64,000 nt of DNA. Origin: Synechococcus sp. SP2 MAG (GTDB lineage: Bacteria > Cyanobacteriota > Cyanobacteriia > PCC-6307 > Cyanobiaceae). Where the stretch lies: positions 3,223 through 67,222 of the forward strand of contig JAVBIX010000036.1 of assembly GCA_030756895.1 (NCBI GenBank). Reading direction: 5' to 3'. Position 1 is the stretch's first letter. Every line of letters starts with the position of its first letter. This document shows positions 1 to 64,000 of the stretch, in pieces. Below the pieces are notes generated by a model. The model saw only the letters and a program-made list of their open reading frames with translations, did not search any database and was not told the DNA's origin. Both the position numbers and the translations under genes were made by a program.

Positions 1-83
1 ACGAGCGCACTGAGAATCACTGGAGTGATCCAAGTGGTGCTTTTCAGCAAGTAGCCGGAGCAAAAACGCTGAGCCACAGTCAC
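1..83 (-). CDS. 5' end of an unidentified gene downstream of metG (partial)
   Basis: Just past the metG stop, the minus strand opens a reading frame with a GTG codon that overlaps the metG TGA (GTGA), and it stays open for 27 codons to the window edge. The visible N-terminus is short, with a basic start and a hydrophobic stretch (LLKSTTWITPVILSAL). This would fit a membrane-anchored or exported protein. The overlap suggests translational coupling to metG. Too little is present to name a family. Confidence 0.5.
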   Translation of the reverse strand, partial: MTVAQRFCSGYLLKSTTWITPVILSAL

Positions 84-1624
84 AGTGTTTCTTCGAGTTC
101 CAGTCGTTGCATCACAGGCTGAGGCTGCGGGAGGGGATGGCCTGATTCGAGGCCTCCCCATACCAGTTCTCCGGTCCAGAGCGTCGCATTTGAGGGTTGG
201 TTGAGTTGGCTCAGAATCCGCTCGCTCAAATCAGGAACGAGGGGTTTTAACAGCCATCCCACCAAGCGCGCGCTTTCTAAAACTCCGTATAAGTCCACTG
301 CAACTTCAGCGTCCTGACCACCCTTCTTCATTTTGCTCCAAGGAGCTTGGTCGTTGAGGTATCCGTTCGCTTGAATGGCAAGCTGAAGAATGGCCTCAGC
401 CGCTTTCTGAAAGGCCATGGAGGGCATGGCCTCGCGGACAGAGGTGATGGCTGTTTCGGCTGCTTGGCGTAACGCATGACCATCACTGTCTTCGGAGTCA
501 ACGATGGGTGTGGACTCGTTAAACCATTTACGAGACATCGAAGAGGTTCGGTTGAGTAAATTTCCAATGGTGTTGGCGAGATCATTGTTGACAAGATCAA
601 CAAAACGCTGTTGTTGGAAATCACCATCATCTCCAAATTGAATATCACGTAAGAGATACCAGCGAACGGCATCTGTGCCGCAACGATTCAAGAGCACCTC
701 TGGATCAAGAACATTGCCAATTGATTTGCCCATTTTTTGCCCTTCTCTGGTTAGAAACCCATGCCCGAATACTTTTCTGGGTAGAGGTAAACCCGCTGAC
801 ATCAACATTGCTGGCCAATACACAGCATGGAAGCGGAGGATGTCTTTACCAATCACATGTTGATTTGCAGGCCAGCCAACAGCGTTTAGGCGTTCAAGGT
901 CAATACTCCCCCCGTCATCTAAAAGAGCTGTGAGGTAGCCGAGTAGGGCATCGAACCAAACATAAAAGGTGTGGCCTTGATGCCCTGGTACAGGTAATCC
1001 CCACTCCACATTGACCCTTGAAATGGAAAAGTCGCGCAATCCGCCCGCTACAAAGTTTTGAATCTCTTTGCGCCGACTCGCTGGTGCAATGAAATCAGAT
1101 TGGTTGAGAAGGGCTTCAATTTTCTCCTGGAAGTGCGACAAACAAAAGAACAGGTTCTCCTCATCTCTCCATTCCAATGGTTTCTGGTGGATAGAACACG
1201 TTGGGTTGATCGCTTCGGCAGGATCATCTTTGAACTCCTCGCAGCCAACGCAATACCAACCGGTCTGACGGCCACTGCGGATATCGCCTGCTTCTTCACA
1301 GCGTTGAAAAAACTGTTGGACAAGCGGCAAATGGCGTGGTGACGTGGTGCGGACAAATCGATCGTGGCTGATGTCCCATTCGTTCCAGGCCTTTTCGTAG
1401 CTGGCAGTGACTCGATTGCAGTGATCGATGGGACTGATTCCCTGTGCAGCGGCTGTGCGTTGAATTTTTTGTCCGTGTTCGTCTACACCAGTCACAAACA
1501 CCACTTCATGACCTTCAAGTCTCTGAAACCGAGCCAGTGCATCACAGGCAACGGTGGTGTAAGTGCTTCCTAAATGAGGTTTGTCGTTGACGTAATAAAG
1601 AGGGGTCGTAAGGGTATAAATCAT
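80..1624 (-). CDS. metG: Methionyl-tRNA synthetase
   Basis: This enzyme charges tRNA-Met with methionine in the cytoplasm, using ATP. The 514-residue product starts MIYTLTTPLYYVNDKPHLGS, which contains the class I HIGH-like signature (HLGS). The catalytic-loop motif appears as KMGKS in EGQKMGKSIGNVLDP near residue 295. A CxxC...CxxH zinc-knuckle-like set (YCVGCEEF, then CSIH) sits in the connective insertion around residues 123-146. The length fits MetRS without the C-terminal dimerisation domain. The start is an ATG. The next gene overlaps its stop by a GTGA junction. About 0.6 kb without a confident gene lies upstream. Confidence 0.97.
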   Translation of the reverse strand: MIYTLTTPLYYVNDKPHLGSTYTTVACDALARFQRLEGHEVVFVTGVDEHGQKIQRTAAAQGISPIDHCNRVTASYEKAWNEWDISHDRFVRTTSPRHLPLVQQFFQRCEEAGDIRSGRQTGWYCVGCEEFKDDPAEAINPTCSIHQKPLEWRDEENLFFCLSHFQEKIEALLNQSDFIAPASRRKEIQNFVAGGLRDFSISRVNVEWGLPVPGHQGHTFYVWFDALLGYLTALLDDGGSIDLERLNAVGWPANQHVIGKDILRFHAVYWPAMLMSAGLPLPRKVFGHGFLTREGQKMGKSIGNVLDPEVLLNRCGTDAVRWYLLRDIQFGDDGDFQQQRFVDLVNNDLANTIGNLLNRTSSMSRKWFNESTPIVDSEDSDGHALRQAAETAITSVREAMPSMAFQKAAEAILQLAIQANGYLNDQAPWSKMKKGGQDAEVAVDLYGVLESARLVGWLLKPLVPDLSERILSQLNQPSNATLWTGELVWGGLESGHPLPQPQPVMQRLELEETL

Positions 1625-1660
1625 GGTCGTCTCGGGGTGATCCCCTTCCGGCCTTGGATC

Positions 1661-1870
1661 CTAACGACCTCCCTTCGCTTCGTCATGCCACTTTTCAACC
1701 TTGCGTTCGTGGATGAGGCCAGGTCGACTTGTCTGGCAGCGTTGCATCAGCTGGCTGAGCAGCTCAATGACGTCTGTCCTATCCAAGACTTTGCTTAAGA
1801 CCATTGCCGAGATCCGGATCTTGCTGACATCAAACGTCTGTTCGCGTCGGACCCCAATTGAGCGAAGCAA
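1661..1870 (-). CDS. Possible small hypothetical protein
   Basis: This 69-codon ORF begins with TTG; an internal ATG (MVLSKVLDRTDVIELLSQ) would give about 47 residues. The predicted peptide is helical and amphipathic in the middle, with a charged tail (HERKVEKWHDEAKGGR), a composition unlike a typical antisense shadow. It lies just upstream of metG on the same strand (36 nt gap), so it could be cotranscribed. No family was recognised, and it may not be a gene. Confidence 0.3.
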   Translation of the reverse strand: MLRSIGVRREQTFDVSKIRISAMVLSKVLDRTDVIELLSQLMQRCQTSRPGLIHERKVEKWHDEAKGGR

Positions 1871-1978
1871 TTCCTGAGGTCAGCGTTGGCGGTTGCTTTA
1901 ACTGATGGCCTGGGCCGAAGCGCTTGGCCTCAACAGCGAACTGATCAGCAGCTTGATTCCCTGCTCCATGTGGGGGAC

Positions 1979-2203
1979 TCAACCTTGAAGATCCATGGAT
2001 CCCCTGAAGCAATGGCTTGATGCTGTGGATCCTGGTGAAGAGAGGATTTTTCGTCCTTCATCGTTCACCTGATTCCTTCTCAGTGCCCGTTTGAGCGAGA
2101 CATCATTTTGTTTGGCCGCAAGCTGGTTCATAGTCCACCGATGTGCACAATCAATCCCTTGTACGAGCAGCTTGTAAAGCTGCGCCTTCGTTGCCTTGGC
2201 CAT
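1979..2203 (-). CDS. Possible small hypothetical protein
   Basis: A 74-residue ORF with an ATG start opens MAKATKAQLYKLLVQGIDCAHRW, after a purine-rich stretch (ctgaaag) that could serve as a weak ribosome-binding site. The N-terminal half looks protein-like and basic. The last third (SSPGSTASSHCFRGSMDLQG) looks like random read-through, so the gene may be truncated or decayed. No family was recognised. It is divergent from the FAD oxidoreductase at 2254. Confidence 0.3.
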   Translation of the reverse strand: MAKATKAQLYKLLVQGIDCAHRWTMNQLAAKQNDVSLKRALRRNQVNDEGRKILSSPGSTASSHCFRGSMDLQG

Positions 2204-2253
2204 CTTTCAGTGGATGAACAACTGAGGATCAGCTGTCGCGATACGGCTCAGCT

Positions 2254-4077
2254 ATGACCACGCAAACTTGCCATAGCCCAGTGCTGGTCTGGGGTGGCGG
2301 CACTGGAGGTGTTGCGGCCGCACTCCAGGCTGCTCGGTCCGGTGCTAACACGCTTTTACTGACTCCTGGTCGTTGGCTCGGTGGAATGGTCAGTACGGCA
2401 GGAGTGTGTTGTCCTGACGGCAATGAACTTGCCCCTTGGCAGACCGGCTTGTGGGGTGCCTTCCTCAGGGCTTTGTATCAAACCGAGCCAGATGGCCTCG
2501 ATCAGAACTGGGTGAGTTGCTTTGGTTATCGGCCAACGACAGCTGAGCGAATTCTTCAAAACTGGGTGCAGCTTCTCCCGAATCTTCAGTGGTGGGCAGA
2601 TTGTCAGCTGCTGGATGTGGAACGTTCTCGATCAGCGGTGCAAGCAGTGCTGATCCAACGCGCTGGCGATGTTCATCGCATTAGCTGCGACGTCGTGATC
2701 GATGGCAGTGATCGCGGAGATCTGTTGCCCTTGGCGCATGCACCCTTTCGTTTTGGTTGGGAGGCTCAGGAGTTATGGCAGGAGCCGAGCGCTCCTGGTG
2801 AGCAACGCCTTAAGACAGAAAGCTTTTTTCTTGAGCAGCCAGTGCAGTCCCCCACCTGGGTGGTGATGGGTCAGCTGAAAAGCGATCGACTTTTGGTTGA
2901 TCCGGCTTCAGGCTTGGATCCAGATGGCACACCGTTGTTGCCACATCCCTTTGAACAGGCCTGTGCAGCTTTTGGTTTGGAGCGCACCATCAGCTACGGC
3001 CGCTTGCCTGGGGGATTGGTGATGCTGAATTGGCCTTTGCATGGCAATGACTGGCATCGGGGACTGGAGCGAGCCTTCGTTGCGGATCCCAAGGCCGAGC
3101 AGGAACTGATGACTGAAATGCAAGCTCACAGCATGCATTTTGCGGATGAGCTTCAGCGCTGTAGTGCTGGTTGGTTAACGCGGGGCGAGGCGTTTCCCCA
3201 AGAGGCTGGAAGCCCAGCTCCCTGGTTGGCTGCGATGCCCTATTGGCGTGAGGGGCGGCGGATGATTGGGCTCCAGACGGTGATTGAACAGGATCTTCTG
3301 CCTCAAACGACCGGTCAATCGATCGCTGCGCTTCCCTTGAACGCCACCGGTGCGTTGGAATCGATTGCTGTTGGTAATTACGCCAACGACCATCACTATC
3401 CCGGATCTGATTGGCCGCTTGCCCCCAAAAGCTGTCGCTGGGGGGGGCGTTGGTCAGGGACTCCCTTTTGCATCCCTTATCAAGCGCTTGTGAGTGCTGA
3501 GTTGGATAATTTGCTGACCGCTGATAAGTGTTTCAGCACGAGTCATATGGCCAATGGGGCTACAAGACTGCAACCGCTAATTTTTAATGTGGGTCAGGCA
3601 GCTGGAGCAGCGGCGGCCCTGTCGATTCGGCACCGACGTCGATTAGCAGATCTGCCAGTACGTCTCATTCAAGAGCTCCTAATCGAGGAGCCCACGGCTC
3701 CCTCTGGAATCGTTCCGCTCTGGGACACAGCTTGGCATCATCCCAGTTGGCAAAAGCGACAGCGTGCCTGTCTTGACAACCCTGAGCTACTGGGCGCAGA
3801 TGGTTGTTGGCTCGGTCAAGAAGAGCAGGTTTCGATGGCGCCTCCTCCCCAGCCTCAACAGGCCGTTTGGTCGGGAACACTGGTGCCTGATCACAACGGT
3901 GGATACGAACTCGAACTGGTGAGCGGCCGTCGTTGGCCCTTGATCACCTTGGAGCCCGAGCTCAGCGATTGGCTGGCGAATCAGGAGCGCCCCCAGGCCA
4001 TTGAATTACTTGCAGTCGCTAATGCTTGGGGCCCCTGGTTACGGGGCATCAGCCTGCATGGCTCCAGGGGAATTTAA
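2254..4077 (+). CDS. FAD-dependent oxidoreductase (FAD_oxidored-like)
   Basis: The 607-residue protein has an N-terminal Rossmann dinucleotide-binding segment (VLVWGGGTGGVAAALQAARSG, residues 10-30), followed by LGGMVSTAGVCCPDGNELAPW, typical of the FAD-dependent oxidoreductase family with a GGM motif. A later ATRLQPLIFNVGQAAGAAAALS segment (around residue 435) resembles the second FAD-contacting region of the same family. The substrate is unknown. No signal peptide is evident. It overlaps the convergent RNB gene by 4 nt at its stop. Confidence 0.8.
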   Translation: MTTQTCHSPVLVWGGGTGGVAAALQAARSGANTLLLTPGRWLGGMVSTAGVCCPDGNELAPWQTGLWGAFLRALYQTEPDGLDQNWVSCFGYRPTTAERILQNWVQLLPNLQWWADCQLLDVERSRSAVQAVLIQRAGDVHRISCDVVIDGSDRGDLLPLAHAPFRFGWEAQELWQEPSAPGEQRLKTESFFLEQPVQSPTWVVMGQLKSDRLLVDPASGLDPDGTPLLPHPFEQACAAFGLERTISYGRLPGGLVMLNWPLHGNDWHRGLERAFVADPKAEQELMTEMQAHSMHFADELQRCSAGWLTRGEAFPQEAGSPAPWLAAMPYWREGRRMIGLQTVIEQDLLPQTTGQSIAALPLNATGALESIAVGNYANDHHYPGSDWPLAPKSCRWGGRWSGTPFCIPYQALVSAELDNLLTADKCFSTSHMANGATRLQPLIFNVGQAAGAAAALSIRHRRRLADLPVRLIQELLIEEPTAPSGIVPLWDTAWHHPSWQKRQRACLDNPELLGADGCWLGQEEQVSMAPPPQPQQAVWSGTLVPDHNGGYELELVSGRRWPLITLEPELSDWLANQERPQAIELLAVANAWGPWLRGISLHGSRGI

Positions 4078-6176
4078 TGAGCTGAAGCCACCAGCCTGAG
4101 TTGATCACGCACCGAGTCAACATGCTGCACGTTGATCAACAGGCCCTCGCCTGGTTCTGAATCTCTAGGGCATTCAGCGGCAACGTCCATGGCGAGGTCG
4201 TCAATTCGCACCAGTCCAAGCTGATCCTGAGGCCGCAACCAACGCAAGAACTGAGCAGCCCACTGCTCCTTGCGATGGTGTTCAAACCAAACTTGCTGCC
4301 AGTGTCGTTGATCTTCTCGGGAAATACCAATGCCTTCTCGCACTGCTGCATCAAAGTCACTCAAGAGAGCTTGCAGTGCATCACGGTCGAGCGGAACTTC
4401 GCCACTGTTTTCTTGACTGAGTTGGGCTTGGAATTGCCGCTGAACAACGAGATCGCCATAGCGGCGAATGGGGGATGTGGCTTGGGCATAGGAGGCAAGT
4501 CCCAAGCTGAAGTGTGCGGCAGGTTGGGTTCCCATCAATCCGCGACTAAGACAGCGCTTAATGGCGGCGAATCGTACGGCTCCATCTGGCAGTGCTTCCA
4601 ATTCAGAGCTGGGGGGGAGGTCAGCCGGAAGCTGGCTACGGAACGGCAAAGCCAGGTCATGCACTTCCGCAATTCGGGCCACCACGGCACCCGCCAAAAT
4701 CATCGCTTCAGCCACCATTTGCCTTGACCTACCAGGTTCACTGACCTCCAGAGATGGCTGACCATCTCGACAACGAATCCGGCCTTCTGGAAGGTCCATG
4801 AGAAGGGCCCCATTGCGAACTCGGCAGTCACGCCTTCGGCTGAGAAGCGCATCTAATTCTGCTAAGTCGGTGTCTTCTGGGGGTGCCAATTCGATCAACT
4901 CGTCGGCGTCTTCGTAGCTGAGTCGATAGGTGGGTTGCACCCAGCTGCGTTGGATACCGTGATCTCCGATTTCACCGTCGCTTGTGAGCTCAGCCCAGAT
5001 GCTCCAGGCAGCAGTTCGCATCCGTGCTCGCAAACTGAAAGGCCCCGTCGATAAGCAATCTGGAAACATAGGCAGATTGCCTTTCGCTAAGTAGAGGCTG
5101 CTACCGCGACGTCGGGCTTCGAGGTCGAGGGCTGAGTCTTGATCAATTAATCGCCCAGGGTCAGCGATGTGAATCCAGAGTCTTTGCGTGCCATCCTCGC
5201 GACGTTCCAGCGCGATCCCGTCATCAATATCTCGCGTGTCTTCATCGTCGATCGTGACGCAGCGCTGCTGGCAAAGATCGATGCGCTCGGAGTCACCGGG
5301 GCGTTCGCTCGTGTTGAGCTCCACTAAGCGTTCAGCTTCCTCGAGCAGAGCAGGGCTAAATCCTGATGACCAGGTTGTGCCGGCCATCGATGCCAGTTGA
5401 TGCGGGTCCCAAAGGCCGAGATCCACCAAAAGAAGGCGAAGGTCTGCCCGGTCTTGATCAAGACGTAGACCCACCAGGCTTTGCTGAACCACCCGGTCAA
5501 GTTGTGCGAATTCGAGGGACCCTGAAACCACTTCCTTGAGCTGTTCGAGTCTGTCGCCAAGAGCTGGGGGAAGGCTTTGCAGATCAAGCTGTTGTCGGGC
5601 GCTCAGCAGTTTTTTCCACCTCTGTTCTATTTGCTGTTCAAGAGCTTTGAGCCGCTGTTGTCGGCGTAGCGGTTTGAGTTCGGCTGCCGAACGAGCTTTG
5701 ATTTGATCCTGCTTGTAACGGAACCAAAGTTGGGGGCCCATCAAGGCCAACCAACACAGAGCTAATTGGCTTGGATTGGTACCTCCACAGACGAGATCAC
5801 TAAAAAAGTCAATCTCAATGGTCTCATCTGATTCCAGAAGCAAGAGCCATGCCGCGCCCCAACTGCGACGATCGAGACAAGAAAGATGGAGTTGCTCGGC
5901 TTTGAGATGCCATGGAGAAGCCCCCAGCCCATCGGGAAGCTCAGCTCCAGATGGCAGGGGGCAAATGAGATCCAATTGCCGCTGGGGTAATACAACGGAT
6001 TTGCGATCAAATCCAAGCTTCAAGCGCGCTTTGCTGCCTTGAAGAGATTCGACGACAGCGAGTTGGTTCCCCTTCGACTCTTGGACGCCGACAAGATCTC
6101 CTGGTTGGAGAGAGGACGAAGCCAGTGGATCAGCCTTCTGGGTTAACGAAGGGAAGCAACGCCACAATGCGTGCAC
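4074..6176 (-). CDS. Ribonuclease II/R family exoribonuclease (RNB domain)
   Basis: This is a 3'-5' exoribonuclease of the RNase II/R family, 700 residues long. The catalytic RNB core is recognisable around residues 305-345, with clustered aspartates ([16 protein letters not shown]) that coordinate Mg2+. Further conserved segments are [28 protein letters not shown] and [14 protein letters not shown]. The N-terminus contains a CSD/KOW-like segment ([20 protein letters not shown]). The GTG start lies inside rpsR, giving a 47-nt overlap; a TTG three codons downstream is an alternative. It follows rpmG-rpsR on the same strand, so it is probably cotranscribed and may be translationally coupled. 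Whether it acts as RNase II or RNase R cannot be decided here. Confidence 0.93.
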
Positions 6177-6351
6177 GCTTTACAGCATTGGTCAGATCGC
6201 GCTGCTGCCTGGCAGTCAGCCCGGTTAAGCGACGAGGAAGAATCTTTCCTCGTTCGGTAATGAATTTCTTAAGTAGATCCACATCTTTGTAGTCAATGGG
6301 ATCTCCAGGTTTGATCGGAGAAAGACGCTTCTTAAAAAAGGAACTAGACAT
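6130..6351 (-). CDS. rpsR: 30S ribosomal protein S18
   Basis: The 73-residue basic protein has the S18 core: [27 protein letters not shown] and [21 protein letters not shown]. It is a primary component of the small-subunit platform. Length and sequence match the family over its whole extent. It lies 38 nt downstream of rpmG, and its 3' end overlaps the start of the RNase II/R gene, forming an rpmG-rpsR-rnb cluster common in cyanobacteria. Confidence 0.98.
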
Positions 6352-6389
6352 AACTCAGGAAAGCTGTTGAACGATGGACACCTGCAAAA

Positions 6390-6590
6390 TCACTTGATTT
6401 CCTTGTGGAGAGTCATTTTGTTGAGCTGGGGACAGAATTTCATGATCTCCAGCCGCTCAGTGGTGTTCCGTCGGTTCTTCTCCGTCGTGTATCTCGACAC
6501 GCCGGGAGAACGCTTTTCGGAGGCGGAGGCGGACCGGCATTCAGTGCACTCGAGAGTGATCACGATCCGGACGCCCTTGTTTTTAGCCAT
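6390..6590 (-). CDS. rpmG: 50S ribosomal protein L33
   Basis: The 66-residue protein begins [20 protein letters not shown] and contains the L33 signature through [21 protein letters not shown]. The CxxC/C pattern seen here belongs to the zinc-ribbon form, with TEC...FCP. The ORF track extends it 23 codons upstream, but the ATG at 6590 matches the family start. It is the first gene of the rpmG-rpsR-RNase cluster and is divergent from pheT, leaving about 125 bp for promoters. Confidence 0.97.
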
Positions 6591-6717
6591 AAAGGACGTT
6601 GCGCCGCAAAAGCGATGCGTAGTAACAAACAACGACTTTACATCTTCAGCTGACACCACAACAGTTTTGAAGATTGCTCGGAGCTTCGTAGGATCAATAT
6701 CCGATTGAATCGTTGAC

Positions 6718-9168
6718 GTGCGGGTCTCCCTTTCCTGGTTGCAGGATCTCGTCCAGGTAAATGAAGCCGCTGATCAACTCGGCGAACGCCTATCCATGGC
6801 TGGATTTGAGGTGGAGGAGATCGATGATTTAAGTCGATTGGCCCAAGGCGTTGTGGTGGGCCATGTTCTGGAGCGCGACAAACATCCCAATGCCGACAAG
6901 CTCAGTGTCTGTGTTGTGGATATTGGGGCGGAGGAGACGGTTCAGATTGTTTGTGGTGCCAGCAATGTGCGGGCAGGCATTCATGTTCCAGTGGCCACCA
7001 TTGGTGCTGTTCTTCCTGCGGTCAATCTCACGATTAAGGCTGGTGAGCTGCGTGGAGTGGCGAGTCAGGGAATGATTTGTTCGCTCGCCGAGCTCGGACA
7101 ACCCACCGACGTTGACGGCATTGCTGTCTTGGACGATTTACTTGAAAGCCCTCCGGCACCTGGTACGTCAGTGGCGTCTTGCCTTGGTTTAGATGACACT
7201 GTTTTGGAATTGGCGATCACCGCGAATCGGCCAGATGGTCTGTCGATGACAGGAATTGCAAGGGAAGTGGCGGCACTGACAGGTGCCGCTCTGCAGTTGC
7301 CTAAGCCATTGGCTCCACAGTCGTCAGCTGACTTGAACCCCTCAGCTGAACATGCTGCCGCCATGAAGGAGGGGGGTGTGTATGCCTTGACAGAAGTGAG
7401 TGGTCTTGATGGCGGGAAAAATGCTCCTGCCTGGCTCCAGCAGAGACTTCTCCGGGCCGGTGTGAAACCTGTTAATGCGATTGTTGACATCACCAATTTG
7501 GTGATGTTGGAACAAGGTCAACCTCTCCATGCCTTTGACCTTGATGCCTTGGAACGGCTGTGTGGCAGCGATCTAAAACCCTCTGATTTTGGACTCAGGC
7601 AGGGACGGGGGAAGGAACCCTTTACGGGATTAGATGGCCGCACCATCGAGGTTGATGAACGCGTTCAGTTGGTCACCTGTCGTGATCGACCGGTCGCAAT
7701 TGCGGGAGTGATCGGTAGTGCTGAGAGCGGAGTGACGGCCACAACAACCAAAATCTGGCTGGAATCAGCTCTCTTCACTCCCGCCTCGATTCGCAGCAGC
7801 AGTCGTGCAACAGGACTGCGCACGGATGCCAGTTCTCGTTATGAGAAGGGTTTACCGCGTCAGATCACCTTGCCTGCAGCGGGTCGTGCGCTCGAACTGA
7901 TGGCACAACTGCTTGGAGGTGTGGCAGGCCGAAGTTGGCAGTGCTGTGCCGAGGAAGGCCCGGAACCCGTCGTGACTCTGCGCCGTCATGCTCTTCATCA
8001 ACTTCTTGGTCCTTTGGCTTCTGAAGGACAAGAAGGATCCGATGTGAGTGATCAGCAGGTTGAGGAGTGTCTTTCCGCACTCGGCTGCCAACTCAACGCC
8101 TCCGATGACGGCTGGATGGTGGTGGTGCCCCCCTCCCGTCGGATGGATCTTCTTCGGGAAGTAGATCTGATCGAGGAGGTGGCGCGTCTTGTGGGATTTG
8201 ACTGTTTTGGTGCTCATTTGCCGGACCCCCTGGCTCCTGGTGGTCTCACGGATATGCAGCAGGCGGAGCGTCGGTTGCGCCGTCGCCTTTGCAGTGCGGG
8301 CCTCCAAGAGATCACCTGCTTATCCCTCACTGGCGCCGATGCGGATGATCCCAATCGCATTCCAATTAGCAACCCACTCCTGGCGGAGACCAGCCATCTC
8401 AGAACGACGCTCTGGCAGGAGCATCTTCAGGTCTGCCAACGCAACCTGCAGGCCTCTCAGCCCGGTTGTTGGCTGTTTGAAATTGGCAACGTTTTTCATC
8501 CACAGGACCGAGAGATTGTGCAATCAGCCCGTCTTGGCGGGGTGATTTGCGGAGAACGGCGTGTGTCTCGCTGGGCCACCAGCGGCAAGGCATTCGTGCC
8601 TGATTACTTCATGGCTCGTGGAGCACTCGCCACTGTCTTGAATTCCTTGGGCCTTGAAACCCAAGACCGGCCATTAGCTGACGATCCGCGTCTTCATCCC
8701 GGACGTGCAGCAGCAGTGGTTGTGGAAGGCCGAACCCTTGGTTGCTTTGGTCAGCTCCATCCCATGTTGTGTGCTCAGTACGAGCTTCCCGACGCCACCT
8801 ACCTGTTTGATCTTGATCTTCAGCGGCTGCTGGAAGCGGTGACGCGTCGCAATCGCTGGGTGCCTTCCTTCAAATCGTTCTCAACACTTCCAGCGATGGA
8901 GAGGGATCTTGCGATGCTTGTGCCGAAGACATTGCCCGCTGCCGACTTGATGCAGGCCATTCGTAAAGCTGGCAAGCCACTTCTAGAAAGTGTTGAGTTG
9001 ATCGATCGATTTGAAGGAGGTCAACTTCTTGATGATCAATGCAGCCAGGCCTTCCGACTTCGCTATCGCGGCAAAGACAGCACGCTTACAGATGAGCAAC
9101 TTCAGCCAGTGCAAGAGAAGGTTCGACAGGCTTTGGTTCAACAATTCAAGGTTGAACTTCGCAGTTGA
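6718..9168 (+). CDS. pheT: Phenylalanyl-tRNA synthetase beta subunit
   Basis: This is the beta chain of the alpha2-beta2 enzyme that charges tRNA-Phe. The 816-residue product begins with GTG ([14 protein letters not shown]). The tRNA-binding OB domain follows ([15 protein letters not shown], about residues 55-70). The B3/B4 editing domain comes next ([23 protein letters not shown]), then the catalytic-like B5-B7 region. The C-terminal FDX-ACB domain contains [13 protein letters not shown]. The length is normal. The alpha subunit gene is not nearby, as is often the case in cyanobacteria. Its 3' end overlaps the convergent methyltransferase gene by 23 nt. Confidence 0.97.
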
Positions 9169-10540
9169 TTCGCTTCATGAGGACCAGGCATTCCAGATGG
9201 GTTGTTTGCGGAAAAAAGTCCACCGGTTGAATGCGATCTATGGCGTAGGGACCACCCTCTGAGACCAGTCTCTTGAGGTCCCTCGCCAAGGTTGCTGAGT
9301 CACAACTCAAGTAGGCCAAGCTCTTGGGCGGACAATTCAAAATGGCATCAAGTACATCTGGGGCCAATCCTTTTCGCGGTGGGTCCACCACAAGAGCATC
9401 GTGACTCGGAAGGTAATCACTCAGTAGCAAGGCCACATCACCAGCTTCAAAGCTGGCATCAGTGATTCCATTTAAGGCCGCGTTTTGTCGTGCCTGTTGA
9501 ACAGAGGCGGGATTGATCTCAAGACCAACCACGCCTATGCCTGCTGCAGCGATCGGCAAGCTGATGGTTCCGATGCCGCAATAGGCATCGATTAAGCGTT
9601 TGCAGTTCCCACGCTTTAGAAGCCAATCCCGCAAAACAATCACGATTTGTTCAGCACGCTCAGTGTTGATTTGGAAAAAGGTTGTGGTGCCAAGCAGGAG
9701 TTGAAGATCGCAGAAGCGTTCGCTGATGCCATCTCGACCAGCGAGGGTGTGGGTGATCGCACCGAGGACGGTATTGCTCCGGCGCGGTTGCAGGTTCAAG
9801 GTCACACCGGTGACGGCAGGCCACCGTTTCATCCACTCCACTGCCAGCTCTTTCACACCATTGAGCTCGCTGGTTGCACTGACCAATGTGATCAGCAGTT
9901 CCCCGGTTCGTATACCCACGCGCAAACCAAGATGGCGAAGACCCAGTTCGCCATTCAGGTCAGCATCAGCCGGCCACCCGCTGGCTTCTAGGTCTTGTTT
10001 AAGGGGTTTGATCAGGGCATCGATGCGTGGGTCTAAGACGGGACAACGATTGAGGTTCACGATGCGATGGCTGCCGCGTCGGTAGTACCCCAAACGCAGC
10101 TGATCTTCTTTTCGAAGCAGGGGAATCAGGGCTCGATTGCGGTAGCCCAAGTGTTCAAGATCGTGATTGATCGGGGCAGGCGACTGGATGTCGATCCCAC
10201 CGATTCGTTTCAGGGTCTGTTCAAGACGAGTGCGCTTCCATTCCGACTGAACGCTTTCCTCGAGGTGTTGCAGAGAACAACCTCCACAGTCTTTGGCAAG
10301 GATGCACGGAGGTTTCCTCGCGCCTGGAGCGGTAACGACGGTTTTGAGATGGCGCGCAAACCATTGCGACTTTTTGCGTTGCAGCAATTGCACCTGGGCC
10401 TCTTCACCTGGAAGCAACTGGGGAACAATCACCACCCAGCCTTGCCAGCGAGCGACTCCGAGGCCCTGGTGGTTGAGATCGGTCCCCAGAACGGTGATGA
10501 TTTGACCAGCTACTGGTGGGTCGCTCAAGGACTGGGCCAT
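9146..10540 (-). CDS. rlmD: RlmD/TrmA-family RNA (uracil-5-)-methyltransferase
   Basis: This is a SAM-dependent enzyme that forms 5-methyluridine in RNA, probably in 23S rRNA. An N-terminal TRAM domain is present (GQIITVLGTDLNHQGLGVAR). A C-x5-C-x2-C set follows (CILAKDCGGC), typical of the Fe-S cluster in RlmD-type enzymes. The SAM-binding motif is DAYCGIGTISLPIA. The catalytic segment DPPRKGL and the nucleophilic Cys in YLSCDSATLARDL lie near the C-terminus. I chose the ATG at codon 23 of the ORF (MAQSLSDPPVAGQ) because the TRAM domain starts soon after it. That leaves 80 bp before divergent apcD. The exact target nucleotide is inferred from family only. Confidence 0.9.
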   Translation of the reverse strand: MAQSLSDPPVAGQIITVLGTDLNHQGLGVARWQGWVVIVPQLLPGEEAQVQLLQRKKSQWFARHLKTVVTAPGARKPPCILAKDCGGCSLQHLEESVQSEWKRTRLEQTLKRIGGIDIQSPAPINHDLEHLGYRNRALIPLLRKEDQLRLGYYRRGSHRIVNLNRCPVLDPRIDALIKPLKQDLEASGWPADADLNGELGLRHLGLRVGIRTGELLITLVSATSELNGVKELAVEWMKRWPAVTGVTLNLQPRRSNTVLGAITHTLAGRDGISERFCDLQLLLGTTTFFQINTERAEQIVIVLRDWLLKRGNCKRLIDAYCGIGTISLPIAAAGIGVVGLEINPASVQQARQNAALNGITDASFEAGDVALLLSDYLPSHDALVVDPPRKGLAPDVLDAILNCPPKSLAYLSCDSATLARDLKRLVSEGGPYAIDRIQPVDFFPQTTHLECLVLMKRINCEVQP

Positions 10541-10620
10541 TGCAAAGGCGTAACACCAATCGCTGCAACTGCATGCGAAGCGATCGATAGCTCTAGACTC
10601 ATTCAAGCTTGCCAGCTGAC

Positions 10621-11115
10621 ATGAGCGTTGTTCGGGATCTGATTCTCAAAGCAGATGACGATCTGCGTTACCCCAGCAGCGGTGAACTGCGATCAATGGT
10701 TGATTTTCTCAGCCAGGGTTCGATTCGTTTATCTGTTGTTCGAAGTCTCACAGAGAACGAGAAGAAAATCGTCGATGAATCAGCTAAACAGCTGTTTTCA
10801 CGCAAACCCGAATACGTAGCTCCTGGAGGCAACGCTTTTGGTCAGAAGCAACGCGCCCAGTGCTTGCGTGACTACAGCTGGTATTTGCGCCTTGTGACCT
10901 ATGGAGTTCTTGCCGGAAGTACTGAGCTCATCCAACAGATAGGTCTTGTGGGCGCCCGTGAGATGTACAACAGTCTTGGGGTCCCGATGCCTGGAATGGT
11001 TGAAGCCATGCGCTGCATGAGAGAGGCCTCCCTGACACTGCTTTCTGAAGACCAACAAGCTCTTGCAGCCCCCTATTTCGACTACCTCATTCAAGGAATG
11101 CAGACCTCGACATAA
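10621..11115 (+). CDS. apcD: Allophycocyanin-B alpha chain (phycobilisome terminal emitter)
   Basis: ApcD replaces one ApcA in the phycobilisome core and passes excitation to photosystems as a red-shifted terminal emitter. The 164-residue protein begins MSVVRDLILKADDDLRYPSSG. The chromophore Cys lies in QCLRDYSWYLRLVTYGVLAG near residue 80, and the C-terminus reads APYFDYLIQGM. The sequence LRYPSSGELRSMVDFL and the phrase YNSLGVPMPGMVEA fit ApcD better than ApcA or ApcB. The ORF track starts four codons upstream at TTG; the ATG at 10621 fits the family. A strong terminator follows. This gene is the best marker of a phycobilisome-bearing cyanobacterium in the window. Confidence 0.93.
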   Translation: MSVVRDLILKADDDLRYPSSGELRSMVDFLSQGSIRLSVVRSLTENEKKIVDESAKQLFSRKPEYVAPGGNAFGQKQRAQCLRDYSWYLRLVTYGVLAGSTELIQQIGLVGAREMYNSLGVPMPGMVEAMRCMREASLTLLSEDQQALAAPYFDYLIQGMQTST

Positions 11116-11136
11116 ACGGCTTTTTTTATTCCATAG

Positions 11137-11159
11137 CCGCCTGAAAGGGCGGTTTTTTT
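11137..11159 (+). terminator. Rho-independent terminator of apcD
   Basis: A perfect 5-bp stem (ccgcc/ggcgg) with a 6-nt loop (tgaaag) is followed directly by seven T residues. It lies 21 nt after the apcD stop and points in the same direction. A second T-rich run (11121-11127) precedes it. Confidence 0.9.
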
Positions 11160-11190
11160 ATGCCAACGCCATCAAGACGTAGTTGCATAA

Positions 11191-11248
11191 GTCTCACTTG
11201 AGACAAATTATGGGTCTCGCTATTCATCTCACCTGCGACTTGTGAGAT
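11191..11248. repeat. GTCTC-type palindrome patch 1
   Basis: A perfect GTCTC-ACTT-GAGAC palindrome lies at 11191-11204. GTCTC recurs at 11214, and ATCTC follows 12 bp later at 11226. ATCTCAC (11226-11232) and GTGAGAT (11242-11248) form a second 7-bp inverted repeat. This arrangement looks like operator half-sites for a dimeric or oligomeric DNA-binding protein. No binding protein is demonstrated. Confidence 0.6.
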
Positions 11249-11382
11249 GGCAGAGGGCGTGCATTTTGGCCATGAGGTTCTTGAGTGGCAGAGCCATGCT
11301 GTATCGCGTGAATGAAGCTAAGGGTTTCTGCATCAAGACAGGCAACTCTTAGCCGTGAAGACATAAAAGCTTAGTCCTAGTT

Positions 11383-11420
11383 GTCTTGGGTGAGACTTAT
11401 CATGATTCTCATAAAGAGAC
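11383..11420. repeat. GTCTC-type palindrome patch 2
   Basis: GTCTT-GGGT-GAGAC at 11383-11396 matches the 14-bp pattern of patch 1 with one mismatch. TTCTC-ATAAA-GAGAC follows at 11406-11420, with a 5-bp spacer. The two exact GAGAC pentamers start 24 bp apart, twice the 12-bp spacing seen in patch 3. Confidence 0.5.
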
Positions 11421-11799
11421 TCGTATAAGAAGAGTGCGTCTACTCATTTGGCGCTCGAGGGCCTACCCCAGTGTTTGGGTTTCAAAAATGTTGGACAGGG
11501 TCAAAGAGTTGTCTAAGGCTGAGTGGCTTCGCGTGTGCTTGCGTCACTGTGTCTACAGCAGGTACGCAAGCTCTAAAAATGCTGCTACGACTTGTGTTTG
11601 TATTGGCCAAGAATCACTTGGACATTCGATTGTCCGACTTGGACAGGCTGTAGACGATCAACTTGTTGCTCATCGAAGCGAAATGGATCTTTAGGCCTGG
11701 ATGGTCTATTGGTTTTTGTTGGCTCAATGAATGAGGAATTGGGAAGGCTTGCATTTAAAACAATGGAAAAATGAGTTCATAACAACAAACTAATCCTGC

Positions 11800-11877
11800 G
11801 TCTCGCATGAGACTAGTACTGAGACTAGTGAAGAGACTCAAATGAGATATTTGCTTCTTATGCATCTCACTCGTGTC
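11800..11877. repeat. GTCTC palindrome plus 12-bp direct repeats (patch 3)
   Basis: A perfect GTCTC-GCAT-GAGAC palindrome occupies 11800-11813. Its right arm begins three consecutive 12-bp units: GAGACTAGTACT (11809), GAGACTAGTGAA (11821) and GAGACTCAAATG (11833), followed by GAGAT at 11844. ATCTC-ACTC-GTGTC at 11864-11877 is a further imperfect 14-bp site. The patch ends about 40 bp from the stop codon of the RHH/J gene. Confidence 0.65.
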
Positions 11878-11914
11878 TTGTCTTAAGTCTTATCCTGGAA
11901 CGCATTTGGGATTG

Positions 11915-12991
11915 CTACGACTCTTTATCTCTGTAGAGCTCTCGCAGCATCTGATAGGCCTCATTCAGTCGTCTCATTCCATCCGTAGAGCCACCGGCAT
12001 CTGGATGGGCTTCGATCGCTTTGTTCTTGTATGCGTCTCGGATGGAACGCAAAGTGAGGGATGCTCCAGCTTGCGTGGGCAGATCTAGTAATCGCAGCGC
12101 ACCATGCAGGGTCATGGTGGATTCCAAGGTTTCAAATGACGTCACACGCCGACTCCGTTTGAAGCGGTTCACAAAGCGACGAATCAAAGTTGGGATGCGA
12201 TCCTCCACGTTGCCTGCGGCAAATGGATCTTCGAGAACTGCAGCAGCGACAATCACATGTTCAAATTTTGGAGTCTGCACGGACCAATCAGTGCAGACAT
12301 CCTGCATCGATTGGTTGACCTGGCTCCAGGTGAAGGTGCGCCCCTCGCTTCCGTCTAATTGGGGCCAGATATCTCGGGCCATCCAGAGCATCACAGCTTC
12401 AAGAACCGTTGCCCCCGGCGCTGATCCATAAAGACTGGTCCAATGATCGATCGCTTTATTGCAGCAAGCAGTGAGGTGATCGAAGCCCACCACTGGTACA
12501 AAGGGACTGTCACGTCCTTCTTCTGGTGTTTGAGGCTGTTGCAGGCTGGTACGGATGGCCTGCGTGCGGCTTCGCACAAATCCAGGTAAGTCGATGCCGC
12601 GACTTTTTGTGCTGCTCTCCCTCGGCTGACTGGTGTCGGGTGTGAGCAACGATGTTGTGTCTTGCTCCTTAGGGTCTTGACTACGGCGAACCAAGACGAT
12701 TGCCCGGTCTTCGTTGTACGAGGGTTCCGTTGGTCGCTGGTCTCGCTTTAATTCAATGGCATTAGGCGAGGTCGCGACTGATAAGTCCGTTGGATCCTCG
12801 TTGACTCCTTTGTTGAGAAGGTCGCCTACACCTGATTCGAAGTCTGTCTCAAAATCTGTCTCATCAGTCCAGATTTCTTCCAGCAATCGCGTTAAGCAAT
12901 CGCCTCTGGCCCTAATGCACCACTCTTTCTTCAGCTCGTCGATGCGATCAACGAGATGATCAGGAAGTTCAAGTGTGATCCGACGCCCCAT
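11915..12991 (-). CDS. Ribbon-helix-helix / J-domain fusion protein (unnamed)
   Basis: The 358-residue protein begins MGRRITLELPDHLVDRIDELK, a beta strand plus helix pattern typical of ribbon-helix-helix DNA-binding proteins. A second helix follows (RARGDCLTRLLEEIW). Residues from about 50 to 140 are acidic and low in complexity. A middle region (about 165-290) is rich in aromatic residues and unrecognised. The last 50 residues form a J-domain-like helix pair around the HPD motif (KNKAIEAHPDAGGSTDGMRRLNEAYQML). J domains recruit DnaK. The ATG at 12991 is chosen because the RHH strand starts there; the ORF track extends 39 codons into the DUF3370 gene. The order of DNA-binding and J domains is unusual. 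Role unknown; DNA binding is inferred. Confidence 0.75.
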   Translation of the reverse strand: MGRRITLELPDHLVDRIDELKKEWCIRARGDCLTRLLEEIWTDETDFETDFESGVGDLLNKGVNEDPTDLSVATSPNAIELKRDQRPTEPSYNEDRAIVLVRRSQDPKEQDTTSLLTPDTSQPRESSTKSRGIDLPGFVRSRTQAIRTSLQQPQTPEEGRDSPFVPVVGFDHLTACCNKAIDHWTSLYGSAPGATVLEAVMLWMARDIWPQLDGSEGRTFTWSQVNQSMQDVCTDWSVQTPKFEHVIVAAAVLEDPFAAGNVEDRIPTLIRRFVNRFKRSRRVTSFETLESTMTLHGALRLLDLPTQAGASLTLRSIRDAYKNKAIEAHPDAGGSTDGMRRLNEAYQMLRELYRDKES

Positions 12992-13031
12992 CAGCCTGCC
13001 GCGATGATCTGAGTAAAACGATGCGCGAAGC

Positions 13032-14678
13032 TTATCGACCTTGCAGTCGGCGCAGCCAATCCTGTTGAGCCTTAATGGCATCGCGATAGCGTTGCTCCAA
13101 CGAGTCATTAACGCGCTGAGGCATGATCATCGCTGGTGGCAACTGATTGGCGCCAGTTGATGGCGCGGCAATTGTCGTCGGCTGAATTCTTGGGGCTGGT
13201 TTCGGATAGGTTCGAGGTGTGGCTTCATGCTGAGGAGATGTGATGATCGTCTTTGGCTCGTTGTCGTTCGCCTGAAGGGGATCTGGTTGTGCATTGATCG
13301 CCGGTGGAGGCGTTGGCGGAACAACTTTGCGTTTTTTTGCCGCTGCTTCAGCTTTCCTTGCTGCTTCTAGTAACTCTTCACGACGACGAAGCAAGGCGAG
13401 CTGGGTCACTGGAACCACGCTAAGCAAGTGGCCTGGCGTGGCATCAGCTGGATAAACAACGCTCACTGTGACGGGATTGACAACGTTTGCCTGAACATTG
13501 ATTTGGCCGATGGGCAGGCTCTGTCCTGATTTCATCCCAACATGAACTTCTCGATAGCCTTCCGCACTTTTGATTCCGATCGATCCTCTGAATGCTGTGA
13601 AAGGTTTCCGACCGGATGCAACTGGATGGCTTAAAACCAACTCATGAGACCCAATTCCAGAGAGATTCAGCTCAACATCAAAGCGCACTCCGTAGGTACC
13701 AACATTGTTAAGAGCGGAATCAATCATTCGTGTTGATAATTGATTAACCTGTACATCTTTTGTCCCAAAGTGATGTCTGCGAGTACTTGTTAAAGGAATA
13801 TGTAATGCACTTTGCGTTAGGTCATGGTTGATTGAGGCCTTATATTCATCGCCGAGAGCAACACCAGCCACTCTTGAAAAGACTTTTCCTGTACGAATCT
13901 CATTGAGACGGTTTAAATAAATGCGCCCTGGTGCTAGTTTTTTGCTGTCAAGAACAGCGATAAGCTTTTGCTCTTGGTTTGTTTCCTCTGCTGCTACAAC
14001 AGCAAGTTGGAATTGCCCGTCACTGCGACCTCTCAACAGACCGTTCATAATTCCTCTGGCAGGAAGAACGGAACTCACAATCACTTTGCGACTTCGAGGT
14101 GGAATCGTTATTTGCTGTGGGAGCTTGCGATCAAGTTCTCCTCTCAGCATTTGTACTGCGGTTGCGTCACCCGGTCCTGTATTCCAAGGCCGTCTACCGA
14201 GGGGCTTTACCCCCATTAAACGATTGGGGTGATAAGGAGCTTCGAAACTGTTTTTAACAGAGCCTCTTTTGAATTTAAGGGTCACAGGCTTGCTGCCTGG
14301 GTTGATAGCAATTGCTGCAACCGTTAGCAATCCTCGTGCTCGACGACCACCTAATTTACTGCTGTCTTGAGGGTAATACTTATGGTGCATATGCAACCCG
14401 AATTCGCCATTAAATGTGAATTCAGGATTCCTTAACGGCTGGTTATTTTCCGCTGCAATCGCTGAACCTGGCGCTGTATTGACGAGAATCCCAGGTCCTT
14501 TGACAATTTCGGGCTGGTTGGAATGAAGGACTGGAACGTTATTAAAAGTGCCATTGAGAGCACGAGCTCTCTGCCCAGCCATCAAAGGCACGTAGGCGTG
14601 CGCTTTCTCCACGACACCAAAATCGTATGTCGCAATTGCGACACTGATTAGGACCAGTTTTGATAATCGGTGAGACAC
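13032..14678 (-). CDS. DUF3370-like secreted protein
   Basis: The 548-residue product starts with GTG (MSHRLSKLVLISVAIATYDF). A signal peptide probably ends after AHA in VEKAHAYVPLMAGQRARALNG. The next 400 residues resemble the cyanobacterial DUF3370 family: NNVPVLHSNQPEIVKGPGIL, then FNGEFGLHMHHKYYP and IAINPGSKPVTLKF. The C-terminus has a charged helical segment (ARKAEAAAKKRK) and a roughly 90-residue proline-rich tail ending QDWLRRLQGR. The protein is likely periplasmic or outer-envelope; its function is unknown. Its stop is 40 nt upstream of the RHH/J start on the same strand, so the two may be cotranscribed. Confidence 0.75.
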   Translation of the reverse strand: MSHRLSKLVLISVAIATYDFGVVEKAHAYVPLMAGQRARALNGTFNNVPVLHSNQPEIVKGPGILVNTAPGSAIAAENNQPLRNPEFTFNGEFGLHMHHKYYPQDSSKLGGRRARGLLTVAAIAINPGSKPVTLKFKRGSVKNSFEAPYHPNRLMGVKPLGRRPWNTGPGDATAVQMLRGELDRKLPQQITIPPRSRKVIVSSVLPARGIMNGLLRGRSDGQFQLAVVAAEETNQEQKLIAVLDSKKLAPGRIYLNRLNEIRTGKVFSRVAGVALGDEYKASINHDLTQSALHIPLTSTRRHHFGTKDVQVNQLSTRMIDSALNNVGTYGVRFDVELNLSGIGSHELVLSHPVASGRKPFTAFRGSIGIKSAEGYREVHVGMKSGQSLPIGQINVQANVVNPVTVSVVYPADATPGHLLSVVPVTQLALLRRREELLEAARKAEAAAKKRKVVPPTPPPAINAQPDPLQANDNEPKTIITSPQHEATPRTYPKPAPRIQPTTIAAPSTGANQLPPAMIMPQRVNDSLEQRYRDAIKAQQDWLRRLQGR

Positions 14679-14685
14679 GCGAGAC
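14672..14685. repeat. Paired GAGAC motifs at the DUF3370 start codon
   Basis: Two GAGAC pentamers (14672 and 14681) lie 9 bp apart across the GTG start of the DUF3370 gene. They match the motif concentrated at 11.2-11.9 kb. A third GTCTC lies about 90 bp upstream in the leader. This may be a regulatory site or chance. Confidence 0.35.
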
Positions 14686-14898
14686 TGGTTTTGGGTCGTG
14701 CGGCTTGATTCTTCCGCAAGTTCTAAACCTAATCGTCTGGTTCAGAAGCGCCAACTGTGTGTTGGCAGTCTCGATTTCTGGAACAATTCGCCAGGATTAT
14801 GAAAGATCTTGTGCTCAAGCATGTTGCCTCCTTTTTTCTGTCAGCCCTCATCTGAGTCCAGTCATTGGCGGAGTCATCACCAACAACGCAAGTTGGAG

Positions 14899-15006
14899 AT
14901 GCTCCGCTTCTGGCGCGATGGACTTGAGCGTCAACTTGCTGCTGTCACTGCAGCGATGACCACACTTGAGGGCCAAATTCAACGCGACCACAGCGACGAA
15001 TCTTGA
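14899..15006 (+). CDS. Possible 35-residue small protein
   Basis: The ORF starts at the ATG at 14899 (MLRFWRDGLERQLAAVTAAM). It predicts a single amphipathic helix ending in a charged tail (RDHSDES). GGAG sits immediately before the ATG, closer than an ideal ribosome-binding site. The track ORF begins further upstream at 14809, but that extension (MCSSMLPPFFCQPSSES) does not look coding. Its end overlaps the convergent sigma-factor gene by 28 nt. No function can be assigned. Confidence 0.5.
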   Translation: MLRFWRDGLERQLAAVTAAMTTLEGQIQRDHSDES

Positions 15007-15635
15007 TCGACAAGCTCCTGTCGCAATTGTGTTAAGGCCCGTTTCAGCCTTCTCTGCATTGTCATTGCGCTAACTCCCTGCTTTGTCCCAGCAGCTCGGA
15101 GGCTGTCACCCTCAATTACTACGTCAATCAGCGCCCTTTGCTCCGATGGTGCCAGTCCATAAATGGCTCTCCAGATTCGACGGGCGCTTTCCTGCATCAG
15201 CATCGGTTGCCATTCAGGTTGGTCTGCTGCCACCCTGCTCTCGTCCAAGGGTTCCCAAGATTGACGACGGCGATAGGTATGGACATTGAGCTCCATCTCC
15301 GCTGACATCGTTCCAGCTTGTTGCGGTTTTGAACAGCTGTTTTTAATTGTGTTCTGGGCTTCTTCTTGGAGCCGTCTAGGGAGTCGTACCAGTCCCACGC
15401 TGTCTCTGAGGTAATGAAGAATGGCTCCCCTGATGTGCGGCTTGGCATACACCTCAAACGGCTTCTCTTGTCCTTGCTCATAGCCTTCTGCGGCACGCAA
15501 TAAGCCAAGCCTGCCCACCTGTTTGAGATCATCTCGATCGATGCCCGAACGTCTGGCGTAATGCCCAGCAATCGGATCGACCAGGTTCAGATGATGCTCG
15601 ATCCGTTCGTTTCTGATCGTTTGGGTTTTGTTCAT
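14979..15635 (-). CDS. RNA polymerase sigma factor, group 3 (sigma-70 family)
   Basis: The 218-residue protein has sigma region 2 (DRDDLKQVGRLGLLRAAEGY, then AKPHIRGAILHYLRDS, about residues 35-85). A region 4 helix-turn-helix lies near the C-terminus (AAGTKQGVSAMTMQRRLKRA). Region 1 is absent and region 3 is minimal, so this is an alternative rather than a primary sigma factor. The ATG at 15635 (MNKTQTIRNERIEHHLN) is favoured; the track extends 44 codons upstream into unlikely sequence. It lies 58 nt downstream of the Ap4A phosphorylase-like gene on the same strand. Target promoters and inducing signal are not visible. Confidence 0.88.
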   Translation of the reverse strand: MNKTQTIRNERIEHHLNLVDPIAGHYARRSGIDRDDLKQVGRLGLLRAAEGYEQGQEKPFEVYAKPHIRGAILHYLRDSVGLVRLPRRLQEEAQNTIKNSCSKPQQAGTMSAEMELNVHTYRRRQSWEPLDESRVAADQPEWQPMLMQESARRIWRAIYGLAPSEQRALIDVVIEGDSLRAAGTKQGVSAMTMQRRLKRALTQLRQELVDQDSSLWSR

Positions 15636-15693
15636 GGCTGTTGTACGAGAAGGGTGGTCAAAATCAGACGGTTGTCCTTCTTCAGACAGACAG

Positions 15694-16590
15694 CTAGAGG
15701 GATGACTCCACAACCGTGTTTCCACGGATTTCGAGAACCACTTCACGCAATAAGGCCTCGGGGCCATGACTTTTGAGCCAGTTCAGATCAGCGCTTTCAG
15801 TTGCCAAGAGGTATCCAGCAAATCCAAGTGCATTGATGCTGAAACCTGCTGCACCTTCTCGACGCCGCCTCACCATCGCCATCCATTGTGGAGTCAGTAA
15901 CAGGTTGTAGAAAGATCTCGGGTGTTGATCTTGAGAGGGATGTCCGTTACCTAGTTGTTCCGAAAGTGATAGATAGCAGTCATAGAGATGTTGTGCTTGT
16001 TCATCTTGATTCTTTCTTTGATTCAATCTCGAGACAACGGAGCAGCAGTTCAACAACGAATCGCTTGTTGTTTCGATTTTTCTTTGTGTGGCTAATTGTT
16101 GTTGAAACCAGAGCTCCCTGGGACAACTGATCTCATCTTTTCTGCGCGGCAGAAGTTGAAGGTGTCGATGGGGTTGACTCGCACCTGCAATCGGTCCGCT
16201 GTTGAAAAACCAAAGCCCTGATGTGTCTTGATCAACCTGAACTAATGCTGTCCAGTCAGCCAATGTGAGCCAACTATTCTGGGCGGCCCAATTGGCAGTA
16301 ATCAGAAGCATGTGTCCGCGTTGGACCGGATATTTATTCAAAATCACCGCATGGCCTGGATCCAAACGTGCCACCTCAAGTTGTGGGTCCCATGGTTGAA
16401 AGGGATTGGGTTTAGGTCCTTCTCTCTTTAAATGTTTGGGCAAGCGACTTTTGAGAGTTCGTAACTCAAAATTGGATTCTGGACCTCCAGCAAGACGTTC
16501 TAATGAGGTACTGAGAGGGACGAGTGCTCCAGACTTCAATGCCCTTTCGCTTTGCTCGAGCGCTCGATTCCAGAAGGTCTCAGTTCGCAT
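15694..16590 (-). CDS. ATP adenylyltransferase / Ap4A phosphorylase-like protein
   Basis: The family splits diadenosine tetraphosphate with phosphate, or catalyses the reverse reaction, in the cytoplasm. The 298-residue protein carries the HIT-like active site (SQPHRHLQLLPR, about residues 138-149), preceded by the substrate-pocket segment KYPVQRGHMLLIT. The N-terminal and C-terminal parts match the longer Apa1/Apa2-type rather than short HIT proteins. It overlaps the upstream SpoIID-like gene by 11 nt. Ap4A is linked to stress, but any link to the adjacent sigma factor is only positional. Confidence 0.85.
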   Translation of the reverse strand: MRTETFWNRALEQSERALKSGALVPLSTSLERLAGGPESNFELRTLKSRLPKHLKREGPKPNPFQPWDPQLEVARLDPGHAVILNKYPVQRGHMLLITANWAAQNSWLTLADWTALVQVDQDTSGLWFFNSGPIAGASQPHRHLQLLPRRKDEISCPRELWFQQQLATQRKIETTSDSLLNCCSVVSRLNQRKNQDEQAQHLYDCYLSLSEQLGNGHPSQDQHPRSFYNLLLTPQWMAMVRRRREGAAGFSINALGFAGYLLATESADLNWLKSHGPEALLREVVLEIRGNTVVESSL

Positions 16591-17563
16591 TTGTTTTGAG
16601 CCTCGCTAGGGATGCACCCACGTAATAACGACTAAGGATTTCATTGAACTTGAGCCCCTTCATTGCCAGGTTTTGTGCGCCGTGCTGACTCATACTTGCT
16701 CCCAAATGGCTGTGTGCCTCAGCAGCGATTTCACTGGTCGATGCGTACAGCGATTCAACGAGTCCTCCTTGAAAACTGAGCACCAAACCCTTGGTCGCTT
16801 TCGTTGCGGCTGCCGTGGGCTCGCTTTGACTATTGAGGCCTCCATAGGCTTGCCAGCGGGTCGTATCACCAAGATTGAAATCGGAATCTGCAGGACGTAC
16901 AAGATGCACGAGGGCATAGGACCGTGCGGCAACAGCCTGTGCCTTTAACGCTTCAGGATTCCAGTGACTCGGCATCTCTGCACCAACAACAGAGGCTACA
17001 TAACGCTCCAATGAAAGTTGATTAATCGCAATCCAACCATCACCTCTGTTGAGGAAATAAACCGTTTCCGGATAGGGACGTTCATTCACGACTACGGCCC
17101 CATTTTGACCTGACTGGCAGGTCACTAGGTTTAAATGAGGATCAGTAAAAAGTTTTTTAAGGGTTCTTTTTTGCACGACCTCACCGTTGCGGAATCGGCA
17201 CTCGGCTTGTCCTGATAAGTCCACGGCGCGCGGTGGCGATTGACTCAATAAAGCAACGCGCACAATTGGGTTGCCAGGAGCGCCTAGTGGTCTTGCCCTT
17301 GCACCATGAGCGGAGTGCAACACCGATTTGTTTGGCGGTCCATGAATCTCACCTCCATTCGCAGAAGAGGGAACCGTTGCTTGATCTTTTTCGGAGCTCT
17401 CAAGCAACGTTTCAAGCTTAGTTTTTTGGATTCGCTGTTGATCGAGCTGCCCAATTGCTTGGACACCCCAGGCGACGACACCGATCAGTCCCGCGGTGGC
17501 GGCCATGCCCAGCAACAGTGGGGTGAGCTGTCTCACTGTCCCTCGGACAACGTTTTCGATCAT
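16580..17563 (-). CDS. SpoIID/LytB-domain protein
   Basis: The 327-residue protein has an N-terminal hydrophobic anchor (LTPLLLGMAATAGLIGVVAWGV), which would place the rest in the periplasm. The SpoIID/LytB domain is evident in LSLERYVASVVGAEMPSHW, ALKAQAVAARSYAL and STSEIAAEAHSHLGASMSQHG. In sporulators SpoIID is a lytic transglycosylase; in cyanobacteria the domain is thought to act on cell-wall glycan, which is inference here. The ATG at 17563 is chosen over a TTG five codons upstream. That ATG overlaps the start codon of the divergent SDR gene in a shared CATG. Confidence 0.85.
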   Translation of the reverse strand: MIENVVRGTVRQLTPLLLGMAATAGLIGVVAWGVQAIGQLDQQRIQKTKLETLLESSEKDQATVPSSANGGEIHGPPNKSVLHSAHGARARPLGAPGNPIVRVALLSQSPPRAVDLSGQAECRFRNGEVVQKRTLKKLFTDPHLNLVTCQSGQNGAVVVNERPYPETVYFLNRGDGWIAINQLSLERYVASVVGAEMPSHWNPEALKAQAVAARSYALVHLVRPADSDFNLGDTTRWQAYGGLNSQSEPTAAATKATKGLVLSFQGGLVESLYASTSEIAAEAHSHLGASMSQHGAQNLAMKGLKFNEILSRYYVGASLARLKTNAN

Positions 17564-18302
17564 GCCTGAAATCAACAAAGTTGCTTGGATTGGCCGTGCA
17601 TTGATCGTTGGCCGTGGTGGTCTTGGTACGGCACTTGCGGAGGAGCTGCAACGCCGTCAGCCCGCTCTTGAGGTCATGCTCTGCGGCCGAACCTTGGGTT
17701 CAGCGGATGAGGAATGTGGGAACTGGCTGGTGGACCTCGAGTCTTCCCAAAGTCTTGCAATGTTGTCTCAGAGGCTCCTGGAGGATCCACAGCCCCTGCG
17801 TTTGGTGATCAATGCCACTGGGCGACTGCATGGCGGCTCCCTCTCTCCTGAGAAGCGTCTGCAGCAGGTTTGTGCCGATCATTTGATGGAATCGTTTGCG
17901 ATCAATGCTGCGGGGCCTCTTCTCTTGGCTAAAGCGATTGAACCTGCCCTGAAACGTGATCGCCCTTTTCACTTTGCGAGTCTCAGCGCGCGAGTGGGGA
18001 GCATCGGTGACAACAAAACTGGCGGCTGGTACGCCTATCGCGGAGCCAAAGCAGCCCAGAACATGTATTTGCGTTCGCTGAGTGTGGAGTGGGCACGGCG
18101 TTTTCCACTCGCCACAGTCACGATGCTGCATCCAGGCACCACTGATACAGCGCTTTCCAAGCCATTTCAAGATTTTGTTCCGCCGGATCGTCTGTTCAGC
18201 CCTCAAAAAGCGGCCGCATTGTTGCTCGATGTTTTGCTTGAGCAGACAGCTGGCGACAGCGGCCGTTTTCTGGCATGGGATGGTCAGGAGATCCCTTGGT
18301 GA
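17562..18302 (+). CDS. Short-chain dehydrogenase/reductase family protein
   Basis: The 246-residue protein has an N-terminal nucleotide-binding motif (ALIVGRGGLGTALAEELQRR) that is a variant of the classical TGxxxGxG. The central segment is LVINATGRLHGG. The catalytic-like region reads FHFASLSARVGSIGDNKTGGWYAYRGAKAAQ, with the Ser and YxxxK residues in place. A proton-relay set is therefore present and the enzyme is probably active; the substrate is unknown. The ATG at 17562 (MPEINKVAWIG) is preferred over upstream ATGs that lie inside the SpoIID-like gene. Its stop overlaps the convergent DUF2237 gene by 19 nt. Confidence 0.87.
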   Translation: MPEINKVAWIGRALIVGRGGLGTALAEELQRRQPALEVMLCGRTLGSADEECGNWLVDLESSQSLAMLSQRLLEDPQPLRLVINATGRLHGGSLSPEKRLQQVCADHLMESFAINAAGPLLLAKAIEPALKRDRPFHFASLSARVGSIGDNKTGGWYAYRGAKAAQNMYLRSLSVEWARRFPLATVTMLHPGTTDTALSKPFQDFVPPDRLFSPQKAAALLLDVLLEQTAGDSGRFLAWDGQEIPW

Positions 18303-18691
18303 GCGTTCTTTTTGAGGATGTCCAAGGGGATGATCTGGAGCGCTGTGTGCTCGGTTGCTTCGAGTCGTACCGGTGGCGCCATTCCGTCGTCATAGGCCTG
18401 TTTCCAGCGTGGGGCACAGACACACCAGTGATCGCCTGGTTTGAGACCAGGGAAGCCGAAGTCGGGCATGGGAGTGCTCAAGTCATTGCCCTGGGCCTTG
18501 CTGTAATTCAGAAATCGTTCAGACATCACGCAGCAGACGCTGTGTTGCCCCAAGTCGCTGGGATCTGTGCGGCAGTGTCCATCTCGAAACCAACCTGTCA
18601 TCGGCTCGCAACTACAGCCTTCAAGCGCACCACCTAAAACATTCAGATCACCCTGCCCAACTGGCTTTTGCTCTTGTTGTTGTGACGGCAT
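18284..18691 (-). CDS. DUF2237 family protein
   Basis: The 135-residue protein is Cys-rich and follows the DUF2237 pattern closely: NVLGGALEGCSCEPMTGWFR, HSVCCVMSERFLNYSKAQGNDLSTP and FPGLKPGDHWCVCAPRWKQA. The function of the family is unknown; several conserved cysteines suggest metal or cofactor binding. The start could be the ATG at 18691 (MPSQQQEQKPVGQGD) or one 14 codons upstream at 18733. The protein lies alone on this strand between two plus-strand genes. Confidence 0.85.
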   Translation of the reverse strand: MPSQQQEQKPVGQGDLNVLGGALEGCSCEPMTGWFRDGHCRTDPSDLGQHSVCCVMSERFLNYSKAQGNDLSTPMPDFGFPGLKPGDHWCVCAPRWKQAYDDGMAPPVRLEATEHTALQIIPLDILKKNAHQGIS

Positions 18692-18802
18692 TCGCTTGCA
18701 TTTGCTGCCAGGAGTCTGCCGAACGACTGGCACATTCCGAGACGAGATGGTTGACGGATCACGGGGGTTAGGCGTTAGAGGTCGTTCAGTTATGCCTCCT
18801 CG

Positions 18803-19033
18803 ATGGATTGGGAGTTCACTGAAGACGCGGCGTTCATCGCCCTCTGCGATGCGTTCCGCGAAAGTGGCGAGTCATCGGCCATTGAGTTCCTTGCCAATGG
18901 TGAGGGAGCCTTCCACTTTCAGGATCTTGCACAGAACGCTGCGGGAGAAGGATTTGATTTGAGCGAGTCCAGTGCGCTGGATGATTTTCAGCAGGACGTG
19001 ATCGACACGATGGAAAAGCTCTGCCAGGAGTGA
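18803..19033 (+). CDS. Small acidic hypothetical protein
   Basis: The 76-residue protein is strongly acidic (MDWEFTEDAAFIALCDAFRE) and predicted to be mostly helical. Its spacing of short helices and a central AAGEGFDLSES turn faintly recalls Nif11-like leader peptides, but the similarity is too weak to assert. No partner maturase lies nearby. It ends 28 nt before the convergent gene at 19062. Confidence 0.55.
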   Translation: MDWEFTEDAAFIALCDAFRESGESSAIEFLANGEGAFHFQDLAQNAAGEGFDLSESSALDDFQQDVIDTMEKLCQE

Positions 19034-19061
19034 TCCTGCAGAGCTCACATTGAATGGGCTG

Positions 19062-19334
19062 TCAGCTGAAATAAAAGCTGATTTCCTTGTCCTTCAGGCC
19101 TTCCCAACCAGCCTCGATTAATCGGGTGTTCAGGACCTCTTGGCTGAAATGTTTGGCACCGGTGCGGACGATCCGGTTCCTCATCGACTTACGCACTCCG
19201 CTGCGCTTTCGTTGTGCCTCTTGATCCATGACCTCGCGGTAGAGCGTGAGCATCGCTTCTGGAAGAGGGCTTCCATCGATGTCCAACCCAGCCTTAATCG
19301 CATTGTCGATGGCGTCGGGGCCGCTGAAGTCCAT
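19062..19334 (-). CDS. Conserved-looking hypothetical protein
   Basis: The 90-residue product begins MDFSGPDAIDNAIKAGLDID and continues with a basic stretch (RKRSGVRKSMRNRIVRTGAKHF), then LIEAGWEGLKDKEISFYFS. The composition and clean start suggest a real gene, and I believe similar proteins occur in marine picocyanobacteria, though I cannot verify this. No domain is recognised. It lies 52 nt downstream of metH on the same strand, with a hairpin between. Confidence 0.7.
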   Translation of the reverse strand: MDFSGPDAIDNAIKAGLDIDGSPLPEAMLTLYREVMDQEAQRKRSGVRKSMRNRIVRTGAKHFSQEVLNTRLIEAGWEGLKDKEISFYFS

Positions 19335-19349
19335 TGGAGCAAGTGCAGT

Positions 19350-19367
19350 GCCTCAGAAGTCTGAGGC
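19350..19367. repeat. Inverted repeat between metH and the next gene
   Basis: A perfect 8-bp inverted repeat (gcctcaga/tctgaggc) with a 2-nt loop lies just downstream of the metH stop. It is flanked by partial complementary arms (gcagtg ... cactgc). No T run follows in either direction, so a classical terminator is unlikely; an mRNA-stabilising or processing hairpin is possible. Confidence 0.5.
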
Positions 19368-19386
19368 AACACACTGCTGTGTGGCT

Positions 19387-22300
19387 TTAAGCGCTGAAGT
19401 AGCGAGCATTGCTATGCAAAGCAACCAGGGCTGTTGTGCTCTGTTCTGGATGCAGTTGATCGCTTTCGTCCATGGTCAAACCAATGCGATCAGCTTGAAG
19501 CCATTCCAGTTGTTGACGGGAATCCGCCACGTTGGGACAGGCTGGGTAGCCAAAGGAATAACGGCTCCCCCTGTAGCGCTGGGCAAAGATGTCTCTGAGA
19601 CGCATCCCGTCTGGATCGGAGAAGCCACATTCACGGCGAATGCGGGCATGGGTCCACTCAGCAAGCGCTTCAGCCATCTGAACAGCTAATCCGTGAAAAA
19701 ACAGATAGTCGCTGTAGGCATCCTTGCGAAATAGCTCTTGGCTGAAGCGACTGGCTTCCTCACCCATGGTGACCGCTTGCATCGGGAGCACATCGCAGGG
19801 TTGACCCTGTTTGAGGTCTCGGAAGAAATCGGCGATGCAATAGCGATTCCCACTCCGCTGACGGGGGACGTCAAATCGTCCCAGTTCTGCGCCACCCTCC
19901 GGGTTGAACACCACCACCGCGTTGTCATCGCGACCACAAGGGAAATAGCCGTATGCAACGGCAGGATGAAGGAGTTGGTCTTCTTTGGCGCGCGCCAGCC
20001 ATTTTTGGAGGATTGGCTCTGCCTTGTCAGCGAGATCCTGTTCATACTCCTCACGGCTTTGGTTCTTGGCTTTGCGCATCTGCCACTGACCAGCGAAGAG
20101 GGCTTGTCTGTCGAGGAACGCAATCACTTCTTCGAGAGGAATCTGCTCTTCTCCCTGGAGGACTGATGCGCCAAGGAAGGGAGTGATGACAGCTTGCTCT
20201 TCAGGAACAGCTTCCGATCGGTCGTAGCTAACGGGAAGCTTTAGATCAGCTGTCTCAGATGGCTCAGAGGAGCTCTCAGGCGATGCGTTGACTGTTTCTG
20301 AGGGTTCCGAATCACCACCAATCGAGAGACCATCGGGGGTGCCATCAAGGAATCCAGCACGATCATCCCAGCGATCCTTTGCTTTTGCCGTCACTAGGGC
20401 ATCCATAAAGCGCAGATCTGTGAATGCATCTTTTCCATAAATCACTTTGCCTTCATATACATCATTGCAGTCTTTATTGACGAACCTGGGTGTAAGTGCA
20501 GCACCACCTAAAACGACCGGGACATTAATACCTGCTTCGTTAAAAGACTGCAAGTTGTTTTTCATGAATGCTGTAGATTTCACTAGGAGTCCACTCATGG
20601 CAATGCAATCCGCTTGATGCTCTTCCTGAGCAGTAATGATTGCATTCACATCTTGTTTGATGCCAAGATTGATAACTTCATAGCCATTGTTAGTCAAAAT
20701 AATGTCTACAAGATTTTTGCCAATATCATGGACATCTCCTTTCACTGTTGCAATTAAAAACTTGGCTTTTGCAGATCGTTTGCCTTCCTCTTTCTCCATG
20801 AATGGCTCTAAAAATGCCACCGCAGATTTCATTGTTTCGGCAGATTGCAGAACGAAAGGAAGTTGCATTTGACCGGAACCAAATAGCTCTCCAACCACTT
20901 TCATGCCGTCAAGCAAATATGTGTTGACGATGTCTAAGGGCGGATAATTCTTTAAGCCCTCTTTTAGGGCCTCTTCCAATCCAATCCGCTCACCATCAAT
21001 AATGTGTTGTTTCAGGCGTTCGTCGACGGGGAGGTCGCTCAGGGATGGTCCCGATTCACGAGCCGCTTTGGCGCTTACACCTTCGAATAACGTTGTTAAA
21101 ACTGTAAGAGGGTCATAAGTGCAAACATCGCCTTCAAAACCACGGCGATCATTGATCAAGTCTCGACAAACTTTCTGGTGCTCTTCGCTGATTTTCATCA
21201 GTGGAAGAATCTTGGCTGGTGAAACAATGGCCGCATCCATTCCAGCTTCGCAGCAATCATGCAAGAAGACTGAATTCAACGTAATTCTGGCGGCAGGAGA
21301 CAAGCCAAAGCTCACATTAGACACACCAAGAACAACGTGAACTTGGGGTAGATCTTCGCGAATCCTGCGAATGGCTTCGATTGTTTCAGCAGCGTTGCGT
21401 CGATCTTCTTCGATGCCAGTGGAGATTGGTAGCGCGAGCGCGTCGTAAAAGATTTCGCGAGCTGGAATTCCATACTCCACAGCATCTCGATAAGCCCTTT
21501 TTGCAATTGCAACCTTTTGGTCTGCAGTCCGGGCCATACCGTCTTCGTCGATCGTGCCAATCACCACTCCAGCTCCGTATCGTTTGGCTAGCTCCAATAC
21601 CTTGAAGAAACGTTCATCACCGTCTTCGTAGTTCGTTGAATTGAGAATGCACTTCCCTCCAGAAACTTTTAGTCCGGCTTCCATCTTTTGCCATTCGGTG
21701 GAATCCAGCATCAAGGGAAGATTTACGTTGGTGACCACTCGATTCACCAGTTCGCGCATATCTCGTTCACCATCACGACCGACATAATCAACATTGATAT
21801 CCAGCACATGAGCATTCTCTTTAACCTGACCTCGGGCAACGGCTACCAGTCCGTCCCAATCCTCTTTATTCAGTAATTCCCGTACTTTCTTAGAGCCACT
21901 GGCATTAAGTCGTTCACCGATGATCAAGAAGGAATTGTCTTGTAGGTAGGGAGTTGCGCCATAAATTGATGAGGCTGCCGCTTCGTAACTGAAAGCTTTT
22001 CTCTCATGGTGGTGGGAGCGCACATCTCTAGGTGCTGCATTTAGCTCTGATGAAATTTCAGAAAGCGCTGCAATATGAGCCGGTGTTGTTCCGCAACATC
22101 CGCCAATGACCTGAACGCCGAGATCTTCTACGAAGTGCATTAATTGCATCTTCAATTCCACTGGTGTCAGCCGGTAATGCGCCACGCCTCCCACGTTTTC
22201 TGGTAAGCCTGCGTTAGGGATGCAGCTCACTACAAATGGCGCATTCTCTGTCAGATAGCGCATGTGCTCTTTCATTTGTTCAGGACCTGTTGCGCAGTTC

Positions 22301-23007
22301 AGGCCAAGAACATCAATCGGGAAGGGTTCAAGAATGGCAACAACAGCTGCGATGTCGGAACCCACCAGCATGGTGCCTGTGGTTTCCATCGTTACGGACA
22401 CCATCAAGGGGCGGCGTTCTCCGCTGGTTTCAAAAGCTTGCTCAATTCCTTGAAGAGCAGCCTTGATTTGCAGAACGTCCTGACAGGTTTCAATGATGAG
22501 TAGATCCACATCGCCGGCAATCAGTCCTTCCGCTTGCTCCTGATAGGAATCACGAAGGAGATCAAAACTGATATGTCCGAGCGTGGGTAATTTTGTGGTG
22601 GGTCCCATCGACCCAGCTACGAATCGTGGTTTTTCATCGGTGCTGTATTCCATGGCCACTTCTTTGGCCAGTTCAGCAGCACGCTTGTTGAGTTCGAAGG
22701 TTTTGTCTTCTAGGCCGTACTCGGCAAGGACGACAGATGCGGCACCAAAGGTGTCGGTTTCGATGACATCACAACCGGCTTCAAGAAACTGTCGATGCAC
22801 GTTTTGAACGGCATCGGGGCGTGTGACCACCAAGTTTTCATTGCATCCCTCTAATGCTTCTCCGCCGAAATCCTCTGCGGATAGGTCCAGCTGCTGCAGG
22901 GAGGTTCCTGTAGCTCCGTCAAACACCAAGACGGGCCTTGATGGATCATGCAGCCGCTTTAAAAAACGTGAGGCGATCAGGGTGGGGGTCTCGGTGACGG
23001 CCTGCAT
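19387..23007 (-). CDS. metH: B12-dependent methionine synthase
   Basis: This enzyme transfers a methyl group from 5-methyltetrahydrofolate to homocysteine through cobalamin. All four modules are visible in the 1206 residues. The homocysteine domain carries the zinc ligands (LNCATGPEQ, then [16 protein letters not shown] near residue 300). The pterin domain includes [13 protein letters not shown]. The cobalamin domain has the B12-ligand motif [14 protein letters not shown], with a downstream SGLLVKST. The C-terminal activation domain contains [13 protein letters not shown] and [12 protein letters not shown] Glu/Ser/Pro-rich linker precedes the activation domain. No cobalamin riboswitch is recognisable in the 58 bp upstream. 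The B12 requirement fits the nearby cobN. Confidence 0.98.
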
Positions 23008-23065
23008 CGCTCAGTTACTTGTCTCCATCCATTCTATGAACTGCTCTTGATCTGTAGGCCGATCC

Positions 23066-23983
23066 TTAGTCCTCGAGCTCGATTCTGGTGACCCAGTGGC
23101 TGAATTCAGAATCTCGTCCTTCTGTAATCGATACCAGACGTTGTCTTAAGGCATCCATCACCGGTCGATTGGTCGGTAAGACCGTGGATTCGAGTTGACG
23201 AATCGGCGTGATTTTCGCCGCAGTTCCTGTGAGGAATACTTCATCGGCGATACAGAGTTCGGTTTTATCAACGGGGCGTTCGATCACCTGCAATCCCATG
23301 TGCTTTGCCAGCTCAATCACGCTTGAGCGGGTGATTCCCTCAAGAATGTCTTGATCAACTCCAGGTGTGATCAGGACGCCATCGCGCACCAAGAACAGAT
23401 TCATGCCGCTGGCCTCGCTCACCTTTCCCCGCGTGTTCATGAGCAGGGCTTCGTCGAAGCCGCTGGTGACGGCTTCCGTTTTGGCAAGTGAGCTTGTGAT
23501 GTATGCACCACTGATTTTTCCGCGCAGGGGAAGGGAGCGATCTTCCTGCCGGGTCCAACTACTAATTCGGCAACTCACGCCATCAGGAGAGAGGTAATCG
23601 CCGAGCTCTAAGCCGTAAATCAGAAAATCAGTCTCAATGTTGTGCAGACGTGGGGCGATGCCTAAATCACTCGTGTAAACAAACGGCCTCAGGTAGATGG
23701 GCGTTGTGGGCTTATTAGCCCTTAGCACTGCAACGAGAGCCTCCATCACGGTTTCTTCCGTGAGATCAGCGAGCAGGAGTTTGGCGCTTTGGGAGAGACG
23801 CCGGGCATGGCGGTCCGGTCGAAACAACAGCATGCCGCCAGGCTTTGCGGGATCTGGAATCGCGCGCATGCCTCCGAAAGCACCGGTGCCGTAGTGAAGG
23901 GCATGCGTGGCGATCGAAACTTTGGCCTGTTCAAACGGGATGCAGCGGCCTTCAAACCAGGCGTAGGGCAGGAACTGATGCAT
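23066..23983 (-). CDS. ilvE: Branched-chain amino acid aminotransferase
   Basis: This PLP enzyme makes the last step of valine, leucine and isoleucine synthesis. The 305-residue protein starts MHQFLPYAWFEGRCIPFEQA. Fold-type IV features include HALHYGTGAFGGMRA, the catalytic Lys in SLPLRGKISGAYITSSLAK (about residue 155), and SEASGMNLFLV followed by ILEGITRSSVIELA. The length is normal. It lies 58 nt downstream of metH in the same orientation order and is divergent from cobN, with 76 bp between the start codons. Confidence 0.95.
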   Translation of the reverse strand: MHQFLPYAWFEGRCIPFEQAKVSIATHALHYGTGAFGGMRAIPDPAKPGGMLLFRPDRHARRLSQSAKLLLADLTEETVMEALVAVLRANKPTTPIYLRPFVYTSDLGIAPRLHNIETDFLIYGLELGDYLSPDGVSCRISSWTRQEDRSLPLRGKISGAYITSSLAKTEAVTSGFDEALLMNTRGKVSEASGMNLFLVRDGVLITPGVDQDILEGITRSSVIELAKHMGLQVIERPVDKTELCIADEVFLTGTAAKITPIRQLESTVLPTNRPVMDALRQRLVSITEGRDSEFSHWVTRIELED

Positions 23984-24059
23984 CGCTCATTGATCGATGC
24001 TCAAATTTTCTCACTCACCTCGCTCGGTAGGTGTGATGTGATCAGACCAGAATGAAGAG

Positions 24060-27000
24060 ATGCATCGACTGAGCAGTCTTCCTGGCGCCGAAAGCAACGA
24101 GGTTTTCACCGTTGTTGAGCAACCGCCTGCCCCCATTCTTTTCCTGACCAGCGCTGCGACCGATATCAGTACGCTCTCTGCTTGTCTTCGCCAGCCAGAG
24201 CTAGGGCAGTGGAAGGAGCAATTGCGTGCCTTGCCGCTCGATTGTCTGCGACATCCGGCGCAAATTGACCACTATCTGGCCACAACGGGGAGCACGGCTC
24301 GGGTGCTTGTAGTGCGCTTGTTGGGTGGGCGGGGGCACTGGAGTTACGGGCTTGAACAGTGCCGACGCTGGCAGTCGTCTGCCCCAGAGCGAACCTTGAT
24401 CGTGTTGGCGGGGACCGCTGATCAAAACGACGAACTCCATCCGATTGGATCCGTGTCTTCCACCCTCTCTCAACAGTTAGCTCTGTTGCTGCGTGAAGGC
24501 GGGATGCCCAACATGACGAAGGTTTTGAAGGCGATTCATCCCTTCATTACCAGCTGCAAGGAACCTGAAACCCTCAACGACGCGAGCGATCTTCAGCCGG
24601 AACGGATGGCTGATCCAGCCCCTTTTGATTGGCGGGATGAGTCAGGTGCGAAGGTCGGAGTCCTGCTGTATCGGGCCCACGCCCGCGCTGCTGACACGGA
24701 TTGGTGTGATCAACTTCTAACGGCGTTGCGAAGCCGTGGATTAGCTCCCCGTGCCCTCTGGGTGAGCAGCTTGAGAGATCCCGTGGTTCAAGAGGGGGTG
24801 CAACGAGCGTTTCAAGCGCAGGATGTTCAGCTGGTGGTTAGCACCACGGCATTTGCATCGGTGCAGTTTCAAGAGGCGGGGCTTGGCACTCCGCTTTGGG
24901 ATGGTTTGGATGTACCGGTGTTGCAGCTGCTGTCTTCGGGACGTTCGAAGCAAGCCTGGGATGCAACCACTCAGGGGCTCGATCCCATCGATCTTTCCCT
25001 TCAGGTGGTGCTACCTGAGTTGGATGGACGCATCACCACGAGAATCGGTGCATTCCGTGAAGTCCAGGATGCGGAATCCAGCTTGTCGACCGCTGTCAAA
25101 GGGTTGGTTCCCGACGCTGCTGGGCTGAATTGGCTTGCGGACCATGCCCGTTGTTGGGTGGATCTTCGTCAAACGAACGCAGCAGAGAAGCGCGTGGCAT
25201 TGGTGCTTGCGAATTACCCCGTTCGCAATGGACGTTTGGCTAACGGGGTTGGTCTGGATACTCCCGCTAGCACCATCAATATCTTGAACTGGCTTTCTGA
25301 AGCCGGCGTTGCGCTTGGCAGCGAGTCGCGTCCAGATGAGTCACAGGCGCTGATGGCCAAACTGTTATCTGGACGCAGCAACGATCCGGAGAGTTCTCAC
25401 CTTCAGCCCCTTGCCTATCTTCCCCTCAACCACTACTTGCGCTGGTGGCGCCAGCTCACCCCTGAAGCTCGAGCTCTGATTGAGCGCCGATGGGGCTCAC
25501 CGGAACAGGCCGTGGATCTGGAGGAGAAGGGGTTTGCTGTGCATGGTCTATTGCTGGGTCATGTGGCTGTGTTGATTCAGCCCAGCCGTGGCTACGACCC
25601 CGATCAGATCAGTGATCTTCATTCCCCTGATCTCCCTCCTCCGCATCGTTATTTGGCCCAATATCTCTGGCTGCAGGAGGTGCATGGCACCCAGCTGATG
25701 GTCCATGTGGGGAAACATGGCAGCGCCGAATGGCTACCAGGCAAGTCGGTTGGCCTGAGTGAGGCCTGTGGGCCAGGACTGGCGCTTGCTCCGATCCCTC
25801 ACGTCTATCCGTTCATCGTGAATGATCCTGGGGAGGGTTCCCAAGCCAAGCGTCGGGGGCATGCGGTGATTCTCGATCACCTCACGCCGCCCTTGGGTCG
25901 GGCTGGGTTGCACGGATCTTTGCTGTCTCTGGAAGCCTTGTTGGACGAGTACGTCGAGGCTCGTCAGGTTGCTGCTGAACGATGCGATCTGCTTGAGCAG
26001 CAAATTAAGCAGTTGCTTCAACGCCTTGATTGGCCTTCCTTCCCCAATTCTTTCAACGATCCATCAAGCGCTGTTGATCAAGACAACGATTCTTGGGCCC
26101 GCTGTCTTGATCAGGTTGAAACCTATCTCTGTGAGTTGAAGGAGGCGCAAATCAGAACAGGTCTGCATCGGTTGGGCAGTCAGCCTGAACCGTCGATTCA
26201 GAGAGAACTCGTTTTAGCCATTGCGCGATCGCCTTCCGGTGGCTGTCAAGGCATCACTCAGGCGATGGCCAAGGTGGTTGGACTGGAATGCGACCCCTGG
26301 TCGGATGAAGACGGTGCCCGTCTGAGCGACCACGACTGCAGAACCCTTGAGCTGTTGGGTTGTGATCAGCCCAGACGTGTATCGGCAGCTGTGAGTTGGC
26401 TCGATGATCAAGCGCTCAGGTTGCTGGAGCAGATCACAGACGAGCCCTCTGAATCTCTTAGTCCTTTGCTGCAGCAGTGGCTCCAAGAGAACAAAGAGCC
26501 TGCTCTGCTGCGCTTGCGCGATGAGCTGTTACCGCGTTTGTTGGCCTGTGCTTCCAGTGAAAAGAAGGCCTTTCTTGCTGCCTTGGCTGGACGACGCATC
26601 GCTAGTGGACCTTCCGGAGCCCCAACGCGTGGCCGTCCAGACGTTTTGCCAACGGGTCGAAATTTCTATTCCGTGGACCTGCGGGGTCTTCCCACAGAAG
26701 CGGCCTGGGATTTAGGCCGGCGTAGCGCAGAGCAATTATTGGATCTCTATCGACTCGAGGAAGGAGAGGATCTGAGGCACCTTGCGTTGTCGGTGTGGGG
26801 AACGGCCACGATGCGCAATGGCGGTGAAGACATCGCCCAGATGTTTGCGTTGCTGGGGGTACGTCCTCTCTGGGATGGTCCAACACGCCGAATGGTGGAG
26901 CTTGAAGTGATCCCTTTGAGCCTGCTGGCTCGACCGCGGGTGGATGTCACCTTGCGGATGTCAGGACTGTTCCGCGATGCCTTCCCCCAGCTTGTGGGCT

Positions 27001-27824
27001 GGGTGAATCGCGCTGTGCAACTCGTCTCATCACTCGATGAAACAGACGATGAAAACCCACTTGCCGCGATCACCCGTGAGGAAGGGCCTCAATCAAGGAT
27101 TTTTGGTTCTGCACCGGGTGCATATGGCGCTGGATTACAGGCCTTGATCGATTCGGGGCAATGGGACAACCAGGACGAACTTGGCGAGGCTTTTTTAGCC
27201 TGGAGTTCGTGGAGTTACGACAGCGACGTTCGAGCCCAAGCCAATCGCGCAGGGTTAGAGGGCGCTCTGCGTCACGTCCAGGTTGTGCTCCATAACCAGG
27301 ACAACAGGGAACATGATCTACTCGACTCTGACGACTATTACCAGTTTCATGGGGGGATGACTGCTGCGGTGCGTCGCTCCGGTGGAACCTCGGTGCAGCC
27401 CTGGTTTGCAGATCACTCTCGCCAACAACGGCTTCGCATTCATTCCCTCAGCCGTGAAATCGACAAGGTCGTGAGGAGCCGCTTATTAAACCCACGCTGG
27501 ATCCAGGGAATGCAACAGCATGGGTATAAGGGAGCATTCGAGATGGGAGCCAGCCTTGATTATTTATTTGCCTACGACGCTTCCACGAACGCAGTTCCTG
27601 ATTGGTGCTACGGGGCCATCTGTGATCAGTGGCTGCTGGAGGCGGGCACACAAGAGTTTTTAAACCGGTCCAATCCCTGGGTTCTCAGGGATATGGCCGA
27701 ACGACTACTTGAAGCTGCCAACCGAGGATTGTGGTCTCAACCATCCCCCGATCAGCTTGACCAGATCAAGGGATTGGTTCTTCAAGCCGAGGAGACCGTT
27801 GAGAAAGGAGGCCTTAGTTGTTGA
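24060..27824 (+). CDS. cobN: Cobaltochelatase subunit CobN
   Basis: CobN is the large subunit that, with AAA+ partners, inserts cobalt into the corrin ring in B12 synthesis. The 1254-residue product fits the family in length and in conserved segments: [26 protein letters not shown] (about residues 540-565), then [29 protein letters not shown] and [21 protein letters not shown]. Magnesium chelatase ChlH is related, but the [16 protein letters not shown] motif with the following text favours CobN. Its 3' end overlaps the convergent gene by 11 nt. The metH gene 1 kb away uses the product pathway. Confidence 0.93.
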   Translation: [1254 protein letters not shown]

Positions 27825-28389
27825 GGTCGCGAACCATGGCCTTAAACGGATCAATCGATCCAGGTTTTGCAGATGGATTCCGGGTTCCTGACGAATCCTT
27901 TGGCTGAATTTCGGGTTCGGACTTCAATTCTTCCTTTCGACCCATAAGGGCGGCGTCAGGGGCCATTGGTGTATTGACACCAGCTGTGCGCAACGCATTG
28001 CCCTTAAGTTTTTGATCCAGTTGCGACTGGGTCATCGTCTCAGCGAATGTCTTTTTGACTGGCTTAGGAATTCCGCTTGAGAGCAAGGACGGAATCGCGG
28101 GTTCTTCATTGGGGTTCTCATCGCCCAATCCTTTGGTGCGCTTTCCAACGGTGACGTCCATCGCGTCGACCTTGGTCACCAACTCTTTATTGCCAGGGTT
28201 GTCAGCAGATCCTGGGAAGGTGCGACGAATCGTCTTGGCTTCTCGCATGTAGTCCACGTTTCCGTAGGACGACGACGCGTCGGAATCGAGGTAGAAAGCT
28301 TCTGCTTTCGGCTTGGCACGACCCTTCGGAAGGTCATTTTGACCCTCGTCCTTGGAGCTTGATTTCAGCAGCCGATCAAAGAGGCCCAT
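27814..28389 (-). CDS. Conserved-looking hypothetical protein
   Basis: The 191-residue protein opens MGLFDRLLKSSSKDEGQND and has a motif-like core, FYLDSDASSSYGNVDYMREA, followed by TIRRTFPGSADNPGNKELV. The rest is polar and low in complexity, with many Pro, Lys and Asn residues, so it is probably largely disordered. No signal peptide or membrane segment appears. No family was recognised. It sits 27 nt upstream-to-downstream of the PHP gene on the same strand. Confidence 0.75.
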   Translation of the reverse strand: MGLFDRLLKSSSKDEGQNDLPKGRAKPKAEAFYLDSDASSSYGNVDYMREAKTIRRTFPGSADNPGNKELVTKVDAMDVTVGKRTKGLGDENPNEEPAIPSLLSSGIPKPVKKTFAETMTQSQLDQKLKGNALRTAGVNTPMAPDAALMGRKEELKSEPEIQPKDSSGTRNPSAKPGSIDPFKAMVRDLNN

Positions 28390-28416
28390 TCCTGTGATCC
28401 AGATCGTTGACTGAAT

Positions 28417-29070
28417 TTAGCGGCCTTTTAGGTCCATACCGTGGGTATCGGTGCCACAGCTACGCAAAAGGCCAAGGTTCTTCAACTGTTTGTCGATCGA
28501 TTCACAGATCAAAGGGGTAGAAGCCCAACGTTGTTGCATGTCGTAGTCGTACCAGGCTTCACCACCGTCGAAACCCAGCTCTGCCGCCGCTTCAATCAAT
28601 ACGGAGAACCCCAATCTGTAGCGACCTGGATGGGCAAGAATTGCAAGCCCTCCGGCGTTATGAATGGCTTTGCGGACCTCACCAGCCCTAAGGGGAGCAC
28701 CGACTGCGGCATCGCCGCTGGAATAGGGCAAAAGGGCGGGATGTCCTTGCCTAAAGCCAAGAGCTAAGACGTGGACCAAGCATCCTCGCAGGATGCAACT
28801 GATCTCCATCCCACTCCAAAGCGTTGGAGTGGTTTCGCCGCGATCCCGGGCGCGATCCAGCCAATCAACCATCGGAACGTAGGCAGCGATCGAATGGTGA
28901 TCGGTGACCGCAATGTGACTCAGCTTCCGCTCACTGGCTTGTTCGATTAGAGCAATCGGTTCCAGACTGCCGTCACTGCAGACGGTATGGCAGTGAAAAT
29001 TTAGTAAGCCTGGACAGCTTTCAGGCCCAACCGTGTCAAGGACAGCTCGCAACGGGTGGTCGTCATGCAT
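28417..29070 (-). CDS. PHP-domain metal-dependent phosphoesterase
   Basis: The 217-residue protein has PHP metal-binding motifs: FHCHTVCSDGS (HxH) near residue 25, IAVTDHHSI near residue 53, ILAHPGRYR, and a C-terminal CGTDTHGMD. These four sites usually coordinate two or three metals and hydrolyse phosphoesters, often nucleotide 3',5'-bisphosphates or oligoribonucleotides. The substrate here is unknown. The ATG at 29070 (MHDDHPLRAVLD) overlaps the end of hemJ by 8 nt, so coupling is likely. A longer start 18 codons upstream is less likely. Confidence 0.85.
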   Translation of the reverse strand: MHDDHPLRAVLDTVGPESCPGLLNFHCHTVCSDGSLEPIALIEQASERKLSHIAVTDHHSIAAYVPMVDWLDRARDRGETTPTLWSGMEISCILRGCLVHVLALGFRQGHPALLPYSSGDAAVGAPLRAGEVRKAIHNAGGLAILAHPGRYRLGFSVLIEAAAELGFDGGEAWYDYDMQQRWASTPLICESIDKQLKNLGLLRSCGTDTHGMDLKGR

Positions 29071-29656
29071 CACGGACTGACTCCTGCGCAAGGGCTGCTT
29101 CACGAAGACGACGCCAGCGGGCATAAAACTGAATGGTTCCTGCCATGAACACCACCAGTCCGACGGTTAACCAGGTTGCCGCCCCAGTAGGGAACTGGGT
29201 CTTGAACACCACCAGCATCACCACCAGGACGAGCAACAGGGTGGGCAGTTCATTGAGGGCACGCAGTTGTCGTCCGCTCCATTGGCAAACCCCAGCCTGA
29301 AGTTGGCCCATCAGTCGATAGCAGAACAAGTGATATGCCAACAACAAGGCCACAAACCCGAGCTTTGCGTGCATCCAGCTTTGCTGCAGCCAGGACGGTT
29401 GGGCGATCAACAGCCCTGCGGCCATCGTGACGGTAAGGATCAGTCCGGGTGTGGTGATGATGTTGGCCAGTCGCCTTTCCATGACGGCGTACTGGGCTTT
29501 GAAGGCCTCGCGTACAGGTGACTCTTCTTGCTCTGCTTCAACGTGGTAGATGAACAGCCTGACGAGATAAAACAATCCGGCGAACCAGACCACCACTCCA
29601 ATGATGTGCAGGGTCTTGAACCACAGGTAAGCCTCAGGAGGAAGCGTCAGTGTCAT
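29063..29656 (-). CDS. hemJ: Protoporphyrinogen IX oxidase HemJ
   Basis: HemJ oxidises protoporphyrinogen IX to protoporphyrin IX, a shared step for heme and chlorophyll. The 197-residue membrane protein has four hydrophobic helices. The first contains the conserved His and Trp in WFKTLHIIGVVVWFAGLFYL. The second is near MERRLANIITTPGLILTV, and the third follows WMHAKLGFVALLLAYHLFCY. This matches the cyanobacterial HemJ pattern rather than HemG or HemY. It lies 35 nt downstream of the photolyase-related gene. Confidence 0.9.
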   Translation of the reverse strand: MTLTLPPEAYLWFKTLHIIGVVVWFAGLFYLVRLFIYHVEAEQEESPVREAFKAQYAVMERRLANIITTPGLILTVTMAAGLLIAQPSWLQQSWMHAKLGFVALLLAYHLFCYRLMGQLQAGVCQWSGRQLRALNELPTLLLVLVVMLVVFKTQFPTGAATWLTVGLVVFMAGTIQFYARWRRLREAALAQESVRDA

Positions 29657-29691
29657 GACCCAATTCAGCGCAGCTCAACAATAGAAAGTCG

Positions 29692-31098
29692 TTAGCTGAG
29701 CGAGTCAAGAAACTGTTGCGCCTTGGAGTAATGGGTTTCCATCACCTCAGGTGCCATGCGATCGAGATTGCGCGTCATCATCGCCAGCCTTGGTTGAGAA
29801 CGAAAGAAGTCGCCATGACGGTGAATAAAACTCCAGAACAAACCATCCCAAATCCCACACCAGTCACCCTGTTTGTAGTCAGACATTTTGCGCACGTAAT
29901 TGGAACCTGATAAATAAGGCTTGCTTGTAAAGATTCCACCATCAGCAAACTGACTCATCCCATAAACATTCGGGACCATCACCCAATCGTAGGCATCCAC
30001 AAAAAGTTCCATAAACCATGTGTAGATGCGGGTGGGGTGGAAGCCGCAAAGAAGCATCATGTTTCCGAGCAACATTAAGCGCTCAATATGATGACAATAA
30101 CCAGTATTAAGGGCGCGTTTAATGGCATCATCAATTGGCGGAATTCCTGTCGTTCCTTGGTAAAAAGCATCTGGGATGGGACGATCCTCAAAATTCCAAA
30201 AATTGCTGTTTCGCATCGTTACTCCGTGCCGCAAATACATGGCGGCCATGAATTCACGCCAGCCAATGATTTGTCTCAGAAAACCTTCCAGAGAATTCAG
30301 GGGGATCTCACTAGCGTCTGCTGCAGCGAGCGTTCGGTTTAAAACCTGTTGGGGAGTAAGAAGTCCCAGATTGAGCATGGGAGTTAAAACGCTATGCCAC
30401 ATCACACGGTGCTGGGAGCTGATCGCATCCTCATAGGTGCCAAAACCAGCCAGTCTGTGTTCAAGAAAAGTGTCCAACCATTGTTGTGCCGATAAGTGAT
30501 CAACGGGAAAGTCAATAGATGGTTCTTCGGGAACAGTGATTCCCTTGGGAAGTTTTTTACGGTTATCGGCGTCAAAACTCCAACGCCCTCCTACAGGAGC
30601 CCCCTGATCATCGATCAATACTCCCAGGCGTTTGCGCTGCATTTGATAGAAATGGACCATCATTGGCTTGCGTCGGCCATTGAAATAGTCATCCATCACT
30701 TCAGTTGGTGTGAGCAACATCGGAGTGGGCAAAATCTCTAGGACGCAACTTCGCTGTTGCAGGGTCTTTCTGACTCTCTTAGTTAAAAGATCGTCGACTG
30801 GATCAGCGAGGTAAAACGTTTGATAGCCAGAGTCGATCAGTTGGTTCAGCAGATCTGACGTCTGTTGCTGTGCGTTTGGCGTCAGCGTGAGAACGCTATG
30901 GCCTTTGGATTCAAGGCGCTTTTTATAGGCAAGCATCGATTGTTGATGCAATTCGAACTTGCGTGGATGGATGGTGAGTGGCCACTGAGGATCACCTCCA
31001 AGGATTAAGCCGTCAGCCATCAGGGCAATGCTTCTGTTGGCCTGAATGCCGGGATGGTGTTCAAACAGCTGATGGGGAAAAACAAGGGTTATGTCCAT
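29692..31098 (-). CDS. Photolyase/cryptochrome-related flavoprotein
   Basis: The 468-residue protein belongs to the deoxyribodipyrimidine photolyase-related group, which includes FeS-type bacterial photolyases and cryptochromes. Evidence includes the N-terminal segment MDITLVFPHQLFEHHPG, the FAD-binding region SLEGFLRQIIGWREFMAAMY, HHIERLMLLGNMMLL, and PNVYGMSQFADGGIFTSKPYLSG. In Fe-S relatives the next segment has a DYCxxCxY-type cluster and a further Cys. Here it reads MSDYKQGDWCGIWDGLFW, so the cluster site looks lost. A light-driven DNA repair or sensing role is inferred. It overlaps nothing and sits 6 nt below the small secreted protein. Confidence 0.85.
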   Translation of the reverse strand: MDITLVFPHQLFEHHPGIQANRSIALMADGLILGGDPQWPLTIHPRKFELHQQSMLAYKKRLESKGHSVLTLTPNAQQQTSDLLNQLIDSGYQTFYLADPVDDLLTKRVRKTLQQRSCVLEILPTPMLLTPTEVMDDYFNGRRKPMMVHFYQMQRKRLGVLIDDQGAPVGGRWSFDADNRKKLPKGITVPEEPSIDFPVDHLSAQQWLDTFLEHRLAGFGTYEDAISSQHRVMWHSVLTPMLNLGLLTPQQVLNRTLAAADASEIPLNSLEGFLRQIIGWREFMAAMYLRHGVTMRNSNFWNFEDRPIPDAFYQGTTGIPPIDDAIKRALNTGYCHHIERLMLLGNMMLLCGFHPTRIYTWFMELFVDAYDWVMVPNVYGMSQFADGGIFTSKPYLSGSNYVRKMSDYKQGDWCGIWDGLFWSFIHRHGDFFRSQPRLAMMTRNLDRMAPEVMETHYSKAQQFLDSLS

Positions 31099-31104
31099 AA
31101 CGCG

Positions 31105-31419
31105 TTATCCGACTTCTCCCGCGAGTCGACAGGCACGCTTGCCTAGAGCTGTGGCTGGGATGCGATCTACCAGTCCGCCTCGTGGGCTGAGCTGTTGGTT
31201 GCGGCAGTCCATCACCACCCGTTCTCGATGCCCCTGTTGATCTTCCAGGCGCATGCGCAGCTGCCAATGATTTTTAGCGCTTCGGGTGATCTCATCAGCG
31301 CACACAACACCTGTGCAAAGGCCAGGTGCAGAGAGAACCCGATCAGGACTGATCAGCGTGATGGCGACCCCGATTAAAACAGTGAAGATCAGGGTCGTGG
31401 CTTGAAAGCACCGTTTCAT
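31105..31419 (-). CDS. Small secreted hypothetical protein
   Basis: The 104-residue product starts [20 protein letters not shown] and has a probable signal peptide cleaved near VLSAPG. The mature part has four cysteines ([24 protein letters not shown]), which could form disulfides in the periplasm. No known domain was recognised. It overlaps uvrC by 4 nt (ATGA type), so expression is probably coupled to that gene. Confidence 0.7.
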
Positions 31420-33371
31420 GCCGTCTCCTCGCCTGCCGTGATCACCTTGTTTTCATCCTCTTCCTGAGGATGAAAATAGGCGCGGATCTGTTTCGCCAGC
31501 GAGAGTCCAACCCCGGGAGCTTGATGGAGCTGGTCCGCGCTGGCGAGCTGAATGGCATCAATCGATTGAAAGTGGGCTAAGAGATCCCGCACACGTTTTG
31601 GCCCCAGTCCAGGGATGTCAGAAAGTCGTGAGCGTTTCATCCGCTGGCCCCGTTGCTGTCGATGGAAGGTCACCGCAAAGCGGTGTGCCTCGTCGCGCAA
31701 ACGCCGCAGCAAGGCCACTCCGAGTTGATCGGGTTCGCTTTCGAGAGGTTGCTTTGCTTCTGGAAGAAATACCTCTTCCCGTTGTTTGGCCAAGGAACAC
31801 ACCACAAGATCCTCATGTAAATCCAACTCGCGCAACGCTTCCATCACCGCTGATAACTGACCTTTGCCCCCGTCAATCATCACGACATCGGGCCAGTCAT
31901 GCAGTCCATCCATGTTCAGGCTGCTGCTGGATTGACGTCTGATCTCGACCAGGTCAGCACCTTCCGCTTTGACGCGGGCCCATTTGCGAAAGCGCCTGCG
32001 CATGATTTCAGCCATGGCCATGAAGTCATCGCTGTGGCCAGCCTGAATGCTGCTGCTTTGGATCTTGTAACGGCGGTAATGCTGCTTTGCAGGAAGCCCG
32101 TCAATAAAGACCACCTGGGAGGCAACAGCATCGCTGCCTTGAATATGACTGATGTCATAGCCCTCGATTCGCCTTGGAGGTGTAGCCAATTCAAGAAGTT
32201 GAGCGAGATCTTCATTCGCCAAGGCCTGTTGTTCTTGGCTTTGGCGAGCCCGGCCTAGTTCGAATTCAGCGTTACGCATCACCAAATCAATTAGATCTGC
32301 TTTTTGGCGCCGTTTGGGATGCAATACCTGAACTTTGCGCTCTCTTTGCTCGCTGAGCCATTCGGCAATTAAAGGCTGTTGTGGAAGTTGATGCTGCACT
32401 AAGACTTCTGGAGGAATCTCAACAGCATCAACCTGGCTGTAGTGCTCTTCGATTACCCGCTGAAGAATTAATCCAGCTTGTAGGTCTGTTGCGTCTGCCG
32501 CAAATCCAAGCCTTCCCACGAGTTTTCCAGCGCGCATCTGGAACAATTGAATCGCTGCAAAGTGATCATCTTGGGCAACGGCAAGAACATCTCTACTCAC
32601 CGATGCATCCGGCAAGCTCATTTTTTGATCAGCGGTTAACTGATCGATTCCTTGAAGTTGATCGCGTATCCCAGCAGCAGATTCAAAATCTAGTCTCTCG
32701 GCGTAGCGTTCCATCTGCTGGTTGAGGAGTTGCCTGAGTTCATCACTCCTCCCCTGAAACACCATCGCAACCTTGCGTAAAATTTGGTGATAGTCCTCAG
32801 AACTTACCTTCTCCTGACAAACACCTGGGCAACGGCCAATTGAGTAATTGAGGCAGGTGCGATTTGGATAAAGAGGTCGTGGACGTTGGCGTAGAGGAAA
32901 CACTCGTTTCACAAGAAAAAGGGTTCTTCTAAGTAATCCCACATCTACATAGGGTCCATAAAATCGATCAAGCGGGCTTCTAAATCTTCGACGTCGAGTG
33001 ATGAAAATGCGGGGATATGTTTCGCTCCAAGTAATGCATAAATAAGGATATTTTTTATCATCTTTAAGCAACACATTAAAATGTGGTTGTTGGTTTTTAA
33101 TGAGATTGGATTCCAGAGCGAGTGCTTCTGCCTCGCTGTCAGTCACGATGAATTCGATTTCGCAGATCTGACGCACCATCAAGCGGATGCGTGGGCTCAG
33201 GTCATGGCTGCTGCGAAAGTAGCTTCGAACCCTGCTGCGCAAGGTTTTTGATTTTCCGACGTACAGCAACCGATCGTCGGCATCGCGCATGAGATAACAG
33301 CCCGGCTCAGGAGGGATCTCTTTCAGGCGCTGTTCCAGGCGCTCCGGTTGCTCAAGCAAAGGACGCTGCAT
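31416..33371 (-). CDS. uvrC: Excinuclease ABC subunit C
   Basis: UvrC makes both incisions during nucleotide excision repair after UvrA/UvrB recognise damage. The 651-residue protein has the N-terminal GIY-YIG nuclease ([20 protein letters not shown]), the UVR motif ([20 protein letters not shown], about residue 215), and an RNase H-like C-terminal nuclease with the Asp in [14 protein letters not shown]. Tandem helix-hairpin-helix motifs follow ([19 protein letters not shown]). All parts are complete. It is followed by the small secreted protein and the photolyase-related gene, so DNA repair functions cluster here. It is divergent from coaD, with a 55-bp gap. Confidence 0.97.
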
Positions 33372-33426
33372 GTATTGAATCTAGAGACCCTGCGCTGCAT
33401 AGGATTCGATCAGTCCTTCATGACTG

Positions 33427-33909
33427 ATGCGCGCTCTCTACCCGGGCAGTTTTGATCCCCTCACCCTTGGACATCTCGATTTGATCGAGCGTGGCTGTTC
33501 TGTATTCGGAGAAGTGGTTGTCGCTGTTCTCCAGAACCCAGGGAAGTCACCCGCTTTCAGCCTTGATCAACGGCTAAATCAAATCGCCCAGGCCACATCC
33601 CATCTGCAGGGGGTCACGGTGACCAGCTTTAACGGCCTGACGGTGAACTGTGCTCGCCAACATCATGCCCAGTTGATTTTGCGCGGCTTACGCGCGATGA
33701 GTGATTTCGAATATGAGCTCCAGATTGCTCATACGAATCGATCTTTGGATTCTGAATTTGAGACCATTTTCCTCAGTACTGCAGCCCACTACAGCTTTCT
33801 GAGCAGTTCAGTAGTGAAGGAGGTAGCCCGATTTGGTGGTCGTGTTGAACACATGGTTCCGGCGGTGGTGGCGGAGGACCTCAAGAGGTTCTTTAATTCG
33901 GCTTTATAA
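33427..33909 (+). CDS. coaD: Phosphopantetheine adenylyltransferase
   Basis: CoaD catalyses the penultimate step of coenzyme A synthesis. The 160-residue protein starts [20 protein letters not shown], with the nucleotidyltransferase TxGH motif. A later [20 protein letters not shown] and the C-terminal [13 protein letters not shown] segment match the family. The length is typical. It is followed 10 nt later by the coiled-coil gene, likely in one transcript. Confidence 0.97.
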
Positions 33910-33919
33910 GTCAGTTGCG

Positions 33920-34870
33920 ATGAGCGAGATCCAGTTCTCCGTGCTCGACCAGCTCGACCAGCTCGAGGAAATTGTCCTCGAAGGTAGCCGCATTCCCTTT
34001 AGTGGTGGAAGGTTGGTGAATGAGCAGGATGCTGTCGAGATCATGGATGGCGTTAGAGCATCGTTGCCTGGGCAGGTTGCTCAAGCTGATCAGTTGCTGC
34101 AGAAAAAGGATGAGTTCATCACCTCAGCGCGCAGTCAGGCCGACGAAATTGTTCAAAAAGCCCAGATTCAGCGCGAACAGCTCGTCAGTGCTGCTGCGGT
34201 TCGGCAGGAAGCGGAGCGCCAAGTTAATGAGATGAGAGATCAAGTTCGCCAGCAGTGCGAACAGTTACTCCAGAGCTCTCGCCAGCAGGCCGCTCAAATG
34301 GAGCACGACATGCAGTCCAAGCAAGTTCAGCTGGAGCAGCAATTTGCTGCGCGTCGGCAGCAGTTAGAGCAAGAGGCTTTGCAACGCCGTCAACAGCTCG
34401 ATAAGGAAGCGCTTGAACTGAAGCGCCAATTGGCCGAGCACCATGAGCGCAGCCGACAGCAGTCAGCTCAGGAGCTCGAGCAGATTCGTACTGAAGGGGT
34501 CAAACTTCACCAAGAAGCTCAATCAGAAGCTGAGCGTATTCATCACGATGCGCTCCAGTTTCGCCAGCAGACCCAACAGCAGTGCGAATCGTTAATTCAG
34601 CGCACACGTCACGATGCTGCATCCGTTCAGGACGGTGCCAATCGCTATGCCGAGCAAACACTGGGAGAACTTGAGCAAAGACTCAAAGAGATGGCCCAAG
34701 TCGTCTTGGCTGGTCGCCAGGAGCTTGTCAAAATTCAAATGATTCGCCCCGACAGTTCTGCACCTGAGAAAGAGACCTCTGAACCGAAAAACCGTCAGGG
34801 GAAATCAGTCACGATGAACAAAGCACGTCGTGCCGCGTCCCGTCTCAGATCGATGAAGGGCACGGGCTGA
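33920..34870 (+). CDS. DivIVA-like coiled-coil protein (possibly Cdv3-like)
   Basis: The 316-residue protein starts at the ATG at 33920 (MSEIQFSVLDQLDQLEEIVL). About 70 residues of globular N-terminus (RIPFSGGRLVNEQDAVEIMDG) are followed by a long coiled coil rich in Gln, Glu and Arg up to about residue 270. The C-terminus is basic (MNKARRAASRLRSMKGTG). The N-terminus plus coiled coil resembles cyanobacterial DivIVA-like Cdv3 proteins involved in cell division; the assignment is tentative. The track ORF starts earlier inside coaD. It overlaps the convergent dacB by 26 nt. Confidence 0.7.
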   Translation: MSEIQFSVLDQLDQLEEIVLEGSRIPFSGGRLVNEQDAVEIMDGVRASLPGQVAQADQLLQKKDEFITSARSQADEIVQKAQIQREQLVSAAAVRQEAERQVNEMRDQVRQQCEQLLQSSRQQAAQMEHDMQSKQVQLEQQFAARRQQLEQEALQRRQQLDKEALELKRQLAEHHERSRQQSAQELEQIRTEGVKLHQEAQSEAERIHHDALQFRQQTQQQCESLIQRTRHDAASVQDGANRYAEQTLGELEQRLKEMAQVVLAGRQELVKIQMIRPDSSAPEKETSEPKNRQGKSVTMNKARRAASRLRSMKGTG

Positions 34871-36119
34871 GGTTGTATACGGTCCTTAAAATTAGGCCGA
34901 TCATTGCGTTTGGTCGGCTGGCACCATTGGAGATCATGCTCAGGTACCGCGGACCATCGCTGGTTTGGAGGATTCCTGAAATCGAGCGCACTCCGCTGAT
35001 GGTTCCTGTTTTTCCCCAAAATTTTCCTTGGATCGGTGAGCCAATGAAGTAATTGCGCAGCGTTCCTCGCTGTCCAGCAATCGCCATCGACGCTTGGTAG
35101 TAGGCGGCGTAAGGATGTTGATCCATCCGCATTAACAACGCCGCGATGGTCTGACTCGACACACGGTTGTTGCGCGAAAGTCCACTGCCGTCTGCAACCC
35201 GCAGCCCCCCCACGGGGATTCCTTGTTGTTGCATCCAACGGTGTGCGGATGCCGATGCAGCTCTGACATCCCATTGGTCAGCTGCTTGTCTCAATAGAAC
35301 TTCTGCCGTGAAGTTGTGACTTTCAGTGTTGGCAAGGCTGAGTAGAGCATGCATCGGAGCAGATTTCTCTTCATGCAGCACGATCCGATCCACGCTCTGT
35401 TGAGTTTGTTGGATGTTGCTAATGGGTCGGGCTTGTTGCACTTGGATGGATCCGCCACGACGCTTCACCTCTTTTTTGAAGAGTGTCTCTAACCGCCTGT
35501 AGGGATCGCTGACGGCACCTCCCAACGCGTTACTCGTTAAGGCCAGCCGAGTAATTGGGGCTCCATAGGCATAGGCGCGATCTGCGGGGTGCCAATCATT
35601 CGGCCACCAATTTTGACGAGGTTCCTCTCTCACCATCAAGTTCACTGGCCCGGCTGAAGTTCCTTGCGCTCCCCCCTGGCCCATAGCAGCCATGGCAAAA
35701 CGCTGTAAACCGGCAATTCCAAGATCAGGATCCCCTTGACCCTTGAGCTCAAGAGTTCCATCAGCACGTTGGACTAACTGAGTTCGCAAGCGGAAATCTG
35801 GACCTAATTGATCGAGAGCAAAGGCCGTACTGATGAGTTTTTGGTTGGAGGCTGGAATGCGTGCCATCGCGCCATTGACATCACCCAGCAGATCACCATT
35901 GCTGTTGACCACTGACACGCTCCAATCCCTGGCATTAGGAGCAATTAAGCGATTCAAAGCTTGCTGCAAAGGAACACATGAACGCCCATGTTGTTGAAGA
36001 TCAGGAAGAGGTTGGTCGGAGGGAGGCGGTGGAGGGGTCAGTAACGCAGGCTCGGCCCGACCAGGCATCGATGCCGTACTAGTTGCAGCCAGCACTAATA
36101 GAAGGAGGGCAGCTCTCAT
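34845..36119 (-). CDS. dacB: D-alanyl-D-alanine carboxypeptidase (PBP4/DacB type)
   Basis: This is a periplasmic peptidoglycan carboxypeptidase or endopeptidase of the S13 family. The 424-residue product has a signal peptide (MRAALLLLVLAATSTASMPG). The penicillin-binding motifs are complete: SxxK in PASNQKLISTA (about residue 94), SxN in GSGLSRNNRVSS, and KTG in KFWGKTGTISG. It shares a 4-nt overlap with the DUF4330 gene upstream on the same strand. Confidence 0.93.
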   Translation of the reverse strand: MRAALLLLVLAATSTASMPGRAEPALLTPPPPPSDQPLPDLQQHGRSCVPLQQALNRLIAPNARDWSVSVVNSNGDLLGDVNGAMARIPASNQKLISTAFALDQLGPDFRLRTQLVQRADGTLELKGQGDPDLGIAGLQRFAMAAMGQGGAQGTSAGPVNLMVREEPRQNWWPNDWHPADRAYAYGAPITRLALTSNALGGAVSDPYRRLETLFKKEVKRRGGSIQVQQARPISNIQQTQQSVDRIVLHEEKSAPMHALLSLANTESHNFTAEVLLRQAADQWDVRAASASAHRWMQQQGIPVGGLRVADGSGLSRNNRVSSQTIAALLMRMDQHPYAAYYQASMAIAGQRGTLRNYFIGSPIQGKFWGKTGTISGVRSISGILQTSDGPRYLSMISNGASRPNAMIGLILRTVYNLSPCPSSI

Positions 36120-36646
36120 TGCACCTTGACGCCGCTAACAGTTCCATTCAGGCGGTAAAGAGCACCTTCAAGTTCCACGGGTGTGCCGACTTTCAACTTG
36201 GTGCCTGCGAGAACTACGCCGGATTTTGAAACTGTTGCATCGCCTTCGAGCACAAAGCGAGCATTCAAGGTGCCCACATTCGCCCGGTTTGGATCGGGTG
36301 CTGTCACGACGGATCCATCGGGTTGAACCTCAGCCAGCACTGGGGTGATGTCGTCGACGCGAGTCAACTTGACGCTTCCAGCAGGTTGATTTCGAATAAT
36401 GATGCTCGTCCTTCCTGATACAAGAGCGTCCTGGACCAAGGCTTCAGGGTCTGCTGCACTCACACGACGGACGTCGACCATCACTTGCACGGATTTCACT
36501 GACCCGTTTGCTTTGGCTAACGCATTGGTGAGCTTTGGACTCCAAAGCACACCACCAATGGCAAGTAGTGCAATCAGGCCAGCAGTGGTATCAAGGGCTG
36601 AGAACCCTTGTAATCGGTTTCTTAAAGCCATACCCATTCCGATCAC
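36116..36646 (-). CDS. DUF4330-family membrane-anchored protein
   Basis: The 176-residue protein has one N-terminal membrane segment (LDTTAGLIALLAIGGVLWSP) and a soluble, probably periplasmic domain: VQVMVDVRRVSAADPEALVQD and TPVELEGALYRLNGTVSGVKV. The order matches DUF4330 proteins of cyanobacteria, whose function is unknown. The ATG at the fourth codon is an alternative start. Its stop overlaps the dacB start by 4 nt, suggesting a linked envelope role. Confidence 0.8.
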   Translation of the reverse strand: MIGMGMALRNRLQGFSALDTTAGLIALLAIGGVLWSPKLTNALAKANGSVKSVQVMVDVRRVSAADPEALVQDALVSGRTSIIIRNQPAGSVKLTRVDDITPVLAEVQPDGSVVTAPDPNRANVGTLNARFVLEGDATVSKSGVVLAGTKLKVGTPVELEGALYRLNGTVSGVKVQ

Positions 36647-36677
36647 TTAGCCACAGTAAAAGCCTTGTTTGGGAACA

Positions 36678-37379
36678 TCAACCACGTAAATCCTCTATGA
36701 AGCGATCAACGGCACCTAATTGACGCCCAAGACTGTCACTATCACCATTCAGTGCCATCCCAATCGCCTCAGCGTCTGGTTTTGAAGGCATGGTGCCCAG
36801 GAACCGATAGCCATCAGGATCCGCTTTAAACAAGTGCCACATCTCCTTTTCGGTTTGTAGGAGTGCCCCTTCAGCAAGCGGCTCTAAGTGGAAGGCAGAC
36901 CGCCAGATGGAGAGAAACCCTTTGCGTCTTCCCCTGGCGACACTGCCAATGCCCACACCGGCATCTTCAAGCTTTCCATTGAGGAGAACCACCGCTCCCT
37001 GCCAGCCATTGCAGATCTGCTCAACCATTTCGTAATCGCTTGGCTGCGGTCCAATTGCCAAGAGCATTCGGTCAGTGATTTCTGGATCGTTGGAGAGCAT
37101 CAGATCCTTTAAGGCAAAGCAGTGTGCAGCCAATTCAGGGCTTTCTCGCTGCGCCAGGGCCGTTGATCCCGCATCAGGCCAGCCCAAGACCACGTCTTGT
37201 CCTGCAGTCTCCAATGCCGTGGCCAGGCGCAAAGCTGGTTTTAAGAGCCTCAGGCCTTCAAAGCGCCAGGTCACGGTCCAGCGCCGTTGCTGAAGATCGC
37301 TCAGAGCTTGCTTGAGGGAGGCGAGCGTCATCGCCTCGGCCTGTACAAGATCGGCTGGAAGGGTAACGGACAATCTCAA
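36678..37379 (-). CDS. DUF1995-family protein
   Basis: The 233-residue soluble protein has the DUF1995 pattern found in cyanobacteria and chloroplasts: MLLAIGPQPSDYEMVEQICN (about residue 105), then VVLLNGKLEDAGVGIGSVAR and LEPLAEGALLQTEKEMWHLF. Some plant members assist photosystem II assembly, but no role is known here. No transit or membrane segment is seen. It lies 34 nt downstream of the cysteine desulfurase gene. Confidence 0.8.
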   Translation of the reverse strand: MRLSVTLPADLVQAEAMTLASLKQALSDLQQRRWTVTWRFEGLRLLKPALRLATALETAGQDVVLGWPDAGSTALAQRESPELAAHCFALKDLMLSNDPEITDRMLLAIGPQPSDYEMVEQICNGWQGAVVLLNGKLEDAGVGIGSVARGRRKGFLSIWRSAFHLEPLAEGALLQTEKEMWHLFKADPDGYRFLGTMPSKPDAEAIGMALNGDSDSLGRQLGAVDRFIEDLRG

Positions 37380-37413
37380 CTCGTTGGAGTGCTGCGCGGA
37401 GAGTACCTAGACG

Positions 37414-38601
37414 TCAGGCGCAATTGTGGTTCATACGATCAATGGCGTTTTGAATTCGATCATTGATCGCAGGCAATGTTGCAGGGTCATTCCAGTAACC
37501 AAGACTGAGCCGGAGCCCTGATCGACGCCACAAGGGATCCACCTCCATCGCTGCCAATACGGGACTATCACTATCTCGGCCGGAGGTACAGGCACTCCCA
37601 CTGCTAGCCGCGATTCCTTCACGATCCATGGCACGTACCAAGGCGCGACCCGACATGGGCTGACCGTGTCGATCGGAGACTAGTACTGAGAGATGGTGCG
37701 GTAGACGCTCGCTTGGATGACCACTGAGACGGATTGCATCGTTCTGGCAAAGCAGGGCAAGCAAGGCATCGCGTAACCGAGCGATCCCAGATCCTGATGT
37801 TTCGACCTGATTCGCCTGACAAGAAGCAATGTCACGGAATGCTGCTGCCATGCCTTGCGCTAAGACGGGGCATTCAGTGCCGGCACGAAGCCCATTTTCC
37901 TGTTGGCCGCCGGCAAATAAGGGCTGGATCCGCTCAGCGATTTCGGGTCGTAAAAGCAACAACCCGATGCCTCTTGGTCCTCCGCACTTGTGGGCTGAGG
38001 CCGTGAGGAGATCAACTGGAAGCGCACTCCAATTTGGGCAACCCTGGCTCAATACTTGCGTGGCATCTGTATGGAATGGAATCTGTCTTGAACGACAGGC
38101 ATGACCCACAGCCTGGATCGGTTGAAGCGTTCCCACTTCACTTTGACCCCAGATTAAAGACACGATTTTGGTCGGAGGCGCTAGTAATCGATCCAAATGC
38201 TGCATTTGGATCTGTCCGTAGCCATCGACAGGCCATTCTTCAACGGTCCATCCGCACGTCACCAATTGCTGAGCTGCAGCCGCAACAGCGGGATGTTCCA
38301 CCGCAGAGATCACCAATCGCCCTGCTGATTCAGTTTTGGCCAGCCCTAGCAATGCAAGATGGGCCGACTCGGTGGCACCGGAGCTGAACAGGATGTCTGA
38401 TCGGTCAGCCCCCAGGCTGTTGCCGATTGAAAGGCGTGCACGTTCCAGTGACTCGGCTGCATCACAGCCGATGCGATGAAGGCTTGAAGGATTCCCCCAG
38501 CTGCTTTGCTGTGTCTTGAGCATGCAAGTGATCACGCTCTCTCTCAGAGGAGCAGTGGCACACCCATCCAGATAAAAGTAGGGGTCTTCAGGGTTTGTCA
38601 T
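37414..38601 (-). CDS. Cysteine desulfurase (NifS/IscS-like)
   Basis: This PLP enzyme removes sulfur from cysteine for Fe-S clusters or thiolation. The 395-residue protein shows FSSGATESAHLALLGLAK, HTDATQVLSQGCPNW, the PLP-binding Lys in TASAHKCGGPRGIG (about residue 208), and the catalytic Cys loop AASSGSACTSGRDSDSPV (about residue 325). The motif order and loop fit class I IscS/NifS more than SufS. Its start overlaps the dapF C-terminus by 14 nt. The partner acceptor is not nearby. Confidence 0.93.
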   Translation of the reverse strand: MTNPEDPYFYLDGCATAPLRESVITCMLKTQQSSWGNPSSLHRIGCDAAESLERARLSIGNSLGADRSDILFSSGATESAHLALLGLAKTESAGRLVISAVEHPAVAAAAQQLVTCGWTVEEWPVDGYGQIQMQHLDRLLAPPTKIVSLIWGQSEVGTLQPIQAVGHACRSRQIPFHTDATQVLSQGCPNWSALPVDLLTASAHKCGGPRGIGLLLLRPEIAERIQPLFAGGQQENGLRAGTECPVLAQGMAAAFRDIASCQANQVETSGSGIARLRDALLALLCQNDAIRLSGHPSERLPHHLSVLVSDRHGQPMSGRALVRAMDREGIAASSGSACTSGRDSDSPVLAAMEVDPLWRRSGLRLSLGYWNDPATLPAINDRIQNAIDRMNHNCA

Positions 38602-39730
38602 CGCGATTCAAGCGGGACAGGGTTCGCTCTTCGAGGGAGTCGCCAGCGAGATTGAGCATGGCGTCGAGAGAGGTTGACGACAAAAATTTTTGGACGCGCG
38701 CCTGGGCTTCATCGCGTAAGCAATCGTCCGGTAGCTGGCAGCTGTCTTTGCAATCATTTGCGCAGTCCAAGCTGTTCTTGTTTTGCCTTGATGGTGTGGC
38801 GACATCAGCGGCAGAGGGCGTTGTTTGTTCAACAGCTGCCGTTGCAGTTAGCTGATCTTGCTCTGTCTTAGGCAGTAATTCAGGATTTAAAACGCCATCA
38901 AAAACTGCTTCAGCCGGTCCGGTCATAAAAACGGAGCCCTTGGGATCAGGCCAACTGATCTCGAGAGGCCCGCCTGGAAGGATCACCGTGGCTTCTGATT
39001 TCGATAAACCGAGCAACTTTGCGGCAACGAGCGTGGCGCAGGCTCCCGTTCCACAAGCGAGAGTTGGACCGGCTCCGCGCTCCCATACACGGATCTCAAG
39101 AGTGTGCTGATCGATCACTTCCAAGAAGTGCACATTGGTTTTAGCTGGAAACAAAGGATTGACTTCCAGTGCAGATCCCCATGCGTCAAAGGGAATGGCT
39201 TTGAGGTCTTGCACCGGCACGACCACATGGGGATTGCCCATCCCCACAGCAGCGAGCTGGAGAGTGCTGCCCTGGAGTTTGATTTCTCCTTGGGGAAGTC
39301 CAGACCGTCCCTTTGAGAGTGTGGTTGGAACTTGATCGGGTTCAAGGAATGGCTGTCCCATATCGACCCGGATCTGTCCGTCATCACAAAGTTCAGGGAC
39401 GATGACGCCCGCCATTGTTTCGGTTCTCCAGGTTCGTCCTGGCTGATCGCCATCGCTGTCAGCAAGAAAACGGGCTAGGCAGCGAATGCCGTTGCCGCAC
39501 ATTTCAGCCTCGCTTCCATCCGCATTGAAAATGCGCATCCGCAGTTCTTCGCCATGCTGAGGGGGCAGGGCCAAAATCAAGCCGTCGCCGCCGACCCCAA
39601 ATCGGCGATCACACAGCTGGCGTACCCAATGGGGATCCGGCTCCGTGATGGCTAATGGAAGTTGCCCTCCGCGGCCTTCCAACAGCACGAAGTCGTTGCC
39701 CAAACCTTGGTACTTGCTGAATTGCAGCAT
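38588..39730 (-). CDS. dapF: Diaminopimelate epimerase with C-terminal extension
   Basis: DapF converts LL- to meso-diaminopimelate for lysine and peptidoglycan. The catalytic residues are present: AEMCGNGIRCLARF near residue 77 and TLACGTGACATLVAAKL near residue 230. The start is MLQFSKYQGLGNDFVLLEG. The epimerase core ends near residue 280, but the protein is 380 residues. The extra 95 or so residues are polar and then Cys-containing (LDCANDCKDSCQLPDDCLRD), with a C-x3-C-x3-C-x5-C spacing, ending RTLSRLNRDDKP. This tail is outside the usual family length. It overlaps the desulfurase start. Confidence 0.95.
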   Translation of the reverse strand: MLQFSKYQGLGNDFVLLEGRGGQLPLAITEPDPHWVRQLCDRRFGVGGDGLILALPPQHGEELRMRIFNADGSEAEMCGNGIRCLARFLADSDGDQPGRTWRTETMAGVIVPELCDDGQIRVDMGQPFLEPDQVPTTLSKGRSGLPQGEIKLQGSTLQLAAVGMGNPHVVVPVQDLKAIPFDAWGSALEVNPLFPAKTNVHFLEVIDQHTLEIRVWERGAGPTLACGTGACATLVAAKLLGLSKSEATVILPGGPLEISWPDPKGSVFMTGPAEAVFDGVLNPELLPKTEQDQLTATAAVEQTTPSAADVATPSRQNKNSLDCANDCKDSCQLPDDCLRDEAQARVQKFLSSTSLDAMLNLAGDSLEERTLSRLNRDDKP

Positions 39731-39756
39731 GAAATGTCCGATCCCCCTCTGATCCT

Positions 39757-39987
39757 ATGGAGCCAAGTTCCTTTGATCCGAGCTTGCCCAGCATTCGCTT
39801 GCTGCAATCCTGGATTCGTGAACGGAAAATTCTCAGTCTTGAATTAACCGATGGGCGTCGGCTGATTGGAGTGCTGATCTGGCAAGACCAAAACTGTTTG
39901 GCGCTTCAACCGTCGGATTCTGACGACCCGGTTTTGATCAGTCGTGCAGGCATGCTCCTGGTCCGGCCATTGCCTCGGGGCCTTTAA
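39757..39987 (+). CDS. hfq: Hfq-like RNA chaperone (cyanobacterial type)
   Basis: The 76-residue protein is a short Sm-like fold: [20 protein letters not shown] then [19 protein letters not shown]. This layout matches the short Hfq of cyanobacteria, which lacks the usual KH-type Sm2 signature and in Synechocystis is linked to type IV pilus function. That role is known from the family, not visible here. It is divergent from dapF with 26 bp between starts. The ORF ends 43 nt before the GTG start of leuS. Confidence 0.8.
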
Positions 39988-40030
39988 AAGACAGCATTTG
40001 TGTCACGATCTGTCCAAATGGTCCCTTGTC

Positions 40031-42634
40031 GTGACGGCTTCCTCGTCCCCATCCGCCAGCCCAGCCTCTTCGGCTACTGATCGGTATCAACCCCTTGCGC
40101 TCGAAGAGCGCTGGCAAGCGCTTTGGAAGGACCAGTGCCTCTATGAAACGCAGGACCCGAAGCCAGGCCAGAGAGCTTTTTATGCCTTGTCGATGTTTCC
40201 GTATCCGTCGGGGACGCTTCACATGGGGCACGTCCGTAATTACGTGATCACGGATGTGATTGCTCGGGTGCAACGCATGCGGGGTGATGCGGTGCTTCAT
40301 CCCATGGGTTGGGATGCTTTTGGCTTACCAGCTGAAAATGCCGCTATCGAACGGAAGATCGAACCCGGCGTTTGGACAGACAGCAACATTGCTCAGATGC
40401 GAGGCCAGTTGGGTCGCCTGGGATTATCAATCGATTGGAATCGTGAGTTAGCGACTTGTCACAGCGATTACTACCGCTGGACGCAGTGGCTCTTCCTGGA
40501 ACTTCATGCCGGCGGGCTTGCTTATCAAAAAGACGCCACTGTCAATTGGGATCCCGTTGACCAAACAGTGCTTGCAAATGAGCAAGTGGATGCAGAAGGA
40601 CGCTCCTGGCGCTCTGGTGCCTTGGTGGAAAAGCGCGACTTGCGCCAATGGTTTTTACGCATCACTAATTACGCCGATGCCCTGCTTGATGATCTCGACC
40701 AACTAAAGGGTTGGCCTGAACGCGTCCGCACCATGCAAGCCAACTGGATTGGCCGTTCCATTGGTGCAGAGATCGATTTCCAAGTGGAAGCCCATCCAGG
40801 TCTTTCAGTCACTGTTTTTACAACGCGTCCAGACACGTTGTTTGGAGTGAGCTATCTCGTTTTGGCTCCTGATCACGCTCTTGTTGATCAACTCACCACA
40901 AGCGATGAACGCATCTCGGTTACTGCGTTCAGGGATCTTATGGCTGAACTGAGTCAAGATGAGCGGACATCTGATGATCAACCAAAACGCGGAGTTCCTA
41001 CCGGTGCTTTTGCTATCAATCCGGCCAATGGTGAATCGATTCCTATCTGGATTGCTGATTATGTGCTGGCTGATTATGGAACAGGCGCTGTCATGGGTGT
41101 ACCCGCCCATGACGTTCGAGATTTTGCATTTGCTCGACAACATGAACTACCCGTTCAACGGGTCATTGAAGTTCCAGGAACCAATGAGCATCTCAATGAC
41201 GGTGAAGCCTGGACAGGACCAGGCACCCTGATCCATAGCGCTGGATTCAGTGGATTAACGAATGAAGAGGCCAAAACTGCGATTACTAATCATGGTGCCG
41301 AAAATGGTTGGGCTCGGGCTAAACGTCAATACAGACTTCGCGATTGGTTGATCTCCAGGCAAAGATATTGGGGTTGTCCAATTCCAATTATTCATTGTGA
41401 TGATTGTGGTGCTGTTCCGGTCCCCCGCAATCAGCTACCTGTTGAATTGCCAACTGGAATTGATCTCAATGGAGCTGGAGGATCACCACTGGCTCGTGCG
41501 GAGGATTGGGTCAGTGTGAGCTGTCCTAAGTGCGGCAAACCAGCTCGACGGGAGACCGATACGATGGACACCTTTATGTGTTCTTCATGGTATTACCTTC
41601 GATTCGCCGATCCTCATAATCAAGATCTTCCATTTGATGCAACCTCCGTTAATCGCTGGTTGCCGGTGAAGCAATATGTAGGGGGTATTGAACATGCAAT
41701 TCTTCACTTATTGTATGCGCGCTTTTTTACTAAGGCTCTGAATGATCGTGATCTGCTTGAGACAAATGAACCATTTGAACGCTTGCTAACGCAAGGCATG
41801 GTGCAGGGCACCACCTATCGCAATCCGAGAACAGGGCGTTATGTCTCCCCTTCAGTAGTGGCGGATGAATCCAATCCCCTCGATCCCGATGACGGTGGAG
41901 CGTTAGAGGTGTTGTTCGAAAAAATGTCTAAGTCAAAACACAACGGCGTAGATCCAGCTGCTGTGATTGATCGCTACGGCGCTGATACCGCTCGGATGTT
42001 CATTCTGTTCAAAGCGCCTCCAGAAAAGGATTTGGAATGGGACGACGCCGATGTGGAGGGTCAATTCCGATTTTTGCAGCGTCTATGGCGTTTGGTTGAT
42101 TCAGAGGTCAACCACGACGAGGCTTCCCCTGCAACGGGCGAATCAGACAGTGACATTCGTCGTGCCGTGCACCAAGCCATCAAGGCTGTTGGCGAGGACC
42201 TAAGTGATGACTTTCAGTTCAACACAGCGATTTCGGAGCTAATGAAACTGAGCAATGCCCTTTCCTCTGGCTTAGCTCAAGCCTCTAAAGGTGTGCGGCA
42301 AGAAGCGATGTCAGCTCTTGTGCGCTTACTGGCGCCATTTGCACCACATTTAGCCGAGGAGTTTTGGCAACGACTCGGCGGCCAAAACAGTGTTCACATT
42401 CAGCCATGGCCAGACCACGACCCTGATGCTCTGGTTATGCAATCCATTGAAGTGGTGATTCAAGTCAAAGGAAAGGTGCGGGGATCGATGTCAGTTGCTG
42501 TTGATTGCAGCAAGGAAGAGCTGGAGCGCTTGGCGCTTGCCAGCGACGTGGCCAAGCGCTGGCTGGAAGGCAAGCCCCCCAGACGCGTGATTGTGGTTCC
42601 CGGAAAGCTCGTCAACCTGGTGCCGAGCTCTTAA
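40031..42634 (+). CDS. leuS: Leucyl-tRNA synthetase
   Basis: This class I enzyme charges tRNA-Leu. The preferred start is the GTG at 40031 ([20 protein letters not shown]), giving 867 residues; the track ORF extends 29 codons upstream into hfq. The HIGH motif is in [15 protein letters not shown]. The editing domain includes [17 protein letters not shown] and [12 protein letters not shown]. The KMSKS motif is in [15 protein letters not shown] zinc-ribbon-like segment ([11 protein letters not shown]) is present. The C-terminal domain ends [10 protein letters not shown]. It is convergent with pgi, 7 bp apart. Confidence 0.97.
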
Positions 42635-42641
42635 TAACGGA

Positions 42642-44240
42642 TCAACCTTTGCTGAAGCGCAGAGAGGCTGGACTGTCCCAGCTTCCCTGTGCCATGTATC
42701 CACGATCGTTGCCCGTGAGATGACGCAGGATCCAGAAAATCGCCTCTTCGGTGCCTGATCCAATGGCCTTCTGAATATCGACTGCAGATCTTGACACTCC
42801 GTCGGATAAAACGTCTTCTACTTGCTTTTGCAGATTGAGAATGGCGGCTGCGGCTTTTTTACCTGCTTCCACACCTGGTTGGTGATAAGCATTCACATTG
42901 ACCAACTCTCCGTATAAACCAACGGCCCGCTCGAACAATGCGATCAGTGCTCCGAGACGGCGCGCGTCAAAGCTACGCATGCTGATACTCAAGCTTTGAC
43001 GCCCTCCTTCCGTGAGTGCTGAGCGCGTTCCTTGCAAGAACCCATCAAGGAAGTCACCAGGACGCTCACCCTCAATTGAAGGGATGTCATCAACATCACG
43101 CAGGACTTCGATGAAGGTTACGAAAAAATTATCGATTCCGTCACGCAACTGCTGAACATAGGCGTGTTGGTCGGTTGATCCCTTATTTCCATACACGGCA
43201 ATGCCTTGATGCACTTCCTTGCCATCGCGATCAAGGTGTTTACCTAGCGATTCCATCACCAGCTGTTGGAGGTACCGACTGAAAACCTCAAGGCGATCCC
43301 GGTAAGGAAGCACGACCATGTCACGTTTGCCTTTGCCTTCGCCTGCGGCGTACCAGGCAGCTGCCATTAATGCTGATGGATTGCGGCGTACATCTGGACA
43401 GCGCGTGGCTTCATCCATTTGGGCGGCTCCTGCCAAGAAGCCACGGATATCGCAACCGATCAACGCCCCTGGTAGTAAACCAACAGCACTCGTGATGCTG
43501 GTTCGACCACCAATCCAGTCGAATAGGTCGAAACGCTGGAGCCAGTTTTCTTTTTCAGCCTGCTGATCAAGCTTGCTGCCCGCCATGGTGACCACGACCG
43601 CTTGCTCTGGCCAACTGCCTCCGAGAGCTTCGAGGCGATGTCTGGCTTGTTCCATGCCGAGGTGGGGTTCGGGGGTTCCCCCCGACTTGCTCACCGTGAT
43701 GACCAGCGTTGTACGGAGACGTTCACCCAGGTTTGCGAGGACCCGGCTCATGCCATTGGGGTCCACGTTGTCGAAAAAGTGAAACGGCAGGCCTACTCCA
43801 TGGTCCTGAAGAGCGCGAACCATCAGCAAAGGACCGAGAGCGCTCCCTCCGATTCCAATCCAAAGGACATCAGTAAAGGGCTTCCCGTTGGGAGCCTGAA
43901 TGGTTCCACTAAGAATTGACTGGCCGAATTGATCGATGGCATCAATTTCAGCAGAAATGCTTACTCCAATCTGTTGATCCGGCGCTAATTGCGGCTGACG
44001 TAACCAATAATGGCCAACTTGCCTTTGCTCATCGGCGTTAGCGATAGCACCTCCCTCCAACGCTTCCATCGCCTTGAACGCTTGTTCCAGGCGGGGAGTG
44101 AGCTCCTCGAGAGCAGAATTATTGAGATGCATCCGACTGACATCAAGCCATAGCCCGAGATCGTCGTGATACCAAAGCAAATCGCAAAAGCGTTGCCACT
44201 GGGTCTGGCTATCGATGGCGCTGAAATCCGGGAAGCTCAT
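42642..44240 (-). CDS. pgi: Glucose-6-phosphate isomerase
   Basis: Pgi interconverts glucose-6-phosphate and fructose-6-phosphate. The 532-residue product has the sugar-isomerase segments DVLWIGIGGSALGPLLMVRA, VITVSKSGGTPEPHLGMEQA and FDWIGGRTSITSAVGLLPGA. Catalytic-like Lys and Glu residues lie in YQQLVMESLGKHLDRDGKEV and HQPGVEAGKKAAAA. The length is normal. Its start region overlaps upstream in-frame codons of the divergent gene at 44166-44240, so one of those starts must be later, as chosen below. Confidence 0.96.
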   Translation of the reverse strand: MSFPDFSAIDSQTQWQRFCDLLWYHDDLGLWLDVSRMHLNNSALEELTPRLEQAFKAMEALEGGAIANADEQRQVGHYWLRQPQLAPDQQIGVSISAEIDAIDQFGQSILSGTIQAPNGKPFTDVLWIGIGGSALGPLLMVRALQDHGVGLPFHFFDNVDPNGMSRVLANLGERLRTTLVITVSKSGGTPEPHLGMEQARHRLEALGGSWPEQAVVVTMAGSKLDQQAEKENWLQRFDLFDWIGGRTSITSAVGLLPGALIGCDIRGFLAGAAQMDEATRCPDVRRNPSALMAAAWYAAGEGKGKRDMVVLPYRDRLEVFSRYLQQLVMESLGKHLDRDGKEVHQGIAVYGNKGSTDQHAYVQQLRDGIDNFFVTFIEVLRDVDDIPSIEGERPGDFLDGFLQGTRSALTEGGRQSLSISMRSFDARRLGALIALFERAVGLYGELVNVNAYHQPGVEAGKKAAAAILNLQKQVEDVLSDGVSRSAVDIQKAIGSGTEEAIFWILRHLTGNDRGYMAQGSWDSPASLRFSKG

Positions 44241-44345
44241 CTCTTGCGGAGAACCTTCATCCCTGAACCTATCCGTGATTGTCCGAGATGCCCACGAATT
44301 GGAATATCACGGTTATTCTCTCGGCGGAAACGTGGCCTGTGTTTT

Positions 44346-45122
44346 GTGAGTGTTTTTGGACGTCAGGTTGTTGCCATAACGGGAGTTCTGGGCTTTATCT
44401 GTTTGTCCGTTGCTCACCTTCGCAGCACCGCCCAACTGCCCTTAGTCGATGCTGAGATCCAGACGCAGCCTCTGCAGGGAGATCCGAGTGTCTTCAGCCC
44501 AGAAGAGCTTTTGCTGCTGCAGCGTCGTTTTGGTGTGCATGGACCACAAACTCGACTCGCTCAGTTGTTTACCCGGGGTATGGACCAATTCCAGCCTCTG
44601 CGAACGCAAACGGTCAATCGACTTCAAGAACTTAAGCCCGTTATCAAGAGGGAATCGAGACGGTATCGGGTGAATCCGATGCTGGTCACAGCAATTTTGT
44701 TTGATGAAATACAACATTCTAAGCCGGGAGAAGATCTTCCTTTTGTTGTCCATTCCGGTCTTGTCTCAACGCATGGTCCAGCTCAACTTGGAATTAGTGA
44801 GTTGATTCATCAAGGTCGACTTCCCTTAGAACCATCAAAAATTGAAATCGCTGAAGCTAGAAATCTTTTGATGAATTCTGAAGCAAATGTTGAATTACTT
44901 GCAGCAAAGATAGCTCGCCTTAAAAAAGAGTTAGGACTCTCTCCCGATCAAGTTTTAATCGCAAGTCGTTCGTACGTTGATGCCAAAGCGATCGCTACTT
45001 TGGCTTACCTTCATAATGGCAAACTTGATTATCCCAGGCGTGTGTTGCGATATATGCAAGATACTGAGTTGCATGGTTTGATTTATTCGGAGCGCCGTCC
45101 AACCACTCAGCCTTTAGTTTAA
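44346..45122 (+). CDS. Possible lysozyme-like envelope protein (unnamed)
   Basis: The 258-residue form begins at a GTG (MSVFGRQVVAITGVLGFICL), which provides a membrane anchor or signal segment. The track ORF begins 60 codons earlier, overlapping pgi. The core contains a helical segment resembling lytic transglycosylase folds: SRRYRVNPMLVTAILFDEIQ (an E at the end of a helix), VSTHGPAQLGISELIHQG and SYVDAKAIATLAYLHNG. The similarity is structural in appearance only. No known family name was recognised, so the function is a hypothesis. Confidence 0.6.
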   Translation: MSVFGRQVVAITGVLGFICLSVAHLRSTAQLPLVDAEIQTQPLQGDPSVFSPEELLLLQRRFGVHGPQTRLAQLFTRGMDQFQPLRTQTVNRLQELKPVIKRESRRYRVNPMLVTAILFDEIQHSKPGEDLPFVVHSGLVSTHGPAQLGISELIHQGRLPLEPSKIEIAEARNLLMNSEANVELLAAKIARLKKELGLSPDQVLIASRSYVDAKAIATLAYLHNGKLDYPRRVLRYMQDTELHGLIYSERRPTTQPLV

Positions 45123-45179
45123 TTATCAATCCCATTAAGTTAGTAGGCTTATCATGAAGATCGAATTCTGTTCTAAGCC

Positions 45180-46100
45180 TTAGGGGCATAAAACTTTTAA
45201 TGCAGCTAAACGTATTTGAAGTTCATCCCAATCAAAACTTCTTGGATCGCCACGTTCTCCACCAAGATCAACATGGCGATGGGACGTAATCGCCGCCGGA
45301 GTAAATCCAAAACGATCGATCCAGTCTTTTAGGACAAGCGCTAATGAGTCATATTGTGCAGTTGAGTATCCGCTATGGGTCGATCTGCTATTACTGCCAT
45401 CTTGAGGTGTTTCTAAACTTAAGTGAAGTGCAAAATTGTTAACTGAACCACTTATTTTTGTATTGGTTACGGCCCATTCACCAAGAAAAGCTGAATAACC
45501 CGCTCCATAGGCGCGGTTGAGTGGATCTACAAGATCAACAATCTTTCCATCGAGACCTATTACCGTGTGATAACTCACTTGATCTGCATCTCTGGGATGG
45601 GGAGTTATAAAGGTATTAACAGCTGATTGAAGCGAGTACACCGTTTCATGGAGTACAACGACGCGTGGATCAGGATTAAGGGTTGATCCCCAGGGATTAA
45701 TCCTGAAGCGTTTTCCATAATTTGTAGGATCTGTTGCTACGGACACTCTCCGTTGCTTGAGTGTGCGTTGTTGAGCATCCAGCCGGTTTTTAACCTTCGC
45801 GTCAAAACCGGAACATTGTTTGGCGAGAGGTGAAGACCAAGAGATCGCTCGGGGGGGTCGTGGTTGTTTGGTTTGTTCAACCTTTTGATGCCCTCGCTTT
45901 GCCTCGCTGCCTACTTCATCAAGAAGATCGAGGAGTGACGGACTGCTCGCTTTTAGCGCACCACTTTGATCATTGCTCAACCAGGCCAGAGCACCCATGC
46001 CAAGAATCAGTGTGCCACTACAAAAAATCAAAGTCACACCACGATGGGATAGGTGAGACTTCACTCGCTTCCAGGTTTCAGTTACACGATTGAAAACCAT
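45180..46100 (-). CDS. N-acetylmuramoyl-L-alanine amidase (Ami_2 type)
   Basis: The 306-residue protein has one N-terminal hydrophobic segment (GVTLIFCSGTLILGMGALAW), placing the rest in the periplasm. The amidase domain starts around residue 150 (RVVVLHETVYSLQSAVNTFI). Zinc ligands fit the His in VVLHET, VSYHTVIG and SHRHVDLGGERGDP. This class cuts the bond between MurNAc and L-alanine in peptidoglycan. It overlaps the upstream M61 peptidase by 19 nt. A long polar linker separates anchor and domain. Confidence 0.87.
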   Translation of the reverse strand: MVFNRVTETWKRVKSHLSHRGVTLIFCSGTLILGMGALAWLSNDQSGALKASSPSLLDLLDEVGSEAKRGHQKVEQTKQPRPPRAISWSSPLAKQCSGFDAKVKNRLDAQQRTLKQRRVSVATDPTNYGKRFRINPWGSTLNPDPRVVVLHETVYSLQSAVNTFITPHPRDADQVSYHTVIGLDGKIVDLVDPLNRAYGAGYSAFLGEWAVTNTKISGSVNNFALHLSLETPQDGSNSRSTHSGYSTAQYDSLALVLKDWIDRFGFTPAAITSHRHVDLGGERGDPRSFDWDELQIRLAALKVLCP

Positions 46101-47779
46101 CGATCACGTAATTCTTTTTGTGATGGAGATGCATCAGGGTCCCAGGCGATCTCCCATTGCTCCACAATTGGATCGCTTTTCTTCAGGATTGTCGAGCCAA
46201 GACGACCTCGTCGTGCATAAAGAACAGGAATCTGTTCGGGCCCTTGAAGGAGTGCTTGCCAATGCTCAAGCCCCCTTAGACGCCAATCATGAGCTCCGAT
46301 TAGCTCGTCCCCTGGGACAAGTCCTGCTAGTTCGGCAGGACCTTTAGGACTCACCTTGTTGATCAAAAGTCGACCCTTTTGCTTCGAAAGTTGCATCCCT
46401 ACGTTTGGATGCTTCGATGGAATCGCAACCGCTTGCAAGCCAAGAGCGTTCAGGCTTTCATGAATTGGAACTGCCATCGTGGTTTCAAGCCAGGTTGGCA
46501 AAAGCTTGGCCAATGCCCCGTTGTGGGCGGCCACAGCTTGAATTAGGTCTGTTGGCTCATAACCCTTGCCATGCCGCCCTAAGTGCTGCCAAAGATCTCG
46601 AACAACACAGGAGAGGGCCGAACCTGATTGTCTGAGTTGTACATCAAGGCAAAATGAGACAACAGTTCCAAGTCGGTAATAACTAATTTGTGCCACTGAA
46701 TTTGCGGCTGTTTGCTTGTAAAGCCGTAACCACGCTTCCCTTGAGCTATCAGCTAAGGATTGGATCTTGCATCCAGGATTGAGTAAAACATGAGAAATAT
46801 CTTGTCCTAAGTCTTTAAGAAATGTTTTTCGATCAGATTTGTCCGCTAAAAGCGACAAAGTGAGATCGAAATAACTCGTTATTCCTTCTGCAAACCAAAG
46901 TCCATCGCTAATTTCTGCCTTGTCGTATCGATAAGGAACGTAGGCACTTGGTCGGAGTCTACGCACATTCCATTGGTGAAAATATTCGTGGCCAATGAGC
47001 TGTAGGAGTTTTCGATAGCCATCATTTTTTGTGAGAGCTTCCCAGGAAAATTGAAGTACTGAGGAATGATCATGCTCTAAACCGCCATATCCTTGATCGA
47101 GTAGCTGAATGACTAATTGATAACGATCGCCAGATGGTGGTGGGGTACCCATCAATGTGCAAGCGGCTTCGCAGACGGCCTCGATATCGGCTTGAAAGGT
47201 GAGAGGCCAGCCCATTGGTGGCGTGCCAATCGTTAGCAATTCATGTTGATGACCACAAACTGTGAACGGACGGGAATGAAAGGGACCGGCGTGTACGGGT
47301 GCATCAACGAGATGGTCAAAGTCTTTTGCCTCATAGCCATCGTCAACAGGTGGAAGGGGGAGATGTCCTAACCAACCGGTAGGTAAACACAGCTGGAGAT
47401 GATGTGGATTCCAGCGTTCACCATCAATCAGCATCACCACTGCGGGCAGGCACAGGGATGCGAAATCTGGATCTAAATGATTGGTCCGTACCGTGAGCTG
47501 ACGCGCTTCCAGCGTGTACGTCAAACAAACAGGGTCAAGGTTCAGAAGCTCTGCCGTCCAGCACGAGGGTGCTACTCGCTTGCAGCTAACAGAGCGACCT
47601 GATTGCTGAAGTTCAAGACTGTGGAGATGCTGTGCATGGTCGCGAACGGTATAGGACCCAGGTGTCCAACTCGGCATCAACCAAGATTGATGATGAACTC
47701 GAGGTGTCCACTCGAGTGAAACCTTGAGTTCCTGTCGTGCAGGCTCGCAGAGATTGATTGAAATCCTGACGCCACCCAT
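46082..47779 (-). CDS. M61-family metallopeptidase with PDZ domain
   Basis: The 565-residue protein matches glycyl-aminopeptidase-like M61 enzymes. The N-terminal beta domain includes LMPSWTPGSYTVRDHAQHL. The HExxH zinc motif lies in LIGHEYFHQWNVRRLRP (about residue 265), with the third ligand in WFAEGITSYFDL. A PDZ domain covers about residues 465-530 (NKVSPKGPAELAGLVPGDELIG). No signal peptide is obvious. The start overlaps the DUF1257 gene by one base. Confidence 0.9.
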   Translation of the reverse strand: MGGVRISINLCEPARQELKVSLEWTPRVHHQSWLMPSWTPGSYTVRDHAQHLHSLELQQSGRSVSCKRVAPSCWTAELLNLDPVCLTYTLEARQLTVRTNHLDPDFASLCLPAVVMLIDGERWNPHHLQLCLPTGWLGHLPLPPVDDGYEAKDFDHLVDAPVHAGPFHSRPFTVCGHQHELLTIGTPPMGWPLTFQADIEAVCEAACTLMGTPPPSGDRYQLVIQLLDQGYGGLEHDHSSVLQFSWEALTKNDGYRKLLQLIGHEYFHQWNVRRLRPSAYVPYRYDKAEISDGLWFAEGITSYFDLTLSLLADKSDRKTFLKDLGQDISHVLLNPGCKIQSLADSSREAWLRLYKQTAANSVAQISYYRLGTVVSFCLDVQLRQSGSALSCVVRDLWQHLGRHGKGYEPTDLIQAVAAHNGALAKLLPTWLETTMAVPIHESLNALGLQAVAIPSKHPNVGMQLSKQKGRLLINKVSPKGPAELAGLVPGDELIGAHDWRLRGLEHWQALLQGPEQIPVLYARRGRLGSTILKKSDPIVEQWEIAWDPDASPSQKELRDRWFSIV

Positions 47780-48150
47780 CAGCAGATCGCTCGGTCAGCT
47801 CCCTGCTGGTCTGTCCTTGAGACAGATGGCTCAAAGGTGACACCTTCTGCAGAGCGCAGGGCCGACCTCAGGGCATAGGACCGCAAAATAGTGTTGAGAT
47901 GCGTTTTGTGACCTGCGGAATCTTTGGTTTGACCAAGATCCAGCATCAACGCTAAAGATCCATCGGCATCCCACCTCCAGCCCATTTGGAGCCCGCTTCT
48001 GTCTGTGGCTACCAATTCAGCAGGATAAATATCCTGGCCGAACGCTTTGATCAGGCCTGGTCGCTGGACGAGGTAGTGCTCCGCCAACAGAGTTTCCTCA
48101 AGAAGCTCGAGGTCTGTGATGACGGTTGGCAGGATGGTCAGATGGGACAT
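47779..48150 (-). CDS. DUF1257-family protein (Ycf35-like)
   Basis: The 123-residue protein begins MSHLTILPTVITDLELLEET and has the DUF1257 layout: an N-terminal SHxxxxxTxIxDLELL segment, then AELVATDRSGLQMGWRWDAD and LNTILRSYALRSAL. Ycf35 is conserved in cyanobacteria and some plastids with no settled function. The ATG at 48150 is favoured over one seven codons upstream. It is divergent from purN, with only 6 bp between start codons if the purN start is as given. Confidence 0.8.
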   Translation of the reverse strand: MSHLTILPTVITDLELLEETLLAEHYLVQRPGLIKAFGQDIYPAELVATDRSGLQMGWRWDADGSLALMLDLGQTKDSAGHKTHLNTILRSYALRSALRSAEGVTFEPSVSRTDQQGADRAIC

Positions 48151-48156
48151 GAGCAC

Positions 48157-48870
48157 ATGATGCCCGCGCATTCAAACCTTAGCCACTGTGCTGCTGATTC
48201 ATTCGAATCAGGCCTCGAGTTGATCTCTCCATCGATTCAGCAATGGCCACACTTTGAACCAGCCTTGCGATTGGGAGTGATGGCTTCTGGTAACGGAAGC
48301 AATTTCGAGGCGATTCAAGAGTCGATTTCTGCTGGAGCTCTGCATGCCAACATTCGCCTTCTAGTGGTCAATAACCAAGGCTGTGGCGCTGAACAACGAG
48401 CGGAGCGTCTCAACATTCCTCGTCAGTTGTTGGATCATCGTCAGTTTGAAACGAGAGAACAACTTGATCACGCTCTTGTGAATGCGTTTCTTGAGGCTGA
48501 TGTGGACCTGATTGTGATGGCTGGCTGGATGAGGATTGTGACTCCAGTGCTGATTGAAGCCTTCCCGAACCGTTTGCTCAATATCCACCCATCACTTCTG
48601 CCCAGCTTCAAAGGTCTCGATGCGGTTGGTCAAGCTCTTCAAGCGTCTGTGCGAATCAGTGGTTGCACTGCACATCTGGTCCAGGCCGATGTGGATACAG
48701 GACCGGTGATCGCCCAGGCGGCTGTTGCTGTGCTTCAGGACGACAGTCCAGAGTCTTTGGCCCTGCGCATTCAATCCCAGGAACACCGCATTTTGCCCTG
48801 GGCTATCGCTCTTGCCGGTACGAGGTGGCGGAAATCGTTAGCACTGTCTTCCAGCAGAGATCAGGGATAA
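48157..48870 (+). CDS. purN: Phosphoribosylglycinamide formyltransferase
   Basis: PurN transfers a formyl group from 10-formyltetrahydrofolate to GAR in purine synthesis. The core begins at LRLGVMASGNGSNFEAIQES. The motif NIHPSLLPSFKGLDAVGQAL and the catalytic segment GCTAHLVQADVDTGPVIAQA are complete. The start is uncertain: ATGs at 48142, 48157 and 48160 all precede the core by about 37-43 residues, and I chose 48157. The track ORF begins inside DUF1257 antisense and is unlikely. It overlaps argC convergently by 10 bp. Confidence 0.93.
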   Translation: MMPAHSNLSHCAADSFESGLELISPSIQQWPHFEPALRLGVMASGNGSNFEAIQESISAGALHANIRLLVVNNQGCGAEQRAERLNIPRQLLDHRQFETREQLDHALVNAFLEADVDLIVMAGWMRIVTPVLIEAFPNRLLNIHPSLLPSFKGLDAVGQALQASVRISGCTAHLVQADVDTGPVIAQAAVAVLQDDSPESLALRIQSQEHRILPWAIALAGTRWRKSLALSSSRDQG

Positions 48871-49925
48871 AAGGGGACGAGGGGCAACCCTGTCTCGCCC
48901 GGCAGGCCTGCCATCAGGTTGAGACATTGAATGGCCTGTGCGGCTTGTCCTTTCATCAAGTTGTCTACAGCGCTCATCAGGACAAGACGTCCGGTTCGAT
49001 TGTCGACTTGAACGGATAAAAAGGCCCGGTTGGTGTGTTTAGCCCATTTGGTTGCTGGATAGGTTCCAACAGGCAACACCGTGACGCAGGTGTGATGGCG
49101 GTAAAAACTATCCAAAACTGTGGTGCAGTCTTCGGCGGTGAGTCCTGGATCGCGCAATCTGGCGTACACCGTTGAAAGCAGCCCTCGCACCATGGGAACG
49201 AGATGGGGTGTGAACTGCAATTGGATTGCACATCCAGCAATCTCACTAGCCATTTGCTCAATTTCTGAGGTGTGGCGATGGCCTACAACGCCGTAAGGAC
49301 TGATCGATTCAGAGGCTTCGGCCAATAAAAGATTTTCCTTCGCAGCGCGTCCGCCACCCGACGTGCCTGTCTTGGCATCGATGATCACACCATCTTGTTC
49401 AATCAACCCTTGCTTAAGGAAGGGCAATAAGGGAAGCAAGCTGGCGGTGGGAAAGCAGCCAGGTGCTGCGACCAATCGAGCTGTCGCAATGGCAGGAGCA
49501 TTCCACTCAGGCAAGCCGTATACCGCCTCAGAGCACAAGTCGGCATCTGTGCGTTTGCAAGAGAGAGCCTCTTGGGCATAAACACGCGACCACTGGTCGA
49601 GTGAGCGGTAGCGGTAATCAGCGGAGAGATCCACAACCCGAACGCCTCGTTCCAGAAGCTCTGGGGCCAGGCCACTCGCCAATCCATTGGGAAGGCTGAG
49701 AATGGCCACATCTGCGCGCTCGGCAATTCTTGAGGGCTCAGGACTCTCCACCAGGGGGTCATCCGGAAGGGGCAAAAATGGGCAGAGCTCGCTCCAACGT
49801 TTGCCAGCACTGCGTTCTCCTCCGAGCAGGCTGATCTCAAAATTGGGATGGGACTGCAACAGCCTCATGCTTTGCAAGCCCCCATAACCGGATGCTCCGA
49901 TTACCGCAACTCGTTTGATCGCCAT
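48861..49925 (-). CDS. argC: N-acetyl-gamma-glutamyl-phosphate reductase
   Basis: This is an NADPH-dependent step of arginine synthesis. The 354-residue protein has the nucleotide-binding N-terminus MAIKRVAVIGASGYGGLQSM and the catalytic Cys in LVAAPGCFPTASLLPLLPFL (about residue 153). GTSGGGRAAKENLLLAEA and the catalytic His region GVVGHRHTSEIEQ also fit. Length and motifs are normal. Confidence 0.96.
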   Translation of the reverse strand: MAIKRVAVIGASGYGGLQSMRLLQSHPNFEISLLGGERSAGKRWSELCPFLPLPDDPLVESPEPSRIAERADVAILSLPNGLASGLAPELLERGVRVVDLSADYRYRSLDQWSRVYAQEALSCKRTDADLCSEAVYGLPEWNAPAIATARLVAAPGCFPTASLLPLLPFLKQGLIEQDGVIIDAKTGTSGGGRAAKENLLLAEASESISPYGVVGHRHTSEIEQMASEIAGCAIQLQFTPHLVPMVRGLLSTVYARLRDPGLTAEDCTTVLDSFYRHHTCVTVLPVGTYPATKWAKHTNRAFLSVQVDNRTGRLVLMSAVDNLMKGQAAQAIQCLNLMAGLPGETGLPLVPFYP

Positions 49926-50026
49926 GAACTGAGCAGAATGATCGGCTGATCGTACTGGCGTCGATCATGATGAGAGCTTGTTGGATACCTAGAACGCTGA
50001 GCCATTCAGCCGTAGCTGCCGAGGGT

Positions 50027-51637
50027 ATGGATCCGATCTTTGATTCCATCCCTGATGCCCTAAACGCCATCCGTAATGGTGAGTGCGTTGTCGTCGTCGA
50101 TGACGAGCGCCGAGAAAACGAAGGTGATTTGATTTGTGCCTCGCAATTTGCGACGCCCGAGCAGATCAATTTCATGGCTAAAGAGGCTCGAGGCTTGATC
50201 TGTCTTGCCATAGAAGGAGATCGTCTTGATGCCCTCGACCTGCCCTTGATGGTTGATCGCAACACCGATGAAAATCAAACAGCGTTCACGGTGAGTATTG
50301 ATGCCGGCCCTGAGCATGGCGTCTCGACAGGGATTTCAGCGGAGGACCGCTCTCGCACGATTCAGGTTGTGCTCCAGGCCGATGCCAAACCATCCGATCT
50401 AAGGCGTCCAGGGCACGTGTTTCCGCTGAGAGCCCGTTCTGGAGGGGTGCTCAAACGTGCTGGTCATACTGAAGCTGCTGTTGATCTCGCCCAGCTCGCC
50501 GGACTCATTCCATCGGGGGTGATTTGTGAAATACAGAATTCCGATGGGTCGATGGCTCGTCTGCCAGAACTTCAGGACTACGCCAAACAATTTGGCTTAA
50601 GGCTTATCAGCATTGCTGACCTCATCAGCTACAGGCTTCAGAACGAACGCTTTGTCCGTCGTCATGCTCAGGCAGTCATGCCTAGTCAGTTCGGACAGTT
50701 TCAGGCGATCGGATTTCGCAATGAACTTGACAACAGTGAGCATGTTGCCCTGGTGAAAGGTATTCCCGGGCAACTGAAAGAACCGGTCTTGGTTCGGATG
50801 CATTCAGAGTGCCTTACGGGAGATGCATTTGGTTCTCTTCGTTGTGACTGCAGGCCACAACTTGAGGCCGCTTTGTCGCAAATCGAGCAAGAAGGTGAAG
50901 GAGTTGTTGTTTATTTACGGCAAGAAGGGCGTGGCATTGGCCTGATTAATAAATTGAAGGCTTACAGCCTCCAAGATGGAGGACTCGACACTGTTGAAGC
51001 AAATGAGAAGCTGGGTTTTGGAGCAGATCTACGAAATTACGGAGTAGGAGCACAGATTCTCGGTGATCTTGGCATTCATCGCCTCAGGCTCCTGACCAAC
51101 AACCCACGCAAAATTGCAGGACTTGGAGGGTATGGCCTGGAAGTTGTAAGTCGAATACCACTCATCATCAATCCAGGTGATTATAACGCCAACTATCTAG
51201 CCACTAAGAGAGACAAACTAGGACATCTATTCAATGAGAGCAGCGCAACAGATGTCGTCACTTTAGCCTGGGATTGTGGTGAAGATCTGATCGCTAAGCT
51301 CCCAGACCTTTTGAATAAGGCTGAGATATTGGCTTCAAAATTAAGTCTTACTTTGCAACCAGAGCAAACGCCAAGACTGCTTGCGCTTTGGGAGCGTCCT
51401 CAATTTGTTTGGACTGTTTCAGGCGATCATTCCGCGATTGAGCTATTTCTCAAATCTTTGGCGTCTTGGACGGAAACAAAAAGGCTGGGCTTCTTGAAAA
51501 CGGCGAAAGCAGAGCAGCGTCTCCATCCTTCATTGCAACTCAATCGCGAAGACAGGGACTTGGCTTCTTTGCTGAACGACAAAAAAAATGGCTGGTCAGA
51601 ACAAGCTGATCAGCCAACTTTGATCCACTGGTCCTAA
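50027..51637 (+). CDS. ribBA: Bifunctional DHBP synthase / GTP cyclohydrolase II
   Basis: The protein makes two riboflavin precursors. The N-terminal DHBP synthase (about 1-205) shows [33 protein letters not shown] and the preceding [15 protein letters not shown]. The GTP cyclohydrolase II part has the zinc Cys set [19 protein letters not shown] and [21 protein letters not shown] further C-terminal region of about 130 residues follows, as in cyanobacterial RibBA. I chose the ATG at 50027 ([15 protein letters not shown]), preceded by gaggg. The track start is 20 codons earlier. No FMN riboswitch is visible in the short leader. Confidence 0.95.
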
Positions 51638-51641
51638 CGGA

Positions 51642-52082
51642 TCAGTCAGTCACTGTGACGCTTTCAATGCGACTGCCGTTTTTCAAGGCGAGAACAACAT
51701 TCATGTCACCGGTTTGTCCGAACACGGTGTGAACCCCATCGAGGTGGGGCTGAGCTTCATGAACGATGAAAAATTGGCTTCCGCCGGTGTTTTTACCGGC
51801 ATGGGCCATCGAAAGAATGCCAGGAGCATGCTTTCGACTGTTGATCTCGCAATTAATCATGTAGCCAGGACCGCCTGTTCCAGGCGTTCCTTTTGCGCCT
51901 TCACGGCTGTTAGGACATCCACCTTGAGCCATGAAACCATCGATGACGCGATGAAAGGCAAGACCGTCGTAGAAACCTTCGCGCGCGAGCTTCACAAAAT
52001 TGGCGACGGTGTTCGGCGCATCTTGATCGAACATTTCCAGCTTGATCTGGCCGGCATCCGTTTTCATCAGGACTGTCGTCAA
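51642..52082 (-). CDS. Peptidyl-prolyl cis-trans isomerase, cyclophilin type
   Basis: The cyclophilin fold is clear in the 146-residue form: [51 protein letters not shown] and [22 protein letters not shown]. The enzyme speeds proline isomerisation, probably in the cytoplasm. The start is a TTG at 52082; an ATG five codons in (52067) is possible. The track ORF reads 17 codons further and gives an apparent signal-like N-terminus, so export cannot be ruled out. It is 4 bp from convergent ribBA. Confidence 0.92.
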
Positions 52083-52150
52083 GGCACCAAAAGCAAAAAC
52101 GAATCTTAGGCAAGCGAGCAAGATGAGTGTCAATGCGCGCCGCTTAAATC

Positions 52151-53068
52151 ATGACCACACTCCCTTTCTCCCTCCAAGACGCTCGAGTTGGTGTGATCGG
52201 TGGTAGTGGTTTGTATTCGATTGATGGACTCGAATCCGTTGAGGAGGTCACGTTGGATACGCCATTCGGCGTTCCTTCTGATTGTTTGCGCGTCGGCCAA
52301 CTGAATGGAGTTGAGGTGGTGTTTCTTGCTCGCCATGGACGCTCACATCACCTGCTCCCAAGCGAAGTTCCCTATCGGGCCAATATCTGGGCCATGAGGT
52401 CCTTAGGGGTGCGTTGGTTGATATCGGTGTCCGCCGTGGGATCTCTTCAGGAACATCTGCGCCCCCGAGACATGGTTGTTCCAAACCAGTTCATCGACAG
52501 AACGGTGCAGAGGCCTCAATCCTTCTTTGGTGATGGCTGCGTGGCCCACGTCAGCCTTGCTGATCCATTTTGCGAGCGGTTGAGTGAACTGCTTACATCT
52601 GCAGCATCGGCAGAAATGCCATCCGGACATCGGCTGCATCGCGGAGGCACCTATCTGTGCATGGAAGGTCCAGCGTTTTCGACGAGAGCGGAAAGCGAGC
52701 TCTATCGCAACTGGGGTTGTGATGTGATCGGCATGACGAATCACACGGAAGCCCGTTTAGCGAGAGAAGCTGAAATCGCCTACGCCTCGCTCAGCATGGT
52801 GACTGATTTTGATTGTTGGCATAAAGAGCACGATGCTGTGAGCGTTGAAATGATCATTGGCAACCTCACAGCCAATGCCACTGCAACGGGCCCAATCCTG
52901 TTCGCTCTCATGGAAAAATTGGGCCGTGAACGCCCTTCTTCTCCAGCCCATCACGCTCTCAAAGATGCTTTGATGACGGCTCCTGATGCTGTTCCTGCGG
53001 CAACTAGGCAACGCCTGGATTTATTTACCAGTACCTATTGGGGACCAGCAACCGCTCACGCTCAATGA
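52151..53068 (+). CDS. mtnP: S-methyl-5'-thioadenosine phosphorylase
   Basis: MtnP cleaves methylthioadenosine to adenine and methylthioribose-1-phosphate, a methionine-salvage step. The 305-residue product has VGVIGGSGLYSIDGLE, FLARHGRSHHLLPSEVPYRA, GGTYLCMEGPAFSTRAES and GMTNHTEARLAREAEIAYAS. The TNHTE wording at this last motif resembles MTAP more than purine nucleoside phosphorylase. It overlaps the convergent murQ by 7 nt. Confidence 0.93.
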   Translation: MTTLPFSLQDARVGVIGGSGLYSIDGLESVEEVTLDTPFGVPSDCLRVGQLNGVEVVFLARHGRSHHLLPSEVPYRANIWAMRSLGVRWLISVSAVGSLQEHLRPRDMVVPNQFIDRTVQRPQSFFGDGCVAHVSLADPFCERLSELLTSAASAEMPSGHRLHRGGTYLCMEGPAFSTRAESELYRNWGCDVIGMTNHTEARLAREAEIAYASLSMVTDFDCWHKEHDAVSVEMIIGNLTANATATGPILFALMEKLGRERPSSPAHHALKDALMTAPDAVPAATRQRLDLFTSTYWGPATAHAQ

Positions 53069-53997
53069 GCCGTTGAATTCAGAGTGATTCCAATTGAACC
53101 AAGGGCTGAGCGCAGGTTGCCGTTGTGATGGGCCAACAGGGTTTGGGCTTTTGGAAGATCCATGGATCCCGCCGCCATCACGAGAGCCCGTTTAACCGAT
53201 CCCTTGGCTTCCTTTAGTAGCGGAAGCCCTTGCTCGCGCGATAAGCCAACGAGATCGGTCAAAATTCGTAGCGAGCGGTCCACAAGTTTGCTGTTGCTAG
53301 CGGCGACATCAACCATGCGGTTGCCGTATACCTTTCCCAACTTCACCATCACTCCGGTGGAAAGAATGTTGAGTGCCATTTTTGTGGCGGTTCCCGCCTT
53401 CAAACGTGTTGAGCCAGTCAACAGCTCTGGGCCGGTGATTAAACGGATATCGAGGTGGCAAGGCATGGGTGCTTGTTCTGCGGGAACGCAGGCCATTGCT
53501 ACAGCCAGGGCCTCTACTTCTACGGCGTATTGAAGTGCACCGAGTACGTAGGGCGTGGTGCCACCAGCGGCAATCCCTACTAAGCAATCATCTGCACCGA
53601 ATTGATGTTCTTTGAGGTCATCTACGCCTGCTGTCCCTAGATCCTCAAGTCCCTCTGAACTGCGGAGTAGGGCCGGAGCACCTCCAGCTAAAACACCTTG
53701 TACCAGTTCTGGTGGGCTGCAAAAGGTGGGGGGACATTCAGCGGCATCCAAAACACCAAGTCGACCAGAGGTGCCTGCTCCGATGTAAAACAATCGCCCG
53801 CCTTTGCTTAACCGCAATGCCACAGCATCAACTGCTGCGCTGAGGGCTTCTGAAGCACCTTCAACCGCTAATTGAGGTTTTCGATCTTCATCGATGAACA
53901 GCTTCACTAGGTCGTCTGTGGACAACACGTCCAAATCAACGCTGCGGGGGTTCGACTGCTCTGTTGTGAGGTAGCCCCGATTTTCAGACGGATTCAC
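53062..53997 (-). CDS. murQ: N-acetylmuramic acid 6-phosphate etherase
   Basis: MurQ cleaves the D-lactyl ether of MurNAc-6-phosphate to give GlcNAc-6-phosphate during muropeptide recycling. The 311-residue protein has the SIS-domain sugar phosphate site FYIGAGTSGRLGVLDAAECP, then GIAAGGTTPYVLGALQYA and STRLKAGTATKMALNILST. Length is typical. It overlaps the DUF3110 gene by 4 nt (ATGA). Confidence 0.95.
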   Translation of the reverse strand: MNPSENRGYLTTEQSNPRSVDLDVLSTDDLVKLFIDEDRKPQLAVEGASEALSAAVDAVALRLSKGGRLFYIGAGTSGRLGVLDAAECPPTFCSPPELVQGVLAGGAPALLRSSEGLEDLGTAGVDDLKEHQFGADDCLVGIAAGGTTPYVLGALQYAVEVEALAVAMACVPAEQAPMPCHLDIRLITGPELLTGSTRLKAGTATKMALNILSTGVMVKLGKVYGNRMVDVAASNSKLVDRSLRILTDLVGLSREQGLPLLKEAKGSVKRALVMAAGSMDLPKAQTLLAHHNGNLRSALGSIGITLNSTAH

Positions 53998-54395
53998 AGC
54001 AAACCTTCTAGGCGACGACGGACATCATCCAGACCATCACTTGGGTTTGATGACTGAACGCTATCCAGCGATTGATCATCAGTTTGCCAATTGCTGACGT
54101 CACGATTGGCAGTAGGAGGAGCCAGCATCAAGCGCTCGTCATCTGATTTGGGTACGAAGCCAGTTTCGACGAGTCGCGCTTCATATCCAGCCTCAGTGCA
54201 GAAGAGTTCCACCTCGTGTTGATCGAGAGCCTCAACAGTTGGGGTGGGGAAATCCTGGGCCTCTAACAGGCCTGCATACCGTTCGGCATCGTCGCAGTTT
54301 TCAAACATCAAAACCACGGTCTGGCCAGAGAGCTCAAGGGAATGAATGCCCTCACTGTCCTGACCGGCGTCGTAAAGAAGGACGTGAACGAGCAT
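53994..54395 (-). CDS. DUF3110-family protein
   Basis: The 133-residue protein starts MLVHVLLYDAGQDSEGIHSL. The core TVVLMFENCDDAERYAGLLE and AEALDQHEVELFC-like segment (VEALDQHEVELFCTEAGYEA) match DUF3110, a cyanobacterial and plastid family of unknown function. The final 40 residues are polar and poorly conserved in appearance. It lies between the dnaJ gene (44 nt upstream) and murQ, all on the same strand. Confidence 0.85.
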   Translation of the reverse strand: MLVHVLLYDAGQDSEGIHSLELSGQTVVLMFENCDDAERYAGLLEAQDFPTPTVEALDQHEVELFCTEAGYEARLVETGFVPKSDDERLMLAPPTANRDVSNWQTDDQSLDSVQSSNPSDGLDDVRRRLEGLL

Positions 54396-54439
54396 GAGAT
54401 GTTCGAGGTCGCTTTCAGTCTCTCATCGAAAGTCCTGGA

Positions 54440-55345
54440 TTAGATCCGACCTTGATCCAAGCTCAGTTCCTGAAGCCTTTGATATAGCGCTTGTTCGTCA
54501 TCGTTCAGATGGGCCGGAATCACGATGACCACTTCCACCAGCTGATCACCTTGCCGGTCATTCCAGGCCAGGCCACGTTCTCGAAGTCGTAGCAGGCGAC
54601 CACTCGATGAACCCGGAGGCACTTGAAGGGTGACGGAACCTGACAGCGTTGGAACATCTACCGCGCATCCCAGGGCCGCATCGGGCGGGAATAGTTCCAA
54701 TCGGTACAACACGCGCAATCCATCAATGCGGAGACCTTCAGCAGTTACAACCTGCAGCTGCAAAAAATGATCACGTCCACCAGGTGCGACTCCCTCCAAA
54801 CGGAGGCGCCAGCCATCCCCTGCAAAAGGAGGCGTATCTACCTCGATCACAGTTCCATCGGAGAGCTCCAGATTCACAGCCGTGCCGTGAAGGGCCTGGT
54901 CAGGTGTCAAGACAACCGTTGTTTCGAGATTGTCTTGTGAGCGAACAGGCGGTGGAGGTTGGGGAGATGGAGTGGGTCTGCGCTCCGAGTGCGAGTGATC
55001 ATCGTTGTGGTGGGCTTCGGCGCGATCAGGCTCTGAAGGATCACCGATGCCCAGAACAACGGCGAGATACTCCTCGAAATCAGGGAAGCCTGAAGCAAAC
55101 GGGTCTTGGCTACTACTTCGACCGGTGCGGCGGCGCTCCCAGGCGATACGCCTGTCGTGATCACTAAGAACGGCATAGGCCTCATTGACGAGTTTGAAGC
55201 GCTCTTCAGCTTGGCGATCGTTTCCGTTGAGATCGGGGTGCCAGCGCCTTGCTTCACGCCTGAAAGCTCGTTTCAGTGAAACACCGTCACTGCCTGGATC
55301 GAGACCAAGGAGGGCCCAATAATCGGGCTCAGCGATAGAAGTCAT
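54440..55345 (-). CDS. dnaJ: DnaJ-family J-domain co-chaperone
   Basis: The 301-residue protein has an N-terminal J domain (WALLGLDPGSDGVSLKRAFR, then the HPD motif in EARRWHPDLNGNDRQAEERF). A Gly/Phe-poor linker with proline-rich sequence follows. The C-terminal substrate-binding domains begin with LTPDQALHGTAVNLELSDGT and continue with VPTLSGSVTLQVPPGSSSGR. No zinc-finger repeats are present, so it is a class B-like J protein. The ATG at 55345 is chosen; it overlaps dnaK by 17 nt, so the pair is probably coexpressed. Confidence 0.88.
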   Translation of the reverse strand: MTSIAEPDYWALLGLDPGSDGVSLKRAFRREARRWHPDLNGNDRQAEERFKLVNEAYAVLSDHDRRIAWERRRTGRSSSQDPFASGFPDFEEYLAVVLGIGDPSEPDRAEAHHNDDHSHSERRPTPSPQPPPPVRSQDNLETTVVLTPDQALHGTAVNLELSDGTVIEVDTPPFAGDGWRLRLEGVAPGGRDHFLQLQVVTAEGLRIDGLRVLYRLELFPPDAALGCAVDVPTLSGSVTLQVPPGSSSGRLLRLRERGLAWNDRQGDQLVEVVIVIPAHLNDDEQALYQRLQELSLDQGRI

Positions 55346-57320
55346 CATCCCAAGGGTCGATTCCGCGACGTCCACTTCTCATTCGTTCGTCGGAACGACT
55401 CCCCGTGGACCAGGGGTCATCCTCCCAATCATCGTCTGCGAAGAGTTCGTCTTTGAGCGTTCCCAGCGTGCTGCGAATGCCCTGCAGAGGACCTGCATCG
55501 CTGCTTCGTTCTGCAGAAAGGCGGCGATTTAAACCAAAGAGAGCTTCTTGAAGGCCGCTCACGCCCATCTCTAATTGCTGAGGATCATCCTGCTCAAGCA
55601 GATCCTGAACATCACGCATGGCCATCTCAACGGCCCTTTGCTGTCGTTCGGCACCGTAAGGACCGAGTTCAAGGGCAGCATCACGCAAGCGTCGCTCCGC
55701 TTGAGACACCAAGGTCAGGGCTGAATTGCGCCGCTCAATCGCAGTACGGCGGCGGCGGTCTTCATCTGAACGCGCTTCCGCTTCGGCGAGGAGTGCCTGC
55801 AATTCGTCTTCGTTGAGATTCGATCCCCCCTGAATCGTGACGGATTGCTTTCGGCCGGTGGTTCGATCTGTTGCACTGACTTGAAGGATCCCGTTTGCAT
55901 CAATATCAAAGGCCACCTGAATCTGAGGGACACCGCGTGGTGCAGGCGGAATACCTGACAGGCGGAAACGTCCCAACGACTTGTTGTCTTGCGCCATTTG
56001 ACGCTCACCTTGCCAAACGTGAATTTCCACAGAGGATTGATTGGCACCAGAGGTGCTGAACACGTCGGATTGACGGACTGGAATCGGGGTATTCCGAGGA
56101 ATCAATACTTTCATCAGGCCACCCACGGTTTCCAAGCCAAGGGATAGGGGTGTGACGTCATTCAGCAACAGATCCCTTAGCTCACCGGTGATGATTCCGG
56201 CCTGAACGGCTGCACCCACAGCCACAACTTCATCCGGATTAACGGATTGACACGGGTCGTGAGGAATCAACGTCCTAACGAGCTGCATCACCATGGGCAT
56301 TCTTGTGCTGCCACCCACCAGCACAACGTCGTCAATGTCTTCTGCAAGCCAGCCTGAGTCGCGCAGCGCAACCTGAACGGGCGTTAGCAGTCGATCAAGC
56401 AAATCAGGACAGAGGCTTTCAAATGTTGTGCGATCGAGGGTGGTCTCAATATGAAGAGGACCGTCCTGACCGGTTGCAATAAAAGGAAGCGAAATAGGTG
56501 TAGTGGAAACGCCTGAAAGTTCTTGTTTGGCTTTTTCAGCCGCTTCAGTGAGACGTTGAAGCGCCTGACGATCCCTGCGCAAATCAATTTGATGTTGCTG
56601 GAGAAAGGAATCAGCAAGCCAATCAACGATGAGTTGATCGAAGTCATTGCCACCCAGTTGGGTGTCTCCATTGGTGGATTTCACATCGAAGACACCATTA
56701 GCGATTCGAAGGAGTGAGACATCAAAGGTTCCTCCACCCAGATCGAAAACAAGGACCCGACGAACAGCACTGCGATCAAAGCCATAGGCAAGGGCTGCAG
56801 CTGTGGGCTCATTGAGAATCCGCTCAATCGACAAGCCGGCCAGGCGTCCCGCGTCTCGAGTGGCCTGACGTTGGGCATCATTGAAATAAGCCGGAACCGT
56901 GAGAACGGCCGCATCGACCGTTTCTCCTAGGTAGGTGCTGGCGTCATCGACAAGCTTGCGCAGGATGCTCGAGACCAGCTCTTCAGGGGCATATTCCCTC
57001 TCGGTCTGAGGACAGGCAACACGAACGTTGCCTTGGTTGTTTGCACTCACCGTGTAAGGAACGGTGAGCGTGTTGTCGTCGAGTTCATCCCAGGCGCGTC
57101 CAACAAAACGCTTGAGGTTGGAAAACGTGTTGCGAGGGTTAAGGACAAGTTGGCGTCTAGCGGGCTGACCAACCAGAAGCTCATCCTCTTTGGTGTATCC
57201 AACAACCGATGGGGTTGTCCTCGTGCCTTCCGCGTTGGCAATCACCACCGGTCGACCCGCTTCGAGCACGGCGACGACGGAGTTCGTGGTTCCCAGGTCG
57301 ATTCCGACGATCCGGCCCAT
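55329..57320 (-). CDS. dnaK: Hsp70 chaperone DnaK
   Basis: This ATP-dependent chaperone has 663 residues. The ATPase domain begins MGRIVGIDLGTTNSVVAVLE and includes AVLTVPAYFNDAQRQATRDA, VLVFDLGGGTFDVSLLRI and VVLVGGSTRMPMVMQLV. The substrate-binding domain includes DVTPLSLGLETVGG and FDIDANGILQVSATDRTTGR. The C-terminus is acidic and aromatic (DDDWEDDPWST, ending GIDPWDDDFYR) and lacks the EEVD-type or usual DnaK ending. Cyanobacteria carry several DnaK paralogs; which one this is cannot be told here. It sits directly upstream of its J partner. Confidence 0.95.
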   Translation of the reverse strand: MGRIVGIDLGTTNSVVAVLEAGRPVVIANAEGTRTTPSVVGYTKEDELLVGQPARRQLVLNPRNTFSNLKRFVGRAWDELDDNTLTVPYTVSANNQGNVRVACPQTEREYAPEELVSSILRKLVDDASTYLGETVDAAVLTVPAYFNDAQRQATRDAGRLAGLSIERILNEPTAAALAYGFDRSAVRRVLVFDLGGGTFDVSLLRIANGVFDVKSTNGDTQLGGNDFDQLIVDWLADSFLQQHQIDLRRDRQALQRLTEAAEKAKQELSGVSTTPISLPFIATGQDGPLHIETTLDRTTFESLCPDLLDRLLTPVQVALRDSGWLAEDIDDVVLVGGSTRMPMVMQLVRTLIPHDPCQSVNPDEVVAVGAAVQAGIITGELRDLLLNDVTPLSLGLETVGGLMKVLIPRNTPIPVRQSDVFSTSGANQSSVEIHVWQGERQMAQDNKSLGRFRLSGIPPAPRGVPQIQVAFDIDANGILQVSATDRTTGRKQSVTIQGGSNLNEDELQALLAEAEARSDEDRRRRTAIERRNSALTLVSQAERRLRDAALELGPYGAERQQRAVEMAMRDVQDLLEQDDPQQLEMGVSGLQEALFGLNRRLSAERSSDAGPLQGIRSTLGTLKDELFADDDWEDDPWSTGSRSDERMRSGRRGIDPWDDDFYR

Positions 57321-57462
57321 AACCGCGCATTTGGTGACCCCAAGCTAACGGGCCAAACTCCAATCACCAAACTCTCCTGTGGAGGAATCCTGTGGTGTTC
57401 TTTCGCTTACAAGCAAAACAGCAGACATACGGGTACGGTTCGGCAATCTGTCTGCCTGCAGA

Positions 57463-58410
57463 GTGACCCAATTCAAGGCTCAATACCTACTTCGAAGCAG
57501 ACCGCCAGCGGAAAAGTTCGTCGATGGCAGCTTTCAGAAGTTGGTCGTGGTCATGGCCTCCATGGTTGCTCTGATTCTCATTTCCATCCTTGTGGTGGTG
57601 TTTTGGGGATCCTTGGAGTCGATGGGGCGCTATGGACTGAATTTTTTGATCACGTCCAACTGGAACCCTGTTGATGACGAATATGGTGCTTTCACGGCAA
57701 TTTATGGAACGTTGGTGACCTCTCTTTTTGCATTGGTCATTGCTGTTCCTTTGGGCGTAGGCACTGCAATATTCATTACAGAAAATATTATTCCGCTCAA
57801 AGTAAGAAACATCATTGGCTTAATGGTGGAGCTCTTGGCGGCTATTCCTTCAGTCGTTTTAGGATTGTGGGCAATCTTTATTTTAGAACCTCTTATTCGA
57901 CCATTTCTTATGTTTTTGTATGAGGATTTTGGTTGGATACCTATTTTTAGCACTGAACCTTTAGGTCCAGGAATGGCCCCAGCTATCTTGATCTTAGTTG
58001 TGATGATTTTACCGATCATTACTGCAATTGCCCGTGATTCATTGAATCAAGTGCCGATTCAACTCCGTCAAGCCGCTTATGGAGTTGGTGCCACGCGTTG
58101 GGGAGCCATTTTGAATGTCATCTTGCCCGCAGCGATATCAGGAATTGTTGGTGGAGTGATGCTTGCCCTTGGAAGAGCAATGGGAGAAACCATGGCTGTC
58201 ACTATGATTATAGGAAATTCAAATGTATTTAGTTGGTCATTATTAGCTCCAGGAAATACTATTTCTGCCATGCTCGCGAATCAGTTTGGAGAGGCGGATG
58301 TAGGGCAACTCTCCTCACTAATGTATGCAGCTTTTGTTTTGATGGTCCTGACGTTGCTAGTCAATGTGTTTGCACAATGGCTGGTAAAACGACTGAGTCT
58401 TAAGTATTAA
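57463..58410 (+). CDS. pstC: Phosphate ABC transporter permease PstC
   Basis: PstC is one of two membrane subunits of the high-affinity phosphate importer. The 315-residue form starts at a GTG (MTQFKAQYLLRSRPPAEKFV). Several hydrophobic helices follow, with the permease EAA-like motif in RQAAYGVGATRWGAILNVIL and GRAMGETMAVTMIIG near residue 250. The track ORF begins 28 codons upstream. No clear Pho-box repeat was recognised in the 140 bp upstream. It is 3 nt before pstA. Confidence 0.93.
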   Translation: MTQFKAQYLLRSRPPAEKFVDGSFQKLVVVMASMVALILISILVVVFWGSLESMGRYGLNFLITSNWNPVDDEYGAFTAIYGTLVTSLFALVIAVPLGVGTAIFITENIIPLKVRNIIGLMVELLAAIPSVVLGLWAIFILEPLIRPFLMFLYEDFGWIPIFSTEPLGPGMAPAILILVVMILPIITAIARDSLNQVPIQLRQAAYGVGATRWGAILNVILPAAISGIVGGVMLALGRAMGETMAVTMIIGNSNVFSWSLLAPGNTISAMLANQFGEADVGQLSSLMYAAFVLMVLTLLVNVFAQWLVKRLSLKY

Positions 58411-58413
58411 TCT

Positions 58414-59316
58414 ATGAAATATCACTCAATTGCAAGGTCGTCAGGAGGAATGCCTGACCTCGGTTACAAAAATTGGCAAAAGCGCAACATTGTAAATCGC
58501 CTTTTATCTGTACTGGCAGGGTTGTTTTCATTCCTGTGTATCTTGCCACTGATTGCTGTCCTTGCTTACATCTTAATAAAGGGAATATCAACATTTAACT
58601 TAGATCTTTTCACCAAACTCCCACCCCCTCCAGGTGGGGAAGGTGGAGGCTTCGGCAATGCAATTCTTGGAAGTATTATTGTCACAACAATTGCGGCATT
58701 AATTGCGATTCCTATTGGTGTTGGAGGTGGAATTTACTTGGCCGAATATTCTACAGGTCGTGGATTTTCGCAGTTCATACGTTTCGGCACCAATGTTCTT
58801 GCTGGTGTTCCATCCATTATTGCTGGTGTTTTCGTTTATGGAGTAATTGTTTCTACGCGCATTCTTTTTGGCAATACCTTCAGCGCGATTGCAGGCGGAA
58901 CAGCTCTTTCTGTTTTAATGCTGCCCACCGTTGTCAAGACAACGGATGAAGGCTTGAAACTTGTTTCCAACGACCTAAGGCGTGCTGCACTCGGAGTTGG
59001 AGCATCGCGTTTCGTGACAGTAAGTCAAATCACACTTCCCAAGGCGTTTACCCCAATTGCAACTGGAGTGGTGTTGTCAATCGCTAGGGCGGCTGGTGAA
59101 ACTGCACCTTTGATCTTTACGGCGCTCTTTTCTCCGTTTTGGCCGAATGGGATTTTTGATCCCATTGCAACATTATCTGTCTTAATTTACAATTTTTCTG
59201 CTCAGCCTTATGATCTTCAAAATCAACTCGCTTGGTCAGCCTCCTTTCTTCTAGTTGTGTTCATATTGGCTCTTAATCTGCTTGCTCGCTGGCTTGGGCG
59301 ATTCGCTAGCAAATGA
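58414..59316 (+). CDS. pstA: Phosphate ABC transporter permease PstA
   Basis: PstA is the second permease of the importer, 300 residues long. Hydrophobic helices start at LLSVLAGLFSFLCILPLIAV. The motif segments are IPIGVGGGIYLAEYSTGRGF, LKLVSNDLRRAALGVGASRF and ARAAGETAPLIFTALFSPF. A glycine-rich external loop (PPPGGEGGGFGN) lies near residue 72. It follows pstC closely and precedes pstB by 55 nt. Confidence 0.95.
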   Translation: MKYHSIARSSGGMPDLGYKNWQKRNIVNRLLSVLAGLFSFLCILPLIAVLAYILIKGISTFNLDLFTKLPPPPGGEGGGFGNAILGSIIVTTIAALIAIPIGVGGGIYLAEYSTGRGFSQFIRFGTNVLAGVPSIIAGVFVYGVIVSTRILFGNTFSAIAGGTALSVLMLPTVVKTTDEGLKLVSNDLRRAALGVGASRFVTVSQITLPKAFTPIATGVVLSIARAAGETAPLIFTALFSPFWPNGIFDPIATLSVLIYNFSAQPYDLQNQLAWSASFLLVVFILALNLLARWLGRFASK

Positions 59317-59371
59317 TATCCACCATTAATGGTGTTACCCCCTTATTGCCGACACTGATTTTTCTCCAGCC

Positions 59372-60190
59372 ATGACAGCTACATCATCCTCTCAATCAGC
59401 TCATTCGAATTTAGATATATGCCTATCTATTCAAAATACAACAATTAGCTATGGAGACTTTGAGGCATTAAAAAATGTATTTTGTGATATTCCACGAGGA
59501 CAAGTCACTGCTTTTATTGGCCCTTCGGGTTGTGGAAAGTCCACCCTCTTAAGAGCCATTAACAGGATGAACGATTTGATTGAGGGTTGTTCACTCAAGG
59601 GAAGAATTCTTTTTGATGGTGCTGATTTATATGCTCCTGATGTTGATCCAGTTGAAGTTCGACGTCGAATCGGAATGGTTTTTCAGCAACCTAATCCTTT
59701 CCCGAAGAGCATCTATGAAAACATTGCATTTGGTGCACGTATTAATGGCTATGATGGCAATATGGATGAATTAGTGGAGCGGTCACTACGCCAGGCAGCT
59801 GTATGGGATGAATGCAAAGACAAGCTCAAAGAGAGTGGAAATTCTCTTTCAGGTGGTCAACAGCAGCGTCTATGTATTGCACGCACTATCGCAATTGAAC
59901 CTGAAGTAATCTTAATGGATGAACCATGTTCTGCGCTCGATCCAATCTCTACCTTGAAAATCGAAGAAACCATTCATGAGCTGAAGAAGAGTTTCACAAT
60001 CGTGATCGTGACTCATAACATGCAGCAGGCTGTACGTGTGAGTGATACGACAGCTTTCTTTAATGCTGAAGCTGTTGAGGGGGGATCAGGAAAAGTTGGT
60101 TATCTCGTCGAATTTAATGATACCGATAAAATTTTCAACGCCCCATCACAGCAGGCCACCCAGGATTATGTTTCAGGACGCTTTGGATAA
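59372..60190 (+). CDS. pstB: Phosphate ABC transporter ATP-binding protein PstB
   Basis: PstB hydrolyses ATP to drive phosphate import. The 272-residue protein has Walker A ([20 protein letters not shown]), the Q-loop region [20 protein letters not shown], the signature [18 protein letters not shown] and Walker B ([13 protein letters not shown]). The switch His is in [13 protein letters not shown]. pstS, the binding protein, is not in the window. Confidence 0.97.
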
Positions 60191-60371
60191 TTGATTCATT
60201 TGAATATGCTGTTGAGCGTGTATTCATGCGATGATAATCCTGTCACCAATTAGTAATTATTTCTTGCTTTTGTTTTCGATTCGTTGATTAAGCTTTAGTT
60301 GTTCTTTTCAATTAACAAGCGGCTTTTTATAACTTTTTTGTTCCACTTCAGATCAATGATGGGATTCCAAT
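60191..60371. other. AT-rich spacer between pstB and the tRNA terminator
   Basis: About 180 bp of AT-rich sequence follow pstB. No gene, clear pstB terminator or promoter was recognised. The opposite-strand tRNA terminator begins at its far end. Confidence 0.4.
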
Positions 60372-60398
60372 AAAAAACCCCTCGCGATGAAGGGGTTT
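60372..60398 (-). terminator. Rho-independent terminator downstream of tRNA-Ser
   Basis: On the minus strand the sequence reads AAACCCCT, an 8-nt loop, AGGGGTTTTTTA. This is a strong stem followed by a T run. It lies about 14 nt beyond the tRNA 3' end and points the same way. Confidence 0.85.
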
Positions 60399-60412
60399 GA
60401 TTTTGAGCTAAC

Positions 60413-60498
60413 GGAGAGGGAGGGATTCGAACCCTCGATAGAGTTGCCCCTATACAGCATTTCCAGTGCTGCGCCTTCGACCACTCGGCCACCTCTCC
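60413..60498 (-). tRNA. tRNA-Ser (anticodon GGA)
   Basis: Read on the minus strand, the 86-nt gene begins GGAGAGGTGGCCGAGTGG and ends CCCTCTCC, giving a full acceptor stem. The anticodon arm contains CTGGAAA (GGA anticodon), and a long variable arm is present, as expected for a class II tRNA-Ser. The T arm GGTTCGAATCC is standard. CCA is not encoded. Confidence 0.95.
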
Positions 60499-60544
60499 AG
60501 TGGCTGAAGTGAGAATGTAGCAGGGCGTTTCCTGAGGGCCTGAT

Positions 60545-60913
60545 ATGAGACCAAGCCACACAGTCACAATTCACTGGCCTCAGGCTGGACGAACGATCAC
60601 CCATCAGGTCCCTGAGGGGGAGTACATCCTCCAAAGCTTTGAGCAGCAGGGAGATCCGCTTCCTTTCTCTTGCCGCAATGGCTGCTGTACGTCTTGCGCT
60701 GTGAGAGTTCAACGGGGAAACCTCGATCAGGCTGAGGCCATGGGACTTTCAAAAGAGCTCAGGCAACAGGGGTATGGACTGCTTTGCGTTGCAAGAGCCA
60801 TCGGGCCTCTCGAAGCGGTCACGCAAGATGAAGATGAGGTTTATGAATTGCAGTTTGGTCGTCATTTCGGTCGTGGTCAGGTACGGCCTGGCCTTCCTTT
60901 GGAGGAGGAGTGA
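60545..60913 (+). CDS. 2Fe-2S plant-type ferredoxin
   Basis: The 122-residue protein has the ferredoxin cluster loop FSCRNGCCTSCAVRV (C-x4-C-x2-C) near residue 43, and a fourth Cys in GYGLLCVARAIGP. The C-terminal 35 residues extend beyond classical PetF and end RPGLPLEEE, resembling FdC-type extended ferredoxins. It carries electrons in the stroma-like cytoplasm; partners are unknown. Its stop overlaps the start of the SuhB-like gene (TGATGA-type junction). Confidence 0.9.
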   Translation: MRPSHTVTIHWPQAGRTITHQVPEGEYILQSFEQQGDPLPFSCRNGCCTSCAVRVQRGNLDQAEAMGLSKELRQQGYGLLCVARAIGPLEAVTQDEDEVYELQFGRHFGRGQVRPGLPLEEE

Positions 60914-61779
60914 TGACTTCAGCACTGAATTGCCGGCAAGTTGCCATCGATGCTGATCTCGACGCCTCGAGCCAGCAAGTGCTTGCTGAGATCGCTCGAA
61001 CGGCTTCAAATCTGGGAGCCGCCGTGCTCATGCAGCATTACGGACGCCTTAGCAGCATCGAAAGTAAGGGTCGCGTTGGCGACTTAGTAACCAACGCCGA
61101 TCTAGCCGCTGAACAGGTCGTTCTCGACTATTTGAGAGAACACACCCCAACGATTGCAATTCTTGCCGAAGAATCTGGATCAAGTGGAACCCAAGGCGCT
61201 TTGTGCTGGTGCGTGGATCCTCTCGACGGAACCACGAATTTTGCACACGGTTATCCCTTTTTTGCCACATCAGTTGGGTTGATCTGGAAGGGGCAGCCAC
61301 TGCTGGGTTCAGTGGCAGTGCCTTTCCTAAACGAGACCTACTGGTGTTCTCCCAACCAAGGGAGCTTTCTGAACGACAACCCCATTCACGTCAGTGACTG
61401 CAGCAGCTTGCAGGACAGTCTTCTCGTTACGGGTTTTGCATACGACAGGCATGAACTGATCGATAACAATTACGCCGAGTTTTGTTGGCTAACCCATCGT
61501 TGTCGTGGTGTTCGTCGGGGTGGGGCCGCCGCCGTTGATCTTGCTTTTGTGGCCACAGGGCGACTGGATGGTTATTGGGAACGTGGTTTGGCCCCATGGG
61601 ATCTTGCAGCAGGCGCTGCCTTGGTGGCGTGTGCTGGTGGTTCCGTTGGTGATTACAAAGACTCCGCATTTGATGTGGTGCAAGGAAGAATTCTCGCGAC
61701 GTCACCAAGACTCCACCTTCCACTCAAGCAAGAGCTTGCTTGCGTGAGCCCTTTACCACCCAAGCTTTATGGGGCTTGA
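60913..61779 (+). CDS. Inositol monophosphatase / SuhB-family phosphatase
   Basis: The 288-residue protein has the metal-dependent phosphatase motifs ILAEESGSSG, the DPLDGTTNFAHGYPFFAT site near residue 100, and the second metal site YWERGLAPWDLAAGAALVAC. The family hydrolyses inositol phosphates and related sugar or histidinol phosphates. Substrate is not clear here. The next gene is hisZ, and HisN-type activity on histidinol phosphate is possible, but this is speculation. ATG at 60913 is chosen over a GTG one codon earlier. Confidence 0.88.
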   Translation: MTSALNCRQVAIDADLDASSQQVLAEIARTASNLGAAVLMQHYGRLSSIESKGRVGDLVTNADLAAEQVVLDYLREHTPTIAILAEESGSSGTQGALCWCVDPLDGTTNFAHGYPFFATSVGLIWKGQPLLGSVAVPFLNETYWCSPNQGSFLNDNPIHVSDCSSLQDSLLVTGFAYDRHELIDNNYAEFCWLTHRCRGVRRGGAAAVDLAFVATGRLDGYWERGLAPWDLAAGAALVACAGGSVGDYKDSAFDVVQGRILATSPRLHLPLKQELACVSPLPPKLYGA

Positions 61780-61826
61780 GGATCGGCAGTCATAGGATCG
61801 CTGTTCGTGATTCATTGACTAGCTGG

Positions 61827-63005
61827 ATGGCCCTGCAACCCGCCACGGGCGCTCGAGATCTGAATCCGAAGCAAGTCCAACAAAATCAGTATCTAAGGGA
61901 ACAGCTGGCGACGGTCTATCGCCACTGGGGATACGACGAAGTCTCTCCACCTCAGGTGGAACGGCTCGACACACTCATGGCCGGTGGTGCAATTGCAAGC
62001 CATGACGTGGTTCGACTTGTGGCCGATGATCCTCTGGGTCTTCGACCAGAGATGACAGCGTCAATTGCAAGAGCAGCCTGCACAAGACTGAAGGATCGAC
62101 CTAGGCCGCTGCGACTTTGTGCTTGCGGAACCATTTTCGAGAGCCGTACGGCAGAAGAGGGGGGGCTGTGCATCGAAGAAAAACTGCACAGTGGCGTAGA
62201 ACTCTTTGGCGTCAAAGATCTGGCAGCAGAACTTGAACTTCTAACTCTTCTCTTAGAAGCCATGAATGCTCTCTCGCTACTGGGAGAACATCAGCCGCAA
62301 CTTTTGATTGGGCATACCTCTTTGATGGAATTGGTCTTGGCGCCATTTGAGCAACCCATTCGGGAAGAGATTCGCAGCTGCTTAATTCAGTACGACCGGC
62401 TTGGACTAGAAGCGATGGGCCTTGAAGCTGCGGATCTCGCGCGACTGGTGAACCTTCTGGACTGTCGTGGCACGCCCAAGACCATTCTTGATCTGTTGGG
62501 AGAAAGCTTTGGTTCACAACCTGTGCTCAATGAATTGAAGCGATTATTCGTACATCTCAGTCCACTTGCTAAACAACAATCGTTGGCACTTCAATTGGAT
62601 CCAACCTTTCATCCTCACCATGAGCTGTATGACGGCTTGGTATTTCAGCTCGTCTGTCAGGGGGTTTCAGCTCCGGTGGTGATTGCCCGCGGAGGCCGAT
62701 ATGACGGATTGGTAGAGCGATGCGGAGAAAGCGAGGTGAATGCAGGAGGTGTTGGATTTAGTTTCTGTCTCGACGATATTCGTAATCTTCCTGGCTCAAG
62801 TTCTGAGAATCCCAAAAGAGAATCTACAACGTTAGTTTGCTGGAGTGATAACTCAAGTCTTGAAAAAGCGCTCTTAAAACAAACAAGCTGGCATGCACAA
62901 GGACAAGTCGCTCAATGTGACCTTAAGCCTTGTTGCAATCGAGAAGAAGCTGAACAGCGACTCAAAACTTCGGGATGTAACACCATCGACTGGCTCTCTG
63001 ACTAG
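61827..63005 (+). CDS. hisZ: ATP phosphoribosyltransferase regulatory subunit HisZ
   Basis: HisZ is a catalytically inactive histidyl-tRNA-synthetase-like partner of the short HisG in histidine synthesis. The 392-residue form begins MALQPATGARDLNPKQVQQN. Class II-like motif 2 (RLCACGTIFESRTAEEGG) and LGLRPEMTASIARAACTRLK are present. The C-terminus lacks the normal anticodon-binding domain, consistent with HisZ rather than HisS. The ATG at 61827 is favoured; the track begins 29 codons upstream inside the SuhB-like gene. Confidence 0.9.
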   Translation: MALQPATGARDLNPKQVQQNQYLREQLATVYRHWGYDEVSPPQVERLDTLMAGGAIASHDVVRLVADDPLGLRPEMTASIARAACTRLKDRPRPLRLCACGTIFESRTAEEGGLCIEEKLHSGVELFGVKDLAAELELLTLLLEAMNALSLLGEHQPQLLIGHTSLMELVLAPFEQPIREEIRSCLIQYDRLGLEAMGLEAADLARLVNLLDCRGTPKTILDLLGESFGSQPVLNELKRLFVHLSPLAKQQSLALQLDPTFHPHHELYDGLVFQLVCQGVSAPVVIARGGRYDGLVERCGESEVNAGGVGFSFCLDDIRNLPGSSSENPKRESTTLVCWSDNSSLEKALLKQTSWHAQGQVAQCDLKPCCNREEAEQRLKTSGCNTIDWLSD

Positions 63006-63032
63006 ATTGACAGCAAGAGACAACCAACAGCT

Positions 63033-63257
63033 ATGGCACACTCGATCGTCACCGACATCTGCGAGGGCGTGGCTGACTGTGTTGATGCTTGTCCTGTTGC
63101 CTGCATCAACCCAGGGAATGGAAAAAACAAAAAAGGAACAGATTTCTATTGGATTGATTTCAATACATGTATTGATTGTGGCATTTGTCTCCAAGTTTGC
63201 CCTGTGGCTAATGCCATCCTCCCTGAAGAGAGAGCAGATCTACAAACTCCTGGCTAA
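63033..63257 (+). CDS. 4Fe-4S dicluster ferredoxin
   Basis: The 74-residue protein is a small bacterial-type ferredoxin. The cysteine patterns are DICEGVADCVDACPVACI and FNTCIDCGICLQVCPVANAI, so both halves can hold an Fe-S cluster; the first has an atypical longer spacing, as in 7Fe FdxA-type proteins. It is a likely soluble electron carrier. It begins 27 nt after hisZ. Confidence 0.92.
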   Translation: MAHSIVTDICEGVADCVDACPVACINPGNGKNKKGTDFYWIDFNTCIDCGICLQVCPVANAILPEERADLQTPG

Positions 63258-63542
63258 AAGCTAATTTCCGAAGCGTACGAATCGAATTGTCGATCATAAA
63301 AATTCTGCTTTTGAAAAAACTTATGTTTTAATGAGTATGCGTAGAATTATTTGATGAATTCATAGACGATGTTTAAGTTTTATTTTTGCCTAAAGCAAAG
63401 TCTTATCTCCAAAATCTGCATCCGATTGAGTCTGTGGCATCAAACGAGCAAGAGACTAGTCGGAGGTTCGGAGAACCCCCTCAATAGGCTGTTGTGTCCT
63501 GATGGCTTCTATCTATAAAATTTGGTTTTTAACGTTGCTGTC
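63258..63542. other. Intergenic region upstream of htpG
   Basis: About 285 bp separate the ferredoxin and htpG. The sequence is AT-rich near 63290-63400. A small hairpin (ggttc-gga-gaacc) lies near 63465. TATAAAAT (near 63515) could be a -10 element. No CIRCE-type heat-shock repeat was recognised. Confidence 0.4.
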
Positions 63543-64000
63543 ATGTCGGTGTTGGACGAACAGGGTCAAATTCAGATCCACACCGAGAATATTTTCCCGA
63601 TCATCAAAAAGGCTGTTTATTCCGGCCATGAGGTGTTTCTGCGAGAACTTGTCAGCAATGGCGTCGATGCCATCAGCAAGCGTCGAATGGCGGCAATGGC
63701 GGGAGATTGTAGTGAAGGAGAGGATGGCACTCTCAAAATTCACATAGACCGAGAGGCAAAAACACTCACCATTTCCGATAATGGAATTGGGATGACAGCA
63801 GATGAAGTGAAGCGCTACATCAATCAAGTAGCTTTTTCAAGCGCTGAAGATTTTCTCGAAAAATATAAGCAAGAAGATGATGCCATCATCGGACATTTTG
63901 GGTTGGGTTTTTACTCGAGCTTCATGGTGGCGGAACGCGTTGAATTACTCACCAAATCTGCTAAGCCCAACAATGAAGCCGTGCGATGGTCCTGTGACGG
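63543..64000 (+). CDS. htpG: Hsp90 chaperone HtpG (5' part)
   Basis: The frame opens at the ATG at 63543 (MSVLDEQGQIQIHTENIFPI) and remains open for 152 codons to the window end, so it is absent from the ORF track. The N-terminal ATPase motifs of Hsp90 are present: VFLRELVSNGVDAISKRRMA, TISDNGIGMTADEVKRYI and IIGHFGLGFYSSFMVAERVE. The upstream region may hold its promoter. The product is a cytoplasmic chaperone. A plus-strand ORF at 63502-63747 is an overlapping shadow. Confidence 0.93.
   Translation, partial: MSVLDEQGQIQIHTENIFPIIKKAVYSGHEVFLRELVSNGVDAISKRRMAAMAGDCSEGEDGTLKIHIDREAKTLTISDNGIGMTADEVKRYINQVAFSSAEDFLEKYKQEDDAIIGHFGLGFYSSFMVAERVELLTKSAKPNNEAVRWSCD

Follow-up and report, generated by a model that had tools for sequence, protein, structure and literature searches.

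What is a dense cluster of GTCTC/GAGAC motifs doing between the 3' ends of two convergent genes in a picocyanobacterial genome? The region in question lies within a stretch of 64,000 nucleotides from the Synechococcus sp. SP2 MAG (the window), between the end of apcD (11115, plus strand) and that of a gene that we call RHH-J (11915, minus strand). The initial annotation, which described this convergent setting correctly, had counted nine exact pentamers, and we recovered all of them (positions 11191, 11200, 11214, 11392, 11416, 11800, 11809, 11821, and 11833, against 1.2 expected). It had also held the cluster to be unusually dense, and nine per 700 bp is indeed the highest count in the window, which has a mean of 1.19. 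The proposed palindrome GTCTC-N4-GAGAC was borne out within the window, where it occurs solely at 11191 and 11800, but not beyond it: its genome-wide count is unremarkable (5, versus 3 for a reversed control pattern). Because this count is near background, the exact palindrome was rejected as the functional unit. We read GTCTC/GAGAC instead as the local form of an AGACT/AGTCT motif with a variable preceding base. Comparison with relatives places the cluster on one flank of a conserved DNA site with three components, which marine Synechococcus and Prochlorococcus have once per chromosome. Comparative sequence analysis makes it probable, on balance, that this locus is an FtsK-independent, dif-like chromosome resolution site at the replication terminus, equipped with accessory arrays to which RHH-J probably binds.

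A palindromic core with flanking arrays

A DNA search of relatives revealed that the best-conserved part of the region is not the motif cluster but an imperfect palindrome between its two halves (Table 1). The palindrome is a short, sharply bounded non-coding block that is present in 21 of the 24 other genomes of the genus and is single-copy wherever found, with up to 3 mismatches allowed. A version of it occurs in the DNA beside RHH-J homologues in all 30 family loci scanned (29 of 30 by a stricter pattern). Among 151 Cyanobiaceae genomes, a degenerate core pattern has a single location in each of 95, whereas its reversed control turns up in no more than 6. In HL Prochlorococcus the core has diverged yet is recognizable (GTACTGTCTTAAAGACAGTAC). 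These Prochlorococcus loci also contain a conserved small open reading frame of ~82 codons, MI(S/N)FLSLLLSSVLWVQVPQWSDDWSKC..., which lies inside the site and ends at the core.

Table 1. Coordinates of the features discussed (window positions unless a locus is named)
Feature	Position	Strand	Remark
apcD, convergent neighbor	10609..11115	+	Phycobilisome match, E 9e-59
Intrinsic terminator of apcD	11135..11160	+	context
Left AGACT/AGTCT array, outer cluster	11190..11250	.	AGTCTC, GAGAC, GTCTC, then degenerate ATCTCAC...GTGAGAT
Left array, inner cluster	11381..11421	.	GAGAC 11392 and 11416 (24 bp apart), near matches
33-bp imperfect palindrome CTTGCGTCACTG-TGTCTACAG-CAGGTACGCAAG, center 11554	11538..11570	+	candidate dif-like recombination core
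TGGAC repeat 1	11619..11623	+	+65 from core center
TGGAC repeat 2	11640..11644	+	+86 from core center; +75 in most Prochlorococcus-like loci
Right array	11799..11890	.	GTCTC 11800; GAGAC 11809, 11821, 11833; GAGAT 11844 (11-12-bp phase); then near matches
RHH-J gene	11915..12991	-	N-terminal ribbon-helix-helix, C-terminal J domain with HPD; candidate array-binding accessory protein
HL Prochlorococcus ~82-aa ORF	L143 10120-10368	-	
HL Prochlorococcus ~82-aa ORF	L404 about 4958-5206		
HL Prochlorococcus ~82-aa ORF	L497 9007-9255	-	

The core consists of two arms of ~13 bp around a center of 5 to 9 bp, and the arms vary in step between genomes (GTAAC..GTTAC, GTACC..GGTAC, GCG..CGC, and GAG..CTC). 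In an arm alignment of 468 cells, 87.6% pair and 35 double changes are seen, versus 17 after shuffling; the covariation score is 0.207, versus 0.04 to 0.08 when the register is slid. The core can be folded as an RNA hairpin (−19 kcal/mol with a z score of about −3 here, and −22.7 for a representative core), and the initial annotation had allowed for a structured RNA. This idea was not supported, as the arms change symmetrically with almost no G-U intermediates, a pattern more in keeping with protein binding at a dyad-symmetric site than with an RNA stem, and an Rfam scan gave no match at the gathering level, the sole match being a chance snoRNA (E 4.4).

Several simpler readings of the core were rejected. 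A tRNA or tmRNA was dismissed after a scan for both, and a 102-aa open reading frame spanning the core is not open in relatives. The core is not needed as a terminator because apcD has its own, and it lacks a U-tract; a second, weak match to the terminator consensus (11692-11708) lies away from the core. We found no mobile element integrated at the core.

On both sides, the core is flanked by AGACT/AGTCT sites, located ~50 to 350 bp to the left and ~200 to 400 bp to the right. This is the strongest k-mer among 52 related loci (393 observed versus 122 expected), and, whichever way the paired sites are oriented, their spacings cluster around 11-12, 23-24, and 35 bp. Taken singly, 32 of 49 loci show a significant excess over first-order shuffles. 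For a combined set of 6-mers, the locus is the top 800-bp stretch of the window in the source genome (14 versus a mean of 1.5), and the corresponding locus ranks first in two other genomes, G007 (12 versus a mean of 1.1; 555 kb sampled) and G109 (18 versus a mean of 1.3; 640 kb sampled). The run of GTCTC/GAGAC motifs from 11800 to 11844 in the window is one such phased array. In homologous intervals, which the initial annotation had suggested comparing, the array with its 11-12-bp phase is kept throughout the family; the exact pentamer is unexceptional at the G007 locus.

The third element is a pair of TGGAC repeats on the RHH-J side of the core. When 49 loci were aligned to the direction of the RHH-J gene, each had on average 1.84 copies of TGGAC, always in one orientation and always in the bin from +50 to +100. 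The first copy starts 63 to 66 bp from the core center in nearly all loci, and the second follows 11 or about 21 bp beyond it. Genome G186, for example, has them at +64 and +75, with AGGAC in the second position.

Terminus position and candidate proteins

In 17 of 20 complete genomes with exact sizes, the distance between dnaN and the core is ~0.44 to 0.50 of the circle (for G186, the position of dnaN is assumed). The most informative chromosome is the asymmetric one of G109 (2,410,873 bp), which has its core at 802.3 kb, or 0.333 of the circle, and here both the GC and the AT skew change sign at ~781 to 801 kb, within about 10 to 20 kb of the core. Between 480 and 700 kb of the same chromosome (G109:C1), in the short replichore, the skew is reversed over ~220 kb, which suggests a recent inversion. 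The skew of G007 switches at about 1256 kb, past the core by ~80 kb. Of two high-GC genomes, G138 changes AT skew 150 to 190 kb from the core, and G092 has a skew too noisy to inform. The position at the terminus is partly inherited synteny; pheT remains a close neighbor of the core in Prochlorococcus.

Genome G186 (1,657,990 bp, the size of Prochlorococcus MED4) has the palindrome at ~829,214 and the RHH-J gene at 829,627-830,625. Another line of work has drawn attention to the corresponding part of the MED4 chromosome. In the passages of Mansky et al. (PMC10913375) considered here, MED4 vesicle reads are enriched in a ter window of 826 to 832 kb and their highest peak is reported "directly at the dif site," a site that these passages cite from earlier literature and name without a sequence. 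The palindrome, at 829.2 kb, falls inside the vesicle-enriched window given in those passages.

RHH-J adjoins the core wherever checked and is the sole conserved gene beside it in all these genomes. The two co-occur in 75 of 95 genomes versus 0 of 20; the genomes compared are non-independent, and several among the 20 that were missed carry variants of the pattern. The N-terminus of RHH-J resembles a ribbon-helix-helix domain by weak NikR/CopG profile matches and by a beta-alpha-alpha arrangement in a low-confidence model (pLDDT 58). As the Pfam model RHH_1 matches RHH-J with an E value of only 0.33, the assignment is the sum of several weak signals; a MatP profile gave no match, and sensible fold matches of the predicted structure came from the J domain alone. 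MetJ, another ribbon-helix-helix protein, recognizes AGAC half-sites through a similar beta-strand. RHH-J probably starts with the ATG at 12991. The mechanically called reading frame is ~39 codons too long (12992-13108, minus strand), for relatives carry a stop codon within this upstream extension. No phage homologue of RHH-J was found.

The complete HL Prochlorococcus genome G249 is a natural test of the need for RHH-J. There, the gene has decayed into a pseudogene that has lost an internal segment (L497 8125-9346, G249:C1), yet the core, a TGGAC-type pair, and the phased arrays are all kept. Hence, either RHH-J is not strictly essential for the site or its loss was recent.

Nearly every genome of the family (142 of 151, and 94 of the 95 good ones) has, next to hemH, a gene for a tyrosine recombinase of ~390 aa. 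The catalytic residues R247, K274, R339, H362, and Y371 of this enzyme are invariant, and in G006 and G010 PF00589 matches no other protein. The enzyme weakly resembles XerS and XerA, the best NCBIfam match being XerS (weak, E 5e-4), and its gene is unlinked to the core. An extra N-terminal region of ~85 aa with a conserved LRxExRGxxLxLRG motif (G000:C49:37660-38838, L137) is not recognized by Pfam and might be an arm-type DNA-binding domain. Genus g24 (G047, G101, G128, G150, G168, and G183) retains the recombinase; the core was undetected in all 6 genomes and RHH-J in the three searched and listed, and the resolution site of this genus may have diverged or moved. FtsK (PF01580) was absent from all nine Cyanobiaceae genomes searched, with positive controls. 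Among cyanobacteria, FtsK has so far been noted only from Anabaena (review, PMC7766704).

A proposed resolution reaction and its rivals

How might these elements work together? We hypothesize that the 33-bp palindrome is the binding site of a dedicated tyrosine recombinase, for which the XerS/XerA-like enzyme encoded beside hemH is the best candidate, and that this enzyme would recombine the two copies of the core in a chromosome dimer. Licensing of the reaction by FtsK is unlikely, since FtsK was not found in these genomes. The phased arrays and the TGGAC pair could instead serve as accessory sequences, comparable to those of plasmid cer/psi, which would fold the two sites into a synapse permitting resolution only. 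RHH-J is the most likely protein to bind the AGACT arrays, and its J domain could recruit DnaK for remodeling.

The initial annotation had also suggested an operator array or a centromere- or nucleoid-like site, with binding of the adjacent RHH protein to be tested. This is a good lead, as a phased array is present and flanks a fixed point with RHH-J as a constant neighbor, but the central core and the TGGAC pair had been missed. The strongest competitor to dimer resolution is a role in terminus organization: RHH-J could bind the arrays, with the core as a nucleation site, and organize the terminus or tether it to the division machinery in the manner of MatP/matS or a partition system, and no recombination would take place. 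The constant association of RHH-J with the core, the location at the terminus, and the 12-bp phasing of short sites, which would suit cooperative binding of a ribbon-helix-helix protein, are all compatible with such a role. We nevertheless regard it as rather unlikely, for the sites are confined to one locus of ~700 bp, whereas matS sites are spread over the terminus domain; two of the five genomic copies of GTCTC-N4-GAGAC are at this locus, and array density peaks here alone. Moreover, the core and the TGGAC pair differ from the array motif and are rigidly spaced, and the site of G249 persists in spite of the decay of RHH-J.

Other readings give the palindrome itself a different task. With its inverted repeat of ~30 bp and a flanking element of fixed polarity, our locus, which is also at the terminus, resembles the general layout of B. 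subtilis terminators; an RTP/Tus-like protein could bind the dyad-symmetric core and halt replication forks. Fork traps, however, normally comprise several oppositely oriented sites, and each genome has the core at just one location. We identified no Tus/RTP-like partner, and the symmetry of the arms is better suited to a symmetric reaction than to polar blocking, which makes a fork trap improbable. Still less credence is due to a local regulatory region, with operators or a hairpin RNA (or both) controlling RHH-J or its neighbors. An adjoining gene for a ribbon-helix-helix protein and a core that can fold as a hairpin speak for it, but both genes have their 3' ends at this region, no sigma-70-like promoter was detected there, and the site persists while the neighboring gene order shifts. 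The separate apcD terminator, the missing U-tract, the lack of an Rfam family, and the near absence of G-U intermediates in the arms weigh against it as well. Finally, the core has the shape of a recombinase site and could be an attachment site for an integrated element, or what is left of one. We give this very little weight: the core is found in one place per genome and is vertically conserved over many genera, the 131 bp around it gave no plasmid match and one marginal 30-bp phage match (E 0.1), and RHH-J has no phage homologue.

Resemblance to known systems and significance

If the locus does resolve chromosome dimers, its nearest relatives are to be sought among sites for Xer-type recombinases. 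Like dif, it has two inverted arms (~11 to 13 bp in dif/Xer systems, ~13 bp here) around a small center, which measures 5 to 9 bp here, compared with 6 to 8 bp in dif sites and 11 bp in difSL (PMC5357621). With both XerCD/dif and the archaeal XerA/dif it shares a single-copy dyad site at the terminus and a conserved housekeeping tyrosine recombinase; XerA has been described as FtsK independent (PMC5357621). The core bears no strong likeness to the classical 28-bp dif consensus when the two are compared by eye. We set the locus apart from XerCD/dif because that system requires FtsK, which was not found here, and because recombination at our core is something that we infer. It further differs in having one recombinase, flanking arrays with a TGGAC pair, and an adjoining accessory-type gene. 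XerS/difSL of streptococci is similar in its single, longer recombinase (356 aa for XerS, ~390 aa here), its site of ~31 to 33 bp, and its enlarged center. Unlike our locus, which adjoins RHH-J, difSL adjoins the recombinase gene, and XerS still needs FtsK.

By its layout, the locus seems nearest in function to cer/psi, whose accessory sequences and proteins restrict the topology to resolution (PMC5357621). Both combine a core with ~200 to 300 bp of accessory sequence containing repeated putative protein-binding sites, and our locus probably does without FtsK, as cer/psi does. In contrast to cer/psi with PepA, ArgR, or ArcA, our locus is chromosomal and at the terminus, has arrays on both sides, and has RHH-J as its candidate accessory protein. 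The resemblance to MatP/matS extends to a ribbon-helix-helix protein (by weak signals here), short palindromic sites, and terminus location; the concentration at one locus, the J domain of RHH-J, and the motif GTCTC-N4-GAGAC/AGACT, which is not the matS consensus, distinguish the two.

Kono et al. 2011 (PMC3025954) could not predict dif by profile searches in any of the cyanobacteria tested, and the lack of a predicted dif in this phylum is restated in a more recent genome paper (PMC6416890). We found no prior description of the site or of the RHH-J protein in the open-access literature searched. A more far-reaching proposal, which we put forward tentatively, is that the family possesses a new dimer resolution machine, in which an FtsK-independent dif served by a single recombinase would be combined, at the chromosome terminus, with accessory arrays in phase and with RHH-J as a dedicated protein joining a DNA-binding domain to an Hsp40 domain, and that the same site would be the focus of the terminus DNA exported in vesicles by Prochlorococcus.

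In summary, picocyanobacteria, which are among Earth's most abundant phototrophs, seem to lack FtsK, and their way of resolving chromosome dimers can now be tested directly, starting from a defined site and from candidates for the recombinase and the accessory protein. The site may also offer a molecular explanation for the terminus peak of Prochlorococcus vesicle DNA described in the passages cited above (PMC10913375).
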